A DNA stretch of 64,000 bases from a bacterium HR40. GTDB taxonomy: Bacteria > Pseudomonadota > Alphaproteobacteria > Geminicoccales > Geminicoccaceae. Below, one piece after another: positions 1-64,000 of the stretch. Numbering within the stretch: the stretch's first letter is position 1; each line of letters starts with the position of its first letter. Position numbers and translations under genes: made by a program. The stretch is from contig BEIQ01000002.1 of NCBI GenBank assembly GCA_002898275.1, forward strand, positions 310,001 to 374,000, written 5' to 3'. The notes under the pieces were generated by a model. It had not been told where the DNA came from, ran no database searches, and worked only from the letters and a program-made list of their open reading frames with translations.

Positions 1-535
1 GGGTCGCGCCATCGTGTTCGAGGGCCCGGAAGACTATCACGCCCGCATCGACGATCCGTCGCTCGATATAGACGAGAATTGTTTCCTCTTCATCAGGAAC
101 TGCGGGCCGGTCGGATATCCGGGTGCAGCCGAGGTCGTGAACATGCGCCCGCCGGCAGCGCTGCTCAAGAAAGGTATCCGGGCGCTGCCGACCATCGGCG
201 ACGGTCGTCAGAGCGGGACCTCGGAGAGCCCTTCGATCCTCAATGCCTCTCCCGAGGCGGCAGTGGGCGGCAATCTCGCCATCCTGCGCACCGGCGACCG
301 GGTCCGGCTCGATCTTACGCGGCGTCGCCTCGATGTGCTACTCACCCCGGAGGAGATCGAGAGGCGGCGGCAAGAACTCTCGCGCGAGCCGCCGAAGATC
401 CCGCCGAACCAAACGCCGTGGCAGGAGATCTATCGGACCTATGTCGGCCAGCTGTCGACCGGCGCCTGCCTCGAGCCGGCGGTGCTCTATCTCGACATCG
501 CCGCGACCAAGGGGTTGCCGCGCCGCAATCACTGA
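1..535 (+). CDS. Sugar-acid dehydratase, IlvD/Edd family (C-terminal part only)
   Basis: This is the 3' end of a gene that begins before the window; the frame is open from base 2. The residues read IVFEGPEDYHARIDD, then GPVGYPGAAEVVNM, then GDGRQSGTSESPSILNASPE. These are the conserved C-terminal blocks of the dihydroxy-acid / 6-phosphogluconate dehydratase family, Fe-S lyases that remove water from sugar acids or dihydroxy acids. The tail (TPWQEIYRTYVGQLSTGACLE, ending PRRNH) resembles the L-arabinonate/xylonate dehydratase branch more than IlvD of branched-chain amino acid synthesis; that sub-assignment is an inference. The catalytic N-terminal half and the cluster cysteines lie outside the window. 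The TPR gene follows within a few bases. Confidence 0.85.
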   Translation, partial: GRAIVFEGPEDYHARIDDPSLDIDENCFLFIRNCGPVGYPGAAEVVNMRPPAALLKKGIRALPTIGDGRQSGTSESPSILNASPEAAVGGNLAILRTGDRVRLDLTRRRLDVLLTPEEIERRRQELSREPPKIPPNQTPWQEIYRTYVGQLSTGACLEPAVLYLDIAATKGLPRRNH

Positions 536-539
536 GACC

Positions 540-1874
540 CTGTCCCGGGTCGCGCTCGCTTGGCTGCTGCTCGTCGCGTCGCCCCTAGCGGCTGCGGAAA
601 GGCTGGAGGGCGAGTGGGCCTCGGGGCTCGAGCAGGCCGCGCGCGCGGTCGAGAGGGGCGAGCTCGGGGAAGCCGAGAGCCTCCTGCGCAGGCTGCTCGA
701 GCGCTCCGCGGACAGCGACGCCGACCGGCTGGCCCGCGCCACGGCTCTCAACAATCTCGGCTTCGTGCTGTTCCGCCAGGACCGCCTCGACGAGGCACAG
801 CAGGCCTACGAGGAGGCGCTCGAATGGCGCCGCCGCACCGTCGGGCGCGACGACCCAGCCGTGGCGCAAGTGCTGAACAATCTCGGCGAGCTCGCGCGCA
901 CCCGCGGCGACACCGAGACCGCACTCGGGTTCCACCGCCAGGCGCTCGACATCCGGGAGAGGCTGCTCGGTCCGGATCATCCGGAAACGGCCCAGAGCCT
1001 CATGGCGATCGCCGTGCTGCTGGCCGAGAAAGGCCGGCCGGCGGAGGCACGGCCCTTCGCCGAACGGGCCCTTGCCATCGTCGAACGGGCCTTCGGTGGC
1101 AACGACCGCCGGGTCGCCGACGCCGCGATCGCGGTCGCGAGCGTCGCGGCCTATCTGGGCGATCTCGCGGCGGCCGAGGCCCATCTGCGGCGCGCGCTCG
1201 CCCTCTACGAGGCGATGCCCGCTCCCGATCCCGCGGCCCTGCGCACCACGCTCTTGCAGCTGGCGGAAGTCCTGCGGCGGAGCAAGCGCAGCGCCGAGGC
1301 GGTGCCACTGCTCGAGCGGGCGGTGGCCTTGGCCGAGCCCGAGCGCGCCCCTTGGGCGCCTTCGGCCGAGCGCGCCCGCATCCGCAACGATCTTGGCGTC
1401 AACCTCTTCGAGTCGGGCGAATTCGAACGGGCGCGGGCAGAACTCGAGCGGGCAGTCGAACTCTACGACGCCTCGCCAGGGGTCGATGCCGGCGACTCCC
1501 TCGCCGCGCTCGTCAACCTCGCTGCCGTGCTGGCGGCTCTCCATGCCAACGATGCCGCCATCGCCACCCTCGAGCGGGCGATCCGGCGGGCGGAAGGGCT
1601 CCCGGCAGAGCGCCGCGGCGAGCTCGCGCGCCTGTGGAACGATCTCGGCGCCCTGCAGTTCACCATGGGCCGGTTCGCCGAGGCGGCGGAGAGCCTCGGG
1701 CGCGCCGTGGAGCTCGCGGAAACCGCCTCGGGCGGCGACACCCGCGGCCTGCCGCTCTATCTGCGAAACCGCGCGGCCGCGCTCATGGAACTCGACCGCG
1801 AGGCCGAGGCCCGCAGTTTGATCGAGCGGGCGACGAGGCTCGAGAAAGCGGCGGCCGAACGCGGCGGGTCGTGA
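540..1874 (+). CDS. Exported tetratricopeptide-repeat protein
   Basis: About 444 residues. An N-terminal hydrophobic stretch (ALAWLLLVASPLAAA) ending in an AAA-type cleavage site indicates export to the periplasm. The rest is built of TPR helices: ALNNLGFVLFRQDRLDEAQQ, VLNNLGELARTRGDTETALG, RNDLGVNLFESGEFERARAE and WNDLGALQFTMGRFAEAAES are clear repeats of the kinesin-light-chain type. TPR domains are protein-protein scaffolds and no enzymatic motif is present. The start is uncertain: the frame continues upstream into the dehydratase gene, there is no ATG, GTG or TTG just ahead of the signal peptide, and CTG at 540, four bases after the dehydratase stop, is the best placed candidate. Partner unknown. 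Confidence 0.7.
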   Translation: MSRVALAWLLLVASPLAAAERLEGEWASGLEQAARAVERGELGEAESLLRRLLERSADSDADRLARATALNNLGFVLFRQDRLDEAQQAYEEALEWRRRTVGRDDPAVAQVLNNLGELARTRGDTETALGFHRQALDIRERLLGPDHPETAQSLMAIAVLLAEKGRPAEARPFAERALAIVERAFGGNDRRVADAAIAVASVAAYLGDLAAAEAHLRRALALYEAMPAPDPAALRTTLLQLAEVLRRSKRSAEAVPLLERAVALAEPERAPWAPSAERARIRNDLGVNLFESGEFERARAELERAVELYDASPGVDAGDSLAALVNLAAVLAALHANDAAIATLERAIRRAEGLPAERRGELARLWNDLGALQFTMGRFAEAAESLGRAVELAETASGGDTRGLPLYLRNRAAALMELDREAEARSLIERATRLEKAAAERGGS

Positions 1875-1879
1875 GCCGG

Positions 1880-1894
1880 GAGCGCTGCGCGCTC
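1880..1894. terminator. Hairpin between convergent genes
   Basis: GAGCGC (1880-1885), loop TGC, GCGCTC (1889-1894) form a perfect 6-bp stem between the convergent stops of the TPR gene and yejF. It overlaps the last codons of yejF. There is no T-tract, so intrinsic termination is not proven; a bidirectional pause or end structure is possible. Confidence 0.3.
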
Positions 1895-3512
1895 AGCCCG
1901 AGACAGCCTCCGGCTCGGCGACCTCGAGATCGAGGGCCGCAGCGAGCAGCGCCCGGGTATAGGCCGCCTGCGGCCGCTCGAAGATCTCGGCGGCGGGGCC
2001 CTGCTCCACGACCCGCCCTTCCTTCATCACGATGACCTGGTGGGCGAGCGCCCGCACCACCCGCAGATCGTGGCTGATGAACAGATAGGCGAGCCGGTGG
2101 CGTTCCTGCAGGCTGCGCAGGAGCTCGACGATCTGCGCCTGGACCGAGACGTCGAGGGCGGAAGTCGGCTCGTCGAGGACGACGAAGCGCGGCTCCAACA
2201 CCATGGCCCGTGCGATGCTGATACGCTGACGCTGGCCGCCCGAGAATTCGTGCGGGTAGCGGTCCATCATCTCGGGGTCGAGGCCGACTTCCTCGAGAAT
2301 GCGGGCGACGCGCTCGCGCCGCTCCTCCGGCGAGCGAACGAGGCGATGGACCAGCAATCCCTCTTCCACGATCTCGCCGACGGTCAGGCGGGGGCTCAGA
2401 CTGCCGTAAGGGTCCTGGAACACGATCTGCATCTGCCGCCGCAGCGGCCGCATCTGCTTCCACGACCAGCCCTGGATGTCGGTGCCGGCAAAGCGAATCG
2501 CGCCGTCGCTCGGGAGCAGTCGCAACAGGGCAAGGCCGAGGGTCGTCTTGCCCGAACCGCTTTCGCCCACGACCCCCACCGTCTCGCCTTCGCGCACCGC
2601 GAGGGACACCCCGTCGACCGCGCGAATCCACCCGACGGTGCGGCGCAGGAGGCCCCGCTGGATGGGGAAATGCACTTTGAGATCGCGCGCCTCCATGACC
2701 ACCGGGGCCTCGGCGCGGACCGCGGGCGGCCGCCCGCGTGGCTCGGCCGCGAGGAGATGGCGCGTGTAGGGATGCTGCGGCGCCTCGAACATGCGGGAAA
2801 CGGGCCCTTGTTCGACGATCTCGCCCTGGGTCATCACGCACACGCGGTCGGCCATCTTGCGGACGATGCCGAGATCGTGGGTGATGAGCAGCACCGCCAT
2901 GCCGAGGCGCCGCTGGAGGTCGCGAATGAGCCTCAGGATCTGAGCCTGGACAGTGACGTCGAGGGCCGTGGTCGGTTCGTCGGCGATCAGCAGATCGGGC
3001 TCGTTGGCGAGCGCCATGGCGATCATCACCCGCTGGCGCTGGCCGCCGGAAAGCTGATGGGGGTAAGAGGCGAGGCGGCGTTCGGCATCGTCGATGCCGA
3101 CGAGACGCAGCAGTTCGACCACCCGCTCGCGCGCCTGCTGGCGGCTCATCCGGCGATGGAGGATGAGCACTTCGCTCACCTGCTGCTCCACCGTGTGCAA
3201 CGGGTTGAGCGAAGTCATGGGCTCCTGGAACACCATGCCCACCCGGTTGCCGCGAATGGCGCGCAGCGTCGCCTCGTCCGCTCCCACCATCTCGCGACCC
3301 AACAGGCGGATGCTGCCCGAGGGGTGGAAAGCCCGTGGATAGGGCAAAAGCTGAAGAATGGAGAGAGCGGTTACCGTCTTGCCGGAGCCGCTCTCGCCGA
3401 CAAGCGCCAGGATCTCGCCTCGATCGAGCGAGAAAGAGACCCCGCGTACCGCCTCGACGATACGCCCTTCCATCCGGAAACTGACGGCGAGATTCGACAC
3501 TTCGAGCAGCAT
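1893..3512 (-). CDS. yejF: ABC transporter ATPase YejF (two nucleotide-binding domains)
   Basis: 539 residues holding two complete ABC ATPase domains in one chain. The first has Walker A GESGSGKT at 39-46, signature LSGGQ at 154-158 and Walker B LLIADEP near 174-180. The second has Walker A at about 316-323, FSGGQ at 423-427 and FVVLDEP near 443. Each domain is followed by the oligopeptide-transporter extension ([20 protein letters not shown]). This double-ATPase form is typical of YejF, which powers the YejABEF importer for peptides and peptide-nucleotide antibiotics such as microcin C. It lies last in a yejA-yejB-yejE-yejF run, 7 bp after yejE. It acts on the cytoplasmic face of the inner membrane. 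Confidence 0.93.
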
Positions 3513-3519
3513 CGCGGCC

Positions 3520-4584
3520 TCAGCGAAAGGTCTTGCGCGGGTCCATGGCGTCGCGCACCGCCTCGCCGACGAAGACGAGGAGCGAGAGGATGGTGGCGAG
3601 CACCACGAAACCGGTGATACCGAGCCACGGAGCGTGCAGATTGTTCTTGCCCTGGGCGAGCAATTCGCCGAGCGACGGCGAGCCGGGCGGCAGGCCGAAA
3701 CCGAGGAAGTCGAGGGAGGTCAGGGTGGTGATCGAGCCGTTGAGGATGAAGGGCAAAAAGGTGAGGGCCGAGACCATGGCGTTGGGCAGGATGTGTCGGA
3801 ACATGATGACGAGGTTGGACACACCGAGCGCCCGGGCCGCGCGCACGAATTCGAAGTTGCGCACCCGGAGGAATTCGGCCCGCACCACGCCGACCAGAGA
3901 CATCCACGAGAATAGCAGCATGATGGTGAGCAGGAGCCAGAAGCTCGGGGTGAAGATGCTGGCGAGGATGATGAGCAGATAGAGGACCGGGAGGCCCGAC
4001 CAAATCTCGATGAAGCGCTGGAACAGCAAATCGACCCAGCCGCCCGCATAGCCCTGGATCGCTCCGGCGGCGATGCCGATGATCGAGCTCGCCAGGGTCA
4101 ACACCAGGCCGAAAAGCACGGAGATGCGAAAGCCGTAGATCACGCGAGCCAGCACATCGCGCGCCTGGTCGTCGGTACCGAGCGGATTCTGCCAGCTGGG
4201 CGGCGACGGCGCCGGACCGGGCAGATCGCGGATGACGGTGTCGTAGCGGTAGGGGATGGGGGGCCACAGGATCCACCCCTTCTCCTCGATCGCCGCCCGG
4301 ACGAAGGGATCGCGATAGTCGGCCTCGGTCGGGAAGTCGCCGCCGAAGGTGGTCTCCGGATAGGTGAAAAACACCGGAAAATAGAAGCGGCCGTCGTAGC
4401 GGATGCAAATCGGCCGGTCGTTGGCGAGGAACTCGGCGAACAGGCTGATCCCGAACAGCCACAAAAAGATGACGAGCGACCAATAGCCCCGGCGGTTCGC
4501 CCGAAAATTCTCCAGGCGGCGGATGCCGAGGGGTGTGAGACGCAGGCGAACGCCCAGGAAGCGGTACGGGATGCGCCGCGCCAT
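3520..4584 (-). CDS. yejE: ABC transporter permease YejE
   Basis: 354 residues. A first membrane span near 35-52 (LVIFLWLFGISLFAEFLAND) is followed by a long periplasmic insert containing FPVFFTYPETTFGGDFPTE and WQNPLGTDDQARDVLARVIYG, the usual YejE/DppC N-terminal block. A BPD-transport permease domain of about five spans follows. The coupling loop (EFVRAARALGVSNLVIMFRH) carries the EAA-type motif that docks onto the ATPase. The ATG at 4584 gives MARRIPYRFLG, a normal YejE start, 5 bp after the yejB stop. It pairs with YejB as the second channel subunit of the peptide importer. Confidence 0.93.
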   Translation of the reverse strand: MARRIPYRFLGVRLRLTPLGIRRLENFRANRRGYWSLVIFLWLFGISLFAEFLANDRPICIRYDGRFYFPVFFTYPETTFGGDFPTEADYRDPFVRAAIEEKGWILWPPIPYRYDTVIRDLPGPAPSPPSWQNPLGTDDQARDVLARVIYGFRISVLFGLVLTLASSIIGIAAGAIQGYAGGWVDLLFQRFIEIWSGLPVLYLLIILASIFTPSFWLLLTIMLLFSWMSLVGVVRAEFLRVRNFEFVRAARALGVSNLVIMFRHILPNAMVSALTFLPFILNGSITTLTSLDFLGFGLPPGSPSLGELLAQGKNNLHAPWLGITGFVVLATILSLLVFVGEAVRDAMDPRKTFR

Positions 4585-4589
4585 CGACC

Positions 4590-5687
4590 TCACACCCGTC
4601 TCGCTTCGAAGTCGATCCGCGGATCCACCAGCATGTAGGTGAGGTCCGACAGGAGATTGACGAGCAAGCCGAGCAAAGTGAAGATGTAGAGGGTGGCGAA
4701 CATCACCGGGTAGTCTCTGTTGATCGCGGATTCGAAACCCAGCAGGCCGAGTCCGTCGAGCGAGAAGATGACCTCGATCAGCACCGATCCCGTGAAGAAC
4801 GCGCCGATGAAAGCGCCAGGGAACCCGGCGATGACGATCAGCATGGCGTTGCGGAACACGTGTCCGTAGAGCACGCTCCTCTCCGTCAATCCCTTCGCCC
4901 GTGCGGTCATGACATATTGCTTGCCGATCTCCTCGAGGAATGAATTCTTCGTGAGCATCGTGAGGCCGGCGAAGCTTCCAATAGACATAGCCAAAACTGG
5001 CAACGTAATGTGCCAAAGATAATCGACGATCTTCATCGGCCAAGAGAGTTCGTGCCAGTTCTCCGACACCAGGCCCCGCAGCGGAAACAACTGGAAATAG
5101 CTGCCGCCGGCAAACAGAACGATCAGCAGTATGGCGAAGAGAAACCCCGGGACGGCGTTGCCGACGATCACCACCGTGCTCGTCCACACGTCGAAACGGG
5201 AGCCGTCTTTCACCGCCTTGCGGATCCCGAGGGGGATCGACACCAGGTAGCTCAGGAGCGTGGTCCACAGGCCGAGGGAGACCGACACCGGCAGGCGTTC
5301 GCCGATCAGTTCGAGCACGCTCCGGTCGCGGAAATAGCTCTCCCCGAAGTCGAAGGTGAGGTAGCGCCGCATCATCTCGAGGAAACGCTCGTGCGCCGGT
5401 CGGTCGAAGCCATAGAGCCGCTCGAGCTCGCGGATGAACTCGGGGTCGAGGCCACGGGCACCGCGATAGACGCCTTCGCCTCCGCTTTGGCCCGCCGGAG
5501 CCGCGGTCTCGCCCCGGGCGGCTCCCGTGAGGCGTGCGGTCGCCTCGACGCCGCGTCCCTGGATATCGGCGATGATGCGCTCGATCGGACCGCCCGGAGC
5601 GGCCTGGATGACCACGAAGTTGACGATCATGATGCCGAGAAGGGTGGGCACCATGAGGAGCAGCCGCCGCAGGATGTAGGCGCCCAC
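4590..5687 (-). CDS. yejB: ABC transporter permease YejB
   Basis: 365 residues beginning [20 protein letters not shown], the standard first span of DppB/YejB permeases. The next region has the family block [20 protein letters not shown] and [20 protein letters not shown]. It is followed by five membrane spans and an EAA-type loop ([20 protein letters not shown]). It ends with [16 protein letters not shown], the usual C-terminus. A Gly/Ala-rich insert near residues 52-75 ([20 protein letters not shown]) lengthens the first periplasmic loop slightly. It sits between yejA (32-bp gap) and yejE (5-bp gap), so it is almost certainly co-transcribed. With YejE it forms the inner-membrane channel. Confidence 0.93.
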
Positions 5688-5719
5688 TCGTCAGCCTCCC
5701 TGCCGCCGCCCGAGCGCCG

Positions 5720-7555
5720 TCAACGCCCCGCACCTCGGGCTGCTTGGAGGGCGGCGAGCTTCGCGGGATCCACCCACCAGGCGAAGAGGTCGAGGTCGTG
5801 CCGCGGCAGCACGGCGGGTCGTCCGAACTTGTTCCAGTAGGCGACGCGCAGGTAGGGGATGTGCCAGTGCGGGATCACGTAATGACCCCAGAGCAGCACC
5901 CGGTCGAGGGCCCGGCAGGCAGCCACCAGTTCCTCGCGCGAAGGGGCCCCGATGATCCGATCGATGAGAGCGTCCACCACCGGATCGCAGACGCCAGCCC
6001 AGTTGCGACTGCCGGGGGTGTTCGCCGCCTCGCAGCTCCAGAAGTCGCGCTGCTCATTGCCGGGTGACAGGCTCTGACCCCAGACCCCGACGATCATGTC
6101 GAAGTCGAACTGATTGACCCGGTTCTCGTATTGCGCGGTGTCGACGGTGCGCACGCTCGCCTCGATGCCGAGGCGCGCGAGGTTCTGGACGAACGGTCCG
6201 ACGATACGCTCGAAGGCAGGGTTGACGAGCAGGATCTCGAAGCGCATGGGCATCCCGCTCGCCAGCTGCACGAGCCTGCCATCCCGCACGTCCCAGCCCG
6301 CCTCGCGCAGCATGCGCAAGGCCGTGCGGAGCTGCTCCCGCAGATTGCCGCTGCCGTCGGTCTTCGGCGGCTCGTAGCGACGGGTGAACACCTCCGCCGG
6401 CAGGCGGTCGCGGAAGGGTTCGAGCAAGGCGAGCTCCGCCGGCCCAGGCAGGCCCTCCGCCTCGAGCTCGCTGTTCTCGAAATAGCTGTCGGTGCGCGTG
6501 TAGGCACCGTAGAACAGCGTGCGGTTGGTCCACTCGAAGTCGAACGCATAGGCCAGCGCCGCACGGACTCGCCGGTCGCGAAAGATCTCGCGACGCGTGT
6601 TGAACACGAAACCCTGCATGCCCGCCGGCTGTTCCACGGGGATTTCTTCCTTGACGATCCAGCCGCGCTCGAGGGCCGGGCTGTCGTAGCCCGTCGCCCA
6701 CAGTTTCGCCGTGTTCTCGAGGCGGATATCGTACTGGCCAGCCTTGAACGCCTCGAGGGCGACGTCGCTATCGCGATAGTATTCGTAGCGGATCTCGTCG
6801 AAGTTGTAGCGGCCGCGGTTGACGGGGAGATCGGCTCCCCACCAATCGGTGACGCGCCGATAGACGATGGTGCGACCGGCGTCCACGCGCTCGACGCGAT
6901 AGGGTCCGCTGCCGAGCGGCGCATCGAGGGTCGCCCGCTCGAAGTCGCGCCCTTCGTAATAGTGCTTGGGCAGAACGGGGAGCTGGCCGACGATGAGCGG
7001 CAGCTCGCGGTTGGTGCCACCCTCGAAAAGAAAGCGCACCCGCCGCTCGCCGATTTTCTCCGCCTTGACGACGTTCCTGTAGTAGGCACGATAAAATGGA
7101 TGACCCTTGGACTTCAGGGTGTCGAAGCTGAAAATGACGTCCTCGACGGTGATCGGCCGACCGTCGTGCCAACGCGCCTGCGGCCTGAGATCGAAGGCGA
7201 CCCACGAACGGTCCTCCGGCACGAGGATGCTCTCGGCGATCTCGGCATATTCCGAAAAGGGCTCGTCCTGCGACTGTACGGTAAGCGTTTGAAAAACGAG
7301 CCCCAGCCCCGCCGCCGGCACACCCTTGAGGATATAGGGATTGAGACTGTCGAAGGTGCCGATGGCCGAGAAGATCACGGTGCCGCCCTTGGGGGCATCC
7401 GGGTTCACATAGTCGAAATGGCGGAAATCCGGGCCGTACTTCGGCGCGCCATGCATCGCGACGCCGTGCACCGGTGTCGGTTCCTCGGCGGCGCTGGCAA
7501 AAACCGCGGGAAGGGCGAAGAGCAGGAGGGCGAGCGCTGGGCGCGACAGCACCAT
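5720..7555 (-). CDS. yejA: Periplasmic peptide-binding protein YejA
   Basis: 611 residues from the ATG at 7555, which opens a good signal peptide (RPALALLLFALPAVFASAA) cleaved near residue 22. The mature protein starts VHGVAMHGAPKYGPDFRHFD and continues YVNPDAPKGGTVIFSAIGTF, diagnostic of YejA within the SBP_bac_5 oligopeptide-binding family. It delivers peptides to YejBE and is the first gene of the operon. The frame extends 18 codons upstream with an Arg-rich leader that would spoil the signal sequence, so the internal start is preferred. The 111 bp between this gene and the OmpA-like gene presumably carry the operon promoter; I see no clear consensus there. Confidence 0.92.
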   Translation of the reverse strand: MVLSRPALALLLFALPAVFASAAEEPTPVHGVAMHGAPKYGPDFRHFDYVNPDAPKGGTVIFSAIGTFDSLNPYILKGVPAAGLGLVFQTLTVQSQDEPFSEYAEIAESILVPEDRSWVAFDLRPQARWHDGRPITVEDVIFSFDTLKSKGHPFYRAYYRNVVKAEKIGERRVRFLFEGGTNRELPLIVGQLPVLPKHYYEGRDFERATLDAPLGSGPYRVERVDAGRTIVYRRVTDWWGADLPVNRGRYNFDEIRYEYYRDSDVALEAFKAGQYDIRLENTAKLWATGYDSPALERGWIVKEEIPVEQPAGMQGFVFNTRREIFRDRRVRAALAYAFDFEWTNRTLFYGAYTRTDSYFENSELEAEGLPGPAELALLEPFRDRLPAEVFTRRYEPPKTDGSGNLREQLRTALRMLREAGWDVRDGRLVQLASGMPMRFEILLVNPAFERIVGPFVQNLARLGIEASVRTVDTAQYENRVNQFDFDMIVGVWGQSLSPGNEQRDFWSCEAANTPGSRNWAGVCDPVVDALIDRIIGAPSREELVAACRALDRVLLWGHYVIPHWHIPYLRVAYWNKFGRPAVLPRHDLDLFAWWVDPAKLAALQAARGAGR

Positions 7556-7666
7556 GGAGGCATCCCTGGAACCGGGCGAGATAATGGCCCGCCGCCGGCG
7601 CCTTTCCAACCCTGGTGCACGCGCCGCGACCGCCGGACGGCACGGTCAGCTGCCCGTCTGCACTGG

Positions 7667-8338
7667 CTATGGCAGCGGTCGGAACTCGACGCGGCGGTTG
7701 ACGCCGTCGTACGGATCGGTTCCCGGTAGCGGCTGGCTTTCGCCATAGCCCACGATGCGCATGCGCTCGGGGCTGATCCCCCAACGCTCATAGAGATAGC
7801 GAGCGACCGCCAGAGCGCGCTGTTCCGAGAGCTGCTGATTGATCTGGTCGGCGCCCGAAGCGTCGGCATGGCCTGCGACCTCGATCGCGACCTCGGGGCG
7901 CTCCTCGCGCAGCATGCGGCCCACGGCGTCGAGATAGGGCAGAGAATCCGGCAAGAGGGCCGCCGAGCCCAGGGCGAAGTTGATGTTGAAGCCGACGCTC
8001 GCCCCTTCCGTCGCTGGCACGTCGGTCGTTGCCGGCGCTGCAGCCGTCGTGCTCGCGGGCGGCTGCTGAGGCGGCGGAGCGGGCGCCCCGAGCTTCGCCG
8101 GAGGGGGCGCCGCCGGTGCGGGACCCTCGGTCGAGGGATCGACGAAACGGATACCGCGGGTGCGCAGATTGCGCGTCTTCTGCCCCTGGCCGGGAAACAT
8201 GAGGTCGGCGAGCTCCGATGCCGAGGGCGCCTGACCGCGGAACAGATAGACCTCGCCGCCGAGGGCCGTCGGCACCGGCAGGAGCGAGGCGACGAGGAGA
8301 ACCGCCAGGATGTCGCGAGAACACGGCTTTGCCGACAT
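7667..8338 (-). CDS. Exported OmpA-family peptidoglycan-associated protein
   Basis: 223 residues. The ATG at 8338 is preceded by GGAGGAAGG and opens a signal peptide (ILAVLLVASLLPVPTALG, cleaved about residue 27). Residues 70-110 are a Pro/Ala linker. Residues 115-222 are an OmpA C-terminal domain: INFALGSAALLPDS, then EVAGHADASGADQINQQLSE with the peptidoglycan-binding Asp and Arg region, then VGYGESQPLPG and NRRVEFRPLP. It should bind the cell wall non-covalently in the periplasm. There is no lipobox and no N-terminal beta-barrel, so it is a soluble or anchored adaptor, not a porin. It is last in a leftward run of exported proteins next to the CsgG-like gene. Confidence 0.85.
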   Translation of the reverse strand: MSAKPCSRDILAVLLVASLLPVPTALGGEVYLFRGQAPSASELADLMFPGQGQKTRNLRTRGIRFVDPSTEGPAPAAPPPAKLGAPAPPPQQPPASTTAAAPATTDVPATEGASVGFNINFALGSAALLPDSLPYLDAVGRMLREERPEVAIEVAGHADASGADQINQQLSEQRALAVARYLYERWGISPERMRIVGYGESQPLPGTDPYDGVNRRVEFRPLP

Positions 8339-8423
8339 GGCCTTCCTCCACCGGCTGTTTCGGGAATCTGGCGGCATGCAAGCACCGCTGGCACGCGGGG
8401 CGCAGTGATGCCGATCACCCGCG

Positions 8424-8762
8424 TCAGCGGGCCGTCACGATGCAGACCGCATCGGCTACCGGCACCACCAGCACAGCCGCCCCCTGGCCGCCCTCGCGCT
8501 TGAGCCGCACGCTCGCATCGCTCAGCACGCTGCCGAGGTCGACGGCGCGGAACCCCCCGGCTTCGAAGATCTTGGATCCCTGCTGGAAGCAGACGGCGTC
8601 GAGGCGCTCGGCCTCGATCGCGAGCTGGCCGCCAGGCTTCGGCTGCGGGCGCGTGTCGATGCCGGCTGCGGCTGCGGTGACGGAGGTGGCGCTCGCCAGG
8701 AGGGCCGCGAGCAGGCCATGGCTGGCACGGTGACGCGCAGGTTTCACCTTGGTCTCTCCCAT
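8424..8762 (-). CDS. Small exported protein of unknown function (cysteine pair)
   Basis: 112 residues with a signal peptide (residues about 10-33, GLLAALLASATSVTAAAAG). The mature chain of about 79 residues begins GIDTRPQPKPGGQLAIEAER. It holds two cysteines, in DAVCFQQGSK and in VADAVCIVTAR at the C-terminus, which could form a periplasmic disulfide. I recognise no family. The gene reads leftward, 85 bp upstream of the OmpA-like gene and divergent from the DUF2807 gene. A perfect 14-bp palindrome lies in the 85-bp divergent spacer. The ribosome site is weak, so the start is only fairly sure. Given the company of exported proteins it may be part of the same surface system. Confidence 0.65.
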   Translation of the reverse strand: MGETKVKPARHRASHGLLAALLASATSVTAAAAGIDTRPQPKPGGQLAIEAERLDAVCFQQGSKIFEAGGFRAVDLGSVLSDASVRLKREGGQGAAVLVVPVADAVCIVTAR

Positions 8763-8807
8763 CTGCCGTGACGCCACTCGCTGCGGTGGGTGGCGCCGGG
8801 GAACTGC

Positions 8808-8821
8808 CCATGCTAGCATGG
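8808..8821. promoter_or_regulatory. Perfect 14-bp palindrome in divergent promoter region
   Basis: CCATGCTAGCATGG reads identically on both strands. It lies in the 85-bp spacer between two divergent genes for exported proteins (starts at 8762 and 8848). A palindrome of this length in so short a spacer is unlikely by chance, and the position suits an operator for a dimeric regulator. No regulator family can be assigned. Confidence 0.4.
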
Positions 8822-8847
8822 TCCGGTCGTCGAGCCGATGCCTCGCC

Positions 8848-9624
8848 ATGCGTACCGCCCTTTGCCTCGTCCTCGGCCTCGCGGCGGGCACCGCTGTCGC
8901 CGCCGACCAGCGCAGTTTCGGCCCCTTCTCGGCGGACACGGTCGAACTCGAGGATTTCTCCGGCGAACTCGAGGTCGCCGTGGTCGACCGACCAGCGATC
9001 GAGATCCGGCTCTCTGCCACCGCCGAAGACATCGCCGCCTTCGCCGCGACCTCGGACGGCAGCCGGTTGCGGCTGCGCGGTCCCCAGCGCACGCAGGGGT
9101 CCGCGACCGTGGTGGTGGGCGGCGTTCGCGTGTTCTCGCGCGGTGGCGAGGCGTCGGTGGTGATCGGCGGCCAGCCAGCCGACCGCCAGGCACCCGTGCC
9201 GCGTCTCTCGCTCGCCCTGCCGCGCGGCACCGCCCTCGAGCTTTCGGGGATCGCCGGCGAGGTGCACGTCGGCGACACCGAGGCCCCCTTCGCTCTCGCA
9301 CTGGTCTCCGGCAGGGCGACGGTGGGCAGCGTGGCGGCCGCCCGGATCGCGCTCTCGGGCAGCGGCGAGGTGCAGGTCCAGGCGGTGCGCGAGAGGCTCG
9401 ATGCCGCCATCGACGGCTCCGGCAGCATCGTGGTGGCGAGCGGCGAGGTCGAGCGAGCCAGCTTGGTGGTACGCGGTGCCGGGGACATCCGTTTTGGCGG
9501 CACGGCGCGGCAGGCGCGCGCCGAGATCGCGGGCGCTGGGACGATCGTCATCCACGCGGTGCACGAGCCCCCCGAAGTGTCGGTGTCGGGAGCGGGAAGG
9601 GTGGACATCGAACGGCATCCGTGA
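8848..9624 (+). CDS. Exported DUF2807-type (GIN domain) beta-solenoid protein
   Basis: 258 residues with a clear signal peptide (RTALCLVLGLAAGTAVAA). The mature chain is an almost continuous run of short beta strands separated by Gly/Ser: LEDFSGELEVAVVD, ALELSGIAGEVHVGD, RIALSGSGEVQVQAV, AAIDGSGSIVVASGEVERAS, LVVRGAGDIRF, AEIAGAGTIVIHAV, VSVSGAGRVDIE. The G-[SA]-G-x-[IV] turns are typical of DUF2807 (head GIN domain, putative adhesin). Family members are periplasmic or outer-membrane proteins of unknown role. The ATG at 8848 is chosen because it starts the signal peptide; an ATG at 8818 is in frame. It converges on the CsgG-like gene with 14 bp between stops. Confidence 0.75.
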   Translation: MRTALCLVLGLAAGTAVAADQRSFGPFSADTVELEDFSGELEVAVVDRPAIEIRLSATAEDIAAFAATSDGSRLRLRGPQRTQGSATVVVGGVRVFSRGGEASVVIGGQPADRQAPVPRLSLALPRGTALELSGIAGEVHVGDTEAPFALALVSGRATVGSVAAARIALSGSGEVQVQAVRERLDAAIDGSGSIVVASGEVERASLVVRGAGDIRFGGTARQARAEIAGAGTIVIHAVHEPPEVSVSGAGRVDIERHP

Positions 9625-9638
9625 GGAGGAGGGCGGTC

Positions 9639-11168
9639 TCAGCTGCCGACCGTGATGGGGACGCGGGCCTGCACGAACCGCACCCGATTGCCGCCCACCT
9701 TGCGGAAGGCCTCCACCACCTCGTCGAGGGACTTGACCGGCAGCGGTGCCAGATCCTGCACCTTGAGCGCCGGCGGCAGCTGGGTGCCGAGCTCGAGGTC
9801 GGCGGCGACGCACAGCAGCTCCTCCTGCGCGCCCGGCTGGTCGAAGACGATCTCGAAACCGGCCGCCGGTCCCGGGACCTCGATGGTGGCATTCGCCCCG
9901 ACCAGGGCGTTCGGCTGGAACCGGTTCGGGAACACGCGGGCGACGTTGCCGGTGGCGTCGCGATAATAACAATAGGCGAAGGCGTCGCGACTGCTGCGCA
10001 GGCTCACCCGCAATCTTTCGCCCACTCGGTAGCTCGGCCGCGGGCCGCGCTCGGTCGTGAGCTCGAGCTCGAGAGGTCGCGCCACCGGCGCGGCAGCGGG
10101 AGCGAGGGCCGAAAGCGCACCCCCCGCGTCGGGACGCCGAGCGAGGGCGAGATCGCCAGCGATGAGCGCGGCGTAGAGGTCGAAGTCGATGCGACCGTTG
10201 GCTTGCAGGCCGTTGGCGGCCTGATAGGCGCCGATGGCATCGCGCACCTCGCTGCCGAGGATGCCGTCGAGCGGTCCGGAATAATAGCCGGCTCCGGCGA
10301 GGGCGCGCTGAACGAAGAGCACCCGCTCCTTCTCGCTCATGCTCTCGAACCAGTCTCGAGCCTGCGCCATCACCGCTGGATTGGTCTGCTCGATCTGCAG
10401 ACAACGCCAATAGGGCACCTGCGCCAGCTTACCCAGCGCCTCGATGAGGCTGAGTTCGACCAGATTGCGCACGCCCTGGTGCATGCCCTCGTTGCGGTTG
10501 AACGAGAGATTGAAGTTGAGCCCGAGCTCGATTTTCTCGATCGTCCCTCCGGCATCGTAGGATTCACCGCTGCGGCGGACGACGATGGTGTTACTCGATG
10601 TCGTACCTGGTATGATCTGGCGCGTCAAAAGATCGCCCACGTTGAGATCGACGGTGATGAGGGACACCACCTGATCGGCGCTGATCCCGGCATCGACAAA
10701 GGGAAGCGAGAAACCGGCGCCGGCGTTCTCCGCGACGATGTTCTCGTCGAACTGGGATATGGCTCCTCTCAGATAGTAATTGGGAACGAGGAACGTGTCG
10801 GTGAAGCCGACCAGCTGCTGCAACGCATTGATGTCGAACTGCGATTGGTCGAAATCGACGAAGCGGAAAGCCTTGCTTTTCATCGACATCCGCGAGATCG
10901 CCGAGATCATCATCTCCTTGGTTCCGGCCGTGATCTCGCCGGTCGCGTCCGGTATCCCCTGACTGGTGACGACGATGTCGCGAACGCCGAACTGGGCGAA
11001 CAGCTCGTCCATGCAACGCAGCGACTCGCTGAAGTTCGTCACCGTGCGCACCGGCCGCGTCTTCGGGGCCGCGATCTCCGGTGCCTTTTCCGGCGGTGTG
11101 AAGGCGCAGCCGGCCGCGCCCAGAGCGAGCACGCCGGCGCCCGCCATGGCGGCTGCATTCCATCTCAT
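9639..11168 (-). CDS. CsgG-like lipoprotein with peptidoglycan-binding and DUF4384 domains
   Basis: 509 residues. The ATG at 11168 follows a strong GGAGG and opens a lipoprotein signal ending LALGAAGC, with Cys21 as the lipidated residue. Residues about 40-260 resemble CsgG/HfaB outer-membrane secretion lipoproteins: an ISRMSMKSKAFRFVDFD stretch, YYLRGAISQFDENI, VDLNVGDLLTRQIIPGTTSS, and LIEALGKLAQVPYWRCL at the end. Residues about 280-340 are a peptidoglycan-binding (PG_binding_1) module (VQRALAGAGYYSGPLDGILG, then IGAYQAANGLQANGRID). Residues about 365-505 look like DUF4384 (YRVGERLRVSLRSSRDAFAY, then VFPNRFQPN). CsgG forms the export pore for curlin subunits; the two extra domains are unusual. 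It is 41 bp downstream of the 102-aa secreted gene and probably co-transcribed with it and with the repeat gene. Confidence 0.8.
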   Translation of the reverse strand: MRWNAAAMAGAGVLALGAAGCAFTPPEKAPEIAAPKTRPVRTVTNFSESLRCMDELFAQFGVRDIVVTSQGIPDATGEITAGTKEMMISAISRMSMKSKAFRFVDFDQSQFDINALQQLVGFTDTFLVPNYYLRGAISQFDENIVAENAGAGFSLPFVDAGISADQVVSLITVDLNVGDLLTRQIIPGTTSSNTIVVRRSGESYDAGGTIEKIELGLNFNLSFNRNEGMHQGVRNLVELSLIEALGKLAQVPYWRCLQIEQTNPAVMAQARDWFESMSEKERVLFVQRALAGAGYYSGPLDGILGSEVRDAIGAYQAANGLQANGRIDFDLYAALIAGDLALARRPDAGGALSALAPAAAPVARPLELELTTERGPRPSYRVGERLRVSLRSSRDAFAYCYYRDATGNVARVFPNRFQPNALVGANATIEVPGPAAGFEIVFDQPGAQEELLCVAADLELGTQLPPALKVQDLAPLPVKSLDEVVEAFRKVGGNRVRFVQARVPITVGS

Positions 11169-11209
11169 CCCCGGTTCCTCCCCGCCCTCCGCTCTGTCCT
11201 CCGTACCTC

Positions 11210-11518
11210 TCAGCGGCAGCGCGCGACATTGATGACGTCGCCAGTCACCACCACGGTCTGATCCACTTTCTGCCCAGGCTTGGTGTTCTCGACGTTGCCG
11301 ACGTCGAGTTTGCCGCAGCCGGTATTCACCACGTCGCCGCGCACCACGGTGGCCCCGGCCGTGGCCCTCTTCGCCCGTTCCCGCGCGAGCACGCGGTCGA
11401 TCTTGGCCCGCGTCTGCGGCGCGATATGCGGCCGCTTGTTGTATTCCCGCGCGTCGACAGGCGGCAGCGACCACAGGACGCAGAGTGCGAGGACGAGACC
11501 GAGGCGAAAGACTGTCAT
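11210..11518 (-). CDS. Small exported protein, candidate minor subunit of a CsgG-like system
   Basis: 102 residues with a signal peptide (LGLVLALCVLWSLPPVDA, cleaved about residue 23). The mature chain starts with a basic helix-like segment (QTRAKIDRVLARERAKRA). It ends in a beta-rich tail, GDVVNTGCGKLDVGN, then QKVDQTVVVTGDVINVARC, with cysteines 68 and 101. The tail shares the pattern [DN]QTxxVxG with the repeats of the neighbouring upstream gene. I know no named family; the size and place beside a CsgG-like gene recall small holdfast-anchor or curli subunits (inference). It lies 73 bp after the repeat gene and 41 bp before the CsgG-like gene, all leftward. Confidence 0.65.
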   Translation of the reverse strand: MTVFRLGLVLALCVLWSLPPVDAREYNKRPHIAPQTRAKIDRVLARERAKRATAGATVVRGDVVNTGCGKLDVGNVENTKPGQKVDQTVVVTGDVINVARCR

Positions 11519-11591
11519 GGGATTGTCCACCCTGACCACCGGGAGGCGGGCCTTGCGACCCGCCCCGCGGTAGGGTTCGTCCTGCCGTCGC

Positions 11592-12035
11592 TTAACAGTC
11601 GGGATTCTCACCGATGCTGCCGATGGTGGTGCAGGCCTTGGTGCCGAGCCCGAGGGCGGTGGTGTTGGTCGTCCCCAGCACCGTCGTCGTCTGGTTGACG
11701 TTGCCACCGACCTTCGCCCCCGCCACCACGCCGATGCCGGTCGCCGCTTTCGCCCCGAGTCCGAGGGCCGTGGTGTTGGTGGTTCCCAGCACCGTCGTGG
11801 TCTGGTTGAGATTGCCGCCGACGTCGGTGCCGGCTCCGACCGACCCGATCCGGGTCTTGGCCTCGCTGCCCAGCCCGAGGGCGGTGGTGTTGGTGGTTCC
11901 CAGCACCGTCGTCGTCTGGTTGGCATTGCCGCCGATCTTCACACCGCCCGGCTGCGCCTGAGCGAAGACCTGGGTCGAGCCGAAAGCGAGTACCAAAGCG
12001 GCTCCGGTCAGCAAGTGAGCGAGCTTGTTGCGCAT
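11592..12035 (-). CDS. Exported curlin-like triple-repeat protein
   Basis: 147 residues. The ATG at 12035 is preceded by AGGAGG and opens a signal peptide cleaved near residue 26 (GSTQVFAQA). The mature chain is three repeats starting at residues 35, 73 and 110. Each contains GGNxNQTTTVLG directly followed by TTNTTALGLG, then a variable 15-16 residue spacer. The third ends in CTTIGSIGENPDC, giving cysteines 135 and 147. Composition is almost only Gly, Thr, Asn, Ala, Val, Leu and Gln, as in amyloid-forming curlins, though the exact CsgA spacing (SxxxQxGxxN) is not matched. It is probably an exported, self-assembling surface fibre subunit (inference). It is first in the leftward run with the CsgG-like gene. 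Confidence 0.75.
   Translation of the reverse strand: MRNKLAHLLTGAALVLAFGSTQVFAQAQPGGVKIGGNANQTTTVLGTTNTTALGLGSEAKTRIGSVGAGTDVGGNLNQTTTVLGTTNTTALGLGAKAATGIGVVAGAKVGGNVNQTTTVLGTTNTTALGLGTKACTTIGSIGENPDC
11644..11934. repeat. Three direct 66-bp repeats inside the curlin-like gene
   Basis: Nearly identical 66-bp units lie at 11644-11709, 11755-11820 and 11869-11934, with periods of 111 and 114 bp. Each encodes the invariant 22-residue core of the exported repeat protein. Codons are conserved along with the amino acids; only a few positions differ. This suggests recent duplication or ongoing homogenisation between units, and copy number could vary between strains. Confidence 0.85.
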
Positions 12036-12597
12036 GGCGTGTCCTCCTCTTGGCATCAAGCCAGATGGCCCGATGAGCCGCTGGCAACCGCCTTTGTGTC
12101 ACCTTCGCATCCGGCTGACAGTGATGCATATCACATCGGAACGTCCAATCAAAGGCCGATCAAATCTCTTGTCGATCCGTCGTCTTCCAGGACCGCGTCG
12201 GCAAATCGTTCTATGGATAAGTTGCGGGCTCGACGCGCGAGAACGGGAAACGCAGAACCATTTCCGTAGCAAATCGGGAAAACATCTTCCCGCACCGGAA
12301 AGCCTAGCGCAAGACCGACGAAACTCGCTCGGCCTCGACCGGGATGTGGGCAACCGCTGTTATCGAAATCTTGGAGGTCCCTCGGACAGGACATCGGGCA
12401 TGGACGACGCCACCGCCCCGATACCGGGCAATGCGAGCCTTTTGCCGTCGCAACGACCGAGGCTCGAACGGGCCGATCGGAGCACCGCGCAGGGACGAGA
12501 AAACGCCCTCGTCGCGCGCCGTCGTTCCGTGCCGCCGGCAGGAGTCGCCAGGAACGCTCTGCGCCGCGCCGCGGAGTTAGCGAATCGCGGCATGGGT
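12036..12597. other. Intergenic region upstream of the curlin-like gene
   Basis: 562 bp without a convincing gene. Short open frames cross it on both strands, but none has a ribosome site, signal or recognisable product. Bases about 12120-12260 are richer in A and T than the surroundings. The only structured element I see is the Crp/Fnr-like palindrome at 12121-12134. The region presumably carries the leftward promoter for the repeat gene; no convincing -35/-10 pair was found. Confidence 0.6.
12121..12134. promoter_or_regulatory. Crp/Fnr-family-like operator
   Basis: GTGATGCATATCAC is an inverted repeat GTGAT-N4-ATCAC. Read with flanks it is AGTGA-N6-TCACA, matching the Crp consensus TGTGA-N6-TCACA in nine of ten positions; it also keeps the GAT-N4-ATC core of Fnr/FixK sites. 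Its centre is about 92 bp upstream of the start codon of the curlin-like gene, a plausible activator position. Which family member would bind cannot be read from the site. Confidence 0.45.
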
Positions 12598-13650
12598 TCA
12601 GGCGCGCCGCAACATCCAGCGCAACAGCTCCCGGTAGAGCGAGCGGTCGACTTCAGCGGAAAGCCGCTGAGAGAGCGGACCATCGAGTTCGGACGGCTGG
12701 ACGCGCTTGAACTGTCGCCAGCGCGCGAATTCGCGCGGCAGGCCGGCGAGGGTACGCAGCATGCGCTCGAGGGGTGGTGTCAGCGGTTGGTAGCCGAGTT
12801 CCCGCATGGTGCGGCCGGCAATCCATTCGATGGCTGCGACCTCCCAGGCGTCCAGCTCCTTTCGCCAGCGTTGCGGATCCGTGGCGCCGAGCGGCCGGCG
12901 GACATTGTCCTTCCACGGCTGGCCACGAAAGCCGGGTTCGCCGATGCGGTAGAAGTCGAGCATGGTCGGGTCGAAGGGTTCGCCGACGGCTTGGCAGATC
13001 CGCTTCAGTTGCGCTTCCGGTTCGGCGAGCAGGTCCTCGTAGCGCACTTCGATCACGTTCGCCGGCCGTGGCCAGCGGGCGAGAGCCCGGCGGCCGAGGT
13101 CGACATCCAGGCGCCATTTCACGGCGTGGGTCAGCACGTCGTGCGAACTGCGGGGCAACTGCCGGCGCGAGGCCACCTGGGCGCGGGGATCGCGCACCAC
13201 ATGGACGATCCGCGCATCCGGGAACCAGCGGACGATGGTCGCGAGATGGCGGACGTTCCATGGCGTCTTCTCGCCGTAGCGCCGTTTGCCTCGCGCCTCC
13301 GCCGCCCGCTTCATGAGGAGCAGATAGAAGAGCTGCCAACTCGCGCGCGCCCCCGCCTGCTCGAGCTCCTCGCGCACCCGCGCGAGCACCGGATCGAGCC
13401 CGCGCCAAAAGCGGACGTGGTCGAGCTGCGGCAGCAACTGGAAGAAACGCTGGCGCCGCTGCGGCGTATCGAGCTGCGGGATCTCGCGCCGAAGTGCGAG
13501 GATGTGGTCGAAGAAGACGAGCTCGTCGAGAATGGCTATCGCCGGATGGGCATCGAGCATGCGCTCGACGAGCGTGGTCCCGGAGCGCGGCGCGCCCACG
13601 ACGAAGATGGGCGACTCCGCGGCGAACACCTCCTCGCCTAGCTCTACCAT
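12598..13650 (-). CDS. Sulfotransferase family protein
   Basis: 350 residues. The 5'-phosphosulfate-binding loop for PAPS is clear: FVVGAPRSGTTLVERMLDAH, with PRSGTT at 21-26. The 3'-phosphate motif follows near the middle (RIVHVVRDPRAQVASRRQ). The family blocks YGEKTPWNVRHLATIVRWFP and EVRYEDLLAEPEAQLKRICQ are also present. It belongs to the Sulfotransfer_3/PF13469 group that moves sulfate onto carbohydrates, lipids or other acceptors; the acceptor cannot be read from sequence. No signal peptide is present, so it should be cytoplasmic. The ATG at 13650 follows GGAGAG. It lies 125 bp downstream of the PEPC-like gene and may form its own unit. Confidence 0.85.
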   Translation of the reverse strand: MVELGEEVFAAESPIFVVGAPRSGTTLVERMLDAHPAIAILDELVFFDHILALRREIPQLDTPQRRQRFFQLLPQLDHVRFWRGLDPVLARVREELEQAGARASWQLFYLLLMKRAAEARGKRRYGEKTPWNVRHLATIVRWFPDARIVHVVRDPRAQVASRRQLPRSSHDVLTHAVKWRLDVDLGRRALARWPRPANVIEVRYEDLLAEPEAQLKRICQAVGEPFDPTMLDFYRIGEPGFRGQPWKDNVRRPLGATDPQRWRKELDAWEVAAIEWIAGRTMRELGYQPLTPPLERMLRTLAGLPREFARWRQFKRVQPSELDGPLSQRLSAEVDRSLYRELLRWMLRRA

Positions 13651-13775
13651 CGTTCGCTCTCCGGACCCTCGGCAGAGAGACGGATCCCCCTCTCTCATAG
13701 CGCATGGTCCGGCCCAGGGTGAGGGCTGGGAGGGCCCGGCTGTCTTGGGATGCGCGCCGACGTTCGCGGTCCTCG

Positions 13776-16769
13776 TCAGCCCACCGACCCGACATGGTGG
13801 ACGATACTCGTGCCGATGCGGCGCACGAGTTCGTACCAGCGCGCGATCGGCCGCAGGAAGAGAGCGTGCTCGCGATCGTAGGAGGTAGGACCGGCTGCGC
13901 CGTAGGTCGCGGGTTCGCCGTAGTCCAAGGGTTCCGCCGGCTGTTCCTCGACCGGGAAGATCTCCGCCAGCAGGTCGAGGGTCGGTTCCACATCGAGCCG
14001 GAAGATCCGCAGCACCAGCTCGTCGTGCGTCACCGCGTGGCGATCGCTGAAATCGGGGATCTCCGCCGCTCGCGCCATCATCGCTCGGAGCACCGCAAGC
14101 CGCGTGGCATGCAGGAGATGGAGATTGTCGCGCGTGGCCGCGTCCACCGCGATCGGCTCTTCGCCGGCGATCCGAGCGCGCCGGCGGTGATCCCGCAGGG
14201 CGCGGGCGAGATCGAGGTAGTCCCGCACCATGAAGCGGAGGACGCGGGCCAGCCGATCGTGGCGATCGGCGATCTCCAAATGGTCGGCCACCTTGCGGGC
14301 GGTCGCCGCATGGGCGAGCTCGCTGCGGCAAGCAGAAAGCTCGAGCCAGGTGGCCGCGTCCCAGAGATCGAGATAGGCACGGGTGACAGCGGGATCGGTG
14401 AACTTGAAGGCATGCTCGACCATGGTGAGCAGCCGCCGGAACCGATCGCTCTCCCGGTACATGCGCGCGAACGCCGCAGGGTCCTTGGCGATCGCCTCGC
14501 CGACGCCGCCGATGACGTGCACGAGGATGCCGAGCTGCTGGAGGATGCCGTTGTGGGGAATCGCCCGCAGCTGCGAGGGATGGTCGAGGTTGACGGGGCC
14601 CACGCGCTCGTGCTGGCGGCGGATCGAGCGCGAGCCGGTTGGATAGAGCATCCCCGTGCCGAAGGTACCGAGCAGGGTGGCGTAGCAGGGATCGTCGATC
14701 AGGCGCTGGTTGAAGCGGCGGACGGCGGCGAAGAACTCGTCCACATACGCCTGTTCCGAGTAGAAAGGGTCGGGCGCGGCGGAGGGTTCCTCCAGTCGGT
14801 GCTCGAGGCAGCGGCAGAGGGTGGCGAATGCCGTTTCTTCGCGCAAGAAGAAGATATATCCGTCGCCACCTTGGAAGCTCGTTTCTTCCCGCTGACGAAT
14901 GCCGAGTTCGGAAAAGCGGCGGCGACTGTAGGGAGTGTCGTAGTAGAGCAGTCGATCGCGGAAACTATCCGGATGGGCGCCTCGGCCGATGCTCTCGCCG
15001 TGGGTGTCGAAGACGACGAGCTCGACGTCGGCGAGACCGTGGCGGGCGAGAGCCTCGGCGACGCCGATGCGGATGCGCTCGATCGCCACCGAAGCCGCGA
15101 GCTGTCCCATGTAGCGGCCGGCGTCGGAAAAACCGGTTTCGATACAGAGCCGTCCTCTCTGCCGCACATAGGCGCGGAACGGGGCGCAGGACAGGGCCTC
15201 GTCGACGATGGAAGCGCCGCGCTCGAGGGCGGTGCGGGTCTCGAAAAGTGGCGAGATGTCGATGTGACGATCGACGCCGAAGAGGCGGGCGAAGTAGAGC
15301 GCCGCCAGCAGGGTGAAGGCAGTCTCGCACTCGGCGATGAGAAAGCGGATGGGTTCGCCACCGTCGGCGAACTTCAGCATCTGGGCGCAGAGGAGGAAGG
15401 TGCGGCGCGCCGACGCCTTCTCGTGCAGGAGGGTGCCGAAGTTGACATCCGCCGGTTCCACCTTCTCGCACAGCTCGACGATTTTCTCGAGATAGGTGGA
15501 CCGCCAAGTCGGATCGTCGGGGGCATGCCGCAAGTCGATCACGTGACGGATGGCATTGTGCAGCTGCAGGGCGTTGATGCGCAGATGCGTCTGCGCCGCG
15601 GCAAAGCCGAGATTGGCGACCTCCGCGGCGACGACCCAGAGCTCCCGCTGCAAGCTCGGATCGTCCAAGAGCGGGAGCGCTCGCTCGAGGATCTCGAGCA
15701 GCTCGCGCCGGTCGTGCAGGGTGGCTGCCCGGCTCGCCACCATGTCGCGAGAAACCGCGGCAAGCTCGCTCTCCCGCTCGCGCGCCACGCGCAAGCCGAG
15801 GCCGTCGAAAAAGCGCAGCCGCTCCGAAGTGGTGCGCGCGGCTAGGGTGAGCCGGGCGATGGCGAGATCGAGGAGCGCGGCCGCCGGATGGTCGGACTGC
15901 AGTCGGCCGCGGATCGCCTCGAGCGCCAGCCAATACTCCTCGAACTGAGCGAGCGCCGCGGCGAGCCTCCGGGCCAGGCTCTGGGACCAGCCGATGTCGG
16001 CGCGACCGTCGATGTCGTAACCGATCCAGCTGGCCACCGTGACGAGCTGCGGCCGCAGCTCGAGCCAGCGATCGGGAAAGGCTTCGGCGACGACCTCGGC
16101 GAGGATCCGATTGGCGCGCCGGACGGAGCGGGTGAGGGTGCGAATGGCGCGCAAGGCCAGCTCCTGCTCGCGGGCGAGCGAGAGGTCCGCATCGGGACGA
16201 TGCGGGGTCTCCTCCACCTCCCGCAGCAGATCCTCGCGCCGGCTGGCATCGAGCGGCTCGCCGTCGCGGCTGCGACCGAGCGCCAGGTCGAGGAGCAGTT
16301 CCTGCAGTCGCTGGGCGAGCGAGAATGTCGGATGCGCCGTGAAGACAAAGCCGAAGGTCGGGCGCTCGAGCCGTGTCTTGGCCTCGGCGAAGGGCAACAG
16401 CGCTCCATGCGGATCGCGGATCAGTCGGGCGAACAGGCGGCGCAGACCCTCCGCATTGGCCTCGGGGTCGAGCTCCCCGAGATAGTGGCGCAGCCTGGCG
16501 GCGCGCGCTTCGAAAGCCTCGCGGGTGAGCCGCTGGACGAGACGTTCGAGCAAGGCGTCGTCGAGCGCCCCATTGCGGGTGGCACGGTAGAGTCGCACGC
16601 TCAACGCGTCGACGGGATTGACGCCAGGTTCCTCGATCGCCCGCTCGCGGAGCTCCGCCAGCCAGGCGAGCAAGGTCTCGAGCAGACCATCGAGGGGATC
16701 GTTGACCGCCAACGGATGGGCGGCATTTTCCGCCGAAGAGGCTTCCGCGATCTCCAGCGTTTCGCTCAT
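13776..16769 (-). CDS. Divergent phosphoenolpyruvate carboxylase-like protein
   Basis: 997 residues, somewhat longer than E. coli PEPC (883). Family landmarks are visible: FTAHPTF at 143-149 (catalytic His of TAHPTE kept at 146), a GFSDAGRYMGQLAASVAIER block near 546-565 aligned with SDSAKDAG, DTHGESIGRGAHP near 588-600 aligned with HGRGGSIGRGG, and GTGMLYPTGSRSIRRQ aligned with the GSRPxxRR region. Several substrate-binding residues are altered: the GGDRDGNP motif reads GYDIDGRADIGW (250-261), the SDSxKD lysine is missing, and the first Arg of HGRGG is replaced. Carboxylation of PEP to oxaloacetate is therefore not assured; it may be a repurposed paralogue. It is followed after 78 bp... upstream on this strand no gene precedes it; the M24 gene (starting 17996) reads the same way and ends 78 bp before it. 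Confidence 0.75.
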   Translation of the reverse strand: MSETLEIAEASSAENAAHPLAVNDPLDGLLETLLAWLAELRERAIEEPGVNPVDALSVRLYRATRNGALDDALLERLVQRLTREAFEARAARLRHYLGELDPEANAEGLRRLFARLIRDPHGALLPFAEAKTRLERPTFGFVFTAHPTFSLAQRLQELLLDLALGRSRDGEPLDASRREDLLREVEETPHRPDADLSLAREQELALRAIRTLTRSVRRANRILAEVVAEAFPDRWLELRPQLVTVASWIGYDIDGRADIGWSQSLARRLAAALAQFEEYWLALEAIRGRLQSDHPAAALLDLAIARLTLAARTTSERLRFFDGLGLRVARERESELAAVSRDMVASRAATLHDRRELLEILERALPLLDDPSLQRELWVVAAEVANLGFAAAQTHLRINALQLHNAIRHVIDLRHAPDDPTWRSTYLEKIVELCEKVEPADVNFGTLLHEKASARRTFLLCAQMLKFADGGEPIRFLIAECETAFTLLAALYFARLFGVDRHIDISPLFETRTALERGASIVDEALSCAPFRAYVRQRGRLCIETGFSDAGRYMGQLAASVAIERIRIGVAEALARHGLADVELVVFDTHGESIGRGAHPDSFRDRLLYYDTPYSRRRFSELGIRQREETSFQGGDGYIFFLREETAFATLCRCLEHRLEEPSAAPDPFYSEQAYVDEFFAAVRRFNQRLIDDPCYATLLGTFGTGMLYPTGSRSIRRQHERVGPVNLDHPSQLRAIPHNGILQQLGILVHVIGGVGEAIAKDPAAFARMYRESDRFRRLLTMVEHAFKFTDPAVTRAYLDLWDAATWLELSACRSELAHAATARKVADHLEIADRHDRLARVLRFMVRDYLDLARALRDHRRRARIAGEEPIAVDAATRDNLHLLHATRLAVLRAMMARAAEIPDFSDRHAVTHDELVLRIFRLDVEPTLDLLAEIFPVEEQPAEPLDYGEPATYGAAGPTSYDREHALFLRPIARWYELVRRIGTSIVHHVGSVG

Positions 16770-16847
16770 TCCGGTGGGCTCCGCCGGCTACAGCCCCGCG
16801 GGGCGGATATGCACCCGAGGACTGGCCCGGCAAGTCGGCCGCCAGAG

Positions 16848-17996
16848 TCAGAGCACGAGCAGCTCGAGTGGATGCCGCGACAGGGGCTGGGCGCCATGGG
16901 GCCCGACGACACTGGTGCGGCCCAAGGTCATGGCATGGCCGGTCGTGTCGTCGAAGAGGATCATGTGGAGGAAGAACACCATACCCGGCGCGATCTCGAC
17001 GGGATTGTCGGCGTAGAACATGGGCCAGTCCATCCACGAAGGGGCATAGACAGCGCCCAGCGAGTAACCGCAGGCGTTGAGCCGGTGCGGGCCGTAGCCG
17101 AGACGGTCGAAGGTCTCGGCATGGGCGGCATAGACCTCGCCCATGGTCCGCCCGGGCACGAGCCGCTCCTCGCAGGAGAGGAGCGCCTGCCGGCAGGCGT
17201 CGAACATGCGACGATGGCGATCGTCGGCCGCACCGACGAGGAGCGTGCGCATCGAACAGGCGTGATACTGGCGGAAGACGCCCGCGAACTCGAGGGTGAG
17301 CTGATCGCGCGCGGCGAGCCGGCGCCGACCGCTCGCATAGCGGCAGAGGAGGGCCTTCTCCCCCGAGCCGATGATGAAGGGATTGGCCGGATAGTCGCCG
17401 TCGCCTTCGAAAATGGCGTCGTGCATGCGGGCGAGAATAGCCCCCTCGTCGGCCCCCGGCCGGACTTGGCTGATCGCGGCATCGAGGGCGGCATCGGCGA
17501 GTTCCGCTGCACGGCGGACGAAGGCCAGCTCCGCTTCCGATTTGACGAGGCGCAAGCGGCGCACCAACAGGGACGCATCGGCGAGGGTCGCGAAACCCTC
17601 GAGGCCGGCTTCGAGCCTCCGGCCGTTCGCGGCAGTGAGGCCGTGGGTGTCCCACTCCACCCCGAGCCTGCCGCCGGCGAGGCGTTTGTCCTGCAACACC
17701 GCCCGCAGATCGCGCACCGGATCGGCATCGGCGCGATCCACCCATATGCGGATGTCGCGGACGAGCGACGTCTGCCGCGCCTGGCGCAGGTCGGGCGCGC
17801 GCGTGAGCAGCGTCAGATCGCCATCGGCCCGCACGACCATACACTGGAAGAAGCAGTAGCCGAAGCTGTCGTAGCCCGTCAACCAATAGTGGCTCGCCGG
17901 ATCGAAGAGCAGAAGGCCGTCGAGGCCCTCGCGCGCCATCGACGCCAGCACGGCGTGGCGACGACGGTCGAATTCGGCCTGCTCGAAGTGGATCAT
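16848..17996 (-). CDS. M24-family (creatinase/ectoine hydrolase-like) hydrolase
   Basis: 382 residues. The N-terminal creatinase domain (about 1-135) has FDRRRHAVLASMAREGLDGL and SHYWLTGYDSFGY. The C-terminal pita-bread domain runs from about 140 to the end, with RLVKSEAELAFVRRAAELAD, YPANPFIIGSGEKALLCRYA and PGRTMGEVYAAHAETFDRLG. The usual first metal aspartate region reads LTLEFAGVFRQYHACSMRT, lacking the Asp ligands of aminopeptidase P and prolidase. That is the pattern of metal-free members such as creatinase and DoeA ectoine hydrolase, so a C-N hydrolase acting on a small compatible-solute-like compound is likelier than a peptidase. The ATG at 17996 follows GGAGAGG. It is transcribed just ahead of the PEPC-like gene. 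Confidence 0.82.
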   Translation of the reverse strand: MIHFEQAEFDRRRHAVLASMAREGLDGLLLFDPASHYWLTGYDSFGYCFFQCMVVRADGDLTLLTRAPDLRQARQTSLVRDIRIWVDRADADPVRDLRAVLQDKRLAGGRLGVEWDTHGLTAANGRRLEAGLEGFATLADASLLVRRLRLVKSEAELAFVRRAAELADAALDAAISQVRPGADEGAILARMHDAIFEGDGDYPANPFIIGSGEKALLCRYASGRRRLAARDQLTLEFAGVFRQYHACSMRTLLVGAADDRHRRMFDACRQALLSCEERLVPGRTMGEVYAAHAETFDRLGYGPHRLNACGYSLGAVYAPSWMDWPMFYADNPVEIAPGMVFFLHMILFDDTTGHAMTLGRTSVVGPHGAQPLSRHPLELLVL

Positions 17997-18292
17997 CCCC
18001 GACCTCTCCAAGCGGCCTGTCGCAGCGTCCATCGGTTCCCACGCCGGACCTCGGTGCTCCCGCGACACGAGCCGAGCGGTCGAGGGAGCGCATCGGCAGG
18101 ACCGCGCGTCCCGCACCGTCCCGAGACGCGACGCAGGCCCCGTCTCCCTCGCCTTCGGAGCACCGAGCGGGCCTGACCGCGGGCTACGCCCCCCGTCGGC
18201 CGCTCGCAGGGGGTGTGGCGCGGGTTCCCTGACCGTGTTGACGCAACTCTCGGGCTCGGGCAAGCGGGTGGACGCACGCCGGAGGATCGGGT
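17997..18292. other. Divergent intergenic spacer
   Basis: 296 bp between the divergent M24 gene and the EVE gene. It is GC-rich and contains no gene I can support. A TTGACG hexamer at 18238-18243 has no acceptable -10 at the right distance. Promoters for both genes are expected here but not identified. Confidence 0.5.
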
Positions 18293-18709
18293 TTGGCCTA
18301 CTGGATCTTCAAGACCGAACCTGAGGACTACAGCTGGGAGGCATTGCTGCGCGACGGCCGCACCGACTGGGACGGCGTGCGCAACCACCAAGCTGCTCGC
18401 AACATGCGGGCCATGCGAGTGGGCGATCTCGCTTTCTTCTACCGCTCGGTGAAGGATCCGGCACTGGTCGGCGTGGTGCGGGTGGTGCGGGAAGCCTGGC
18501 CGGATCCCGATGACCCGCGCTTCGTGCGGGTCGATATCGAACCGGTGCGCACCCTGCCGCGCGCGGTGCCGCTGGCGGCGATCCGGGCCGAGCCGGCACT
18601 CGCCGATCTCGCCCTCGTGCGTCAGCCGCGCCTGTCGGTCCTGCCGGTGTGCCCGGATCATTGGCGGCTCCTATGCCGTATGGCTGGGCTCCACGAGGAT
18701 CTCGGCTGA
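18293..18709 (+). CDS. EVE domain-containing protein
   Basis: 138 residues covering a complete EVE domain. It begins with AYWIFKTEPEDYSWEALLRD, then WDGVRNHQAARNMRAMRVGD and LAFFYRSVKDPALVGVVRVV, and ends LPVCPDHWRLLCRMAG. EVE domains belong to the PUA-like fold and bind modified bases in nucleic acids; in bacteria they are often stand-alone proteins of unresolved role. The start is TTG at 18293, eight bases after GGAGG. The product is cytoplasmic. The AbrB-type gene follows four bases later, so the pair is probably one operon, although no functional link is obvious. Confidence 0.88.
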   Translation: MAYWIFKTEPEDYSWEALLRDGRTDWDGVRNHQAARNMRAMRVGDLAFFYRSVKDPALVGVVRVVREAWPDPDDPRFVRVDIEPVRTLPRAVPLAAIRAEPALADLALVRQPRLSVLPVCPDHWRLLCRMAGLHEDLG

Positions 18710-18713
18710 GCCC

Positions 18714-19766
18714 GTGGGCAGCGCTTTCCTTCGACTGCGGGAGCCCGCCCTCGCCCTCGCCACCGGCCTTCTCGGCGGGCTTGCCGGCAACGGCTTCGGG
18801 CTCCCGCTCGGTTGGCTGCTCGGCGCCATGTTCGCCACGGCCGCGGCGGCCGTAGCAGGGCTCGAGCCGATGGTCCCCAATGTCCTGCGCCGTGCGGTGA
18901 TCACCGTGCTCGGCCTCCTCATCGGGGGCAGTTTCGAGGCGCACCGGCTCGCCGGTCTCCATCTGTGGCTGCCGAGCCTCGCCCTGCTCGCCGCGTATGT
19001 ACTCTTGGTCGGTGCCATGAGCCTCTGGTACCTGCGCCGCTGGGCTGGGCTCAGGCCCTACACCGCCTTCTTCGCCGCCGCCCCCGGCGGGCTCTCGGAG
19101 ATGGTGATGCTCTCCGACCGCATGGGAGCGGACATGCGCGCCGTCGCTCTGGTCCACGCGACGCGCGTGCTCCTCATCGTGTCCTTGGCACCGCTTTTCG
19201 TCGGCACCCTGGGAGGCGGGCCCGCACCGCCCGGGGCAGGGGCCATGCCCCTGCCGGGCGATCTCGCGATCCTCGCGGCAGCCGGATTGGCGGGTGCGTT
19301 CGCCGCCCGCTTTCTCTCCCTGCCGGCGGCAGAGCTGCTCGGGCCGATGGTGTTGAGCGCGGGACTGCACCTTTCCGGAGTCGTGACGGCCGATGTGCCC
19401 TACGCTGTCGTGGTCTTCGCCCAGATCACCATCGGTGCGGCGATCGGCAGCCGATTCCGCGATCTCGGCTGGGCGCGGATCGTCCATCACCTCTTCGCCG
19501 GGCTCGGTCTCACCGCGCTCATGTTCGCCCTGACGCTCGTCTTCGCGCTCCTGCTCCATCGCACGACCGGCCTGCCCTTTCTCGCCCTCGTGCTCGCCTA
19601 TATGCCCGGCGGGGTGGTCGAGATGTCGACCGTGGCCCTCGCGCTGGCCGTCGATCCCGCCTTCGTGGCCACCCACCACGCGGTGCGGATCGCCCTCGTG
19701 GTGTTGCTCGCGCCCCTGCTCTTCCCGCTCTGGCGCCGCTGGCAGCAGCCGTCGCGCGAAAGCTGA
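18714..19766 (+). CDS. AbrB-family (duplicated) membrane protein
   Basis: 350 residues, mostly hydrophobic, with about ten membrane spans in two homologous halves. Each half has a signature loop: GFGLPLGWLLGAMFATAAAA with AAPGGLSEMVMLSDRMGADM in the first, and LPAAELLGPMVLSAGLHLSG with YMPGGVVEMSTVALALAVDP in the second. This is the AbrB/DUF ammonia-monooxygenase-like duplicated family (not the AbrB transcription factor), thought to be a transporter or membrane regulator of unknown substrate. GTG at 18714, just after the EVE stop, is the most upstream sensible start. It ends 57 bp before ftsH, which is convergent. Confidence 0.8.
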   Translation: MGSAFLRLREPALALATGLLGGLAGNGFGLPLGWLLGAMFATAAAAVAGLEPMVPNVLRRAVITVLGLLIGGSFEAHRLAGLHLWLPSLALLAAYVLLVGAMSLWYLRRWAGLRPYTAFFAAAPGGLSEMVMLSDRMGADMRAVALVHATRVLLIVSLAPLFVGTLGGGPAPPGAGAMPLPGDLAILAAAGLAGAFAARFLSLPAAELLGPMVLSAGLHLSGVVTADVPYAVVVFAQITIGAAIGSRFRDLGWARIVHHLFAGLGLTALMFALTLVFALLLHRTTGLPFLALVLAYMPGGVVEMSTVALALAVDPAFVATHHAVRIALVVLLAPLLFPLWRRWQQPSRES

Positions 19767-19787
19767 CGCCGCCCGCAGGGGGCGGCG
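19767..19787. terminator. GC-rich hairpin between convergent genes
   Basis: CGCCGCCC (19767-19774) and GGGCGGCG (19780-19787) form a perfect 8-bp stem with a 5-base loop, immediately after the AbrB-type stop and ahead of the convergent ftsH stop. No T-tract follows on either strand, so its action as a terminator is inferred from position and stability only. Confidence 0.4.
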
Positions 19788-19822
19788 CCACGCGCCTGTG
19801 CTTCCGCGAGCGAGAGGCCGGC

Positions 19823-21763
<1,941 letters not shown>

Positions 21764-21829
21764 CGGCGGACCCCACGCGTTCCGCCCCCCGCACACCGAC
21801 ACCCTGAGCCAGCAGCGGAGGGCACGACG

Positions 21830-23158
21830 TTAGTATAAGTCTTCCCCAGGGCGAAACAACGTGCGGCAGAACGGCACTTCGAGGAAGCGCCGCCGCGGCA
21901 CGAAGCTCACCCGGATACCCGCAGCCGGCGCGACCCGCCAAGCGGGCGGCAAGGCCAGAGGTTTGCCGTCGGCCATCACCAAAGGCAAGGCCAGAAAGGC
22001 GGCAGCCGGCAGCCCGGAGGGCCGCACCAGGCCAGGCGGCAGGCAGCCGCACGCGCGGGCCTCGCCCACGGCCATGACGTCGACGTCGACGGCCCTCGAC
22101 GCCTCGATCCGGAAGCGGCCGTCGAACACCAGGTCGCCCGGGCCGCAAAGGCGCCTGCGCCCCTCGACCGCCGCCGGCTCGCGGCAGATCGTGACACGCC
22201 GCCTGCGTCGCCGCAGAATGCAGCCGCCCAGCGTGAGGGCAGCGACCTCCGTCGCCCGTAGGCGCGCGACCGCTCGCCGAACGCGTTCCCTCCGGGGCGG
22301 ATGTTCGCCCCCGCCGATGGTGACCACGAGATGGGCGAGCAGCGACTCCGCGAGCTCCGGCTGCTCGCACGCCAACGCCTCGGTACCGAGCTCTGCCCAT
22401 CCCTCGGGGTGGATGACGACATGCTGCGCCGCCAGCACCGCGAGCCGCTCCTCGATGGCGGCGCGGGCCTGGGCGGCGGCGCCGGCCAGGGCGGCGACCC
22501 GTTGCCGATCCAGCGGCCGGAGGCGCAAACGGGCGCGCGCGAAACGGAGGTCGAGGTTGAGGGGGTCGCGCTCCACCGCGAGTCCGTGCCGCCGCACGGT
22601 GGCCTCGAGGCGGAGACGCGAAAAGCCGAGGAGCGGCCGCAGCAAACGCACCTCCGGGAAAAAGCGCTCGGCCGGCATCCCGGCGAGCCCCAGGGGTCCC
22701 GAGCCGCGGCTGGCCCGCATCGCCACCGTCTCGAGCTGGTCGTCCTGCTGGTGACCCGTCAGCAGGTGCAAGATGCCGTGACGCCGACAGGCCGCGCGCA
22801 GCAGCGCATAGCGCGCCTCCCGCGCCCGCTCCTCGATGCCGCTCGTGGGCTTCGGCCCCTCCCAGGTCAGGGTCTCGCAGGCATAGCCGAGCGCCCGCAT
22901 GCGACCTGCCACGCGCGCCGCTTCCCGTGCCGAATCCTCGCGCAGACCATGGTCGACCACCAGGACGAGCCCGAAGCCGGCGTGCGCCTCGATCCAACTG
23001 CGGGCGAGAAGCGCCAGGGCCGTGCTGTCGGGCCCCCCGGACACGGCCAGCGCCAACCGCGGCTGCGGTTCGAAGGGCGCGAACGCCGCCATGGCGGCGG
23101 CGAATTCCTCGGCCGAGACGGGTTCCGCCTCAGCTGCAACCGGCTGCGGTCCGCTCAC
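21830..23158 (-). CDS. tilS: tRNA(Ile)-lysidine synthase TilS
   Basis: About 442 residues. The N-terminal PP-loop ATP pyrophosphatase motif reads LALAVSGGPDSTALAL (SGGPDS at 40-45). It is followed by VVDHGLREDSAREA and LLTGHQQDDQLETVAMRASR, the family catalytic block. TilS changes the wobble C34 of tRNA-Ile(CAU) to lysidine so that it reads AUA; it is essential in most bacteria. The C-terminal part is Arg-rich and poorly conserved, as usual. GTG at 23158 overlaps the end of cpoB by 29 bp; the frame is open further upstream, but that part would lie inside cpoB. The order cpoB-tilS-ftsH is typical of alphaproteobacteria. Confidence 0.9.
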   Translation of the reverse strand: MSGPQPVAAEAEPVSAEEFAAAMAAFAPFEPQPRLALAVSGGPDSTALALLARSWIEAHAGFGLVLVVDHGLREDSAREAARVAGRMRALGYACETLTWEGPKPTSGIEERAREARYALLRAACRRHGILHLLTGHQQDDQLETVAMRASRGSGPLGLAGMPAERFFPEVRLLRPLLGFSRLRLEATVRRHGLAVERDPLNLDLRFARARLRLRPLDRQRVAALAGAAAQARAAIEERLAVLAAQHVVIHPEGWAELGTEALACEQPELAESLLAHLVVTIGGGEHPPRRERVRRAVARLRATEVAALTLGGCILRRRRRRVTICREPAAVEGRRRLCGPGDLVFDGRFRIEASRAVDVDVMAVGEARACGCLPPGLVRPSGLPAAAFLALPLVMADGKPLALPPAWRVAPAAGIRVSFVPRRRFLEVPFCRTLFRPGEDLY

Positions 23159-24182
23159 GCTGCAGCATCTGCCGCACCGGCGCCGGCGCGTCGGGGTGGC
23201 GCTTCTCGAGCTCGGCGAAGGTCTGGCAGGCCCGCTCGCGCTCGCCCAGGGCAGCGAGCGACATACCGAGCTTGAGCAGGGTCTCGGCGGCACGCGGCGC
23301 CCCCGGCCCGTATTGCCGGTAGTTGCGGGCATAGACGGTGGCCGCGGTGGCGTAGTCCTGACGGAAGAAGTGCGACTCCCCTAGCCAGAAGGCGGCCGTG
23401 GGCGCCCGCGGGTCGTTCGGGAAGTCCTCGAGGAATTTGGAAAACGCCTGCTCGGCGGCGGCGAACTCTCCGCTCTCGAGGAGATCGAGGGCAGCACGAT
23501 AGCGCGAATCCGCCGGGCCCTCGAGGGCCGCCCGCAGGCGCGGATCGTCCGCGGCGAGCGGCGGGGCGCCCGGTCTCGTCGCCGTCTGTCCTGCACCCGC
23601 TGGGACGCCCGCGACGCCACCCTGGGCGCCGCGCAGGACATCGGCGGGGATGGTGCCGAGCACCCAGCCGCGGCGTGCCGCCGGATCGGATTCCACCGCG
23701 GGCGCCGGTGCCGTCCGGCTGCCTGCGGGCGTCGCAGGGGCAGGTGCGGCGGCAACCGCAGATGGCGGGGCGACGGGTGCGGGAGCAGGGGCCGCTGCCG
23801 ACGGAACGGGCGGCGTCGCTGGCACCGCTGCCGACGGGACTGGTGCCGCCGGCCCGCCTCCTACCGCCGCGGCCGGCAGCGTCGCTGCCGCGCGCAGGGC
23901 TTCGAGCTGTCGTTCGAGTTCGCGATTTCGGTATTCCAGTTCCTCGACACGGCCGGTGAGCGCCCGCAGCTCTTCCTCGAGCTGCTGCAGCCGCGTCTCG
24001 AAGGAGGCCAAGCGCGATCGCTCCACCGGTTGACCCGGTGGCGCTGCCGCGGCGGCCGGATCGCGTGCGCGCCCCTCGCGCAGATCCACGGGCTGGGCGA
24101 GGGCAACCGATGCGAAAGCCGCGAGGCAAAGGAGCGCGGCGAGCCCCGACTGCCCCCACCTCGATCCACTAGTGCGTGACAT
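23130..24182 (-). CDS. cpoB: Periplasmic cell division coordinator CpoB (YbgF)
   Basis: 350 residues. The signal peptide ([17 protein letters not shown]) is cleaved near residue 29. Residues about 55-100 form a coiled coil ([20 protein letters not shown], then [20 protein letters not shown]), the trimerisation helix. A long Ala/Pro linker follows to about residue 200. The C-terminal third is TPR-like: [20 protein letters not shown], then [20 protein letters not shown], then [20 protein letters not shown]. CpoB sits in the periplasm and links Tol-Pal outer-membrane constriction to peptidoglycan synthesis. The ATG overlaps the pal stop by 14 bp. The Ala/Pro linker is longer than in E. coli CpoB. 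Confidence 0.9.
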
Positions 24183-24717
24183 TGACCACCGTCACTGCCC
24201 GCCGGTTGAGCGCCCAGGCCGACTCGTTGTGGCCCGGATCCACCGGCCGCTCCTCGCCATAGGAAATGGTGAGGATACGATCGGCCGGAATGCCCTTGGC
24301 CACCAAATAGTTCTTCACTGCCGCGGCGCGCCGCTCGCCGAGAGCGAGATTGTACTCGCGAGTGCCGCGCTCGTCGGCGTGCCCTTCGATGGTGACGGTG
24401 AGATTGCCGTGCTGCTGGAGCCACAGCGCCTGGCGGTCGAGGGTCTGCTGCGCCGCCTCGTCCAGGACCGCGCTATCGAAAGCAAAGAAGACCCGATCGC
24501 CGACGTTGATCTCGAGATCCTCCTGGCTGCCGGGCACCACCCCGGCATTGCTGGTCGAGCCGCCGCTGCCGAGGGGCGAGCCCGAGAGCGCGCCTTGTCC
24601 GGAGCCAGCAGCCGATCCGCCGGCGCCCCGGGTCGCGGTGCCCGTCGTGTCTTGGGATGTGGAGCTGCAGGCAGCGAGCGCCAACAGCAACGGAAGGGCG
24701 AAGAGCAGTCGGATCAT
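24169..24717 (-). CDS. pal: Peptidoglycan-associated lipoprotein Pal
   Basis: 182 residues. The lipoprotein signal [16 protein letters not shown] places the lipidated Cys at 17. A Gly/Ser-rich tether (about 18-65) follows. The OmpA-like domain has [40 protein letters not shown] and [20 protein letters not shown]. Pal anchors the outer membrane to peptidoglycan and recruits TolB. The ATG at 24717 begins [11 protein letters not shown]. It is 83 bp after tolB, leaving room for an internal promoter or processing site, and it overlaps cpoB downstream. Confidence 0.96.
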
Positions 24718-24800
24718 CGCACGTCCTCTCGCGGGCTGGATGGGAAGGTTTATGGCGGCGTGCGCGCGGGCAGCGACCGCCCAGCTTTTAGTGCAGCGCA

Positions 24801-26129
24801 TCATGGAAGCAAGGGAGACCAATCCGGATCGCTGGCATCGAGGGGCGTTGGCAGTTCGCGGAGATTGTAGCCGGTGACGTCGATGGTCATCAGCCGGCGA
24901 GCGTCGGTCGCCGGATCCTCGCGGGCGAACAGGATCACTCGACCGTTGGGCGCGAACACCGGACCGTCGTCGAAATAGCTGCGGGTGATCAACCGCTCGC
25001 CGCTGCCGTCGGGTCGCATCACCCCGATGTGGAATTGACGCTCCTTGATGTTGGTGAACGCGACGAGATCGCCGCGCGGTGACCACACCGGGCTGCCGTA
25101 GCGGCCCTCGCCATAGCTGATCCGCTGCACGTCCGAACCGTCGCGGCGCATGACATAGAGGTGCGGACGGCCGCCGCGGTCGGAATTGAAGACGATGCGA
25201 GCCCCGTCCGGGGAATAGCTGGGGGAGGTGTCGATCGCCGGATGCGCAGTGAGCCGGAGGAGGCGGCGTGTGGCGAGATCGTATTCGAAGATGTCGGAAT
25301 TGCCCCCTTGGGCGATGGTCAGCAGCAGGCTGCGGCCGTCCGGCGAAAAACGCGGGCTGAAATTCATACCCTCGAAGGCCGCCAGCCTCTCCTGCCGTCC
25401 GGTAGCGAAATCGTGGAGAAAGATCCCGGGCGTGCCACCGCGGTAGGCGAGAAAGGCGAGACGGCTGCCGTCTGGGGAGAAGCGCGGGGTGAGCACGAGG
25501 TGGCGACCGTCGGTGAGGAAACGGTGGTTCGCTCCGTCCTGATCCATCACCGCGAGCCGCTTGACTCGAGCCGTCGGCGGTCCGCTCTCGGCGATATAGG
25601 CGATGCGGGTGTCGAAATAGCCCTTTTCCCCAGTGAGCCGCTCGTAGACGGTATCGGCGATGCGGTGGGCGACGCGCCGCCAAAGATCGCGGGCAAGCTC
25701 GTAGCGGTAGCCGGTCATCTGGGTGCCGGCGAAGACGTCGAACAATCGGAACTCGACGACCAGGCGGTCGCTGCCGGCGGTCGCCACCGTGCCTGCGACC
25801 AGCGCCTGGGCGTCGATCTGGCGCCAGTCGGCGAAGCGCGGCACGCCTCTGAGCTCGTCCGGCGATTGAATGTAGGCGCGCGGATCGATGCGACGGAAGA
25901 GACCGGAGCGCTCCAGATCGGCTGCAGCGACATCGGCGATGCTGCGTCCGAGATCCGCCGTCGCCGGCATATCGCCGGCAAACGGGCTGACCGCGATCGG
26001 GATGGGCTCGACGAGGCCGCGCGTGATGTCGACCCGGAGCTGCCCTCGCGCTCCGGGCCCGACGAAGGCGACCGCACTCGCGGCCCCGCTGGCGAGCACC
26101 CATCGACGCGTGACCAAGAGACGTTTCAC
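24801..26129 (-). CDS. tolB: Tol-Pal system beta-propeller protein TolB
   Basis: 442 residues. The N-terminal domain (about 30-165) has [19 protein letters not shown] and [20 protein letters not shown]. The six-bladed propeller follows with repeated SPDG strands: [60 protein letters not shown]. TolB is periplasmic, binds Pal and is part of the machine that constricts the outer membrane at division. GTG at 26129 overlaps the tolA stop as GTGA, so translation is probably coupled. The leader contains [14 protein letters not shown], close to a twin-arginine motif, so Tat export is possible. Confidence 0.95.
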
Positions 26130-27220
26130 CCGCTTAGAGCCCTTGCTGGATCGAAGTTCATCTCGATGTCCCGCCACCAGGCGTATTGGTCGGCGGGAAG
26201 GCGCAACGGCGAACAGCGCTGCACCGCCCGGATGGCACTTTCGGCGACCGCACGGAAGACGGGATCGCGCGCGAAACGTTCCCGATCGACCACGTCCATC
26301 GACCGTACCGTGCCATCGGGAGCGAGAGAAAAGCGCAGCACCACCCTCGCACCCGAAAGGTCGCTCGCCCCCACCGGCACGATCCAGCAACGGTAGATCT
26401 GCTCCTCGATCATCCGTTGCAGACCGGCCAGCTGCGCTTGGGCGGGGCCGGCCGTGCCGTCCGTCGTCGCCGCTCGGCCCGCCGCCGGCGCGCTGCCGCG
26501 GCCCTCGCGCTTCTCCTCGGCGCGCCGTCGCTCGGCCACTTCCTCCACGCTTCGCAACAGCGCGTCGAGCGGATCGGGTTTCACCACGTCCGCCTGCTCG
26601 GGCGGGGGCTGGGATGTGGGCTGCTTCGCCGACGGCTGGGGCCGGGGCAGGGGACGCGGGACGACATCTGGCGTCGCCAGTGGCGACGGCTGCGGCGGTT
26701 CCTTGGCCTGCGGCTGAGGCCGCGGCGCCGGCTTGGGCGCTGGCTCGGCTTCCGCCTTTCGCGGCGTCGGCTGCGGTTGCGGCTCGGGTTTCGGAGTCGG
26801 CGCCGGGGCTGGCGTCGGCGGCGGGGTAGGCGTCGCCTCGGGCTTTCGAACCGGCTCCGGTACCGGCGCCGGTTGGGCCGCGGCTAGCGGATCCGGCATC
26901 GGCGGCGAGGGTGGCGGAGGGGCCGGCTCGGCTGCGCCCGGCTCGGTTACGGTCGGGGGCGGTGGCGGTGGCGCTGCCGCATCGCGTTCCGGGAGCGGCG
27001 CTGTCGCCGCGGCTTGCGGAGCGGGCCGCTCCTCCGGCTTGTCGTCGCGCGCGGCGGGCGCCTCGCTCACCACCTCGACCGCCATCACCGTCGCCTCCGG
27101 CAGAGGCCGAGGGAAACGCCCGAAGCTCATCCAGAGCAGGGCTCCGGCCGCGAGATGCAAGAGCGCGGAAGCGACGAGGGCGCGCCGCACGCCCGTCTCT
27201 CCCCTCCTTCTCGCCTCCAC
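26126..27220 (-). CDS. tolA: Tol-Pal energy-transducing protein TolA
   Basis: 364 residues. A single membrane helix ([19 protein letters not shown], about 15-33) is followed by a very long Pro/Ala/Glu/Lys-rich periplasmic segment (about 50-260, repeated PxPxP and PKPEPQPQP-type blocks). The C-terminal domain contains [20 protein letters not shown] and [17 protein letters not shown], the TonB/TolA-type fold. TolA spans the periplasm and couples the TolQR proton motor to Pal-TolB. In E. coli the spacer is helical (Ala/Lys); here it is proline-rich and TonB-like, as in many alphaproteobacteria. GTG at 27220 follows the tolR stop by one base. Confidence 0.93.
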
Positions 27221-27221
27221 G

Positions 27222-27698
27222 TCAGCGCACCGCCCGGGCGGTATCCGCCGCCGCCCGGCTGTGGGCTGGCGGTTCGGTGACCAGAGCCACGCGGGAAAAG
27301 CCGGCGCGGTTCAAAAGTCCGATCACCTCCATGACCGTGCCATAGGCGACTCGCCGGTCGCCGCGGACGAAGATGCGGACGTCGCGTTTGGCCTGCGCGA
27401 TGGCCTCGAGACGGGGCACCAGCTGGTCGAGGGCGATGGGACTTTCTTGCAAATACACCTTGCCGTCGGCGGCGACCGTCACCGCGAGCGGCTCGTCCTG
27501 TCCGGGAAGGGGTCCGGTCTCGGCCTGCGGCAGGTCGACCGTCACCCCGGTCGTCAGCAGGGGTGCCGTCACCATGAACACGATCAGCAGCACCAGCATC
27601 ACATCGACGAACGGCGTGACATTGATCTCGGCGAGACGGTGCCCACCGCGTCCGCGCCGCCGACCGCGCGTGCGGGGCTCGCGCAGCGCCCCCGCCAT
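27222..27698 (-). CDS. tolR: Tol-Pal motor subunit TolR
   Basis: 158 residues, ExbD/TolR family. The basic N-terminus (REPRTRGRRRGRGGHRLAE) precedes INVTPFVDVMLVLLIVFMVT, one membrane helix with the proton-path aspartate in PFVDV. The periplasmic part has KVYLQESPIALDQLVPRLEA and VFIRGDRRV-like sequence near FVRGDRRVAYGTVMEVIGLL. With TolQ it forms the proton-driven stator that energises TolA. It starts with ATG one base after the tolQ stop region and ends two bases before tolA, so the genes are tightly coupled. Confidence 0.95.
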   Translation of the reverse strand: MAGALREPRTRGRRRGRGGHRLAEINVTPFVDVMLVLLIVFMVTAPLLTTGVTVDLPQAETGPLPGQDEPLAVTVAADGKVYLQESPIALDQLVPRLEAIAQAKRDVRIFVRGDRRVAYGTVMEVIGLLNRAGFSRVALVTEPPAHSRAAADTARAVR

Positions 27699-27699
27699 C

Positions 27700-28416
27700 T
27701 CACGCCACCCTGAGGCCGTCGGCTTCGCGACCGAGCACCACCGCGAGCTCGTCAGCGAAGGTCGACAACCGCGCCTCGTAGCGATCGAGGGAGTCGGCGA
27801 GCCGATTGTAGGCGACGACCGCCGGGATGGCAGCGGCGAGGCCCATCGCGGTGGCGAGCAGCGCTTCGGCGATACCCGGCGCGACCACGGCGAGCGTGGT
27901 GTTCTTCGTGACGGCGATCGACTGGAAACTGTTCATGATCCCCCACACCGTGCCGAACAGACCGACGAAGGGCGCGGTCGAGCCGATGGTGGCGAGCGAC
28001 TGGAGACTGCGACCGAGGGCGGTGAGTTCGCGATCGATGGTGAGCGCCATCACCCGCTCGACGCGGGCGAGCAGGTTGCGCTGGGTCTCCGGGTCGAGGG
28101 TCGGCGGTGCCTCCTTCCATTCCGCCATGGCATTGGTGAAGACGAGCGCCATCGGATGGTCCGGCCGCTTGGCCAGCCGACGGTAGAGCTCGTCGAGCGA
28201 GGTCCCGGACCAGAACGTCGCCTCGAAACGGTCGGCCTTGCGGGTGAGCCGGGCGAGACGGATGCCCTTGTCGAGGATCACCGCCCAACACCAGACCGAA
28301 GCGGCGAGCAGGACGAGCATCACCATCTTCACGATCGGGTCGGCCTGCAACACGAGCTGGATGACACCCGTGCCGGCAGTGACGTCGCCCACACCGGTGG
28401 CGGTCAGCGGATCCAT
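27700..28416 (-). CDS. tolQ: Tol-Pal motor subunit TolQ
   Basis: 238 residues with three membrane spans of the MotA/TolQ/ExbB family: VKMVMLVLLAASVWCWAVIL near 32-51, and the paired helices ATIGSTAPFVGLFGTVWGIM and VAPGIAEALLATAMGLAAAI. The last two contain the conserved GLFGTVWGIM and the TA-containing helix that lines the proton channel. Five TolQ subunits surround two TolR helices in the inner membrane. It overlaps the end of ybgC by 13 bp. The order ybgC-tolQ-tolR-tolA-tolB-pal-cpoB is the classical one. Confidence 0.96.
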   Translation of the reverse strand: MDPLTATGVGDVTAGTGVIQLVLQADPIVKMVMLVLLAASVWCWAVILDKGIRLARLTRKADRFEATFWSGTSLDELYRRLAKRPDHPMALVFTNAMAEWKEAPPTLDPETQRNLLARVERVMALTIDRELTALGRSLQSLATIGSTAPFVGLFGTVWGIMNSFQSIAVTKNTTLAVVAPGIAEALLATAMGLAAAIPAVVAYNRLADSLDRYEARLSTFADELAVVLGREADGLRVA

Positions 28417-28859
28417 TCCGGATCCTCCCCCCGGCGCACCTCCGCCGCATCACCCGCGGCCGCTGCGAGCGGCGCTAGGATCGGTACCCGGGCCATGCGC
28501 ACGGGCCTCATGTTCGCATCGATCGCCACGATTTCCACCTCCAGCTCGGCGACATGCCGCCCTGCCGCCCACACCTCGTGCTGCAGCCACATCCGCGCAC
28601 CGCGGATCCGACGGATGGCCGTTTCCACGGTGAGCCGATCGTCGAGCCGCGCCGGCGCGAGGAATTCGGCCCGACAGCGCCGCACGACGAAGCGCACTCC
28701 GCAACACCGCGCCAGCGTCTCCTGATCGAGCCCGAGGGCGCGCAACATCTCGGTGCGGGCGCGTTCGGCGAACTTGAGATAGTTCGCGTGATAGACGATG
28801 CCCGCCGCATCCGTGTCCTCGTAATAGACGCGGACATCGAAGCGATGGCGCTCGCTCAC
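28404..28859 (-). CDS. ybgC: Acyl-CoA thioesterase YbgC (Tol-Pal associated)
   Basis: 151 residues, hot-dog fold. The 4-hydroxybenzoyl-CoA thioesterase signature is [20 protein letters not shown] near residues 11-30, with the catalytic Asp in EDTD. Then come [20 protein letters not shown] and [20 protein letters not shown]. YbgC hydrolyses short acyl-CoA or acyl-ACP thioesters in the cytoplasm near the membrane; its link to Tol-Pal is mainly conserved position. GTG at 28859 overlaps the ruvB stop as GTGA. The C-terminal tail after about residue 130 is a little longer than usual. Confidence 0.93.
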
Positions 28860-29887
28860 CCCGATCCCTCGTCGAACAGGCCAGGCTGGCCGAGGACCGG
28901 GGGCGGTATCAGTCCCAAATGCTCGAAGGCGAGACGGGTGAGCATCCGCCCTCGCGGTGTGCGCTGCAGCAATCCTTGCTGCAACAGGAAGGGTTCGACC
29001 GTTTCCTCGAGCGTGTCGCGCTGCTCGGAGAGGGCTGCCGCCACCGTGTCGATGCCCACCGGACCACCGCCATAGTTGCGGGCGATCGCGCGCAAATAGC
29101 GGCGGTCGAGAGCGTCGAGACCGAGATGGTCGACTTCGAGCCGGGTCAGCGCCTCATCGGCGAGCGCACGGTCGACCGCGCTCGCCCCGCGCACCGTGGC
29201 GAAGTCCCGCACCCGCCTCAGCAGTCGGGTGGCGACTCGGGGCGTGCCGCGAGCGCGCCGCGCGATCTCGTGCGCCCCTTCGGCGGTGAGCTCGAGGCCC
29301 AACAGACGCGCCCCGCGCACCACGATCTCCACGAGCTCGGGAACCGAATAGAAATCGAGGCGCAGCACGATGCCGAAGCGGTCGCGCAGCGGGGTGGTGA
29401 GCAGCCCGGTACGCGTGGTCGCACCGACCAGGGTGAACGGCGGCAGGTCGATGCGCACGCTCCGCGCCGCCGGGCCCTCGCCGATCATGAGGTCGAGCTT
29501 GAAGTCCTCCATCGCCGGATAGAGGATCTCCTCGACGGCTGGCTGCAGCCTGTGGATCTCGTCGATGAAGAGCACGTCGCGCGGCTGGAGATTGGTGAGG
29601 AGCGCGGCGAGATCGCCGGCACGGGCGACGATCGGTCCCGAGGTCATGCGGAAGCCGACGCCGAGCTCGGCAGCGAGGATCTGAGCGAGCGTGGTCTTGC
29701 CCAGGCCGGGTGGGCCGGCGAGCAGCACATGGTCGAGGGCCTCGCCGCGGCTGCGCGCCGCCTCGATGAACACCGCGACATTGGCCTTCACCGCAGTCTG
29801 GCCGATGAACTGCGCGAGGCGGCGCGGACGCAGGCCCTGGTCGATATCCTCTTCCATCGACTCGGGAGCGACGATGCGGTCGGTCAC
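28856..29887 (-). CDS. ruvB: Holliday junction helicase motor RuvB
   Basis: 343 residues. The AAA+ core has [20 protein letters not shown], Walker A GPPGLGKT at 58-65 and Walker [11 protein letters not shown]. The arginine finger/sensor region follows ([20 protein letters not shown]). The C-terminal winged helix ([20 protein letters not shown]) binds DNA. RuvB hexamers pump DNA through Holliday junctions held by RuvA. GTG at 29887 overlaps the ruvA stop as GTGA; the frame is open upstream but would run through ruvA. It lies in the order ruvC-ruvA-ruvB. Confidence 0.97.
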
Positions 29888-30483
29888 GGTGCGAGCTCCC
29901 GGAGGGCATCGCGGATCAGCTGGTCGAGCGCCACATCCTCGCCCGCTGCCGCTCGCGCCTTGCTCACGGCGGCCAAGGCCTCGCTGCGGCCGTAGCCGAG
30001 ATGGACGAGCGCCGACACCGCATCGGCGACGGTGTCGGATGGCCCGCTCGGGGGAAGGTCCGCCTCCGGCGCGATCACGAGGCTCCCGAGCCGCTCCCGC
30101 AGCTCGGCGACGATGCGGCCAGCGAGCCGCGGGCCGATGCCATGGGCGCGGCCGAGCGCCCGGCGGTCGCCGGCGGCGATCGCGCGGGCGATCTCGTCGG
30201 GAGAGAGGGACGAGAGCAGGGAGAGGGCGAGCCGCGCACCCACCCCCTGGATCTGGCGCAGCGCCCGAAACCAGCGCTGCTCGTCCGGGCTCGCGAAGCC
30301 ATAGAGGACGATGGCATCCTCGCGGAAGACGGTCTCGATCCAGAGCTCGGCCACCTCGCCCGTGACCGGTAGCCGACCCAGGGCCCGCGCGGTCGCATAG
30401 ACGCGGTAGCCGACACCTCCCACATCGAGCACGACGGAATCGGCTTCGATCGCCTTCACGCGCCCGCGCAGCCAAGCGATCAT
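29884..30483 (-). CDS. ruvA: Holliday junction DNA helicase subunit RuvA
   Basis: 199 residues. The N-terminal OB-fold reads [20 protein letters not shown], with [17 protein letters not shown]. Two helix-hairpin-helix motifs are visible ([16 protein letters not shown] and [20 protein letters not shown]). The short C-terminal domain ([20 protein letters not shown]) contacts RuvB. RuvA tetramers bind the four-way junction and load RuvB. The ATG at 30483 overlaps the ruvC stop as ATGA. Confidence 0.97.
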
Positions 30484-30983
30484 GGCGCCCCCATAAGCGC
30501 GAGCCGGCCCAGGGTCTCACGTTCGTGCGCGTGACAGATGGCAACCGCCAGCGCGTCCGCCGCGTCGCCCGTGGGAGTGTCGCTGTTCGGCAGGAGAATG
30601 CGCACCATGGCCGCCACCTGCTCCTTGGTGGCGCCCCCCGTCCCCGTCACCGCGCGTTTTACCCGCTTTGCCGCATACTCCGCAACCGGCAGCCCGGCAT
30701 GGGCGAGGGCCAGCAGCGCCACTCCCCGGGCATGGCCGAGCTTGAGCGAAGAGCCGGCATTGCGGTTGACCACCGTCTCCTCGATGGCAGCCTCGGCGGG
30801 GAGAAAGCGTCCGATGACCTCGCGCAAACCCGCGTAGAGCGCCGACAGACGCAGCGGCAGGAGCGCGTCCTCGGGGGCCGTCACCACACCGCAGGCGACG
30901 AACCGCAGGACGCCGGGTCCGCTGTCGACGACACCCCAGCCGGTACGCCGCAAACCCGGGTCGAGGCCGAGGATGCGAATCAT
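30480..30983 (-). CDS. ruvC: Holliday junction resolvase RuvC
   Basis: 167 residues, RNase H-like nuclease. Catalytic acidic residues are in place: Asp8 in [16 protein letters not shown], the Glu in [20 protein letters not shown], and the Asp pair in [19 protein letters not shown]. RuvC dimers cut opposite strands of the junction held by RuvAB. It overlaps yebC upstream (ATGA) and ruvA downstream (ATGA), so yebC-ruvC-ruvA-ruvB-ybgC are all joined by four-base overlaps. Confidence 0.97.
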
Positions 30984-31723
30984 GCGAGCTGGGCGAGCGC
31001 CCGCTCCGACACCTCGAAGTTGGCGATCACCCGCTGCACGTCGTCGATCTCGTCGAGGGTCTCGAGCAAACGGAAGAGCACGGGCGCCCGCTCGTCGTCG
31101 ACCGGAACCGTGACCTGTGGCCGCCAGGTGAGGGTGGCCTCTTCCGGGGTCCCGAAACGCGCCTCGAGGGCGTCGCGCACCGCGGCGAAATCCTCGGGTG
31201 CGCAGCGGATCTCGTGCCCCTCGGGGCCGCTCTCGCAGTCCTGCGCCCCCGCGTCGATCGCCGCCTCCAACATCTCCTCGGCCGTCGCCACGGACGCCGG
31301 ATAGCGGATCTGGCCCACCCGCTCGAACTGGAAGCTCACGCTGTTGGTCTCGCCGAGCGAGCCGCCATGCTTGGTGAAGGCGGCCCGCACCTCGGCTGCG
31401 GTACGGTTGCGATTGTCGGTCAGCGCCTCGACGATGATCGCCACCCCACCCGGGCCGTAACCCTCGTAGCGCACTTCCTCGAGCACCGCGCCCTCGGTGC
31501 CCTGGCCCTTGCTGATCGCCCGCTCGATGTTCTCCTTGGGCACATTTGCCGCCTTGGCCGCCTGCACCGCGGCCCGCAGCCTCGGGTTGTGCGCCGGATC
31601 GGGCAGGCCCTCGCGCGAGGCTACCTGCACCTCCCGCAGCAGACGCGTGAACAAGCGCGCGCGAGCCGCATCCTGGCGGCTCTTGCGATGCATGATGTTC
31701 TTGAACTGCGAATGACCCGCCAT
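30980..31723 (-). CDS. yebC: YebC/PmpR family protein (TACO1-like)
   Basis: 247 residues from the ATG that gives [20 protein letters not shown]; four more codons upstream are open (MDPT) but not typical. Family blocks are [52 protein letters not shown] and [20 protein letters not shown]. The acidic C-terminal domain has [20 protein letters not shown]. YebC-type proteins are known both as transcription factors and as translation factors easing ribosome stalling at proline runs. The gene commonly precedes ruvC, as here, and is the first gene of this leftward run. Confidence 0.95.
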
Positions 31724-31874
31724 CGTCGGATCCACAGGATGGTGTGCCGCCCGGCCCGGGGGCCGTCGTGGCGGATATATGGCGGAAGCGCGCAGCTTTC
31801 GACAGGACCCGCCGTCAACCGTGCGTTAACGACCGACGGTTAGAACAGGGCGTCGCCAGCCCGGGAGATGCAGC

Positions 31875-32243
31875 ATGGCAGAACGCTGCGAAGACGCCGA
31901 TCGCGCGACGACGGGACAGGGTGGCGATCGCCGCCTGTTCCGCCGCTACGCGGTGGGCGTGACCGGCCGCGTGCTCGCCGCCACCGGCACCATGGCGTGC
32001 ACGGTGCACGATCTCTCGCTCGCCGGCGCCGGAATCTCGCCCGCCTTCCCGGAACTCGTGGGCCAGCGCGTCCATCTCCTCTTCGACGGGCTCGATCTGG
32101 CGACCGGCATCCCGGCGCGGGTACTGCGCGCGGCAGCCGACCGCAGTCATCTCCAGTTCGAGCCCGACGAACAGGCAGAAGAGGCGCTGACCTTCTTCCT
32201 GCTCATGAGCGGGGCCATCGATGGCGTCTCCCGAGGGAGCTGA
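31875..32243 (+). CDS. PilZ domain protein (probable c-di-GMP receptor)
   Basis: 122 residues, a single PilZ domain. The c-di-GMP motifs are present: RRLFRR near 19-24 gives RxxxR, and DLSLAGAGI at 46-54 gives [D/N]xSxxG. Both ligand-binding blocks are thus intact. Stand-alone PilZ proteins act as cytoplasmic adaptors that switch motility, exopolysaccharide or other surface outputs. The ATG follows GGGAG. An imperfect inverted repeat (AACCGT at 31817, ACGGTT at 31836) lies in the upstream spacer. It faces away from yebC; a 418-bp spacer follows. Confidence 0.88.
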   Translation: MAERCEDADRATTGQGGDRRLFRRYAVGVTGRVLAATGTMACTVHDLSLAGAGISPAFPELVGQRVHLLFDGLDLATGIPARVLRAAADRSHLQFEPDEQAEEALTFFLLMSGAIDGVSRGS

Positions 32244-32396
32244 TGCGATCGTTCGCGATTTTCGCCCAACCCTGTTGCTCCACGCGATTTTTTTTGGTAG
32301 ACAATCATCGTGGTGGCGACCCCTCCCCGCAGCCGTTCTCGCCGGTACGGTCCTGACCGAAGCTCGGAATTCGGCCTCTCGGGCCGGGTTTGCATG

Positions 32397-32423
32397 TCGA
32401 TCCACCGAACAGGTGGCAATCGA
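32397..32423. repeat. Interrupted inverted repeat
   Basis: TCGATCCACC, loop GAACA, GGTGG, two unpaired bases, ATCGA. The two arms pair over 10 bp with one 2-base bulge. It lies about 90-115 bp upstream of the small-RNA promoter and could be an operator or the end structure of the PilZ transcript. It has no T-tract. Confidence 0.35.
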
Positions 32424-32512
32424 TAAATTTGTTGCAAAATTGTCCGGGAATCAAATCCGAGGTTGTGGCAAAAATCCGCGCGCTTTCTATACGATGGTTC
32501 GACCTCCGGTGC

Positions 32513-32541
32513 TTGACGCCAATTTGGATCTCGGTTAATGT
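32513..32541 (+). promoter_or_regulatory. Sigma-70-type promoter of the small RNA
   Basis: TTGACG at 32513-32518 and TAATGT at 32536-32541 are separated by exactly 17 bp in an AT-rich stretch. It is the best housekeeping-type promoter I can see in the window. Transcription would start about 32547-32549. Confidence 0.6.
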
Positions 32542-32546
32542 CGCAG

Positions 32547-32618
32547 TCGTCAAGTCAGACGGTGCCTCCCTCCCTCACTGTGCCCCCGCCGAGCCCGCGG
32601 CTCGACGGGGGTTTTTTT
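32547..32618 (+). ncRNA. Candidate trans-acting small RNA with anti-Shine-Dalgarno motif
   Basis: A transcript of about 72 nt is bounded by the promoter at 32513-32541 and an intrinsic terminator. Its parts are a small hairpin (CGTC-AAGTCA-GACG, 32548-32561), a single-stranded pyrimidine stretch CCTCCCTCCCTC (32565-32576), and the terminator stem with a T7 run. Exposed CCUCC-type loops that pair with ribosome binding sites, followed by a GC-rich terminator, are known in alphaproteobacterial sRNAs such as the CcsR/cuckoo and alpha-r14 families. Membership of those families is an inference. An alternative is an attenuator leader for the 63-aa gene starting 44 bp downstream. Confidence 0.55.
32583..32618 (+). 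terminator. Rho-independent terminator
   Basis: CCCCCGCCGAGC (32583-32594) pairs with GCTCGACGGGGG (32600-32611) with one mismatch around a 5-base loop, followed by seven T (32612-32618). This is the most complete intrinsic terminator in the window. Confidence 0.85.
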
Positions 32619-32661
32619 AGGGAAGCCCCGATGTCAGGACCTGCGTGCCGGAGGATCGACC

Positions 32662-32853
32662 ATGAGCGCTCTCGCCCGGCTTGCCGACCATCCCTCGTCG
32701 ACTTCGCGCCTGCAGCAGGAAGCCGTCGACGACGTCGTCACGACCGCCGTCCTCGTCGCCACCGCTTTCCGTCTGCGCGACGAGGAGGCATTGGTCCTCG
32801 CCCTGCGCCGCCTGGTGGAAGCGGTGCGCCGGCTCGAGACGGAGGACGACTGA
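32662..32853 (+). CDS. Small hypothetical protein, 63 residues
   Basis: 63 residues preceded by GGAGG eight bases before the ATG. The sequence is mainly helical and acidic-basic mixed: LQQEAVDDVVTTAVLVATAF, RLRDEEALVLALRRLVEAVR, ending RLETEDD. No signal peptide, membrane span or known domain. It is the first frame after the small-RNA terminator. I recognise no family; the ribosome site and codon use argue that it is real. A hairpin with 8-bp arms follows at 32901-32924. Confidence 0.55.
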   Translation: MSALARLADHPSSTSRLQQEAVDDVVTTAVLVATAFRLRDEEALVLALRRLVEAVRRLETEDD

Positions 32854-32900
32854 CCGCACCGGCCGCGGCCCGGGACCCGAGCGCCGGACGACCGTCGGCA

Positions 32901-32924
32901 GCGAGGACGCCGTGGTGTCCTCGC
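32901..32924. repeat. Inverted repeat after the 63-aa gene
   Basis: GCGAGGAC (32901-32908) and GTCCTCGC (32917-32924) form a perfect 8-bp stem with an 8-base loop, 48 bp after the stop. No T-tract follows. It may help end the small transcript. The 281 bp between this gene and the transporter operon hold nothing else that I recognise. Confidence 0.3.
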
Positions 32925-33134
32925 GCGGCGGTCGCGGCCGCCCGCGGCCATGGACAGAAGAGGCTCGGCACCGGGCGCGGGAAAAGCGCGCCCGCCTCCC
33001 ATCTCGTCGCCGCCGGAGGTCGCGACCGGCGATCTGTGACCCAGCTTCCGCAGCCGGCAGCCGATCCGCCCGCTGCCGGTTGACAGCGGAACTGCGCGCG
33101 GCAGTCTGCAGGCGGTCCGCCCGGGAGGGATCGC

Positions 33135-34043
33135 GTGGACGATTGGCGCTCGGCGCCGCAGGTCTTCTGGACCTTCCTGCTGCCGGGCACGCTCTGGCTC
33201 GCCCTGTTCTTCTTCGCGCCTCTCGCTCTCGTCTGGCTGCTCTCCTTCGGCGAGCGGACGGGACCCGCCACTATCGTCGTCACCTGGACTCTCGACAATT
33301 ATCGCCAAGCGGTCGATCCATTGTATCTCGGTCTGTTTTGGAAGTCGGTGTGGATCGCCGCACTCTCGACAGCGATCTGCGTCGCCATCGCTTTTCCGGT
33401 AGCCGTTGCTGTAAGCTTTGCCGAAGAGCGCCACAAACCGCTTCTTTTGATGGTCGTCGTTCTTCCTTTCTGGACCAACCTGTTGGTGCGCACCTATGCC
33501 ATGATTGCCGTGCTGCGCACCAATGGCTATCTCAACTATCTCATCGAGTACCTATGGATCGCGGCGAAAACGGTAGCCGACCCTTTGGGCATCGGGAGTG
33601 TTTTCGGAGACCGCTATCGTCCTCTCGAGATCCTCTACAACGATGCGGCCGTCGTCTTCGGTATCGTTTACGTCTACCTGCCGTTCGCGGTGCTGCCGCT
33701 CTATGCCACCCTCGAACGCCTCGATCGCTCGTTGATCGAGGCCAGCCTCGATCTCGGGGCGTCGCAGCTCGCGACCTTTTTCCGCATCGTCGTACCGCTC
33801 GCGCAGCCGGGAATCGTGTCGGCCGTGATCCTCGTGTTCGTTCCCGCCCTCGGGACCTTCCTCATCTCCGACCTGTTGGGCGGGCCGGACAGTCAGCTCC
33901 TCGGCAATGTCATCGAACGGCAGTTCAAGGCAGCCAACAATGTCCCGCTCGGGGCTGCGCTGTCCTTCCTTCTGCTCTACGCGACCTTCGCAGCGCTGGC
34001 ACTGCGCGCCTGGCTGGTCGGCAGGCAGGGTCGCGATGTCTAG
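33135..34043 (+). CDS. Polyamine-type ABC transporter permease (PotB-like)
   Basis: 302 residues with six membrane spans, the first LLPGTLWLALFFFAPLALVW. The family block FWKSVWIAALSTAICVAIAF leads into the binding-protein-dependent permease domain. The coupling loop is LIEASLDLGASQLATFFRIV, the EAA motif of PotB/PotH. The insert between spans (LPFWTNLLVRTYAMIAVLRT) is typical of the spermidine/putrescine branch. GTG at 33135 follows GGGAGG. It overlaps the PotC-like gene by 8 bp. Substrate is probably a polyamine or related cation, but no binding protein is encoded nearby to confirm it. Confidence 0.85.
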   Translation: MDDWRSAPQVFWTFLLPGTLWLALFFFAPLALVWLLSFGERTGPATIVVTWTLDNYRQAVDPLYLGLFWKSVWIAALSTAICVAIAFPVAVAVSFAEERHKPLLLMVVVLPFWTNLLVRTYAMIAVLRTNGYLNYLIEYLWIAAKTVADPLGIGSVFGDRYRPLEILYNDAAVVFGIVYVYLPFAVLPLYATLERLDRSLIEASLDLGASQLATFFRIVVPLAQPGIVSAVILVFVPALGTFLISDLLGGPDSQLLGNVIERQFKAANNVPLGAALSFLLLYATFAALALRAWLVGRQGRDV

Positions 34044-34872
34044 ACGCTCCCCGCCCGGCCCCCTCGACTACGGTCGGCGCCTGTGGCTCCGATTGTGGTT
34101 GCTCGCCACTTTCGTCTTCCTCTATGCCCCGATCGTCATCCTCGTCGCTTTCAGTTTCAACGACAGCCGGCGCAACATCGTCTGGCAGGGGTTCACCACC
34201 AAGTACTATATCGCTGCCTGGAACAACGCATCGCTGCTCGAGGCCTTCACCAATAGCTTGATCGTCGCCGCCGTTTCCACCTCGCTCAGCACGGTGCTCG
34301 GCGCCATGTTGGCCGTCGCCCTCTGGCGCTTTCGCTTTCCCGCAAAGCCGCTGCTCGAGGGCGCCAACGCCCTGCCGATCGTCATACCCGAGATCTGCAT
34401 GGGTGTGGCACTGCTCGTGTTCTTTTCGCGCGCCGGTTTGCTCGCCAGTCTCGGTTGGCCGCTCGGCCTTCTGCCGGTCATCCTCGGCCACGTCACCTTC
34501 AGTTTCCCCTTCGTCGCCATCGTCGTGCGGGCACGGCTCGCGACCTTCGACCGCTCCCTCGAGGAAGCTTCGCTCGATCTCGGTGCCAGCGAGTGGCAGA
34601 CCTTCCGCTATATCCTGCTGCCGTGGATGAAGCCGGGCCTGGTCGCCGGTGCCCTGCTGTCCGCTACGCTTTCCCTCGACGACTTCGTCATCACCTTTTT
34701 TACGAGCGGTCCCGAGACCCTCACCTTTCCGGTCAAGATCTATTCGATGGTCCGCTTTGGCGCGACGCCCGAAGTCAATGCCGCTTCGACGGTCCTCATC
34801 CTCGTCACCCTGATCATGACGGTGCTGGCCATGCGCCTCCAGTCGCCGGCGCGCGCGGAGACGACCCAGTGA
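34036..34872 (+). CDS. Polyamine-type ABC transporter permease (PotC-like)
   Basis: 278 residues. It starts with a membrane span (LWLLATFVFLYAPIVILVAF) and the family motif FSFNDSRRNIVWQGFTTKYY. Next come NSLIVAAVSTSLSTVLGAML and ALPIVIPEICMGVALLVFFS, with the EAA loop LEEASLDLGASEWQTFRYIL. It also has LSLDDFVITFFTSGPETLTF, a hallmark of PotC/PotI. The ATG at 34036 lies inside the end of the PotB-like gene. It forms the inner-membrane channel with that protein. Confidence 0.88.
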   Translation: MSRRSPPGPLDYGRRLWLRLWLLATFVFLYAPIVILVAFSFNDSRRNIVWQGFTTKYYIAAWNNASLLEAFTNSLIVAAVSTSLSTVLGAMLAVALWRFRFPAKPLLEGANALPIVIPEICMGVALLVFFSRAGLLASLGWPLGLLPVILGHVTFSFPFVAIVVRARLATFDRSLEEASLDLGASEWQTFRYILLPWMKPGLVAGALLSATLSLDDFVITFFTSGPETLTFPVKIYSMVRFGATPEVNAASTVLILVTLIMTVLAMRLQSPARAETTQ

Positions 34873-35945
34873 CCGCGCCGGTCGTTCGCATCGAGGATGT
34901 GAGCAAGCGGTTCGGCCGGGTGGTGGCGGTCGACGAGGTGACCCTCGAGATTCCCCGCAATGCCTTCTTCGCCCTGCTCGGCCCCTCGGGCTGTGGCAAG
35001 ACCACCCTCCTGCGCATGATCGCCGGCTTCGAGCGGCCGACCTCCGGTCGCATCCTCATCGACGGCGAGGATGTGGCGAACGTGCCGCCCAATCGACGGC
35101 CGGTGAACATGGTCTTCCAGTCCTACGCCGTGTTCCCCCACATGAGCGTGCGCCGCAATGTCGCCTACGGGCTCGAGGTGGTGGGTACGCCCAAGGCGGA
35201 GGTGGAGCGCCGTGTCGCCGAGGCGCTGGCGATGGTGCGGCTCGACGGCCTCGCCGATCGCATGCCGGACCAGCTCTCGGGCGGTCAGAAGCAGCGCGTC
35301 GCCTTGGCCCGCGCCCTCGTCAAACGACCGAAGCTGTTGCTCCTCGACGAGCCGCTCTCGGCCCTCGACCGGAAGCTGCGCGAGGAAATGCAACTCGAGC
35401 TGGTGCGGCTCCAGCGCGAGGTCGGCATCACCTTCGTCATCGTCACCCACGATCAAGACGAGGCTCTCTCCATGGCGACGGCGGTGGCGGTGATGAACCT
35501 CGGCCGCGTGCTCCAGGTGGCGCCGCCGCGAGAGCTCTACGAACGCCCCCGCACCCGTTTCGTCGCCGATTTCATCGGCTCCGCCAACGTCCTCGAGCTG
35601 GAGGCAGTGGAAAGGGAGGGAGAGGGCTGGCGGGTGAAGGCGCCCGGTTTCGGTTGGCTCCGCCTGTGCACGGACGCTGCACAGCCGGTGGCGATCGCGC
35701 TCAGGCCCGAGAAGATCGAGCATGGGCCCGTGGGAGCGCGTCCGCCGCAGGGGAGCGTGGCGGCTTCCGGCCGGCTGGTGCAGAGCGCCTATTTCGGCGA
35801 CTACAGCCGGCTCTTCGTCGAGGTCGGCGGCATCGGTCTCGTGTGCTACCGTTACCACCGCGGAGGTTCGCCGCCGCTCCCCGCGCCGGGCGAGTCCTTG
35901 CTGTTGTGGTTCCGACCCGAGGATGCAGTGCCCCTTTCCGCCTGA
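34869..35945 (+). CDS. Polyamine-type ABC transporter ATPase (PotA-like)
   Basis: 358 residues. ABC ATPase with Walker A GPSGCGKT at 38-45, Q-loop in MVFQSYAVFPHMSV, signature LSGGQ at 136-140, Walker B LLLLDEP at about 156-162 and switch His in IVTHDQDEAL. A TOBE-type C-terminal domain (about 240-358) contains ALRPEKIEHGPVG, AYFGDYSRLFVEV and WFRPEDAVPL. This layout is that of PotA/PotG/FbpC importers. GTG at 34869 overlaps the PotC-like stop as GTGA. The last 94 bp overlap the 3' end of the convergent M16 gene. Confidence 0.88.
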   Translation: MTAPVVRIEDVSKRFGRVVAVDEVTLEIPRNAFFALLGPSGCGKTTLLRMIAGFERPTSGRILIDGEDVANVPPNRRPVNMVFQSYAVFPHMSVRRNVAYGLEVVGTPKAEVERRVAEALAMVRLDGLADRMPDQLSGGQKQRVALARALVKRPKLLLLDEPLSALDRKLREEMQLELVRLQREVGITFVIVTHDQDEALSMATAVAVMNLGRVLQVAPPRELYERPRTRFVADFIGSANVLELEAVEREGEGWRVKAPGFGWLRLCTDAAQPVAIALRPEKIEHGPVGARPPQGSVAASGRLVQSAYFGDYSRLFVEVGGIGLVCYRYHRGGSPPLPAPGESLLLWFRPEDAVPLSA

Positions 35946-37234
35946 GCGGCGCGCTCGCCTCCTCCGCTCAGGCGCGTCCGCAGCCGATCGTACTCGGGAA
36001 GAGCGGCTACGGGACCCACAGCGGCCAGAGTTGGTGGACCTTGGGTGAGGATGTGCCGGGCCACCTGCACGATGTCCGAGGTTTCGATGGCGCGGATGCG
36101 GGCGATCAGCTCGGCGACCGGAATGCGCCTGCCGAAGAACAGGATCTGGCGAGCCATGTCCTCGCACACCGCGCTACAGCTCTCGAGGCTCATGAGCAGG
36201 CTGGCTTCGAGCTGACGCTTGGCCCGGGCGAGCTCCTCCGCGCTGCAGCCGTCCTCGGCCATGCGGCGGACCTCGTCGCACAGCACCCCCGCGAGCTCGG
36301 CGGCCCGCTCCGGCTCGGTGGCGGAATAGACACCGACGAGGCCGATCTCGCGGAACGGTTGGTAGAAGCTGAACACCGAATAGGCGAGGCCGCGCTTTTC
36401 TCGCACTTCCTGGAACAGCCGCGACGACATGCCTCCACCGAGAATGTTGGAGAGCAGGTGGCAAGCGAAGAAATCGCGATGTTGACGACCGGGAGCCGGA
36501 CCGCCGAGTACGATGTGCACCTGGTCGAGATCGCGCTCGACCCTCCGCTCGCCGCCGACATAGCGCGCCGCAGGCCCCTCTTCCCCCGGCATCTCCGCAA
36601 GATCGGCGAAGCGCTCGCGCACGAGTTCGAGGAAGGGTTCGTGCTCGACCCGACCCGCTGCCGCGACCACCGCCCGCCCGCGCACGTAATGGTCGCGCAG
36701 GAAGGCGAGGAGGCGCTCGCGCTCGATCCCCGCCACGGTCTCGCGCCGGCCGAGAATCGGCCAGCCAAGGGGTTGATCCGGAAAGGCGGCTTCCTGGAAC
36801 AGATCGAAGACGAGATCGTCGGGTGTGTCGCAGACCTCGGCGATCTCCTGCAGCACCACCTGGCGCTCGCGCGCGAGTTCATCGGCATCGAGTGTGGCGT
36901 GCTGAACGATGTCGGCGAGGATGTCGACCGCGACGGGCATGTCCTCGGCGAGCAGGCGCGCATAATAGGCGGTATGGTCGCGCGAGGTGTGGGCATCGAG
37001 ACTGCCACCGACGCTCTCGATCTCCTCGGCGATCCGGCGCGCATCGCGGCGCCCCGTGCCCTTGAACGCCATGTGCTCGAGGAGGTGCGCGGCGCCCGCC
37101 TCCTCCGGCCGCTCGTCGCGCGTCCCGACATCGAACCAGATGCCGACCGCCACGGTCGCGACGTGGGGCAACCGGGCGGTGGCCACTCTGAGTCCGCCCT
37201 CGAGCTCGCTCGAGCGATGTTCGATGTCGCTCAT
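35852..37234 (-). CDS. M16 family zinc metallopeptidase (PqqL/MPP-beta-like)
   Basis: 460 residues. The inverted zinc motif HLLEHMAFKG has H50, E53 and H54 (HxxEH), with the distal Glu in the VVLQEIAEVCDTPDDLVFDL block. The C-terminal M16 half has the glycine-rich LSNILGGGMSSRLFQEVREK and RGLAYSVFSFYQPF. These proteins resemble the mitochondrial processing peptidase beta subunit and cleave short peptides in the cytoplasm. In many alphaproteobacteria the gene follows thrC, as here, and the ATG overlaps the thrC stop as ATGA. The C-terminal tail after about residue 420 is Gly/Ser/Arg-rich and runs 94 bp into the convergent transporter ATPase. Confidence 0.88.
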   Translation of the reverse strand: MSDIEHRSSELEGGLRVATARLPHVATVAVGIWFDVGTRDERPEEAGAAHLLEHMAFKGTGRRDARRIAEEIESVGGSLDAHTSRDHTAYYARLLAEDMPVAVDILADIVQHATLDADELARERQVVLQEIAEVCDTPDDLVFDLFQEAAFPDQPLGWPILGRRETVAGIERERLLAFLRDHYVRGRAVVAAAGRVEHEPFLELVRERFADLAEMPGEEGPAARYVGGERRVERDLDQVHIVLGGPAPGRQHRDFFACHLLSNILGGGMSSRLFQEVREKRGLAYSVFSFYQPFREIGLVGVYSATEPERAAELAGVLCDEVRRMAEDGCSAEELARAKRQLEASLLMSLESCSAVCEDMARQILFFGRRIPVAELIARIRAIETSDIVQVARHILTQGPPTLAAVGPVAALPEYDRLRTRLSGGGERAAQAERGTASSGRNHNSKDSPGAGSGGEPPRW

Positions 37235-38631
37235 CCCCGACCCGTCGCGAAGGCTCGGATCCGTTCGCGCAGCCGCGGCAGCTCCGCCGGCAGGACCTCG
37301 AATCGCTCGGTCCGCTCGGTCATCTGGGCGAGACGCGGCGGTACCGGCGGCTCGCGGCCGATGGCCTCGCGCACCGCGTGCGGGAACTTGGCGGGGTGGG
37401 CGGTGGCCAGGCAGACGAGCGGCCCCTCTCCCGGCTGGCGCAGTCGCCGGCCGACGGCAATGCCTACCGCCGTGTGGGGATCCACGATCTCGCCGGTCTG
37501 CGCGTAGACCGCAGACATCGTGGCGAGCGTCTCGGCCTCGTCCGCCGTTCCGCCTGCCCACAGGCAGGCGAGCTGGCGCAATATGGCCTCGTCGATCCGG
37601 ATGTGACCGCTGTCGGCAAAGCGACGCATCCATTCCCGCACCCGTCCCGGATCGTGGCCGCCGAGCTCGAAGAGCAAGCGCTCGAAATTGCTCGCCACTT
37701 GGATGTCCATGCTCGGTGAGCGGGTCGGCACCACCTCGCCGCGCGCGTAGATACCCGTGGTGAAGAAACGTGCCAGGATGTCGTTGCGATTGGTGGCGAC
37801 GATCAGGCGGCGAACGGGCAGGCCGAGATGGCGCGCCACGTGGCCAGCGTAGACGTCACCGAAATTCCCGGTCGGCACGGCGAAAATCGGGGGTCGCTCG
37901 AGCCCGCCCAGCCTCAGAGCGGCATAGACGTAGTACGCAGCCTGGGCAGCGATGCGAGCCCAATTGATGGAGTTGATGGCGGCGAGGCCGAGCTCGGCGC
38001 GGAGATCGGCATCGGCGAACAGAGCCTTGAGCAGCGCCTGGCAGTCGTCGAAGGTGCCCTCGATCGCGAGGTTGAGCACGTTGGCGGCATCGACCGTGGT
38101 CATCTGGCGCCGCTGCACCGGCGAGATGCGGCCGTGCGGATGGAGCACGACGATCGCCATTTGCCTGCGCCCGGCCACCGCGTGGATCGCCGCCGAGCCA
38201 GTATCGCCCGACGTCGCGGCGACGATGGTGAGACGGCCGCCGCGCCGCGCGAGCACGGACTCGAACATGCGGGCGAGGATCTGCAGGGCGAAGTCCTTGA
38301 AGGCGAGGGTCGGGCCGTGGAAGAGTTCGAGCAGCCAATCATCGGCCGCCAGCTGGACGAGCGGAGCCGTGGCGGCATGGGCGAAATTCGCATAGGCGGC
38401 GCGGCAGAGCTCGGCGAGTTCGCTCGGATCGAAGGCATCGGCGACGAAGGGTCGGAGCACGGCCGCTGCCGTGGTCGGATAGTCGCAGCCTCGCAATCCC
38501 TCGAAGTCCGCACGCGTCCATCGCGGCCAGGCCTCGGGAACGAAGAGCCCCCCGTCCTCGGCCAGTCCGGCCAGCAGCACTTCCTCGAAGCGGCGGCGAC
38601 CGCTACCGCCGCGGGTGCTCACATAGTGCAC
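37231..38631 (-). CDS. thrC: Threonine synthase
   Basis: 466 residues. PLP enzyme that converts O-phosphohomoserine to threonine. Visible blocks: HYVSTRGGSGRRRFEEVLLA at the N-terminus, ELFHGPTLAFKDFALQILAR with the PLP lysine, IVAATSGDTGSAAIHAVAGR, and FAVPTGNFGDVYAGHVARHL. The sequence HPHGRISPVQRRQMTT is the family phosphate-contact region. It is the fungal/proteobacterial long form. GTG at 38631 gives the normal YVSTRG start and overlaps the carboxypeptidase gene by 13 bp. It is part of the leftward run that continues from the cytochrome oxidase genes. Confidence 0.96.
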   Translation of the reverse strand: MHYVSTRGGSGRRRFEEVLLAGLAEDGGLFVPEAWPRWTRADFEGLRGCDYPTTAAAVLRPFVADAFDPSELAELCRAAYANFAHAATAPLVQLAADDWLLELFHGPTLAFKDFALQILARMFESVLARRGGRLTIVAATSGDTGSAAIHAVAGRRQMAIVVLHPHGRISPVQRRQMTTVDAANVLNLAIEGTFDDCQALLKALFADADLRAELGLAAINSINWARIAAQAAYYVYAALRLGGLERPPIFAVPTGNFGDVYAGHVARHLGLPVRRLIVATNRNDILARFFTTGIYARGEVVPTRSPSMDIQVASNFERLLFELGGHDPGRVREWMRRFADSGHIRIDEAILRQLACLWAGGTADEAETLATMSAVYAQTGEIVDPHTAVGIAVGRRLRQPGEGPLVCLATAHPAKFPHAVREAIGREPPVPPRLAQMTERTERFEVLPAELPRLRERIRAFATGRG

Positions 38632-40136
38632 GCTGCGACCTCCCCGAGCGCTCGGCGGACGCCATAGCGTTCGCCGATGTGGGAGAGAAAGGCGTGCGGC
38701 GAAAGCGGTGCGCCCGTCGCCCGGGTCACCAGTTCCTCGAACGTGCAGAAACTCGCCCAGGCGTGCACGCGCTCGCGCAGCCACCCCACCGCCACACCGC
38801 ACTCGCCCGCGGCCAGCGCCCGGTCGAGGTCGGGAAGCTCGCGCCGCATGCGCGCCGTGAGTTGGGCCGCGAGCAGAGCACCCACCGTGTAACAGGGAAA
38901 ATAGCCGATCGCCCCGAGGGGCCAGTGGATGTCCTGGAGCACGCCCCGGCGGTCGTCGGGCGGTACGATCGCGAGGAGCTCCTTCATACCCTCGTTCCAC
39001 GCCGCCGGCAGATCGTCGACGGCGAGCTCGCCGGCGATCAGAGCCTTCTCGAGCCGGTAACGCAAAATCACGTGCAGCGGGTAGGTGAGTTCGTCCGCTT
39101 CGACCCGGATCGCGCCGCGCTCCACCCGGTGACAGAGGCGGACCAGATTGTCGGGCGCGAAGGCGGGGTCGTCGCCGAGGTGCTGGCGCAGCAGGCGGCT
39201 CAGGAAGCTGAGAAAGGCCGGCGATCGGCCGAGCTGCATCTCGAGCGCGAGCGACTGGCTCTCGTGTACGGCGATTCCGCGCGCCTCGCCGACCGGCTGC
39301 CCCAGCCAGGCGCGCGGTAGCCCAGCCTCGTAGAGAGCGTGGCCGGTCTCGTGGAGCACCGCCATGAGGCCGGAGACGGGATCCCCCTCGTCGAAGCGCG
39401 TGGTGAGACGGATGTCGGTGGGGGTACCGCCGCAGAACGGATGCGCGCTCTCGTCCAGCCGGCCGTGGTCGAAATCGAAGGTGAGCCGTGGCAGCAGATC
39501 GAGGGCGAGCGCCCGTTGCCGCTCCTTGGGATAGGGTCCGTTGGGGCGGAGGGCCGGTGGCTGGCGAGCCAATGCGTCGTCGATGGCGTGGGGCAGTTGC
39601 CGCTCGAGGGGCGCGAACAACCGATCGATCGCCTCCGCGCGCAGGCCGGGCTGGTAGAGGGCGATCAATGCGTCGTAGGGAGCGAGATCGAGGGCGGCGG
39701 CGAGCTGCCGTGCCCGTTCCCGCTCGAGGTCGACGACCACCGCGAGATGCGGGGCGAGCAGCGCGAAGTCGCTCTTTTCCCGCGCTTCCCGCCACACCAG
39801 CTCGGCCCGCGTGGTGGCTTCCGCCGCGCGTTCCACCAGCGCGGGGTCGACCGCCGTGGCCATACGCCACAGCCGCTCCATCTCGCGCAGGTTCGCCTGC
39901 TGCCAGGGGTCGAGCTCGGAGGCGAGGGTGCGCGCATCGTCGAGAAGGGGCCCGACTTCCGGCGCGGTGATCAGCTCGTGCTGCAGTCGCCGGAGTGTGG
40001 CGATTTGGCGGCCGCGCGCTTCCGCACCGCCCTTGGGCATCCACACCGCCTGGTCCCAAGCGAGGACGGCAAGCGCTCCCTCGAGATCGGCGAGCCGCGC
40101 GAAGCGCTCGGCGAGAAGCCTGTAGGCCCCGCTCAT
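38619..40136 (-). CDS. M32 family carboxypeptidase (Taq-type)
   Basis: 505 residues, the usual length. The zinc motif HETGH lies at 262-266 (VLHETGHALYEAGLPR). The third-ligand region is GIAVHESQSLALEMQL. Other family blocks are LAWDQAVWMPKGGAEARGRQ, HPFCGGTPTDIRLTTRFDE and HWPLGAIGYFPCYTVGALLA. It removes C-terminal residues with broad specificity in the cytoplasm. ATG at 40136 overlaps the ctaA stop as ATGA. Its place between ctaA and thrC is an unusual linkage; no functional tie is evident. Confidence 0.93.
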   Translation of the reverse strand: MSGAYRLLAERFARLADLEGALAVLAWDQAVWMPKGGAEARGRQIATLRRLQHELITAPEVGPLLDDARTLASELDPWQQANLREMERLWRMATAVDPALVERAAEATTRAELVWREAREKSDFALLAPHLAVVVDLERERARQLAAALDLAPYDALIALYQPGLRAEAIDRLFAPLERQLPHAIDDALARQPPALRPNGPYPKERQRALALDLLPRLTFDFDHGRLDESAHPFCGGTPTDIRLTTRFDEGDPVSGLMAVLHETGHALYEAGLPRAWLGQPVGEARGIAVHESQSLALEMQLGRSPAFLSFLSRLLRQHLGDDPAFAPDNLVRLCHRVERGAIRVEADELTYPLHVILRYRLEKALIAGELAVDDLPAAWNEGMKELLAIVPPDDRRGVLQDIHWPLGAIGYFPCYTVGALLAAQLTARMRRELPDLDRALAAGECGVAVGWLRERVHAWASFCTFEELVTRATGAPLSPHAFLSHIGERYGVRRALGEVAACTM

Positions 40137-41053
40137 CGCGCTGGCTCCCTAGTCGTCGCCGGGCCCGGACGCAGACTGGCGTGCCAGCTGGCAAGCGCCA
40201 GATGCACGAAGGTCAGGACGGCGAGCGCTTGGTGGAGGATCGCCGTCCATACCGGCCAGCCGCTCCCCACCCCATGCCCGCCCAAACCGGCCGCCAACAG
40301 CATGAGCACGAGCGCGCCCGACGCGAGCCCCCTCACCGGTCCGCCGAGCTTTCGGCTGCCGAGGAAGAGACCGAGGGTCGCGAGCACGGCGAGAGCGGCG
40401 AGCCCGCGGTGGGTCATATGCGCGCGGACCTGGGGATCCGAGAGATCGGGGAGCCAGCGTCCATCGCAGTCCGGCCAGGTCGAGCAGGCGAAACTCGCGC
40501 CCATCTTCGCCACGGTGGCCGCCGAGACCATGGCGAGGAACGCGACCAGCCACGCCGACCAGGCCAGGACGGCGAGGCGCGTTGTCGGCTGCACGGCTGT
40601 CGACCGTGTGCGCACCGACAGGAAGAGCACCATGGTGAGGACGAGCAAGGCGGCGGCGAGATGGAGAGCTACCGAAGAAGGGCTGTTGCGGTCGAGGACG
40701 GTGATGCCGCCGAGCCCGGCCTGGACCAGGAGCAGCGCCACGAGCGCTCCCGCGCCGCCCGCCAGTTCCGGCGCCTCCCCCCGCTGTCGCCAGGCCATGA
40801 CCGCCAGAACCAGCACGAGCGGGCCGATGACGACGCCGGCGAGGAGGCGGTGCACCCATTCCAGCATCACTTGGTAGTAGGCATAACCCGAGTCGGGCGG
40901 GATGTCGCCCGGAAGCGGCAGCCAATGCCCGTAGCAGGTGGGCCAGTCGGGACAGGAGAGGCCGGAGTTCGTGGCGCGAACGGCGGCACCGAGCACGATG
41001 AGCGCGGTGGTGAGCACCGCCGCGAGCACGGCGAGCAGGCGAACGGCACGCAT
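40133..41053 (-). CDS. ctaA: Heme A synthase (CtaA/COX15)
   Basis: 306 residues, eight membrane spans. Candidate heme-ligand histidines are H68 (MLEWVHRLLAG), H131 (VALHLAAALL), H215 (AHMTHRGLAAL) and H274 (AILHQALAVL). The two extracytoplasmic loops each hold a cysteine pair: C34/C40 in SGLSCPDWPTCYGHW and C190/C196 in SFACSTWPDCDGRW. Most alphaproteobacterial CtaA lack such pairs, so this is a distinct subtype. It oxidises the C8 methyl of heme O to formyl, giving heme A for the oxidase. The ATG at 41053 follows the SURF1 stop by one base. Confidence 0.9.
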   Translation of the reverse strand: MRAVRLLAVLAAVLTTALIVLGAAVRATNSGLSCPDWPTCYGHWLPLPGDIPPDSGYAYYQVMLEWVHRLLAGVVIGPLVLVLAVMAWRQRGEAPELAGGAGALVALLLVQAGLGGITVLDRNSPSSVALHLAAALLVLTMVLFLSVRTRSTAVQPTTRLAVLAWSAWLVAFLAMVSAATVAKMGASFACSTWPDCDGRWLPDLSDPQVRAHMTHRGLAALAVLATLGLFLGSRKLGGPVRGLASGALVLMLLAAGLGGHGVGSGWPVWTAILHQALAVLTFVHLALASWHASLRPGPATTREPAR

Positions 41054-41054
41054 G

Positions 41055-41789
41055 TCAGGAAGCCTCCGAAGCGGCTCGCCCGCGGGCAAAGCCGAAATGC
41101 ACATAGATCGCCGTCAGCGCGGCGGCCAGCCCGAACCAAGTGAGGGCGTAGCCGAGGTGGGGATCCCGCAGCTCCACCTTCACCGGCTTCACGCGTCCCA
41201 GTACCGATTCCGGCTCGGCCCGCTCGGCTACCACCAGTACGGCGAGCGGCGCTTCGCCGAGAAACCGCTCCAACGCGTCGGGATCGAGCCGCCAGAAGCG
41301 CCGCCGCTGCGGCTCGTCGTCCGGCGTGAACCAGCTCGGCTGCAGAGCCGCGAGGGAGCGGGCGACACCTTCGATCGCCACCGGTCCCGGCGGCTGCTTG
41401 TGCGGGGGGAGATGGGGTGGCAGCTCCGCTTCTTCCACGAAGCCGCGGTCGACGAGCAGCAGCGTGCCGTCGCCGAAGCGCGCCGGCGTGACCAGCCTGG
41501 CTCCCAAGCGGCCACCTTCGGCGCCAGCTCCGAGCGCAAAGGAGCGCTCGTGGAGCAGCTCGGCGCGCAAGCGGACCCGCCGCCAGTCGAGGGCGCCAGC
41601 CTCCCGCGGCGCCTCTACGAGCTCGAGCGGCGGTCGTTGGAGTTGCGCCTCGATCCCCGCGATCAGCTCCCGCTTCCATTCCCTGCGCTGGAGCTGCCAG
41701 ACCCCGAGCGCGACGAGCACGACGAGGGCGACGGCCGCGACCGCGGTTGCCGCCCGGCCCGGTCGGAACTGCCTAGGCGCCGCCGGCAC
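41055..41789 (-). CDS. surf1: SURF1 family oxidase assembly protein
   Basis: 244 residues. Two membrane spans, near residues 13-32 (TAVAAVALVVLVALGVWQLQ) and near the C-terminus (YALTWFGLAAALTAIYVHFG), flank a periplasmic domain. Typical SURF1 blocks are GVWQLQRREWKRELIAGIEA, DWRRVRLRAELLHERSFALG and LLLVDRGFVEEAELPPH. SURF1 aids heme A insertion into subunit I of aa3 oxidases. It overlaps the end of the DUF983 gene by 17 bp and is followed at once by ctaA. Confidence 0.92.
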   Translation of the reverse strand: MPAAPRQFRPGRAATAVAAVALVVLVALGVWQLQRREWKRELIAGIEAQLQRPPLELVEAPREAGALDWRRVRLRAELLHERSFALGAGAEGGRLGARLVTPARFGDGTLLLVDRGFVEEAELPPHLPPHKQPPGPVAIEGVARSLAALQPSWFTPDDEPQRRRFWRLDPDALERFLGEAPLAVLVVAERAEPESVLGRVKPVKVELRDPHLGYALTWFGLAAALTAIYVHFGFARGRAASEAS

Positions 41790-42144
41790 GGTCGAAGTCT
41801 TCGCTCCGGTGCCGGTATTGCTGGCCGATGAGAAAGGCCTTGAGCGGCCGCATCAGGGCAAGGGACAGCAGCGTCGCGAGCGGCAGCCAGACCAGGAGGT
41901 GGAGCCAGACCGGCCAGCTGTATCGCACTTCCACCACCAGGGCCGCCCCGACCACGACCACGCCGACGAGCAGGATCACGAAGGCCACGGGACCGTCGCC
42001 CAAATCCTGAGCCGAGAGGTCGAGATCGCAGACCGAGCAGCGCGGCGCGACGGCCAGCAAACCTCGGAAAAGCCGGCCCTGCCCGCAACGCGGGCAGCGG
42101 CCGGCGAAAGCCGAAGACACGGCGGACGGTGTCGCCACGCTCAC
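41773..42144 (-). CDS. DUF983 family membrane protein of the oxidase operon
   Basis: 123 residues. A zinc-ribbon-like N-terminus, GRCPRCGQGRLF and APRCSVCDLDLS (two CxxC pairs), is followed by two membrane spans (VAFVILLVGVVVVGAALVVE and PVWLHLLVWLPLATLLSLAL). This is DUF983, regularly found between coxC and surf1 in alphaproteobacteria and presumed to help oxidase assembly. GTG at 42144 overlaps the coxC stop as GTGA. Confidence 0.9.
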   Translation of the reverse strand: MSVATPSAVSSAFAGRCPRCGQGRLFRGLLAVAPRCSVCDLDLSAQDLGDGPVAFVILLVGVVVVGAALVVEVRYSWPVWLHLLVWLPLATLLSLALMRPLKAFLIGQQYRHRSEDFDRAGGA

Positions 42145-42989
42145 TCCACCGGTGTCACGGTGAAGTGCAGGCTGCCGCCCCACCAGTAGACCCAGGTGAA
42201 CAGGAACAGCCACACCACGTCGACGAAGTGCCAGTACCACGCGGCAGCCTCGAAGCCGACGTGCTGCTGCGGGGTGAAATCGCCCTTCCACGCCCGCCAT
42301 GCGCAGACGATGAGGAAGACCGTCCCGATCTGGACGTGCAGCCCGTGGAAGCCGGTGGCCATGTAGAATGCGCTGCCGAAGATCCCGTCGGTGAGGTCGA
42401 AGCCCTCGGCCACGATCGAGTGGTAGTACTCGTAGCCCTGGAAGGCGGTGAACGTCAGGCCGAGCGCGACCGTCAACACGAGCGCTTTGAACGCCGTCCG
42501 GTTGTCGTTGTGTTTGATGGCGTGGTGCGCCCAGGTGACGGTTGCCCCGGAGGTGAGGAGGATCAGCGTGTTGAGGAACGGGATCTCCCAGGTCGGAACC
42601 GGCTCTACCCCCTCTGGCGGCCAGGAGACAGCGAAGGTCTCGGGAGGCACGAGCGCACCCCAGAAAAACGCCCAGAAGAAGGCGAAGAAGAAAAACACTT
42701 CCGAGGTGATGAACAGCGCCATGCCGAGTCTGAGACCGCGGGACACCACCTCGGTATGGTAGCCGCTTCGGCCTTCCTTCAGCACGTCGCGCCACCACCC
42801 GACCATCGTGACCGCGGTCAGCAACGCGCCGAGCAAGGTGGTCCACGGTCCGAAGGCATGGCCGTGCATCCACATCACGGCCCCGCCGGTCAGCAGCAAG
42901 CCCGAGATGGCGCCGACGATGGGCCAAGGACTGGGTTCGACGAGATGGTAGGGATGCGCCGCCTGATGGGCGCTGCCGGTTGCCGCCAT
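42141..42989 (-). CDS. ctaE: Cytochrome c oxidase subunit III
   Basis: 282 residues with seven membrane spans. Diagnostic sequences are HPYHLVEPSPWPIVGAISGL, WWRDVLKEGRSGYHTEVVSR, GLRLGMALFITSEVFFFFAF (conserved Glu in SEVFFF), and GFHGLHVQIGTVFLIVCAWR. Subunit III stabilises the catalytic core and its proton uptake. ATG at 42989. Between it and the 40-aa gene upstream there are only 61 bp; the ctaG (Cox11) gene that usually lies here is absent. Confidence 0.97.
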   Translation of the reverse strand: MAATGSAHQAAHPYHLVEPSPWPIVGAISGLLLTGGAVMWMHGHAFGPWTTLLGALLTAVTMVGWWRDVLKEGRSGYHTEVVSRGLRLGMALFITSEVFFFFAFFWAFFWGALVPPETFAVSWPPEGVEPVPTWEIPFLNTLILLTSGATVTWAHHAIKHNDNRTAFKALVLTVALGLTFTAFQGYEYYHSIVAEGFDLTDGIFGSAFYMATGFHGLHVQIGTVFLIVCAWRAWKGDFTPQQHVGFEAAAWYWHFVDVVWLFLFTWVYWWGGSLHFTVTPVE

Positions 42990-43050
42990 TGCCAGCTCCT
43001 CCTCTTCTCCCGGGTCCCAGGAACGCTCCTTTCTCCCCCGTCGCTCGCGC

Positions 43051-43173
43051 TCACAACCCGCCGAGACGGACGAGGGTCACCAGATAGAACAGTACCGCCA
43101 ACACCGCGAGCAGCACCGCCACCACCACGTTGCGGCTGCGCTGCCGCTTGCGGCGCTCGCTCGCTGGATCCAC
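43051..43173 (-). CDS. CoxF-like 40-residue single-span protein
   Basis: A 40-residue frame from GTG at 43173, five bases after the ctaB stop. It encodes a basic N-terminus (PASERRKRQRSRN) and one membrane helix (VVVAVLLAVLAVLFYLVTLV) ending RLGGL. Tiny proteins with this basic-helix layout occur between ctaB and ctaG in alphaproteobacterial oxidase operons and are called CoxF there. Function is unproven; an assembly or subunit role is likely from position. It is too short for most gene finders. Confidence 0.75.
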   Translation of the reverse strand: MDPASERRKRQRSRNVVVAVLLAVLAVLFYLVTLVRLGGL

Positions 43174-43177
43174 GCCC

Positions 43178-44116
43178 TCAGCTCCCCACGCTGCCGCTCG
43201 CCGCACGATCGATCACCATCGCCACGAACAGCAAGAACAGGTAGACGATCGACGAGCGGAACAGACGCACGGCCCGCCGATCGTCGGCATGGCCGAGCAG
43301 TTGGATCGCGCGCCAAAGGAAGTGGCCCCCGCAGCCGACAGCCGCGACGGCGTACACCCAACCGAAGGCGCCGGTGAGGAGCAGCGCCAGACTCGCCGCC
43401 ACGGTGGCCGCTGCATAGACCACGATCTGCCGGCGCGTCGCCGCCTCGCCCGCGACCACCGGCAACATCGGCACGCCCGCCCGGCCGTAGTCCTGTCGCC
43501 GGTAGAGGGCGAGCGCCCAGAAATGCGCCGGCGTCCACAGAAAGATGACGGCGCACAAGAGCAGCGGGACGACATCGAGCGTGCCGGTCGCCGCCGACCA
43601 GCCGATCACCGGCGGCAGCGCGCCTGCGAGACCACCGATGACGATGTTTTGCGGCGTCCGCCGCTTCAGCAGCACGGTGTACACACCGGCGTAGAACACG
43701 ATCGTGAAGGCGAGGAGGCCCGCCGCCAGCCAGTTGGTGGCGAGCCCCAGCACCATCACCGACACGAGTGCCACGGTGACGCCGAGCGTCCCGGCCTCCG
43801 CCGGGGCGATCCTGCCGGCGGCGGTAGGCCGCAGGCAGGTTCGCGCCATCGCGGCGTCGATATCGGCGTCCCAGGCGTTGTTGAGCGCCGCCGACGCTCC
43901 CGCTCCGGCGGCAATGCACAGGATGGTGACGGCGGCGAGCAGCGGGTGAAGCGTCTGCGGCGCCAGATAGAGGCCGACCGCCGCGGTGAACACCACGAGC
44001 TGCATCACGTTGGGTTTGAGCAGCGTCCACCAATCGCGGAGGGAAGCCGCCTCGGCGGCGGCTTCCCCTTCCCCCACCGGAGACGTGCTGCGCACGAGCG
44101 GCTCGCCCGCCGTCAT
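43178..44116 (-). CDS. ctaB: Heme O synthase (protoheme IX farnesyltransferase)
   Basis: 312 residues, UbiA prenyltransferase superfamily with about nine spans. The first Asp-rich motif is SAALNNAWDADIDAAMARTC (NxxxDxxxD type). Typical family blocks are LKRRTPQNIVIGGLAGALPP, IGWSAATG and IFLWTPAHFWALALYRRQDY with GRAGVPMLPVVAG. It adds a farnesyl group to heme B to make heme O, the substrate of CtaA. The ATG at 44116 follows the coxA stop by 7 bp. Confidence 0.96.
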   Translation of the reverse strand: MTAGEPLVRSTSPVGEGEAAAEAASLRDWWTLLKPNVMQLVVFTAAVGLYLAPQTLHPLLAAVTILCIAAGAGASAALNNAWDADIDAAMARTCLRPTAAGRIAPAEAGTLGVTVALVSVMVLGLATNWLAAGLLAFTIVFYAGVYTVLLKRRTPQNIVIGGLAGALPPVIGWSAATGTLDVVPLLLCAVIFLWTPAHFWALALYRRQDYGRAGVPMLPVVAGEAATRRQIVVYAAATVAASLALLLTGAFGWVYAVAAVGCGGHFLWRAIQLLGHADDRRAVRLFRSSIVYLFLLFVAMVIDRAASGSVGS

Positions 44117-44123
44117 CCCGACC

Positions 44124-45758
<1,635 letters not shown>

Positions 45759-46583
45759 TCACCGGGCGCTCGCCAGCTGTGGCGCCCGATCGTCGACCCG
45801 TGCGAACTGCTCTTTCGCCTGCTCCACCCACGCATCGAACTCTTCTTGCGTCACCGCGCGGATGGCAATCGGCATGAAGCCGTGGTTCACGCCGCACAGT
45901 TCGGAGCACTGGCCGTAATAGGTGCCCGGCTCCTCGACCTCGAACCACAGCTCGTTGAGCCGGCCGGGAATGGCATCGACCTTGACGCCGAAGGAAGGCA
46001 CCGCCCAAGAGTGCAACACGTCCTCGGCCGTGACCTGGACCAGCACCTTCTTTTTCACCGGCACCACGACGTAATTGTCGGTGGCGAGCAACCGCGGCTC
46101 GCCCTCCTCGAGGCTGCCGTCGTCCTTCATCACTGCGTCGAAGGTGAAGTTGCCGTGATCGGGGTAGACGTACGACCAGTACCACTGGTGCCCGATGGCC
46201 TTGATGCGCAGATCCGGCGGCGGCACCTGCTCGATCGCATAGAGCAGCTTGAACGACGGGATGGCGATGATGACGAGAATCAACACCGGCACCACCGTCC
46301 ACACGACCTCGAGCAGGGTATTGTGCGAACGCCGCGACGGCGTCGGATTGCGGTCCTCGCGGAACCGCCAGACCACATAGGCGATCAACACCAGTACGAA
46401 CAGTGCGATCAGAGTGATGATCACCAGCAGCAGGTCGTGAAAGCCCATCACCTGCCTAGCGATCGGAGTCGCCGGAGCCTGCAAGCTCATTTGCCAGGCT
46501 CGTGGCTGGCCGGTCTCGGCGAACGCCGCCACGCCGGGGAACGCGCCGGCCGCCAGCGCGGCCGCGAATGTGCGCCAGTTCAT
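45759..46583 (-). CDS. ctaC: Cytochrome c oxidase subunit II
   Basis: 274 residues with a signal peptide (about 1-22) and two membrane spans (about 52-72 and 90-112). The Cu-A centre is complete: His191 in VLHSWAVPSFGVK, Cys226 and Cys230 in YYGQCSELCGVNHGF, His234 and Met237. GHQWYWSYVYP carries the aromatic electron-entry residues. It accepts electrons from cytochrome c in the periplasm. The ATG at 46583 follows GGAGG. It is the first gene of the oxidase operon; the 164-bp spacer upstream must carry the main promoter, which I could not pinpoint. Confidence 0.97.
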   Translation of the reverse strand: MNWRTFAAALAAGAFPGVAAFAETGQPRAWQMSLQAPATPIARQVMGFHDLLLVIITLIALFVLVLIAYVVWRFREDRNPTPSRRSHNTLLEVVWTVVPVLILVIIAIPSFKLLYAIEQVPPPDLRIKAIGHQWYWSYVYPDHGNFTFDAVMKDDGSLEEGEPRLLATDNYVVVPVKKKVLVQVTAEDVLHSWAVPSFGVKVDAIPGRLNELWFEVEEPGTYYGQCSELCGVNHGFMPIAIRAVTQEEFDAWVEQAKEQFARVDDRAPQLASAR

Positions 46584-46747
46584 CGAGCGATCGACCTCCA
46601 CGTCTTGGGATGCCGCCCGGATGGGCGAAAAGGGACCGGAAGGCCCTGCCGCCCTGCCCGCCTTGATTTCCGTCAGCAATTATCCGGGGGCACGGCCGCG
46701 CTCACGAGTGACACGTTGTCGCAAGAAAGGATGTAAATCCCAAGACG

Positions 46748-48043
46748 TCAATCGCCGAAGCGCGCCCTGAGCCGCCGTCGCATGCGCGCAAGCGCCAGCC
46801 ACACTGCGCCCACGACGAGGGGAACTGCCCCGCCCACCAGCGCGGCCTTGCTGCTCTCGTCCAGTCCGAAGGGCTTCGCCAGGCCGAGCACGTAGGACAG
46901 CAGGCCGACGGCGTAGTAGCTCAGGACCACCACCGACAGTCCCTCGACGGTTTCCTGCAGCCGCAGTTGCAGGGCCGCCCTTCGCTCCATGGAGGCCAGC
47001 AGTTTCTGGTTCTGCTCCTGGAGCTCGACGTCCACCCGCGTCCGGACGAGATCGGCCGCCCGCGCCACCCGGGTGCTGAGACGGGACAGTCGCCGTTCCA
47101 CCGCCTCGCAGGTGCGCATCGCGGGTTCGAAGCGGCGGGCCAAAAACTGGCCGAGCGGCTGCCAGGGCTCGAGCCGGCGCTCGCGGAGCTCCTCGAGCCG
47201 ATCGACCACCAGCTGACGGTAGGCGCGCGTCGCGGCGAAGCGGAAAACGCTCTCCGCCGCCCGCCGTTCGCTCGCTGCCGCGAGCTCGAAGAGCTCCGCC
47301 AGGATCGCCCGCTCCTCTTCGATATCCCGCAGCGGGGCGATGCGCGCGGTGAGTTCGGTGAGGCGGCGCTCGAGTTCGCCGAGCTCGGGTGCCAGGGCGC
47401 GGGCGACCGGCAGGGCGAGCAGTGCCATCATGCGGTAGGTGTCGAGCTCCAGGAGGCGCTGTACGAGACGCCCGAGGCGCAGCGGATCGCTCTCGGCCGC
47501 CTGGACATAAAAACGGGTGAAACCATCGCCGTGCGGCCGCCAATCGGTCCACACCCGGGCCGCGCCGTCCATCACCTCGGCAGCGCGCACCCGCTGGCCC
47601 TCGAACATCCGCTCGATCGCTGGTGGCTCCGGCGGCTCCTTTGCCGCGGCGAGTGCGATATGGGTCGCCGCGACCACCTCGCCGGGCAGCGCTGCCAACC
47701 AGTCGGCGGGCACCAGTTCGAGGGGAGAGGCGTCGAAGGGAGGCGACTCGGATCCGCGGCGCAGGAGGGTGAGGCCGTAGAATTCGGTGTGCCGCTCGTA
47801 GCGCAGCTCGAAGCCGTCGAGCTCGGCCTCGTGATGGTGCTCGCGGAAGGGCGGCGGTGCCCCGTAGCGGCGACACAGTTCGCCCACGAGCTCGAGGGAT
47901 CGGAGGAGACCAGCGGCATCGGTCAAAAGGGCGAGGTGCGAGATCCGGCACGGCGCCCTCAGCACCGGCGCGGGACGGCTGTGCAGCTCGTCCGACAACC
48001 GCCCATAGAGGGGATGGAAGCGAGGTCGACTGCGCTCGCTCAC
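46748..48043 (-). CDS. DUF3422 family membrane-anchored protein
   Basis: 431 residues. It starts RFHPLYGRLSDELHSRPAPV, with HSRP being the signature of DUF3422. Other family blocks are FELRYERHTEFYGLTLLRRG and DGFTRFYVQAAESDPLRLGR. A coiled region near 330-385 (RVDVELQEQNQKLLASMERR) leads into two C-terminal membrane spans (VEGLSVVVLSYYAVGLLSYV; ALVGGAVPLVVGAVWLALAR). It should be anchored in the inner membrane with a large cytoplasmic head. The function of the family is unknown. GTG at 48043 overlaps the rsmE stop as GTGA. Confidence 0.88.
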   Translation of the reverse strand: MSERSRPRFHPLYGRLSDELHSRPAPVLRAPCRISHLALLTDAAGLLRSLELVGELCRRYGAPPPFREHHHEAELDGFELRYERHTEFYGLTLLRRGSESPPFDASPLELVPADWLAALPGEVVAATHIALAAAKEPPEPPAIERMFEGQRVRAAEVMDGAARVWTDWRPHGDGFTRFYVQAAESDPLRLGRLVQRLLELDTYRMMALLALPVARALAPELGELERRLTELTARIAPLRDIEEERAILAELFELAAASERRAAESVFRFAATRAYRQLVVDRLEELRERRLEPWQPLGQFLARRFEPAMRTCEAVERRLSRLSTRVARAADLVRTRVDVELQEQNQKLLASMERRAALQLRLQETVEGLSVVVLSYYAVGLLSYVLGLAKPFGLDESSKAALVGGAVPLVVGAVWLALARMRRRLRARFGD

Positions 48044-48774
48044 GTCGTCGCCCACATTGCCCCCCGATCCGCCGAGCAAACGGCCACCCAACAGGCGAGC
48101 ATGGCCACCGCGGCTGTCTCGGTGCGCAGGATCCGCGGTCCCAGACTCACCCCAACCCCTCCGGCGAGCGCGCGCAGCGCCTCGCGTTCCTCCGCTGCGA
48201 AGCCGCCTTCCGGTCCGACCACGAAAGCCGCTCGCGGGCTGCGCGCGAGAGCCGGGAGCAACGGCTCGCCGCCCGTCTCGTCGGCGACCATCGCCGGCCC
48301 CTCGCGCAGCCGCTCGAGCAGCTGGTCGAACGGGCACAGGCCTTCGATCTCGGGCACATCGAGCCGGCCGCACTGTTCGGCCGCCTCGACCGCGATCGCC
48401 CGCAAGCGTTCCATCCGCTCCGGTTTCGCCACGCCGCGCCGGGTGGCGACGGGAACGATCCGCCCGACCCCGAGCTCGGTGGCCTTCTCCACCAGCCACT
48501 CGAAGCGGGACCGCCGCGGTGGGGCGACGAACAGGGTGGGACCGCCAAGCTCCGGGGGCGGACGCAAGCGTTCCTCCACGGCCAGTTGGACGCGGTCGCG
48601 ACCAGCCGTGTCGATGCGAGCCGACCACTCGCCGTCGCGCGCATTGAACAGCCGCACTCCAGCACCCCGTCCGAGTCGCAACACGCGCAGCAGATAGTGG
48701 GCAGCCGCAGCCGGAAGCTCGACCCGGGTTCCGCAGGCCAGCGGCGTCTCGACATATAGACGCGGTGAGCGCAT
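48040..48774 (-). CDS. rsmE: 16S rRNA (uracil1498-N3)-methyltransferase RsmE
   Basis: 244 residues. PUA-like N-terminal domain (HYLLRVLRLGRGAGVRLFNA) and a SPOUT methyltransferase domain. The knot motifs are FEWLVEKATELGVGRIVPV, AFVVGPEGGFAAEEREALR and VSLGPRILRTETAAVAMLAC. It methylates U1498 of 16S rRNA. It is divergent from ubiA with 44 bp between start codons, a very short shared promoter region. Confidence 0.95.
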   Translation of the reverse strand: MRSPRLYVETPLACGTRVELPAAAAHYLLRVLRLGRGAGVRLFNARDGEWSARIDTAGRDRVQLAVEERLRPPPELGGPTLFVAPPRRSRFEWLVEKATELGVGRIVPVATRRGVAKPERMERLRAIAVEAAEQCGRLDVPEIEGLCPFDQLLERLREGPAMVADETGGEPLLPALARSPRAAFVVGPEGGFAAEEREALRALAGGVGVSLGPRILRTETAAVAMLACWVAVCSADRGAMWATT

Positions 48775-48818
48775 ATCGGGTCCGGTGCCGGGGCCGCGCG
48801 CACGCTAGAGGATCGAGG

Positions 48819-49736
48819 ATGTCCCGACAAGCCGGAGCGCCTCTCGTGCTCGACCAGCAGCTGGGCTGGGTGGGAAGGTTGCCGCCGCGGCTACGCGATT
48901 TCGCCCTCCTCGCCCGCTGGGACCGACCGATCGGCACCTGGCTTCTGCTCCTTCCCTGTTGGTGGGGCGTGGCCCTCGCGCCTCGGGCGCCAGATCCTTG
49001 GCTTTTCTTGCTCTTCGCCATCGGCGCCGTGGCGATGCGCGGGGCGGGCTGCACGGTGAACGATCTCGTCGACCGCGAATTCGATCGCATGGTCGAGCGC
49101 ACCCGCAACCGGCCGCTCGCCGCCGGACGCATTGGCGCGCCCGGAGCCGTCTCGTTCTTCCTCGCCCAGTCGGCCGTCGGCCTCTGGGTGCTGAGCCAGC
49201 TCCCGGTCGAAGCCGCGGCCGTCGCTCTCGCGAGCGTCCCGTTCATCTTCCTCTATCCCTTCATGAAGCGGATCACCTGGTGGCCGCAGGCATTCCTCGG
49301 CATCACCTTCAACTGGGGAGCGCTCGTGGGTTGGACAGCCGCGAGCGGATCCCTCGCGCTTCCCGCTTTTCTGCTCTACGCTGCCGGCTTCTTCTGGACG
49401 CTCGGTTACGACACGGTCTACGCGCACCAGGACAAGGAGGATGACATCCGAGTCGGGGTGAAGTCGACGGCGTTGCGCCTGGGCGACCGCAGTCGTGTGT
49501 GGATCGCTGGCTTCTACGTCGCGACCATGGTGTCGCTTGCCGCGGCTGCCTCGACGGCCGGGCTCGCCTGGCCGGTCTGGCCCCTTCTCCTCGTACCGGC
49601 CGGCATGCTCGCCTGGCAGGTGCGGACCGTGGACTTCGATGATCGCTCCTCCTGCCTGCGCCACTTCCGCTTCCATCGCGACGTGGGGCTCGGGGTGCTG
49701 ATCGCGCTTCTCGCAGGGCGGCTTCTGGCTCTCTAG
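48819..49736 (+). CDS. ubiA: 4-hydroxybenzoate polyprenyltransferase UbiA
   Basis: 305 residues, about eight spans. The first Asp motif is GCTVNDLVDREFDRMVERTR (NDxxDxxxD, residues 81-89) followed by NRPLAAG. The second is YDTVYAHQDKEDDIRVGVKS. It attaches the polyprenyl tail to 4-hydroxybenzoate, the membrane step of ubiquinone synthesis, which supplies the respiratory chain encoded nearby. The ATG at 48819 follows GAGG. Upstream codons are open for 18 residues but overlap rsmE. Confidence 0.95.
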   Translation: MSRQAGAPLVLDQQLGWVGRLPPRLRDFALLARWDRPIGTWLLLLPCWWGVALAPRAPDPWLFLLFAIGAVAMRGAGCTVNDLVDREFDRMVERTRNRPLAAGRIGAPGAVSFFLAQSAVGLWVLSQLPVEAAAVALASVPFIFLYPFMKRITWWPQAFLGITFNWGALVGWTAASGSLALPAFLLYAAGFFWTLGYDTVYAHQDKEDDIRVGVKSTALRLGDRSRVWIAGFYVATMVSLAAAASTAGLAWPVWPLLLVPAGMLAWQVRTVDFDDRSSCLRHFRFHRDVGLGVLIALLAGRLLAL

Positions 49737-49738
49737 AC

Positions 49739-51109
49739 ATGGCCTCGCCCTTGGGTTCGACGGTCGCGCGCCTCGTCAGAGGGCTGCAGGAAGAGGTTCG
49801 CACGGCGGGACGGCGATTGTTCGACCGCCATCTCCGGCTTGCCGTCACCGGCCTGAGGCGTAGCGGCAAGACGGTGTTCACCACCGCCCTCGCCTACCAT
49901 TTGCGCGACGGACGGGGCCTGCCGTTCTTCCGCCCGGTGCACGAGGGGCGCTACCTCGGAGCTCTCAGCCTCGACCCGCCGGGACCGCCCTTCCCCCTCG
50001 ACCGGGCCCTCGGCGCCTTGCGCGCCTCGCCTCCGAGCTGGCCCGAACCGACGCGATCGCTTTCGACTCTGCGGCTCGAGCTGCGCGCCACGGCGACCGG
50101 GCCGGCGGCGTCCCTGCAGCCCATCCGCCGGCTGCTCCTCGACATCGTGGACTACCCCGGCGAATGGCTCCTCGACCTCGTCCTGCTCGACCGCGACTTC
50201 GCGGCCTTCAGCGAACTCGCTCTCGCCCTCGCGCACGATCCCAAGCGCGTCGCCTTCGCTCGCGACCTCCTCGCCCTGCTGGCCGAAACCGACGGTGGCG
50301 AGGATGTGCTGGTGGCCGACCGCGTCGCCAGCGCCTTCCGAGACTATCTGCGCCAGCTGCAGCGGGAGGATTTCGCTCTCGTGCTCCCTGGCCGCATGAT
50401 CGAGGAGGAAGCGCCCTCGCGCTCACCGCCCTTCGCACCCCTGCCCCCTCGACTCGCCGAAACACCGCTCTGGCACCGCATGGCAGAACGCTATGCCGCC
50501 TATCGCGAGCGGGTCCTGCAGCCGTTCTTCGCGCAGTGGTTCGCTCGCTTCGATCGCCAGATCGTGCTCGTCGATCTCCTCGCGGCGCTCGGACGCGGTC
50601 CGGCCCATTTCGCCGACACGCGCGAGGCCCTCGCCCTCGCGCTCGCCGCTTTTCGCTACGGCAAGAACGGTCGCCTCCGCCGTCTGTTGGCACCGCGGAT
50701 CGAGCGGGTTCTGTTCGCCATGAGCAAGGCCGATCACGTGGCCCCCAACCAGCATGCCAACGCCCGCGAGCTCCTGCGTCTGCTCGTGGCGGATGCGGCC
50801 CGCGCGCCGCGACTCGAGGGAGTGCGGCACGAAGTGATGGTCCTCGCCGCGCTGCGCTCGACCGACGTCCTCCATATCGAGCATCAGGGCCAGCTGCTGT
50901 CCTGCGTGCGCGGCCGGCTCGCCGAGGACGATCGCGAAACTGTGCTGTTCCCGGGCGAAGTGCCGCACGAGCTGCCGCAAGAGCGAGAGTGGACACAGCG
51001 GCGCTTTCGCTTTCGCAGGTTCGCTCCGCGCCGGCTGTCCGATGCCGGCCCCGATACCCACATTCGCCTCGATCGTGCCCTCGACTGGCTCATCGGAGAT
51101 CGGCTGTGA
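49739..51109 (+). CDS. YcjX-like P-loop protein (DUF463)
   Basis: 456 residues. The P-loop lies early: LAVTGLRRSGKTVFTTALAY, with GLRRSGKT at 38-45. LDIVDYPGEWLLDLVLL is the family switch region. YGKNGRLRRLLAPRIERVLF and FAMSKADHVAPNQHANAREL are the conserved C-terminal half (SKADHV as an NKxD-like motif). YcjX/DUF463 is a GTPase-like stress protein family usually paired with a YcjF membrane protein, as here. It starts 2 bp after ubiA and overlaps the next gene as GTGA. Confidence 0.9.
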   Translation: MASPLGSTVARLVRGLQEEVRTAGRRLFDRHLRLAVTGLRRSGKTVFTTALAYHLRDGRGLPFFRPVHEGRYLGALSLDPPGPPFPLDRALGALRASPPSWPEPTRSLSTLRLELRATATGPAASLQPIRRLLLDIVDYPGEWLLDLVLLDRDFAAFSELALALAHDPKRVAFARDLLALLAETDGGEDVLVADRVASAFRDYLRQLQREDFALVLPGRMIEEEAPSRSPPFAPLPPRLAETPLWHRMAERYAAYRERVLQPFFAQWFARFDRQIVLVDLLAALGRGPAHFADTREALALALAAFRYGKNGRLRRLLAPRIERVLFAMSKADHVAPNQHANARELLRLLVADAARAPRLEGVRHEVMVLAALRSTDVLHIEHQGQLLSCVRGRLAEDDRETVLFPGEVPHELPQEREWTQRRFRFRRFAPRRLSDAGPDTHIRLDRALDWLIGDRL

Positions 51110-52065
51110 GCTCGGAAACCGGACCCATCGAACCGTTCGAGCTCGACGCCAAGGAGGTGAAAGGGATTTGCGAAACCGCGCCGATCGGGGGCGACGCTCG
51201 CTCCGACCGACCGTCTTCGCCTCCAGGCCGCCGCCGGCAGGCGGCGGTGCTCGCCGGTGTCGGGCTGTTGGGGCTCGTTGTCGGGGATGCTGGCCTGCGC
51301 GTGGGCGAGCTCGTCCGCGACGCGCCGCTGCTCGGCCTGCCGCTCGCGTTCTTCGCCGCCGTCTTTTCGTTCGGCATCTCCGCCCTCGCGCTGAGCGAGT
51401 GGCGGTCGCTGCGCCGCTTCCACGACCGGGCGGTCCTGCGCGAGCGGGCGTCGCGGCTCGCCGGGTCGGAATTCCATGGCGAGGCACCGGCGCTCTTGCG
51501 CGAGATCGCAGCCGGGCTCGCAGCCGATCCGGATTCGTTGCCCCTCGCCGAGATCCTCCGCCCGACGCTCGCCGACGGCGAGCAGCTCGAGCTGTTCGAG
51601 CGCCGGGTCCTGGCTCCCCTCGATCGCCGCGCCTATCGCTTGGTATTGGAGAGCAGCCGCGACATCGGCGTGCTCTCCGCCCTGAGCCCGGCCGGTCTCC
51701 TTTCTTCTCTCCTCGTCCTCTGGCGCACGCTCACGCTTTTGCGGTCGATCGCCGCCCTCTACGGCATGGCGCCCGGTGCGGCCGCCACCCTCGTGCTGTT
51801 GCGCCGGGCGCTGCGCAACGCGCTCCTCGCCGGTCTCGCCGACCTCGCCACCCACGCCACCCTCGAGCACATGGGAGCGGGGATTGCCGCCCTTCTCTCG
51901 GCGCGCGCCGGGCAGGGTGCCGGGAACGCGGTACTCGCCGCTCGCATCGGCCTGGAAGCCATACGCCTGACCCGGCCGCTGCCATTTCTCGCCGAGCGAC
52001 CGCCCTCTCTGCGCCAGGTGACGATGAGCCTCTTCGCGCCCTTCCCGTCCCCTCGGACGTCCTAG
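51106..52065 (+). CDS. YcjF-like (TIGR01620) membrane protein
   Basis: 319 residues. Two N-terminal membrane spans (QAAVLAGVGLLGLVVGDAGL; LGLPLAFFAAVFSFGISALA) are followed by a cytoplasmic domain with a DUF697-like membrane-proximal part (SPAGLLSSLLVLWRTLTLLR, RSIAALYGMAPGAAATLVLL). This is the usual YcjF partner of YcjX; the pair is part of envelope-stress regulons in enterobacteria. GTG at 51106 is coupled to the YcjX stop. The stop overlaps that of the convergent UPF0149 gene by 4 bp. Confidence 0.85.
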   Translation: MSSETGPIEPFELDAKEVKGICETAPIGGDARSDRPSSPPGRRRQAAVLAGVGLLGLVVGDAGLRVGELVRDAPLLGLPLAFFAAVFSFGISALALSEWRSLRRFHDRAVLRERASRLAGSEFHGEAPALLREIAAGLAADPDSLPLAEILRPTLADGEQLELFERRVLAPLDRRAYRLVLESSRDIGVLSALSPAGLLSSLLVLWRTLTLLRSIAALYGMAPGAAATLVLLRRALRNALLAGLADLATHATLEHMGAGIAALLSARAGQGAGNAVLAARIGLEAIRLTRPLPFLAERPPSLRQVTMSLFAPFPSPRTS

Positions 52066-52661
52066 CCGTTCATCGGTTGCGGACGACCGGCCGCACGGCC
52101 GTCGAAGAACTCCCGGATACCCAGCACGCAGCCGGGCACGAGGTCGGGTGCCTGCTCCATCATGCCGGCCACCTCGTCCACGTCGAGCTCGAGCTCCTCC
52201 GCGAGCTCCCCGTCGCTCGCCACCACGAGAATCGGCAGCAGGAGCAGAAACCCCTCCTCGTCTTCCAACAACGGCAACCAAGTCTCGCGCGCTGCCTCCA
52301 TGCCCGCGACGAACCCGGAACACCAGGCGCCGACCAGGACTTCGCCGTCCTCGGCCTCGTAGAAGATGGGTGCCCAATTGTCCGGATCCTGGGCGACTTG
52401 CTCGGCGATCTCGGCGAGCCTCTGACGCACGACCCCCTCGAGCCGCTCTCGCTGCGCCGCATCCCGGAAGTGGGGTCGTGGCCCGAAGACGAGCGGCCAC
52501 ATGGCCTCCTCGGAGAGCCGCGCCGGCCCCACCGCGAGCGCGGTGAGAAAGCCATCGAGCTGCGAGATGTCGAGGGCTTCCTCGCCCGCCTCGTCGGACT
52601 CGAGGAACTCGACGAGGTGCGCCAGCTCCTCGTCCGGAATGCGCGACTGCGCGTCGCTCAT
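52062..52661 (-). CDS. UPF0149 (YecA/YgfB) family protein
   Basis: 199 residues, acidic. The family blocks are EALDISQLDGFLTALAVGPA, PLVFGPRPHFRDAAQRERLE and WCSGFVAGMEAARETWLPLL. Members such as YgfB are small cytoplasmic helical proteins; some carry a C-terminal SEC-C zinc motif, which is lacking here. Precise role unknown. The gene is preceded by an 82-bp spacer from the large fusion gene reading the same way. Confidence 0.85.
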   Translation of the reverse strand: MSDAQSRIPDEELAHLVEFLESDEAGEEALDISQLDGFLTALAVGPARLSEEAMWPLVFGPRPHFRDAAQRERLEGVVRQRLAEIAEQVAQDPDNWAPIFYEAEDGEVLVGAWCSGFVAGMEAARETWLPLLEDEEGFLLLLPILVVASDGELAEELELDVDEVAGMMEQAPDLVPGCVLGIREFFDGRAAGRPQPMNG

Positions 52662-52743
52662 CGTTCGTCTCCGCAGCCCATCGAAAACAGTGTGGCATCA
52701 CTGGGCCCGCCTGTGAAGCACCGGTGCGAGATGGGTGCGGCAC

Positions 52744-55566
52744 TCAGTCCCAGATCACCACCTCGTCCTCGCGATCGGGCTCGCGTACGGCCTCGAGGAT
52801 CGCTTGTCGCACCCGGTCGCGCAGCCGTCGCGCCGCCGCGAAATCGCGTCCCTCCGGCCATACCAGATCGAGGATCTCGACCTCGATGGTGTGGCGGAAC
52901 GGGAACCACTGGCCCGCGCGCAACACCGAGCGAGTCCCGCGGATGGCCACCGGCACGACGGCCAGCCCGAGGTCGCAGGCGAGGCGGAAGGCGCCGAGAT
53001 GGAAGCGCAGGAGTCCCGGCTGGCGGGTGAACGTCCCCTCGGGAAAGACGAGCGGCAGGCGTCCCGACCCGATGACGCGGCGTACGGCGTCGGGATCGAT
53101 CGTCTCCTCGCCCCGCTGCCAGCGGGTCACGAAGAGGGTCCCGATGCGGCGCAAGAACGGCCCGGCTAGCGGATGGCGACCGAGCTCGGCCTTGGCGACG
53201 AAGGCGAGAGCGACATCCAGCGCGGCGACGCACACGACACCATCGAGATAGCTCGCGTGGTTGGCGACGACGACGAACGGCGGCGGCGGCAGTCTTTCCG
53301 TTCCCGAAAGCCGCGGTGGCACGCCGGCCGAGCGCAGTGCGATACGGGCGAGCGCCCGCAGGATGCGGCGAAGCCGAGGCCCGTCGGGCAGCAGCATCGC
53401 GCAAAGCCAGGCAGGCACGGCCATGAGCCCGATCGCCGTCCAGAACCGTAGCGCGAAGCCGAAAGCGGCGACCCCGCGGGCGAGTCGCCGCCCTCGTTCG
53501 ACCAGCGCGAGCGCCAAAAGACCGAGCAGCTGCCGCCCGAATCCCGCTCGCCCGCGGCCGAGCTCGCCCGCCTCGAAGAGCTCCCGTGCCAGGCTGCGGC
53601 GCAGCTTGCCGGAAGAGGTCTTGGGCAACGTGCGGGGCGGCAGGAGGACGATCTCGTCCGCAGGTTCGCCGAGCGCTTCGACCACCCGGCTCGCCACCGC
53701 CTCCACGAGAGCGGACCTTCGCATCGGGTCGCGCTCCCGCGTCTCCACCAGCACCACCAGGCGCTCCCCAGCCTCTCCCTCGCCCGCTACCGCGATCGCC
53801 GCCACGCCGCCACGCCGCACGCCGGCGACCTCCTCGACCGCCGCCTCCACGTCCTGCGGATGGATGTTGCGCCCGCTGCGGATGATGAGGTCCTTGAGGC
53901 GCCCGCCCACGAACAGCTCGCCCTCGGCAAGCCAGCCGAGATCCCCCGTCTCGAGCCAACCGTCGGCGAAGAGCGCGCGCGTCGCCGCTTCGTTGCGGAA
54001 ATAGCCCCTGGTCGCCGATGGACCGCGGAACTGGATTCGCCCTTGTCGCCGTTCCGGCAATTCCCGCCCGGCCGCATCGACGATGCGGATCTCGTGGCCG
54101 GGAAGCGGCACGCCGCAACCCACGCACTCGATCGCCGGTTCGCCCGGAAGCGGGGGGCGCACTTCACCGCGCTCGCGCAGCGGTCGCACGGCCACCGCCT
54201 CGATCCGTGGGGGTCGGTCGAGGGGCGGGAAAGCGAGGCCGACGCTGTTCTCGGCGAGCCCGTAGACCGGTTTGAGGGCCTCGGGCCGCAGCCCACAGCG
54301 GCCGAAGCGCTCGAGGAAACGGCGCAGGGTGGAAGCGCGCACCGGTTCGGCACCGTTCGCGAACACCCGCACCGAGGACAGGTCGAGCGCGTCGACGAGG
54401 CTGTCGGGAACTCGGCGCAGGCAGAGCTCGTAGGCGAAGTTGGGAGCTGCGGTGACGGTCGCCCGCGCCTCGTGAATCGCCCGCAACCAGTCGCCCGGAC
54501 GGGCGAGGAAATGCTGCGGCGTCAGCAACACGAGGGTCGCCGCGTGCCAAAGCGAGCCGAGCCAGGCGCCGATCAGCCCCATATCGTGGTAGAGAGGGAG
54601 CCAGCTCACGCAGATGTCGGCGGAAGAGGCGCCCAGCGCGTTTCCCATGGCCCGGATGTTGGCGACGAGATTGCTGTGGGCGAGCACCACCCCCTTGGGA
54701 TCGCCAGTGCTTCCCGAGGTGTATTGGATGAGGGCGATATCGTCGGCACGCGCGCTCACCTCCGGCACCGCCGCATCGGCGCCGAAGTGCGGATCGACGA
54801 CCGCGGTGCGCAAGCCTGGCACGATCCCGTGCAGCAGGGTCGCGGCACCCGCGAGAGCCGGGGTGACCAACAGGAGCTTCGGCTCGGCGTTGTCGACGAT
54901 GCGCTTCTGGCGCAGCAGGTGCTCGGCGAGCTGCTCCCTGCGCACCGGCGGGTAGATGGGAACCACCACCGCACCTGCCCGCAAAACGCCCATGAAGGCG
55001 GCGAGGAATTCGGGCGAAGTCGGCATCATCAGCACCACCCGCTCGCCGGGCTCGACACCGAGGGCGCGAATACCGGCGGCGATACGGTGAGCCTGTGCCG
55101 CAAGCGCGGCAAAGGTGAGGGCGGTGTAGGGAGCGTTCTCGCGGACCAAATAGACATGCACCCGCTCGGGCTGCCGCGAGGCATGCCACTGCAGCACATC
55201 GACGAGGGTGGCGCAGCCCGTGGGCAGCGCCTGTTCACCGAGGGCCGGCTGCGGCAGCAGGGCGAGCGGGGAAAGGGGAGTGCCGCGCGCCGCGAGCACC
55301 GCGGCGACCAGGTCTCGCACCGTCGCCACCTGCTCGAGGACCTCGCCCGCGAGCGCCACGCCCAGACGCTGCTCGAGGCGCAGGGCGAGCTCGGCGCGTC
55401 CGAGGCTGTCGATGCCGAGATCGCGGTCGAGCCGGCTGTCTGGCTGCACCGAGAGGCGCGACGCGACGGCGGGCCTGAGCTCGGCAGCGAGCTCGCGGAC
55501 GATGGCGGCGACCGCGCGGGCGATCTCGGCTTGCCTGCCGACCTCCCGCCGCGCTTCCTCGCTCAT
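52744..55566 (-). CDS. ACP-acyl-AMP ligase-acyltransferase fusion
   Basis: 940 residues in three parts. Residues about 15-95 are an acyl-carrier domain with DLGIDSLGRAELALRLE (Ser54 for phosphopantetheine). Residues about 115-680 are a fatty acyl-AMP ligase: LIQYTSGSTGDPKGVVLAHS (282-292 core), YGLAENSVGLAFPP, GWLETGDLGWLAEGELFVGG and the catalytic LPKTSSGKLRRSL. A membrane-associated stretch follows (FALRFWTAIGLMAVPAWLCA). Residues about 760-930 are a PlsC acyltransferase with NHASYLDG (H770, D775) and FPEGTFTRQP near 841. The chain could activate a fatty acid, load it on its own carrier and pass it to a lyso-lipid or other acceptor (inference). It is preceded by the RND genes in the same direction; the gene start is 24 bp after the RND stop. 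Confidence 0.88.
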   Translation of the reverse strand: MSEEARREVGRQAEIARAVAAIVRELAAELRPAVASRLSVQPDSRLDRDLGIDSLGRAELALRLEQRLGVALAGEVLEQVATVRDLVAAVLAARGTPLSPLALLPQPALGEQALPTGCATLVDVLQWHASRQPERVHVYLVRENAPYTALTFAALAAQAHRIAAGIRALGVEPGERVVLMMPTSPEFLAAFMGVLRAGAVVVPIYPPVRREQLAEHLLRQKRIVDNAEPKLLLVTPALAGAATLLHGIVPGLRTAVVDPHFGADAAVPEVSARADDIALIQYTSGSTGDPKGVVLAHSNLVANIRAMGNALGASSADICVSWLPLYHDMGLIGAWLGSLWHAATLVLLTPQHFLARPGDWLRAIHEARATVTAAPNFAYELCLRRVPDSLVDALDLSSVRVFANGAEPVRASTLRRFLERFGRCGLRPEALKPVYGLAENSVGLAFPPLDRPPRIEAVAVRPLRERGEVRPPLPGEPAIECVGCGVPLPGHEIRIVDAAGRELPERRQGRIQFRGPSATRGYFRNEAATRALFADGWLETGDLGWLAEGELFVGGRLKDLIIRSGRNIHPQDVEAAVEEVAGVRRGGVAAIAVAGEGEAGERLVVLVETRERDPMRRSALVEAVASRVVEALGEPADEIVLLPPRTLPKTSSGKLRRSLARELFEAGELGRGRAGFGRQLLGLLALALVERGRRLARGVAAFGFALRFWTAIGLMAVPAWLCAMLLPDGPRLRRILRALARIALRSAGVPPRLSGTERLPPPPFVVVANHASYLDGVVCVAALDVALAFVAKAELGRHPLAGPFLRRIGTLFVTRWQRGEETIDPDAVRRVIGSGRLPLVFPEGTFTRQPGLLRFHLGAFRLACDLGLAVVPVAIRGTRSVLRAGQWFPFRHTIEVEILDLVWPEGRDFAAARRLRDRVRQAILEAVREPDREDEVVIWD

Positions 55567-55590
55567 GCCCCGCCCCCTCGCCCGGCCCCC

Positions 55591-58500
55591 TCAGGCCGCG
55601 GGCTCGAGGGCCCGAAGATCGGCCCGAGCGGCGCGGCGACGGCGAACATCCGTCTGGATGGCGACGAGCGCCGGAACGATCAGCAGCACGAGCACAGTGT
55701 TGACGGTGAGGCCGAAGCTCAGGGTGATGGCCATGGGGATCAAGAACTGGGCCTGGAAACTGGTCTCGAAGAGCAAGGGCAAGAGGCCACCGATGGTAGT
55801 GAGAGACGTGAGTAAGACGGCTCGCAGACGCGAGCAAGTGGCATCGACGATGGCAGCATAGGGGTCCTCGGCCGCGGGCAGCCGCTCATCGATGGTGGTC
55901 ACCAGCACGATGCTGTCGTTGACGAGGATGCCCGAAAGGCCGAGCAGGGAGATGAGGCTCAAGATGGTGAGGTCGTAGCCCAAGAGCATATGGCCCACGA
56001 CCGCGCCGACGAGGCCGAAGGGAATGACGGCCATGACCGCGAGAGGGCGGGTGAAACTGCCGAAGACCCAGGCGAGGACGATGTAGATGAGAGCGAGCGC
56101 CAGCAACGTCCCGAACCGCATGTCCGCGAGCGTTTCCGCCTGCTCCTCGGCTCGCCCGGCATAGCGCACCTCGAGGCCGAAATCCCGCGCGATCCGGGCG
56201 AGGTCGGGGGCGAGCAACGCCTGCACCTGTTCGAGGCGAATCCGGCTCTCGTCGAGCTCGGCGGTAATCGCCACCTCGCGCGCCCCGTTCTCCCGACGGA
56301 CGAGACCGAAACCACCCCGCTCGGTGATCCGCGCCACCTCGCCGAGCCGCACCTCGCTGCCGTCTCGCGCCAACAAACGGAAGTCGGCGAGATCGGTGGC
56401 ACGCAGGGATTCCGGCAGCACGCGCACCACCACTTCGACCTCGCCGTCGGTCTCGGCAAAGCGGTAGGCGACTCTGCCCTCGAGGGCATCGCGCAGCTTG
56501 CGGCCGATGATGCCAGCGTCGAAGCCACGGCTTCGCCCCTCGGGCGTGGGCTCGACCACGAGCTCGGGCGTGCCCCAGGGAAGATCGTCATGGATCTGCG
56601 ACACTCCGGGAAGCCGCTCGAGGCGCGCCTCCACCTCCCTCGCCGCGCGTTTGAGAGCTTCGACACTGTCGCCGCCGCGCAACCGGATGTCGAGCTCGCG
56701 TCCGGGTGGCCCGCCGGACCGTTCGCGGATGGCGAGCGAATCCAGCCCGGCGATGGGGGGAATGCGTCGGGTCCACGCCTCGATGAGCTCCTTTGTCCGC
56801 ACACTGCGGCGATCGGAAGGCAAGAGTTCGACCTCGAGGCCCCCGACGTGGTCGCCCTCCTGAGCGACGGAACCCGGTTCGAGCTGCGGCTCGTCGCCGA
56901 GGCGGGTCAACGCCATGACGACCAGTTCCCGACTGCCGCCGAGGTCGGTGGCGGCGGCGACGAGCGCCCGTTCGACTTCGGCAATGGCCGCTTCCGTGGC
57001 CAGGCGCGGAGTGCCGGGCATCATCCTCACCGCCACCTCGATGCGGTCGCCCTCGGGGCCCCTGAAAAAGACGAAGCCCACGCGACCGCCGGCGACGAGC
57101 CCGAGGGCGAGGACGAGTGCACCTAGGATGCAGGCCAGCGTGGTGTAGCGCCACTCGACGGCGAGCGTCACCAGTCGATGCACCGGGCCGTCGCGGAAAC
57201 GCGCGAAGGCCGCATCGAGGCGGCGGCGGATAGCGGGAAAGGGTTCGGGGCGCGAGAGGGCGCCAGTCAGATGGGCCGGCAGGACGAGCATGCACTCGAC
57301 GAAACTGGCGACCAACGCCACCGTGACCACGACCGGGATATCGCGGATCACCTGACCGATCGTTCCCCCGACCACCAAAAGCGGCAGAAAGGCGGCGATG
57401 GTGGTCAGGGTGGCGCTCGCCACCGGCGCTGCCATCCGCCGCGCTGCCATCTCGCCCGCGAGCTCGGGCGCCACGCCGCGAGCGCGCAGGCTCACCGCGT
57501 GCTCGCCCACCACGATGGCATCGTCGACCACGATGCCGACCGTAAGGATCATGGCGAACAGGCTGATCATGTTGATGCTCAGCCCGAACAGCCACATGGT
57601 GCCGAACAGAGCCGCGAGACTGGTGGGGATGCCGGCTGCGACCCAGAAGGCCGCTCGGCCGTTCAAGAAGAGGTAGAGGAGGAGCACCACGATGAGCGCC
57701 CCGGAGAGACCGTTTTCCAGCAAAAGCGCGATGCGCTCGCGCACGAGGTTGGCGAGCACGTCATAGCGCTCGATCTCGAGCTCTCGGGGCAGGGTCGCCT
57801 GGAGTTCGGCGAGAACGCGCTCGACAGTGTCGGAGATCTCGAGGGCATCAGCGCCCACCGCCCGTTGGACATGGAGCTCGACCGCACGGAAACCGTGGCG
57901 GCGCGCTTCCGGCTGGGACTCGTCGAAGCCTTCCTGCAGCTTCGCCACCTCACCGAGGGTGACCCTGCGGCCGTCGGAGGCGGTGGCGATGTCGATCTCG
58001 GAGAGCGCCTCGGGGCTGCGCGCCAGCCCCAGCGTGCGCACGCTCCGCTCGACGCCCTCCGCGACATCCCCTCCCGGCGCGTCCACCGAAGCCTGGGCAA
58101 TGCGGTCGGCGATCGCCGCGATGTCGAGCCCGAGTTGGTGGAGACGGGCGGGATCGAGCTCGACGAGCAGCCTGCGGTCGCGCACTCCGTAGAGGGTCAC
58201 CCGATCGACACCGGCAGCGAGAAGCCGGTCGCGAATGTGCTCCGCCACGGTGCGGAGGGCGCCTTCGGAGTAGGGGCCAGAGACGACGAGACGGGCGATC
58301 GTATCGTAACGGACCAGCCGGCGCACGACCGGCTTGTCGGCGTCGCGCGGCAAGGTGGCGAGGCGGGCGACCGCTTGCTCGACGTCGGCGAGCGCCTTTT
58401 GCATGTCGGTGCCCTCGACGAACTCGACGACCACGGTGCCGACGTTTTCGCGCGCGGTGGCAACGACCCGGTCAACGCCGTCGAGGAAGCGCACCTCGGG

Positions 58501-58725
58501 TTCGATGGCCTCGAGAATGGCGGTTTCGACGTCCTCCGCGGTGGCTCCGGGCCAGCCGACGGTGACCGCCACCGCATCGATGCCGAAATCCGGAAAGAAT
58601 TGGCGGTTGAGCTCGAAGAGGCCGACGGCGCCGGCGAGCAGCATGAGGAGCATGAGCAGGTTGGCGGCGGTCGGGTGCCGCGCGAACAGGGCGAGTACCC
58701 CGCGGGAAGGCAAGCGCGGGCTCAC
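55591..58725 (-). CDS. RND family efflux transporter permease
   Basis: 1044 residues. Twelve membrane spans and two large periplasmic loops of the AcrB/MMPL-HAE1 type. Landmarks are ARHPTAANLLMLLMLLAGAV at the start, VTVGWPGATAEDVETAILEA, MILTVGIVVDDAIVVGEHAV (proton-relay Asp pair) and SLISLLGLSGILVNDSIVLV in the second half. It is a proton-driven exporter; the sequence resembles the hydrophobe/amphiphile and metal-independent branch, and the substrate is unknown. GTG at 58725 overlaps the adaptor stop as GTGA. No outer-membrane TolC-type gene is adjacent. It lies 24 bp ahead of the lipid-enzyme fusion, so an amphiphile product is conceivable. Confidence 0.93.
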   Translation of the reverse strand: MSPRLPSRGVLALFARHPTAANLLMLLMLLAGAVGLFELNRQFFPDFGIDAVAVTVGWPGATAEDVETAILEAIEPEVRFLDGVDRVVATARENVGTVVVEFVEGTDMQKALADVEQAVARLATLPRDADKPVVRRLVRYDTIARLVVSGPYSEGALRTVAEHIRDRLLAAGVDRVTLYGVRDRRLLVELDPARLHQLGLDIAAIADRIAQASVDAPGGDVAEGVERSVRTLGLARSPEALSEIDIATASDGRRVTLGEVAKLQEGFDESQPEARRHGFRAVELHVQRAVGADALEISDTVERVLAELQATLPRELEIERYDVLANLVRERIALLLENGLSGALIVVLLLYLFLNGRAAFWVAAGIPTSLAALFGTMWLFGLSINMISLFAMILTVGIVVDDAIVVGEHAVSLRARGVAPELAGEMAARRMAAPVASATLTTIAAFLPLLVVGGTIGQVIRDIPVVVTVALVASFVECMLVLPAHLTGALSRPEPFPAIRRRLDAAFARFRDGPVHRLVTLAVEWRYTTLACILGALVLALGLVAGGRVGFVFFRGPEGDRIEVAVRMMPGTPRLATEAAIAEVERALVAAATDLGGSRELVVMALTRLGDEPQLEPGSVAQEGDHVGGLEVELLPSDRRSVRTKELIEAWTRRIPPIAGLDSLAIRERSGGPPGRELDIRLRGGDSVEALKRAAREVEARLERLPGVSQIHDDLPWGTPELVVEPTPEGRSRGFDAGIIGRKLRDALEGRVAYRFAETDGEVEVVVRVLPESLRATDLADFRLLARDGSEVRLGEVARITERGGFGLVRRENGAREVAITAELDESRIRLEQVQALLAPDLARIARDFGLEVRYAGRAEEQAETLADMRFGTLLALALIYIVLAWVFGSFTRPLAVMAVIPFGLVGAVVGHMLLGYDLTILSLISLLGLSGILVNDSIVLVTTIDERLPAAEDPYAAIVDATCSRLRAVLLTSLTTIGGLLPLLFETSFQAQFLIPMAITLSFGLTVNTVLVLLIVPALVAIQTDVRRRRAARADLRALEPAA

Positions 58726-60014
58726 GGCACGATCCGCACCGCGAGGCCAGGACCGGCCTCGGCGAGACGGGTGGCGAGCACCTGCTCGCCCTCGCGCAAA
58801 CCGGAGCGAACGGCCACGAGGCCCTGAGCTCGGGCGACCGTCTCCACGGTGCGCGGCACGAGCCGCTCGTTGTCGACCACATAGACGGTATCGGCGTCGT
58901 AAAGCGCCGCGCGCGGCAGCACGAAGACGTCCGGATAGGCGACATCGGCGATGCGCACCTCCAAGAAGGCGTCGGGACGAAGCGGCATGCCGCCGGTATC
59001 GCCTGTCAGAGAGGCGAAAACACCGATGCCCGCGGCCGCCCGTTCGGCCTTCTGGTCGATGCGGCTCACCCGGCCGCGGAGCTCGTAGATCGCCTCGCCC
59101 AGACGGAGCTCGGCCACCACCTCGCGGCCCAGCAGTCCATCGCGCCACAGCCGCCCGAACTCGGCATCGCTCAAGGAGAAAGCGATCTCGAGCGAGGAGC
59201 GGTCGTAGAGCCGGGCGACCGGTTCGCCGGCGCGCAGCTCGCGGCCCACGGCGACCTCCACCGAGGCGACGATGGCATCGAAGGGAGCGCGGAGCTCGGT
59301 GTCCGCGAGCTCGCGCTGCGCCCATTCGATCTGCGCCCGGAGGCCGTCGATGGCCGCCCGCTGCTGATCGATGCGGCGGAGCAACACATCGCGCCGGCGG
59401 AGGGCGTCGATCGCTGCCTCTCGCCGCTGCAGGACGGCGGATTCCGCTTCTTCCAGCGTGCGCGGCGAGGCCACCCGCCGTGCCACCAGCTGCCGCTGGC
59501 GTTCCCGCTCGCGTTCGGCCAGCGCGAGCCGATCGGCAGCGACAGCGGCCGAGCGCTCGGCCGCCTCGCGCTCGATGTCGAGTTCCGCGAGCAGGGCCTC
59601 GGCCCGCGCCCGTTCGGCCTCGAGCTGGGCGAGCCTGGTGCGGTAGAACAGAGGATCGAGGCGCAACAGGAGTTCGCCGCCTGCCACCTCGCCGCCCCGC
59701 ACCAGCTTGGGCGAGACTTCCATCACTCGTCCGGCTACCGAGACCGTGAGCGATGCCTCGCGTGCGGCGACCAATCGGCCGAAATGCCGGATGTCGGGAC
59801 GAAAGGTGGTGCGCCGTGCCACCACCGTGCGCACGGCATAGCGCTTCTCTTCGATCGCCACCGCTTCCGGCTGCGGACGGGTCGCCACGAGCAGCGCGGC
59901 CCCAGCGATCGCCAGGGCGAGGATGGCGATGGGCAGCGCGCTCCGCAGCAGCCGGAGAGGGTCCGTGCGACGCACCGACGACTCCCGATCGACGGCCCGG
60001 TCCCAAGGCCGCAC
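58722..60014 (-). CDS. RND efflux periplasmic adaptor (membrane fusion protein)
   Basis: 430 residues. One N-terminal membrane anchor (LPIAILALAIAGAALLVATR, about 27-46). The lipoyl/barrel-sandwich domain (REASLTVSVAGRVMEVSPKL, then LRAPFDAIVASVEVAVGREL) flanks a long helical hairpin (about 130-255) rich in Arg/Glu (RLALAERERERQRQLVARRV). A beta-barrel and membrane-proximal domain follow (VFVLPRAALYDADTVYVVDN). It connects the RND permease to an outer-membrane channel. It starts with GTG at 60014; the 65-bp upstream spacer separates it from the ChaN-like gene. Confidence 0.93.
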   Translation of the reverse strand: MRPWDRAVDRESSVRRTDPLRLLRSALPIAILALAIAGAALLVATRPQPEAVAIEEKRYAVRTVVARRTTFRPDIRHFGRLVAAREASLTVSVAGRVMEVSPKLVRGGEVAGGELLLRLDPLFYRTRLAQLEAERARAEALLAELDIEREAAERSAAVAADRLALAERERERQRQLVARRVASPRTLEEAESAVLQRREAAIDALRRRDVLLRRIDQQRAAIDGLRAQIEWAQRELADTELRAPFDAIVASVEVAVGRELRAGEPVARLYDRSSLEIAFSLSDAEFGRLWRDGLLGREVVAELRLGEAIYELRGRVSRIDQKAERAAAGIGVFASLTGDTGGMPLRPDAFLEVRIADVAYPDVFVLPRAALYDADTVYVVDNERLVPRTVETVARAQGLVAVRSGLREGEQVLATRLAEAGPGLAVRIVP

Positions 60015-60079
60015 GAGCGATCAGATAAACCGGTATCGGGCCGTGCAAAGGCGAGCCGACCGTCGCAGGCGGTCCATCC

Positions 60080-61060
60080 TCAGGTGTCGCGTTCGACGGG
60101 TGCGAGGCTCGCGCACGGATCGTGGCCAGCGGGATGGGCGCGTGGCGTGAACCACAGCCAGTCGAAGGGCGCTGCGGCGCGCGCCTCGGGAGGAAGGCTC
60201 CCCACCTCGATCAGGCCCACCGCCCGCAGCCGGCGGTCCGGAGCGAGGCGCCGCAGGTAAAGCGGAACGCCGCGGTCGAGGCGCGCGTGACCGCGGCCGG
60301 TGACGAGCACCCCGAGGCCGTTGCCGGTGGTGCGGGCGAGCCGATCGGCCATGAAGGCATCGCGCGCTCGCTGTACCGCCACCATGCGCGGCACGAAGTC
60401 GCGGGCGAGACGTCCGCAGTGGGCGACATAGAGCTCCTCCTCGAGCGCGCGCAACAACGGCTCCGGCATGGGCTCGCCGAGCCCGGTTCGCTCGCGCAAG
60501 CTCGCTGGCAGCACCGACACACCGTGGACCGACACCTCGCGCGCTCGAGGCGAGGGTAGACCAGCGGCGACGATCGTCGCGCCCGCGGCGAGCGCCGCTC
60601 GGAAGACCGGTTCGTAGAGCTCGAAGGGCGGCCAGCCGCTGTCTTTCCAACGGACCGCCTCGGCGAGGGCGGCGGCATTCCCCGGATCGCGCGCGAGCTG
60701 GGCAGAGACCGCGTCTTGCCAGTCCGCCTCGATCATCTCGAAAGCGACGACCAGCCGGCGGCCGCTCTTCCGCGCCAAACCCTCGAGGATTCGCGCCTGC
60801 AGGCGATGATGGTCGCGGTTGTCGTGGGTCTCGCCGAGCAGCAGGAAATCGGCCCGCGCGAGATCGGCCAGGAGTTCCTCTTCGCTCGCGGCACGATGTT
60901 CGGCGACGTTCCAGACGAGCCCGGCTTCGGGATCGGTCGCGCCGTAGGGATGGACCCAGCGGTCGGCTCCCGCCCGACCGGACGCACAAGAGGCGAGGAC
61001 GAGCACCATCGCTGCGGCCAGCACCAACCACGGTATACGCCATAGCGCGCAAGCGAACAT
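60080..61060 (-). CDS. ChaN family lipoprotein
   Basis: 326 residues. Lipoprotein signal IPWLVLAAAMVLVLASC with the lipidated Cys at 25. The ChaN signature is FLLLGETHDNRDHHRLQARI at about 72-91. Then come RRLVVAFEMIEADWQDAVSA, AALAAGATIVAAGLPSPRA and VLVTGRGHARLDRGVPLYLR. ChaN proteins dimerise around hemes and are linked to iron/heme uptake or storage at the membrane; heme ligation was not verified here. It is alone in its orientation run before the RND pair. Confidence 0.88.
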   Translation of the reverse strand: MFACALWRIPWLVLAAAMVLVLASCASGRAGADRWVHPYGATDPEAGLVWNVAEHRAASEEELLADLARADFLLLGETHDNRDHHRLQARILEGLARKSGRRLVVAFEMIEADWQDAVSAQLARDPGNAAALAEAVRWKDSGWPPFELYEPVFRAALAAGATIVAAGLPSPRAREVSVHGVSVLPASLRERTGLGEPMPEPLLRALEEELYVAHCGRLARDFVPRMVAVQRARDAFMADRLARTTGNGLGVLVTGRGHARLDRGVPLYLRRLAPDRRLRAVGLIEVGSLPPEARAAAPFDWLWFTPRAHPAGHDPCASLAPVERDT

Positions 61061-61211
61061 GCTGCGGCCCGCCTCCCTCTCCGCCTCGAGCCATCCCGGA
61101 GCGCAATGGCGCGTCCTGCACCCGCTGGCAACCCGATGCGCGAGCGAGAGACGATGGCTCAGCGCCGCGGCCCTTCGCTCCCGCTGCACCGGACGGTCGC
61201 GCCCGCTCGTC

Positions 61212-61679
61212 TCAGCCTGCCGGTTCCGGGTTCGCCTCCGGCCACGCCAGCCGCACCCGCTCGTTGCCGAACCGGCATTGCCAACCGACCAGGCACCAAG
61301 CGTAGGCGACATCCGCCTCGACCGTCGCCCCTGGCACCGCCTCGACCGGCAACAGGATTCGGGGCGGTTCGGGGAAATAGAGCTGGCCGGGCACGACCGC
61401 CCGCACCTCCGCCCCCTCGGGCCAGCGCACCGCCTCGCTCGCCAGCCCCGTCACAGTGATTCCCGGATCGGCCACCAGCCGGGCGTCCCCTTCCCCGACG
61501 AACTCGAGGCGGAGAACGCCGCCCGCGGGCGTGACCTCCAGGCGCGCCACCACCCGCACCTGCCCTTCCTTTGGCGGAACCGCAAAACCGAGGCCGGAGA
61601 GGAGCTCGCCCACCTCTTGCGCCCGCGCCCCCGAGAAAACCGCGAGGGGAATCGCGAGCGCGACGAGCACGGCACGCAC
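61212..61679 (-). CDS. Exported protein resembling the periplasmic domain of DsbD
   Basis: 155 residues with a signal peptide (RAVLVALAIPLAVFSGARA, cleaved near residue 20). The mature part is mostly beta strands: VRVVARLEVTPAGGVLRLEF, VVPGQLYFPEPPRILLPVEA, and a terminal ADVAYAWCLVGWQCRFGN with two cysteines six residues apart. Layout and the Cys pair recall the N-terminal domain of DsbD, but no membrane domain or thioredoxin partner is encoded beside it, so the resemblance is only suggestive. It is 9 bp after the transaldolase family gene. Confidence 0.6.
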   Translation of the reverse strand: MRAVLVALAIPLAVFSGARAQEVGELLSGLGFAVPPKEGQVRVVARLEVTPAGGVLRLEFVGEGDARLVADPGITVTGLASEAVRWPEGAEVRAVVPGQLYFPEPPRILLPVEAVPGATVEADVAYAWCLVGWQCRFGNERVRLAWPEANPEPAG

Positions 61680-61688
61680 GGTCTGCCC

Positions 61689-62348
61689 TCACACGATGCG
61701 CTGGCCGGTCTTCTGCCAGTCGGCGAGAAAGCCGGCGAGCCCTTTGTCGGTGAGCGGATGTTGCACCATGGCCCGCAGCACCGCGGGCGGTACCGTGGCG
61801 ACATGGGCGCCAGCGCGTGCCGCTTCGACGACATGCCCGAGGTTGCGGATCGAGGCGGCGAGCACCCGCGTGCGGATGGTCTCGGGGTAATTGCGGTAGA
61901 TGGCGCAGATCTGCTCCACGAGCTCCATGCCGCGATGGCCGATGTCGTCGAGGCGGCCGACGAAAGGCGAGACGAAGGTCGCTCCGGCGCGCGCCGCCAG
62001 CAGCGCCTGGGCGGGGTGGAAGCACAGGGTGAGGTTGGTGGCAATGCCCTCCGCCGACAACCGCCGGCAGGCTTTGAGCCCGTCCCACGTGAGCGGCAGC
62101 TTGACGCAAATGTTCCCCGCGATCTCGGCGAGTCGATGGGCCTCGCGCAGCATGCCGTCGAAATCGGTCGCCGCCACTTCCGCGCTCACCGGTCCCGGCA
62201 CCAGGGCGCAGATCTCGGCCAGGACGTCGAACAACGGCCGTCCGGTCCGCGCCACCAGGGTCGGGTTGGTGGTCACCCCGTCGACGAGTCCGCTCGCCGC
62301 GAGCTCCGCGATCTCGCCCACATCCGCCGTATCGACGAAAAACTGCAT
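61689..62348 (-). CDS. Transaldolase / fructose-6-phosphate aldolase family enzyme
   Basis: 219 residues, the short FSA/TalC form. [20 protein letters not shown] starts the barrel, followed by [16 protein letters not shown]. The Schiff-base lysine is K83 in [14 protein letters not shown]. The later blocks are [20 protein letters not shown] and [12 protein letters not shown]. It transfers or cleaves a dihydroxyacetone unit in pentose phosphate or related sugar metabolism; whether it is a transaldolase or an FSA aldolase cannot be decided by eye. It is the third of three tightly spaced leftward genes after hspQ. Confidence 0.93.
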
Positions 62349-62375
62349 GTCCGTCCCGTCGCCTCCCCGGTGCTG

Positions 62376-62705
62376 TCAATGGCTCGTGCGCGGACGCGGA
62401 ATGTAACGACCGTCGCGGCACTCGGCAAAGAATTCCCCGAGCTGCGGATGTTCGACGGGTTCGCCACTCGTGTCGGGTTGAAGGTTTTGCTCGGACACAT
62501 AGGCGATGTAGTAAGAATCCTCGTTTTCCGCGAGGAGATGGTAGAAGGGCTGATCCTTGCGTGGCCGGATCTCCTCGGGGATCGATTGGTACCACTCCTC
62601 CGTGTTGCTGTACACCGGATCCACGTCGAAGATCACGCCGCGAAACGGAAAGAACCGGTGGCGAACCACTTGACCGATGGCGAACTTGGCGGTGCGCTGC
62701 GACAT
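62376..62705 (-). CDS. hspQ: Heat shock protein HspQ (YccV-like)
   Basis: 109 residues. The YccV/hemimethylated-DNA-binding fold reads AKFAIGQVVRHRFFPFRGVI, then FDVDPVYSNTEEWYQSIPEE and DQPFYHLLAENEDSYYIAYV. HspQ is a heat-inducible factor that stimulates Lon/ClpP degradation of selected proteins (for example DnaA) and was first described as a hemimethylated-DNA-binding protein. The ATG at 62705 begins MSQRTAKFAIGQ. It precedes the transaldolase family gene by 27 bp. Confidence 0.93.
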   Translation of the reverse strand: MSQRTAKFAIGQVVRHRFFPFRGVIFDVDPVYSNTEEWYQSIPEEIRPRKDQPFYHLLAENEDSYYIAYVSEQNLQPDTSGEPVEHPQLGEFFAECRDGRYIPRPRTSH

Positions 62706-62798
62706 CGTCCACCTCGCGGGAAATCGCCCCTGGCGGCCGCGCCGGGGCTCGTCCGCGCGGCGCGACCACAGCTCGCTATCGACATAGCGCAATGCCGG

Positions 62799-63668
62799 TT
62801 AGTTTTCGACGAGGTTGCGGACGAGGCTCGAGGTGTCCCAACGGCCACCACCTGCCTGCTGGATCAGCCGGTAGAACTGGTCGACGAGGGCCGTAACCGG
62901 CAATGCCGCGCCGTTCCGTCTCCCCTCCTCGAGCGCGATGCGGAGGTCCTTCCGCATCCAATCGACGGCAAAGCCGAAGTCGAACTCGCCTCTTACCATG
63001 GTCTTGAAGCGGTTGTCCATCTGCCAAGATTGCGCCGCACCCTTGGATATCACCTCGTAGACCTTGTCCGTATCGAGTCCCGCCCGTACGGCGAAGTTGA
63101 CGGCCTCCGCCAACGCCTGGAGCAATCCCGCGATGGCGATCTGGTTCACCATTTTGGTGAGCTGGCCGCTGCCTGCCGGCCCCATGAGCGCGACCATCCG
63201 CGCATAGGCGCGGATGAGCGGCTCGGCTCGGCCGAAGGCCTCGGCCTCGCCGCCGCACATCACCGTGAGCGTCCCGTTCTCCGCCCCGGACTGGCCGCCG
63301 GAAACCGGACAGTCGAGGAAATGCGCCCCTCGTTCGGCACAGGCCCGAGCGAGTTCGCGCGCCACCTCTGCCGAAGCGGTGGTGTGATCGATGAACAGCG
63401 CTCCCGGCGCGAGCCCGGCGAGGATCCCGTCTTCTCCATAGGCCACGGCGCGCAGATCGTCGTCGTCGCCGACACAGGTGCAGACGGCTTCTGCTCCGAG
63501 TGCGGCGGTACGGGGGCTGGTCGCCACCTCGCCGCCATGGAGCTGTTGCCAGCGCTCGGCCTTCGCCCGGGTGCGGTTCCAGACCCGCACGCGGTGGCCG
63601 GCACGGGCGAGATGTCCGGCCATGGGAAAACCCATGACGCCGAGACCAATGAACGCGACTTCGGCCAT
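62799..63668 (-). CDS. NAD(P)-dependent beta-hydroxyacid dehydrogenase (HIBADH family)
   Basis: 289 residues. The Rossmann motif is VAFIGLGVMGFPMAGHLARA (GxGxxG at 8-13). The substrate-binding block is HFLDCPVSGGQSGAENGTLT. The catalytic lysine lies in GQLTKMVNQIAIAG. The C-terminal helical domain has DFGFAVDWMRKDLRIALEEG. The family includes 3-hydroxyisobutyrate and tartronate-semialdehyde reductases; the exact substrate is not readable. It starts 166 bp before the NhaD-type stop and follows it in the same direction. Confidence 0.93.
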   Translation of the reverse strand: MAEVAFIGLGVMGFPMAGHLARAGHRVRVWNRTRAKAERWQQLHGGEVATSPRTAALGAEAVCTCVGDDDDLRAVAYGEDGILAGLAPGALFIDHTTASAEVARELARACAERGAHFLDCPVSGGQSGAENGTLTVMCGGEAEAFGRAEPLIRAYARMVALMGPAGSGQLTKMVNQIAIAGLLQALAEAVNFAVRAGLDTDKVYEVISKGAAQSWQMDNRFKTMVRGEFDFGFAVDWMRKDLRIALEEGRRNGAALPVTALVDQFYRLIQQAGGGRWDTSSLVRNLVEN

Positions 63669-63833
63669 CCTTCGTCCTTCGCTCCTCGAACCGCCATCGA
63701 CAGCGGGCGGAGACGCGACCGTCTGCCGCTGTCGGCACCGCCCATCCTGTCCGATCCCGTTCGCGGCGCGGCGTCCGTTTGCCGCGAGCCTCTCGCTCCC
63801 ACCGGCGGCTCTGCCCCGTCGCGATCCGGCCTC

Positions 63834-64000
63834 CTACACGAACCAGATCAGAGTGACGACGAGGAAGAGCGGCAAAAGAATGCTCCCCGACCACACCATG
63901 AAGCCGAAGAAGCTGGGCATGGGAGTGCCCGCTTCCTCGGCAATGGAGCGCACCATGAAATTCGGGGCGTTACCGATGTAGGTGTTGGCACCCATGAACA
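63834..64000 (-). CDS. NhaD-type sodium:proton antiporter (C-terminal end only)
   Basis: The last 55 codons of a leftward gene that begins beyond the window. The residues read [20 protein letters not shown], then [16 protein letters not shown], and end in a membrane helix [14 protein letters not shown]. The [14 protein letters not shown] motif is typical of the C-terminus of NhaD/UIT1-family sodium:proton antiporters (arsenite-permease-like fold). These exchange Na+ for H+ across the inner membrane. Only this fragment is visible, so sub-family is uncertain. Confidence 0.75.

Follow-up and report, generated by a model that had tools for sequence, protein, structure and literature searches.

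To our knowledge, the known uses of CsgG-type channels are curli and holdfast anchors. CsgG also serves as a sensing nanopore, and the export of Fap runs through FapF, which is not CsgG-like. In the Caulobacter holdfast anchor, the CsgG-like protein HfaB places the small proteins HfaA and HfaD on the cell surface (PMC6707917). The repeats of curlin average 23 residues (PMC10192328), and each imperfect repeat of FapC forms one Greek-key cross-beta layer (PMC12392863). In Neisseria, MafA, an oligomeric outer-membrane lipoprotein described as resembling CsgG, exports a dedicated partner (PMC7738311). CsgG relatives outside curli are not new as such, since most Pfam CsgG matches were already recorded in 2012 as lying outside curli systems, with 171 of 601 being correct (PMC3521004).

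We analyzed a stretch of 64,000 nucleotides from the alphaproteobacterium HR40 (the window), in which a cluster of genes for exported proteins includes a CsgG-like lipoprotein. We propose, with a probability of roughly 60%, that this cluster encodes a CsgG-type surface-fibre system of a third type with a wall-tethered channel. A defined and conserved gene set for this CsgG-like branch appears to be new. Searches of the open-licence PMC literature found no paper joining CsgG with DUF4384, and the excerpts of that literature on "CsgG-like" proteins contained no description of this cluster.

Layout and recurrence of the gene block

The original prediction had described five leftward genes for exported proteins, and all of them, like the other gene positions it gave, were confirmed in the window. 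On the minus strand, read from right to left, the gene for a 147-residue repeat protein (11592-12035) is followed by those for a 102-residue exported protein (p102; 11210-11518) and a 509-residue CsgG-like lipoprotein (9639-11168), and then by those for a 112-residue exported protein containing a pair of conserved cysteines (p112; 8424-8762) and an exported OmpA-domain protein whose N-terminus bears a short conserved motif (7667-8338). The OmpA domain occupies the C-terminal part of the last protein (about 7709-7978; Pfam OmpA, 8.4e-17). A gene on the plus strand, encoding an exported DUF2807 (head GIN domain) protein (8848-9624; Pfam, 7.8e-11), splits the leftward block between the CsgG-like gene and p112. 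It had been described as divergent, which is correct with respect to p112, whereas it is convergent with the CsgG-like gene. The repeat gene and p102 are separated by 73 bases, and p102 and the CsgG-like gene by 41 bases, a spacing consistent with one transcript for these three genes. A tRNA search of the window returned none, and a promoter and terminator scan stayed near chance level. Judged from the open reading frames, one flank appears to carry a peptide ABC transporter and the opposite one a sulfotransferase and a phosphoenolpyruvate carboxylase, with the sulfotransferase-like gene upstream of the cluster at 12598-13650 on the minus strand.

In GTDB genomes, 101 relatives were identified by a scan, and 80 loci were kept. 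They were mostly from Alpha-, Beta- and Gammaproteobacteria, including Pasteurellaceae, in addition to Magnetococcales and one bin labelled Myxococcales. In locus counts that are lower bounds because contig ends and gene calling limit detection, a profile search recovered p102 homologues from 66 of the 80 loci, directly upstream of the CsgG-like gene on the same strand and within 1 kb in 61 loci, and the p112 and OmpA-like families lay within 6 kb in 39 and 37 of the 80 loci, respectively. DUF2807 genes also recur beside the cluster in relatives. The original prediction had looked to alphaproteobacteria for co-occurrence of these genes; the computed comparison established that the set does recur, p102 being found near the CsgG-like gene, and that its range extends far beyond this class, which had been missed.

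The association was also observed in an even sample of the phylum, consisting of 398 genomes chosen for neither gene and searched with p102 and CsgG-like profiles built from the loci. The p102 family was carried by 12 of the 398 genomes, 11 of which had a CsgG-like domain close by (hypergeometric p of 4e-14 for the co-occurrence, with the own genome excluded and kinship uncorrected). Since a match can come from the PG-binding and DUF4384 domains by themselves, a raw tally of 167 genomes was discarded and only matches covering the CsgG part were counted, which gave 20 genomes, one of them in pieces. Among the 31 genomes of the host family, the repeat gene is present in all seven that carry the CsgG-like gene and in two further genomes in which the channel gene was undetected. 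One genome of the host family (G020, in 310 contigs) has several repeat-protein genes (L031, L037, L038 and L040), and the CsgG-like gene was not found in it.

Some of the surroundings of the relatives may be recorded here. On two annotated Azospirillum plasmids, the homologues are named "DUF4384 domain-containing protein", "OmpA family protein" and "hypothetical". On plasmid AZO_p4 of Azospirillum lipoferum (L153), the homologues are followed by genes for FHA-domain, PP2C phosphatase and trypsin-like peptidase proteins, a hint of signalling control. Genes for caspase-domain (Peptidase_C14) proteins lie no more than 6.5 kb from the CsgG-like gene at L052, L054, L055, L058 and other loci. They make up 8 of 45 hand-picked neighbour proteins, among which WD40 propellers and Sel1 repeats are also present; no caspase-domain gene adjoins the cluster in the window.

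The CsgG-like lipoprotein

The lipoprotein, a predicted outer-membrane export channel with a C-terminal wall-binding part, consists of a CsgG-like domain (residues 40-261; 10386-11051), a PG_binding_1 domain (residues 281-335; 10164-10328; Pfam, 1.5e-13) and a DUF4384 domain (residues 379-456; 9801-10034; Pfam, 1.7e-19), all encoded on the minus strand. Its lipobox, read from the sequence as AAGC with Cys21, was invariant in the first family alignment. DUF4384 was present in all 51 aligned family members and PG_binding_1 in 41 of the 51 (E<=1), and the latter domain structurally matches that of SltB3 with 32% identity. Cys52 and Cys256 are invariant across the family and probably form a disulfide. 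The OmpA protein had been predicted to anchor the system. It may do so, but the PG-binding domain on the CsgG-like protein, which had been overlooked, means that it is not the sole possible wall anchor.

The Pfam CsgG model scored 12.5 bits on the lipoprotein, below the cut-off of 20.8, and no CsgG above this cut-off was found in the genome. We accepted the CsgG fold despite this score because structure and profile comparisons agree. The AlphaFold2 model, built with 51 homologues, had a mean pLDDT of 78.5 and a pTM of 0.58, with low confidence at the tip of the long hairpin. In a Foldseek search of solved structures, all 25 chains at E<=0.001 were CsgG, and VIA-align gave Z scores of 13.4 to 14.1 between residues 40-261 and the best CsgG entries. 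The match includes the strands at residues 131-155 and 158-179, which take the place of the first membrane hairpin of CsgG. Profile comparison aligned the family with CsgG from end to end, including the hairpin region (E of 7.8e-8), and also matched it to HfaB-like proteins (E of 1.4e-7) and, over a shorter alignment, more weakly to a mixed set of further lipoproteins from the Pfam CsgG family (E of 4.4e-5). The CsgG-like nature that had been predicted is confirmed at the level of model and profile, CsgG being the best solved match.

This comparison also bears on another reading, in which the lipoprotein would be a periplasmic ring or scaffold similar to PelC or LpoB, bracing the outer membrane against the wall or taking part in polysaccharide export, with the small proteins as periplasmic scaffold parts. 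The core fold is indeed common to PelC, FlgT, LptE and other proteins (Z of 8 to 9.7, none above 9.7), peptidoglycan binding would be expected from the domain content, and the pTM and the uncertain hairpin tip fit a scaffold as well. However, CsgG is clearly ahead with a Z of 14 and the match reaches its first membrane hairpin, as opposed to PelC and similar folds, which have no membrane hairpins. Furthermore, exported repeat proteins constantly accompany the CsgG-like gene. We therefore consider the scaffold unlikely and retain the export channel.

Shorter relatives of the CsgG-like protein, mostly from Rhodobacteraceae and mostly matched only to about residue 335, occur without p102 nearby (L109, L110, L113, L114, L116, L117 and L119-L121) and perhaps form a sister group with other partners. 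At L041 (G045, about 1500-11900), a different and remote CsgG-like gene is present in tandem copies. Each copy adjoins the gene for an exported protein of roughly 380 residues (FDDVDWRWDAEINEVITKTID...), and the two are possibly another CsgG-like export pair.

The repeat proteins and p102

The 147-residue protein, the predicted fibre subunit, has a signal peptide and three units of 37 to 38 residues encoded at about 11613-11942 (minus strand), and its internal self-similarity had a z of 24.8 against shuffles. Homologues adjoin the CsgG-like gene in relatives. Among proteins of 70 to 500 residues around this gene, with export assigned by a crude signal-peptide rule, 76 of 619 within 5 kb were exported and internally repetitive (some TPR/Sel1-like, OmpA-like and DUF2807 proteins included), compared to 0 of 333 beyond 5 kb. 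A composition filter left 62 repeat proteins in 38 loci, and their commonest periods were 37, 35, 36, 31 or 38 residues. The curlin core QxGxxN was observed 73 times in these 62 proteins versus 13.8 times in shuffles; almost all occurrences were betaproteobacterial, and the repeat protein of the window has none. An exported repeat protein was undetected in about half of the loci, which is partly explained by contig ends and gene calling. A Pfam search of the repeat proteins of ten relatives found no curlin and mostly low-value or chance matches, and a search of PDB sequences with the repeat alignment found nothing at E<=10.

AlphaFold2, run with 8 sequences, modelled the window repeat protein with a pLDDT of about 85 over the repeats and with three main strands per unit, three times over. 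A stacked beta-solenoid is predicted from this model, the stacking being deduced from the strand pattern, in line with the stacked fibre that the original prediction had envisaged. Against all solved structures, Foldseek ranked FapC first (E of 0.009) and CsgA second (E of 0.055), both weak matches, and the VIA Z scores were similarly weak at 4.0 for FapC, the maximum, and 2.8 for CsgA. The likeness of the model to these two amyloid proteins is suggestive, not proof.

A true CsgG-type exporter could also carry non-amyloid substrates, such as soluble or surface-bound solenoids acting as adhesins or a coat. The model would suit such substrates in that it resembles folded solenoids and matches amyloids weakly, and a folded monomer could be capped by the terminal cysteines that the repeat proteins of alphaproteobacteria carry. 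The repeats are, however, near-identical stackable units, and the known substrates of CsgG and HfaB, namely CsgA and HfaA, are amyloid or amyloid-like (PMC6707917, PMC10192328), which makes a non-amyloid cargo improbable.

Two cysteines of the p102 family (residues 68 and 101) are invariant. By eye, p102 and the fibre protein look alike as strings, and p102 was considered as its one-repeat relative; the profile probability was below 2%, and this candidate was rejected. The proposal that p102 is a minor fibre subunit likewise gained no support, as the profiles of p102 and the repeat protein were not similar. Homologues of p102 were detected at more loci than repeat genes were, which favors a place at the channel over one in the fibre. 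It is most likely a dedicated channel partner, serving as a plug, chaperone, nucleator or adaptor.

For the surface-fibre system that we favor, we infer that the lipoprotein oligomerizes and that the repeat protein is the substrate it transports. The repeat protein would be secreted by Sec, kept unfolded and passed through the channel; outside the cell, it would adopt the stacked beta-solenoid and polymerize into a fibre or a surface coat. On the periplasmic side, the C-terminal PG-binding and DUF4384 domains of the lipoprotein would fasten the channel to the wall. The partner p102, whose gene directly precedes that of the channel, would take a part comparable to that of CsgE, CsgF or CsgB in curli, and p112, the OmpA-domain protein and the DUF2807 protein are probably accessory factors for assembly or anchoring. 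More tentatively, the cluster may represent a third, hitherto undescribed class of CsgG-dependent fibre systems found widely across Proteobacteria, in which a wall-anchored channel would export amyloid subunits whose repeat layers resemble those of FapC and whose fold is nearer to FapC than to curlin.

Relation to curli, holdfast anchors, Fap and MafA

In a tree of 47 proteins, the deep details of which are uncertain, the lipoprotein family formed one branch (support 100/100), and CsgG and the HfaB-like proteins joined each other (100/99). The family thus branches apart from both. The genome search found no curlin (PF07012), CsgE or CsgF, as had been anticipated for the latter two. In the NCBIfam scan, HfaB scored remotely on the lipoprotein (16.2 bits versus an equivalog cut-off of 300), and no Hfa name was assigned to the small cluster proteins. 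The profile similarities and the remote HfaB score might suggest that the cluster belongs to the curli or the holdfast-anchor (Hfa) family and has simply diverged. This is very improbable, given the separate branch, the missing curli components, the extra domains of the lipoprotein and the different partner genes.

A separate branch that has conserved partners of its own would enlarge the range of surface amyloids, and the CsgG-like set, mostly unnamed, spans bacteria from soil and sediment to symbionts and Pasteurellaceae. The cluster would allow a direct test of how CsgG-type channels recognize substrates without CsgE and CsgF. In addition, the built-in wall-binding domain suggests a different way of anchoring the pore, and a remote CsgG branch may be of interest to nanopore technology.

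Similar to curli, the cluster encodes a CsgG-fold, predicted outer-membrane lipoprotein beside small exported proteins of repeats that are predicted to stack. However, its predicted channel protein lies on another branch and carries PG-binding and DUF4384 domains, its 102- and 112-residue partners are its own, with CsgE, CsgF and curlin missing, and its repeats are 31 to 38 residues long compared to about 23 in curlin. The Caulobacter HfaABD system also combines a CsgG-like protein with small exported partners, but these partners differ, and in the tree the HfaB-like proteins group with CsgG and not with the family described here. The substrate of MafA is the secreted MafB and not a repeat protein. 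The likeness to Fap concerns the subunit: FapC has three imperfect repeats with one cross-beta layer each and gives the repeat model its best fold match, albeit a weak one, whereas no sequence similarity was detected between FapC and the repeat protein.
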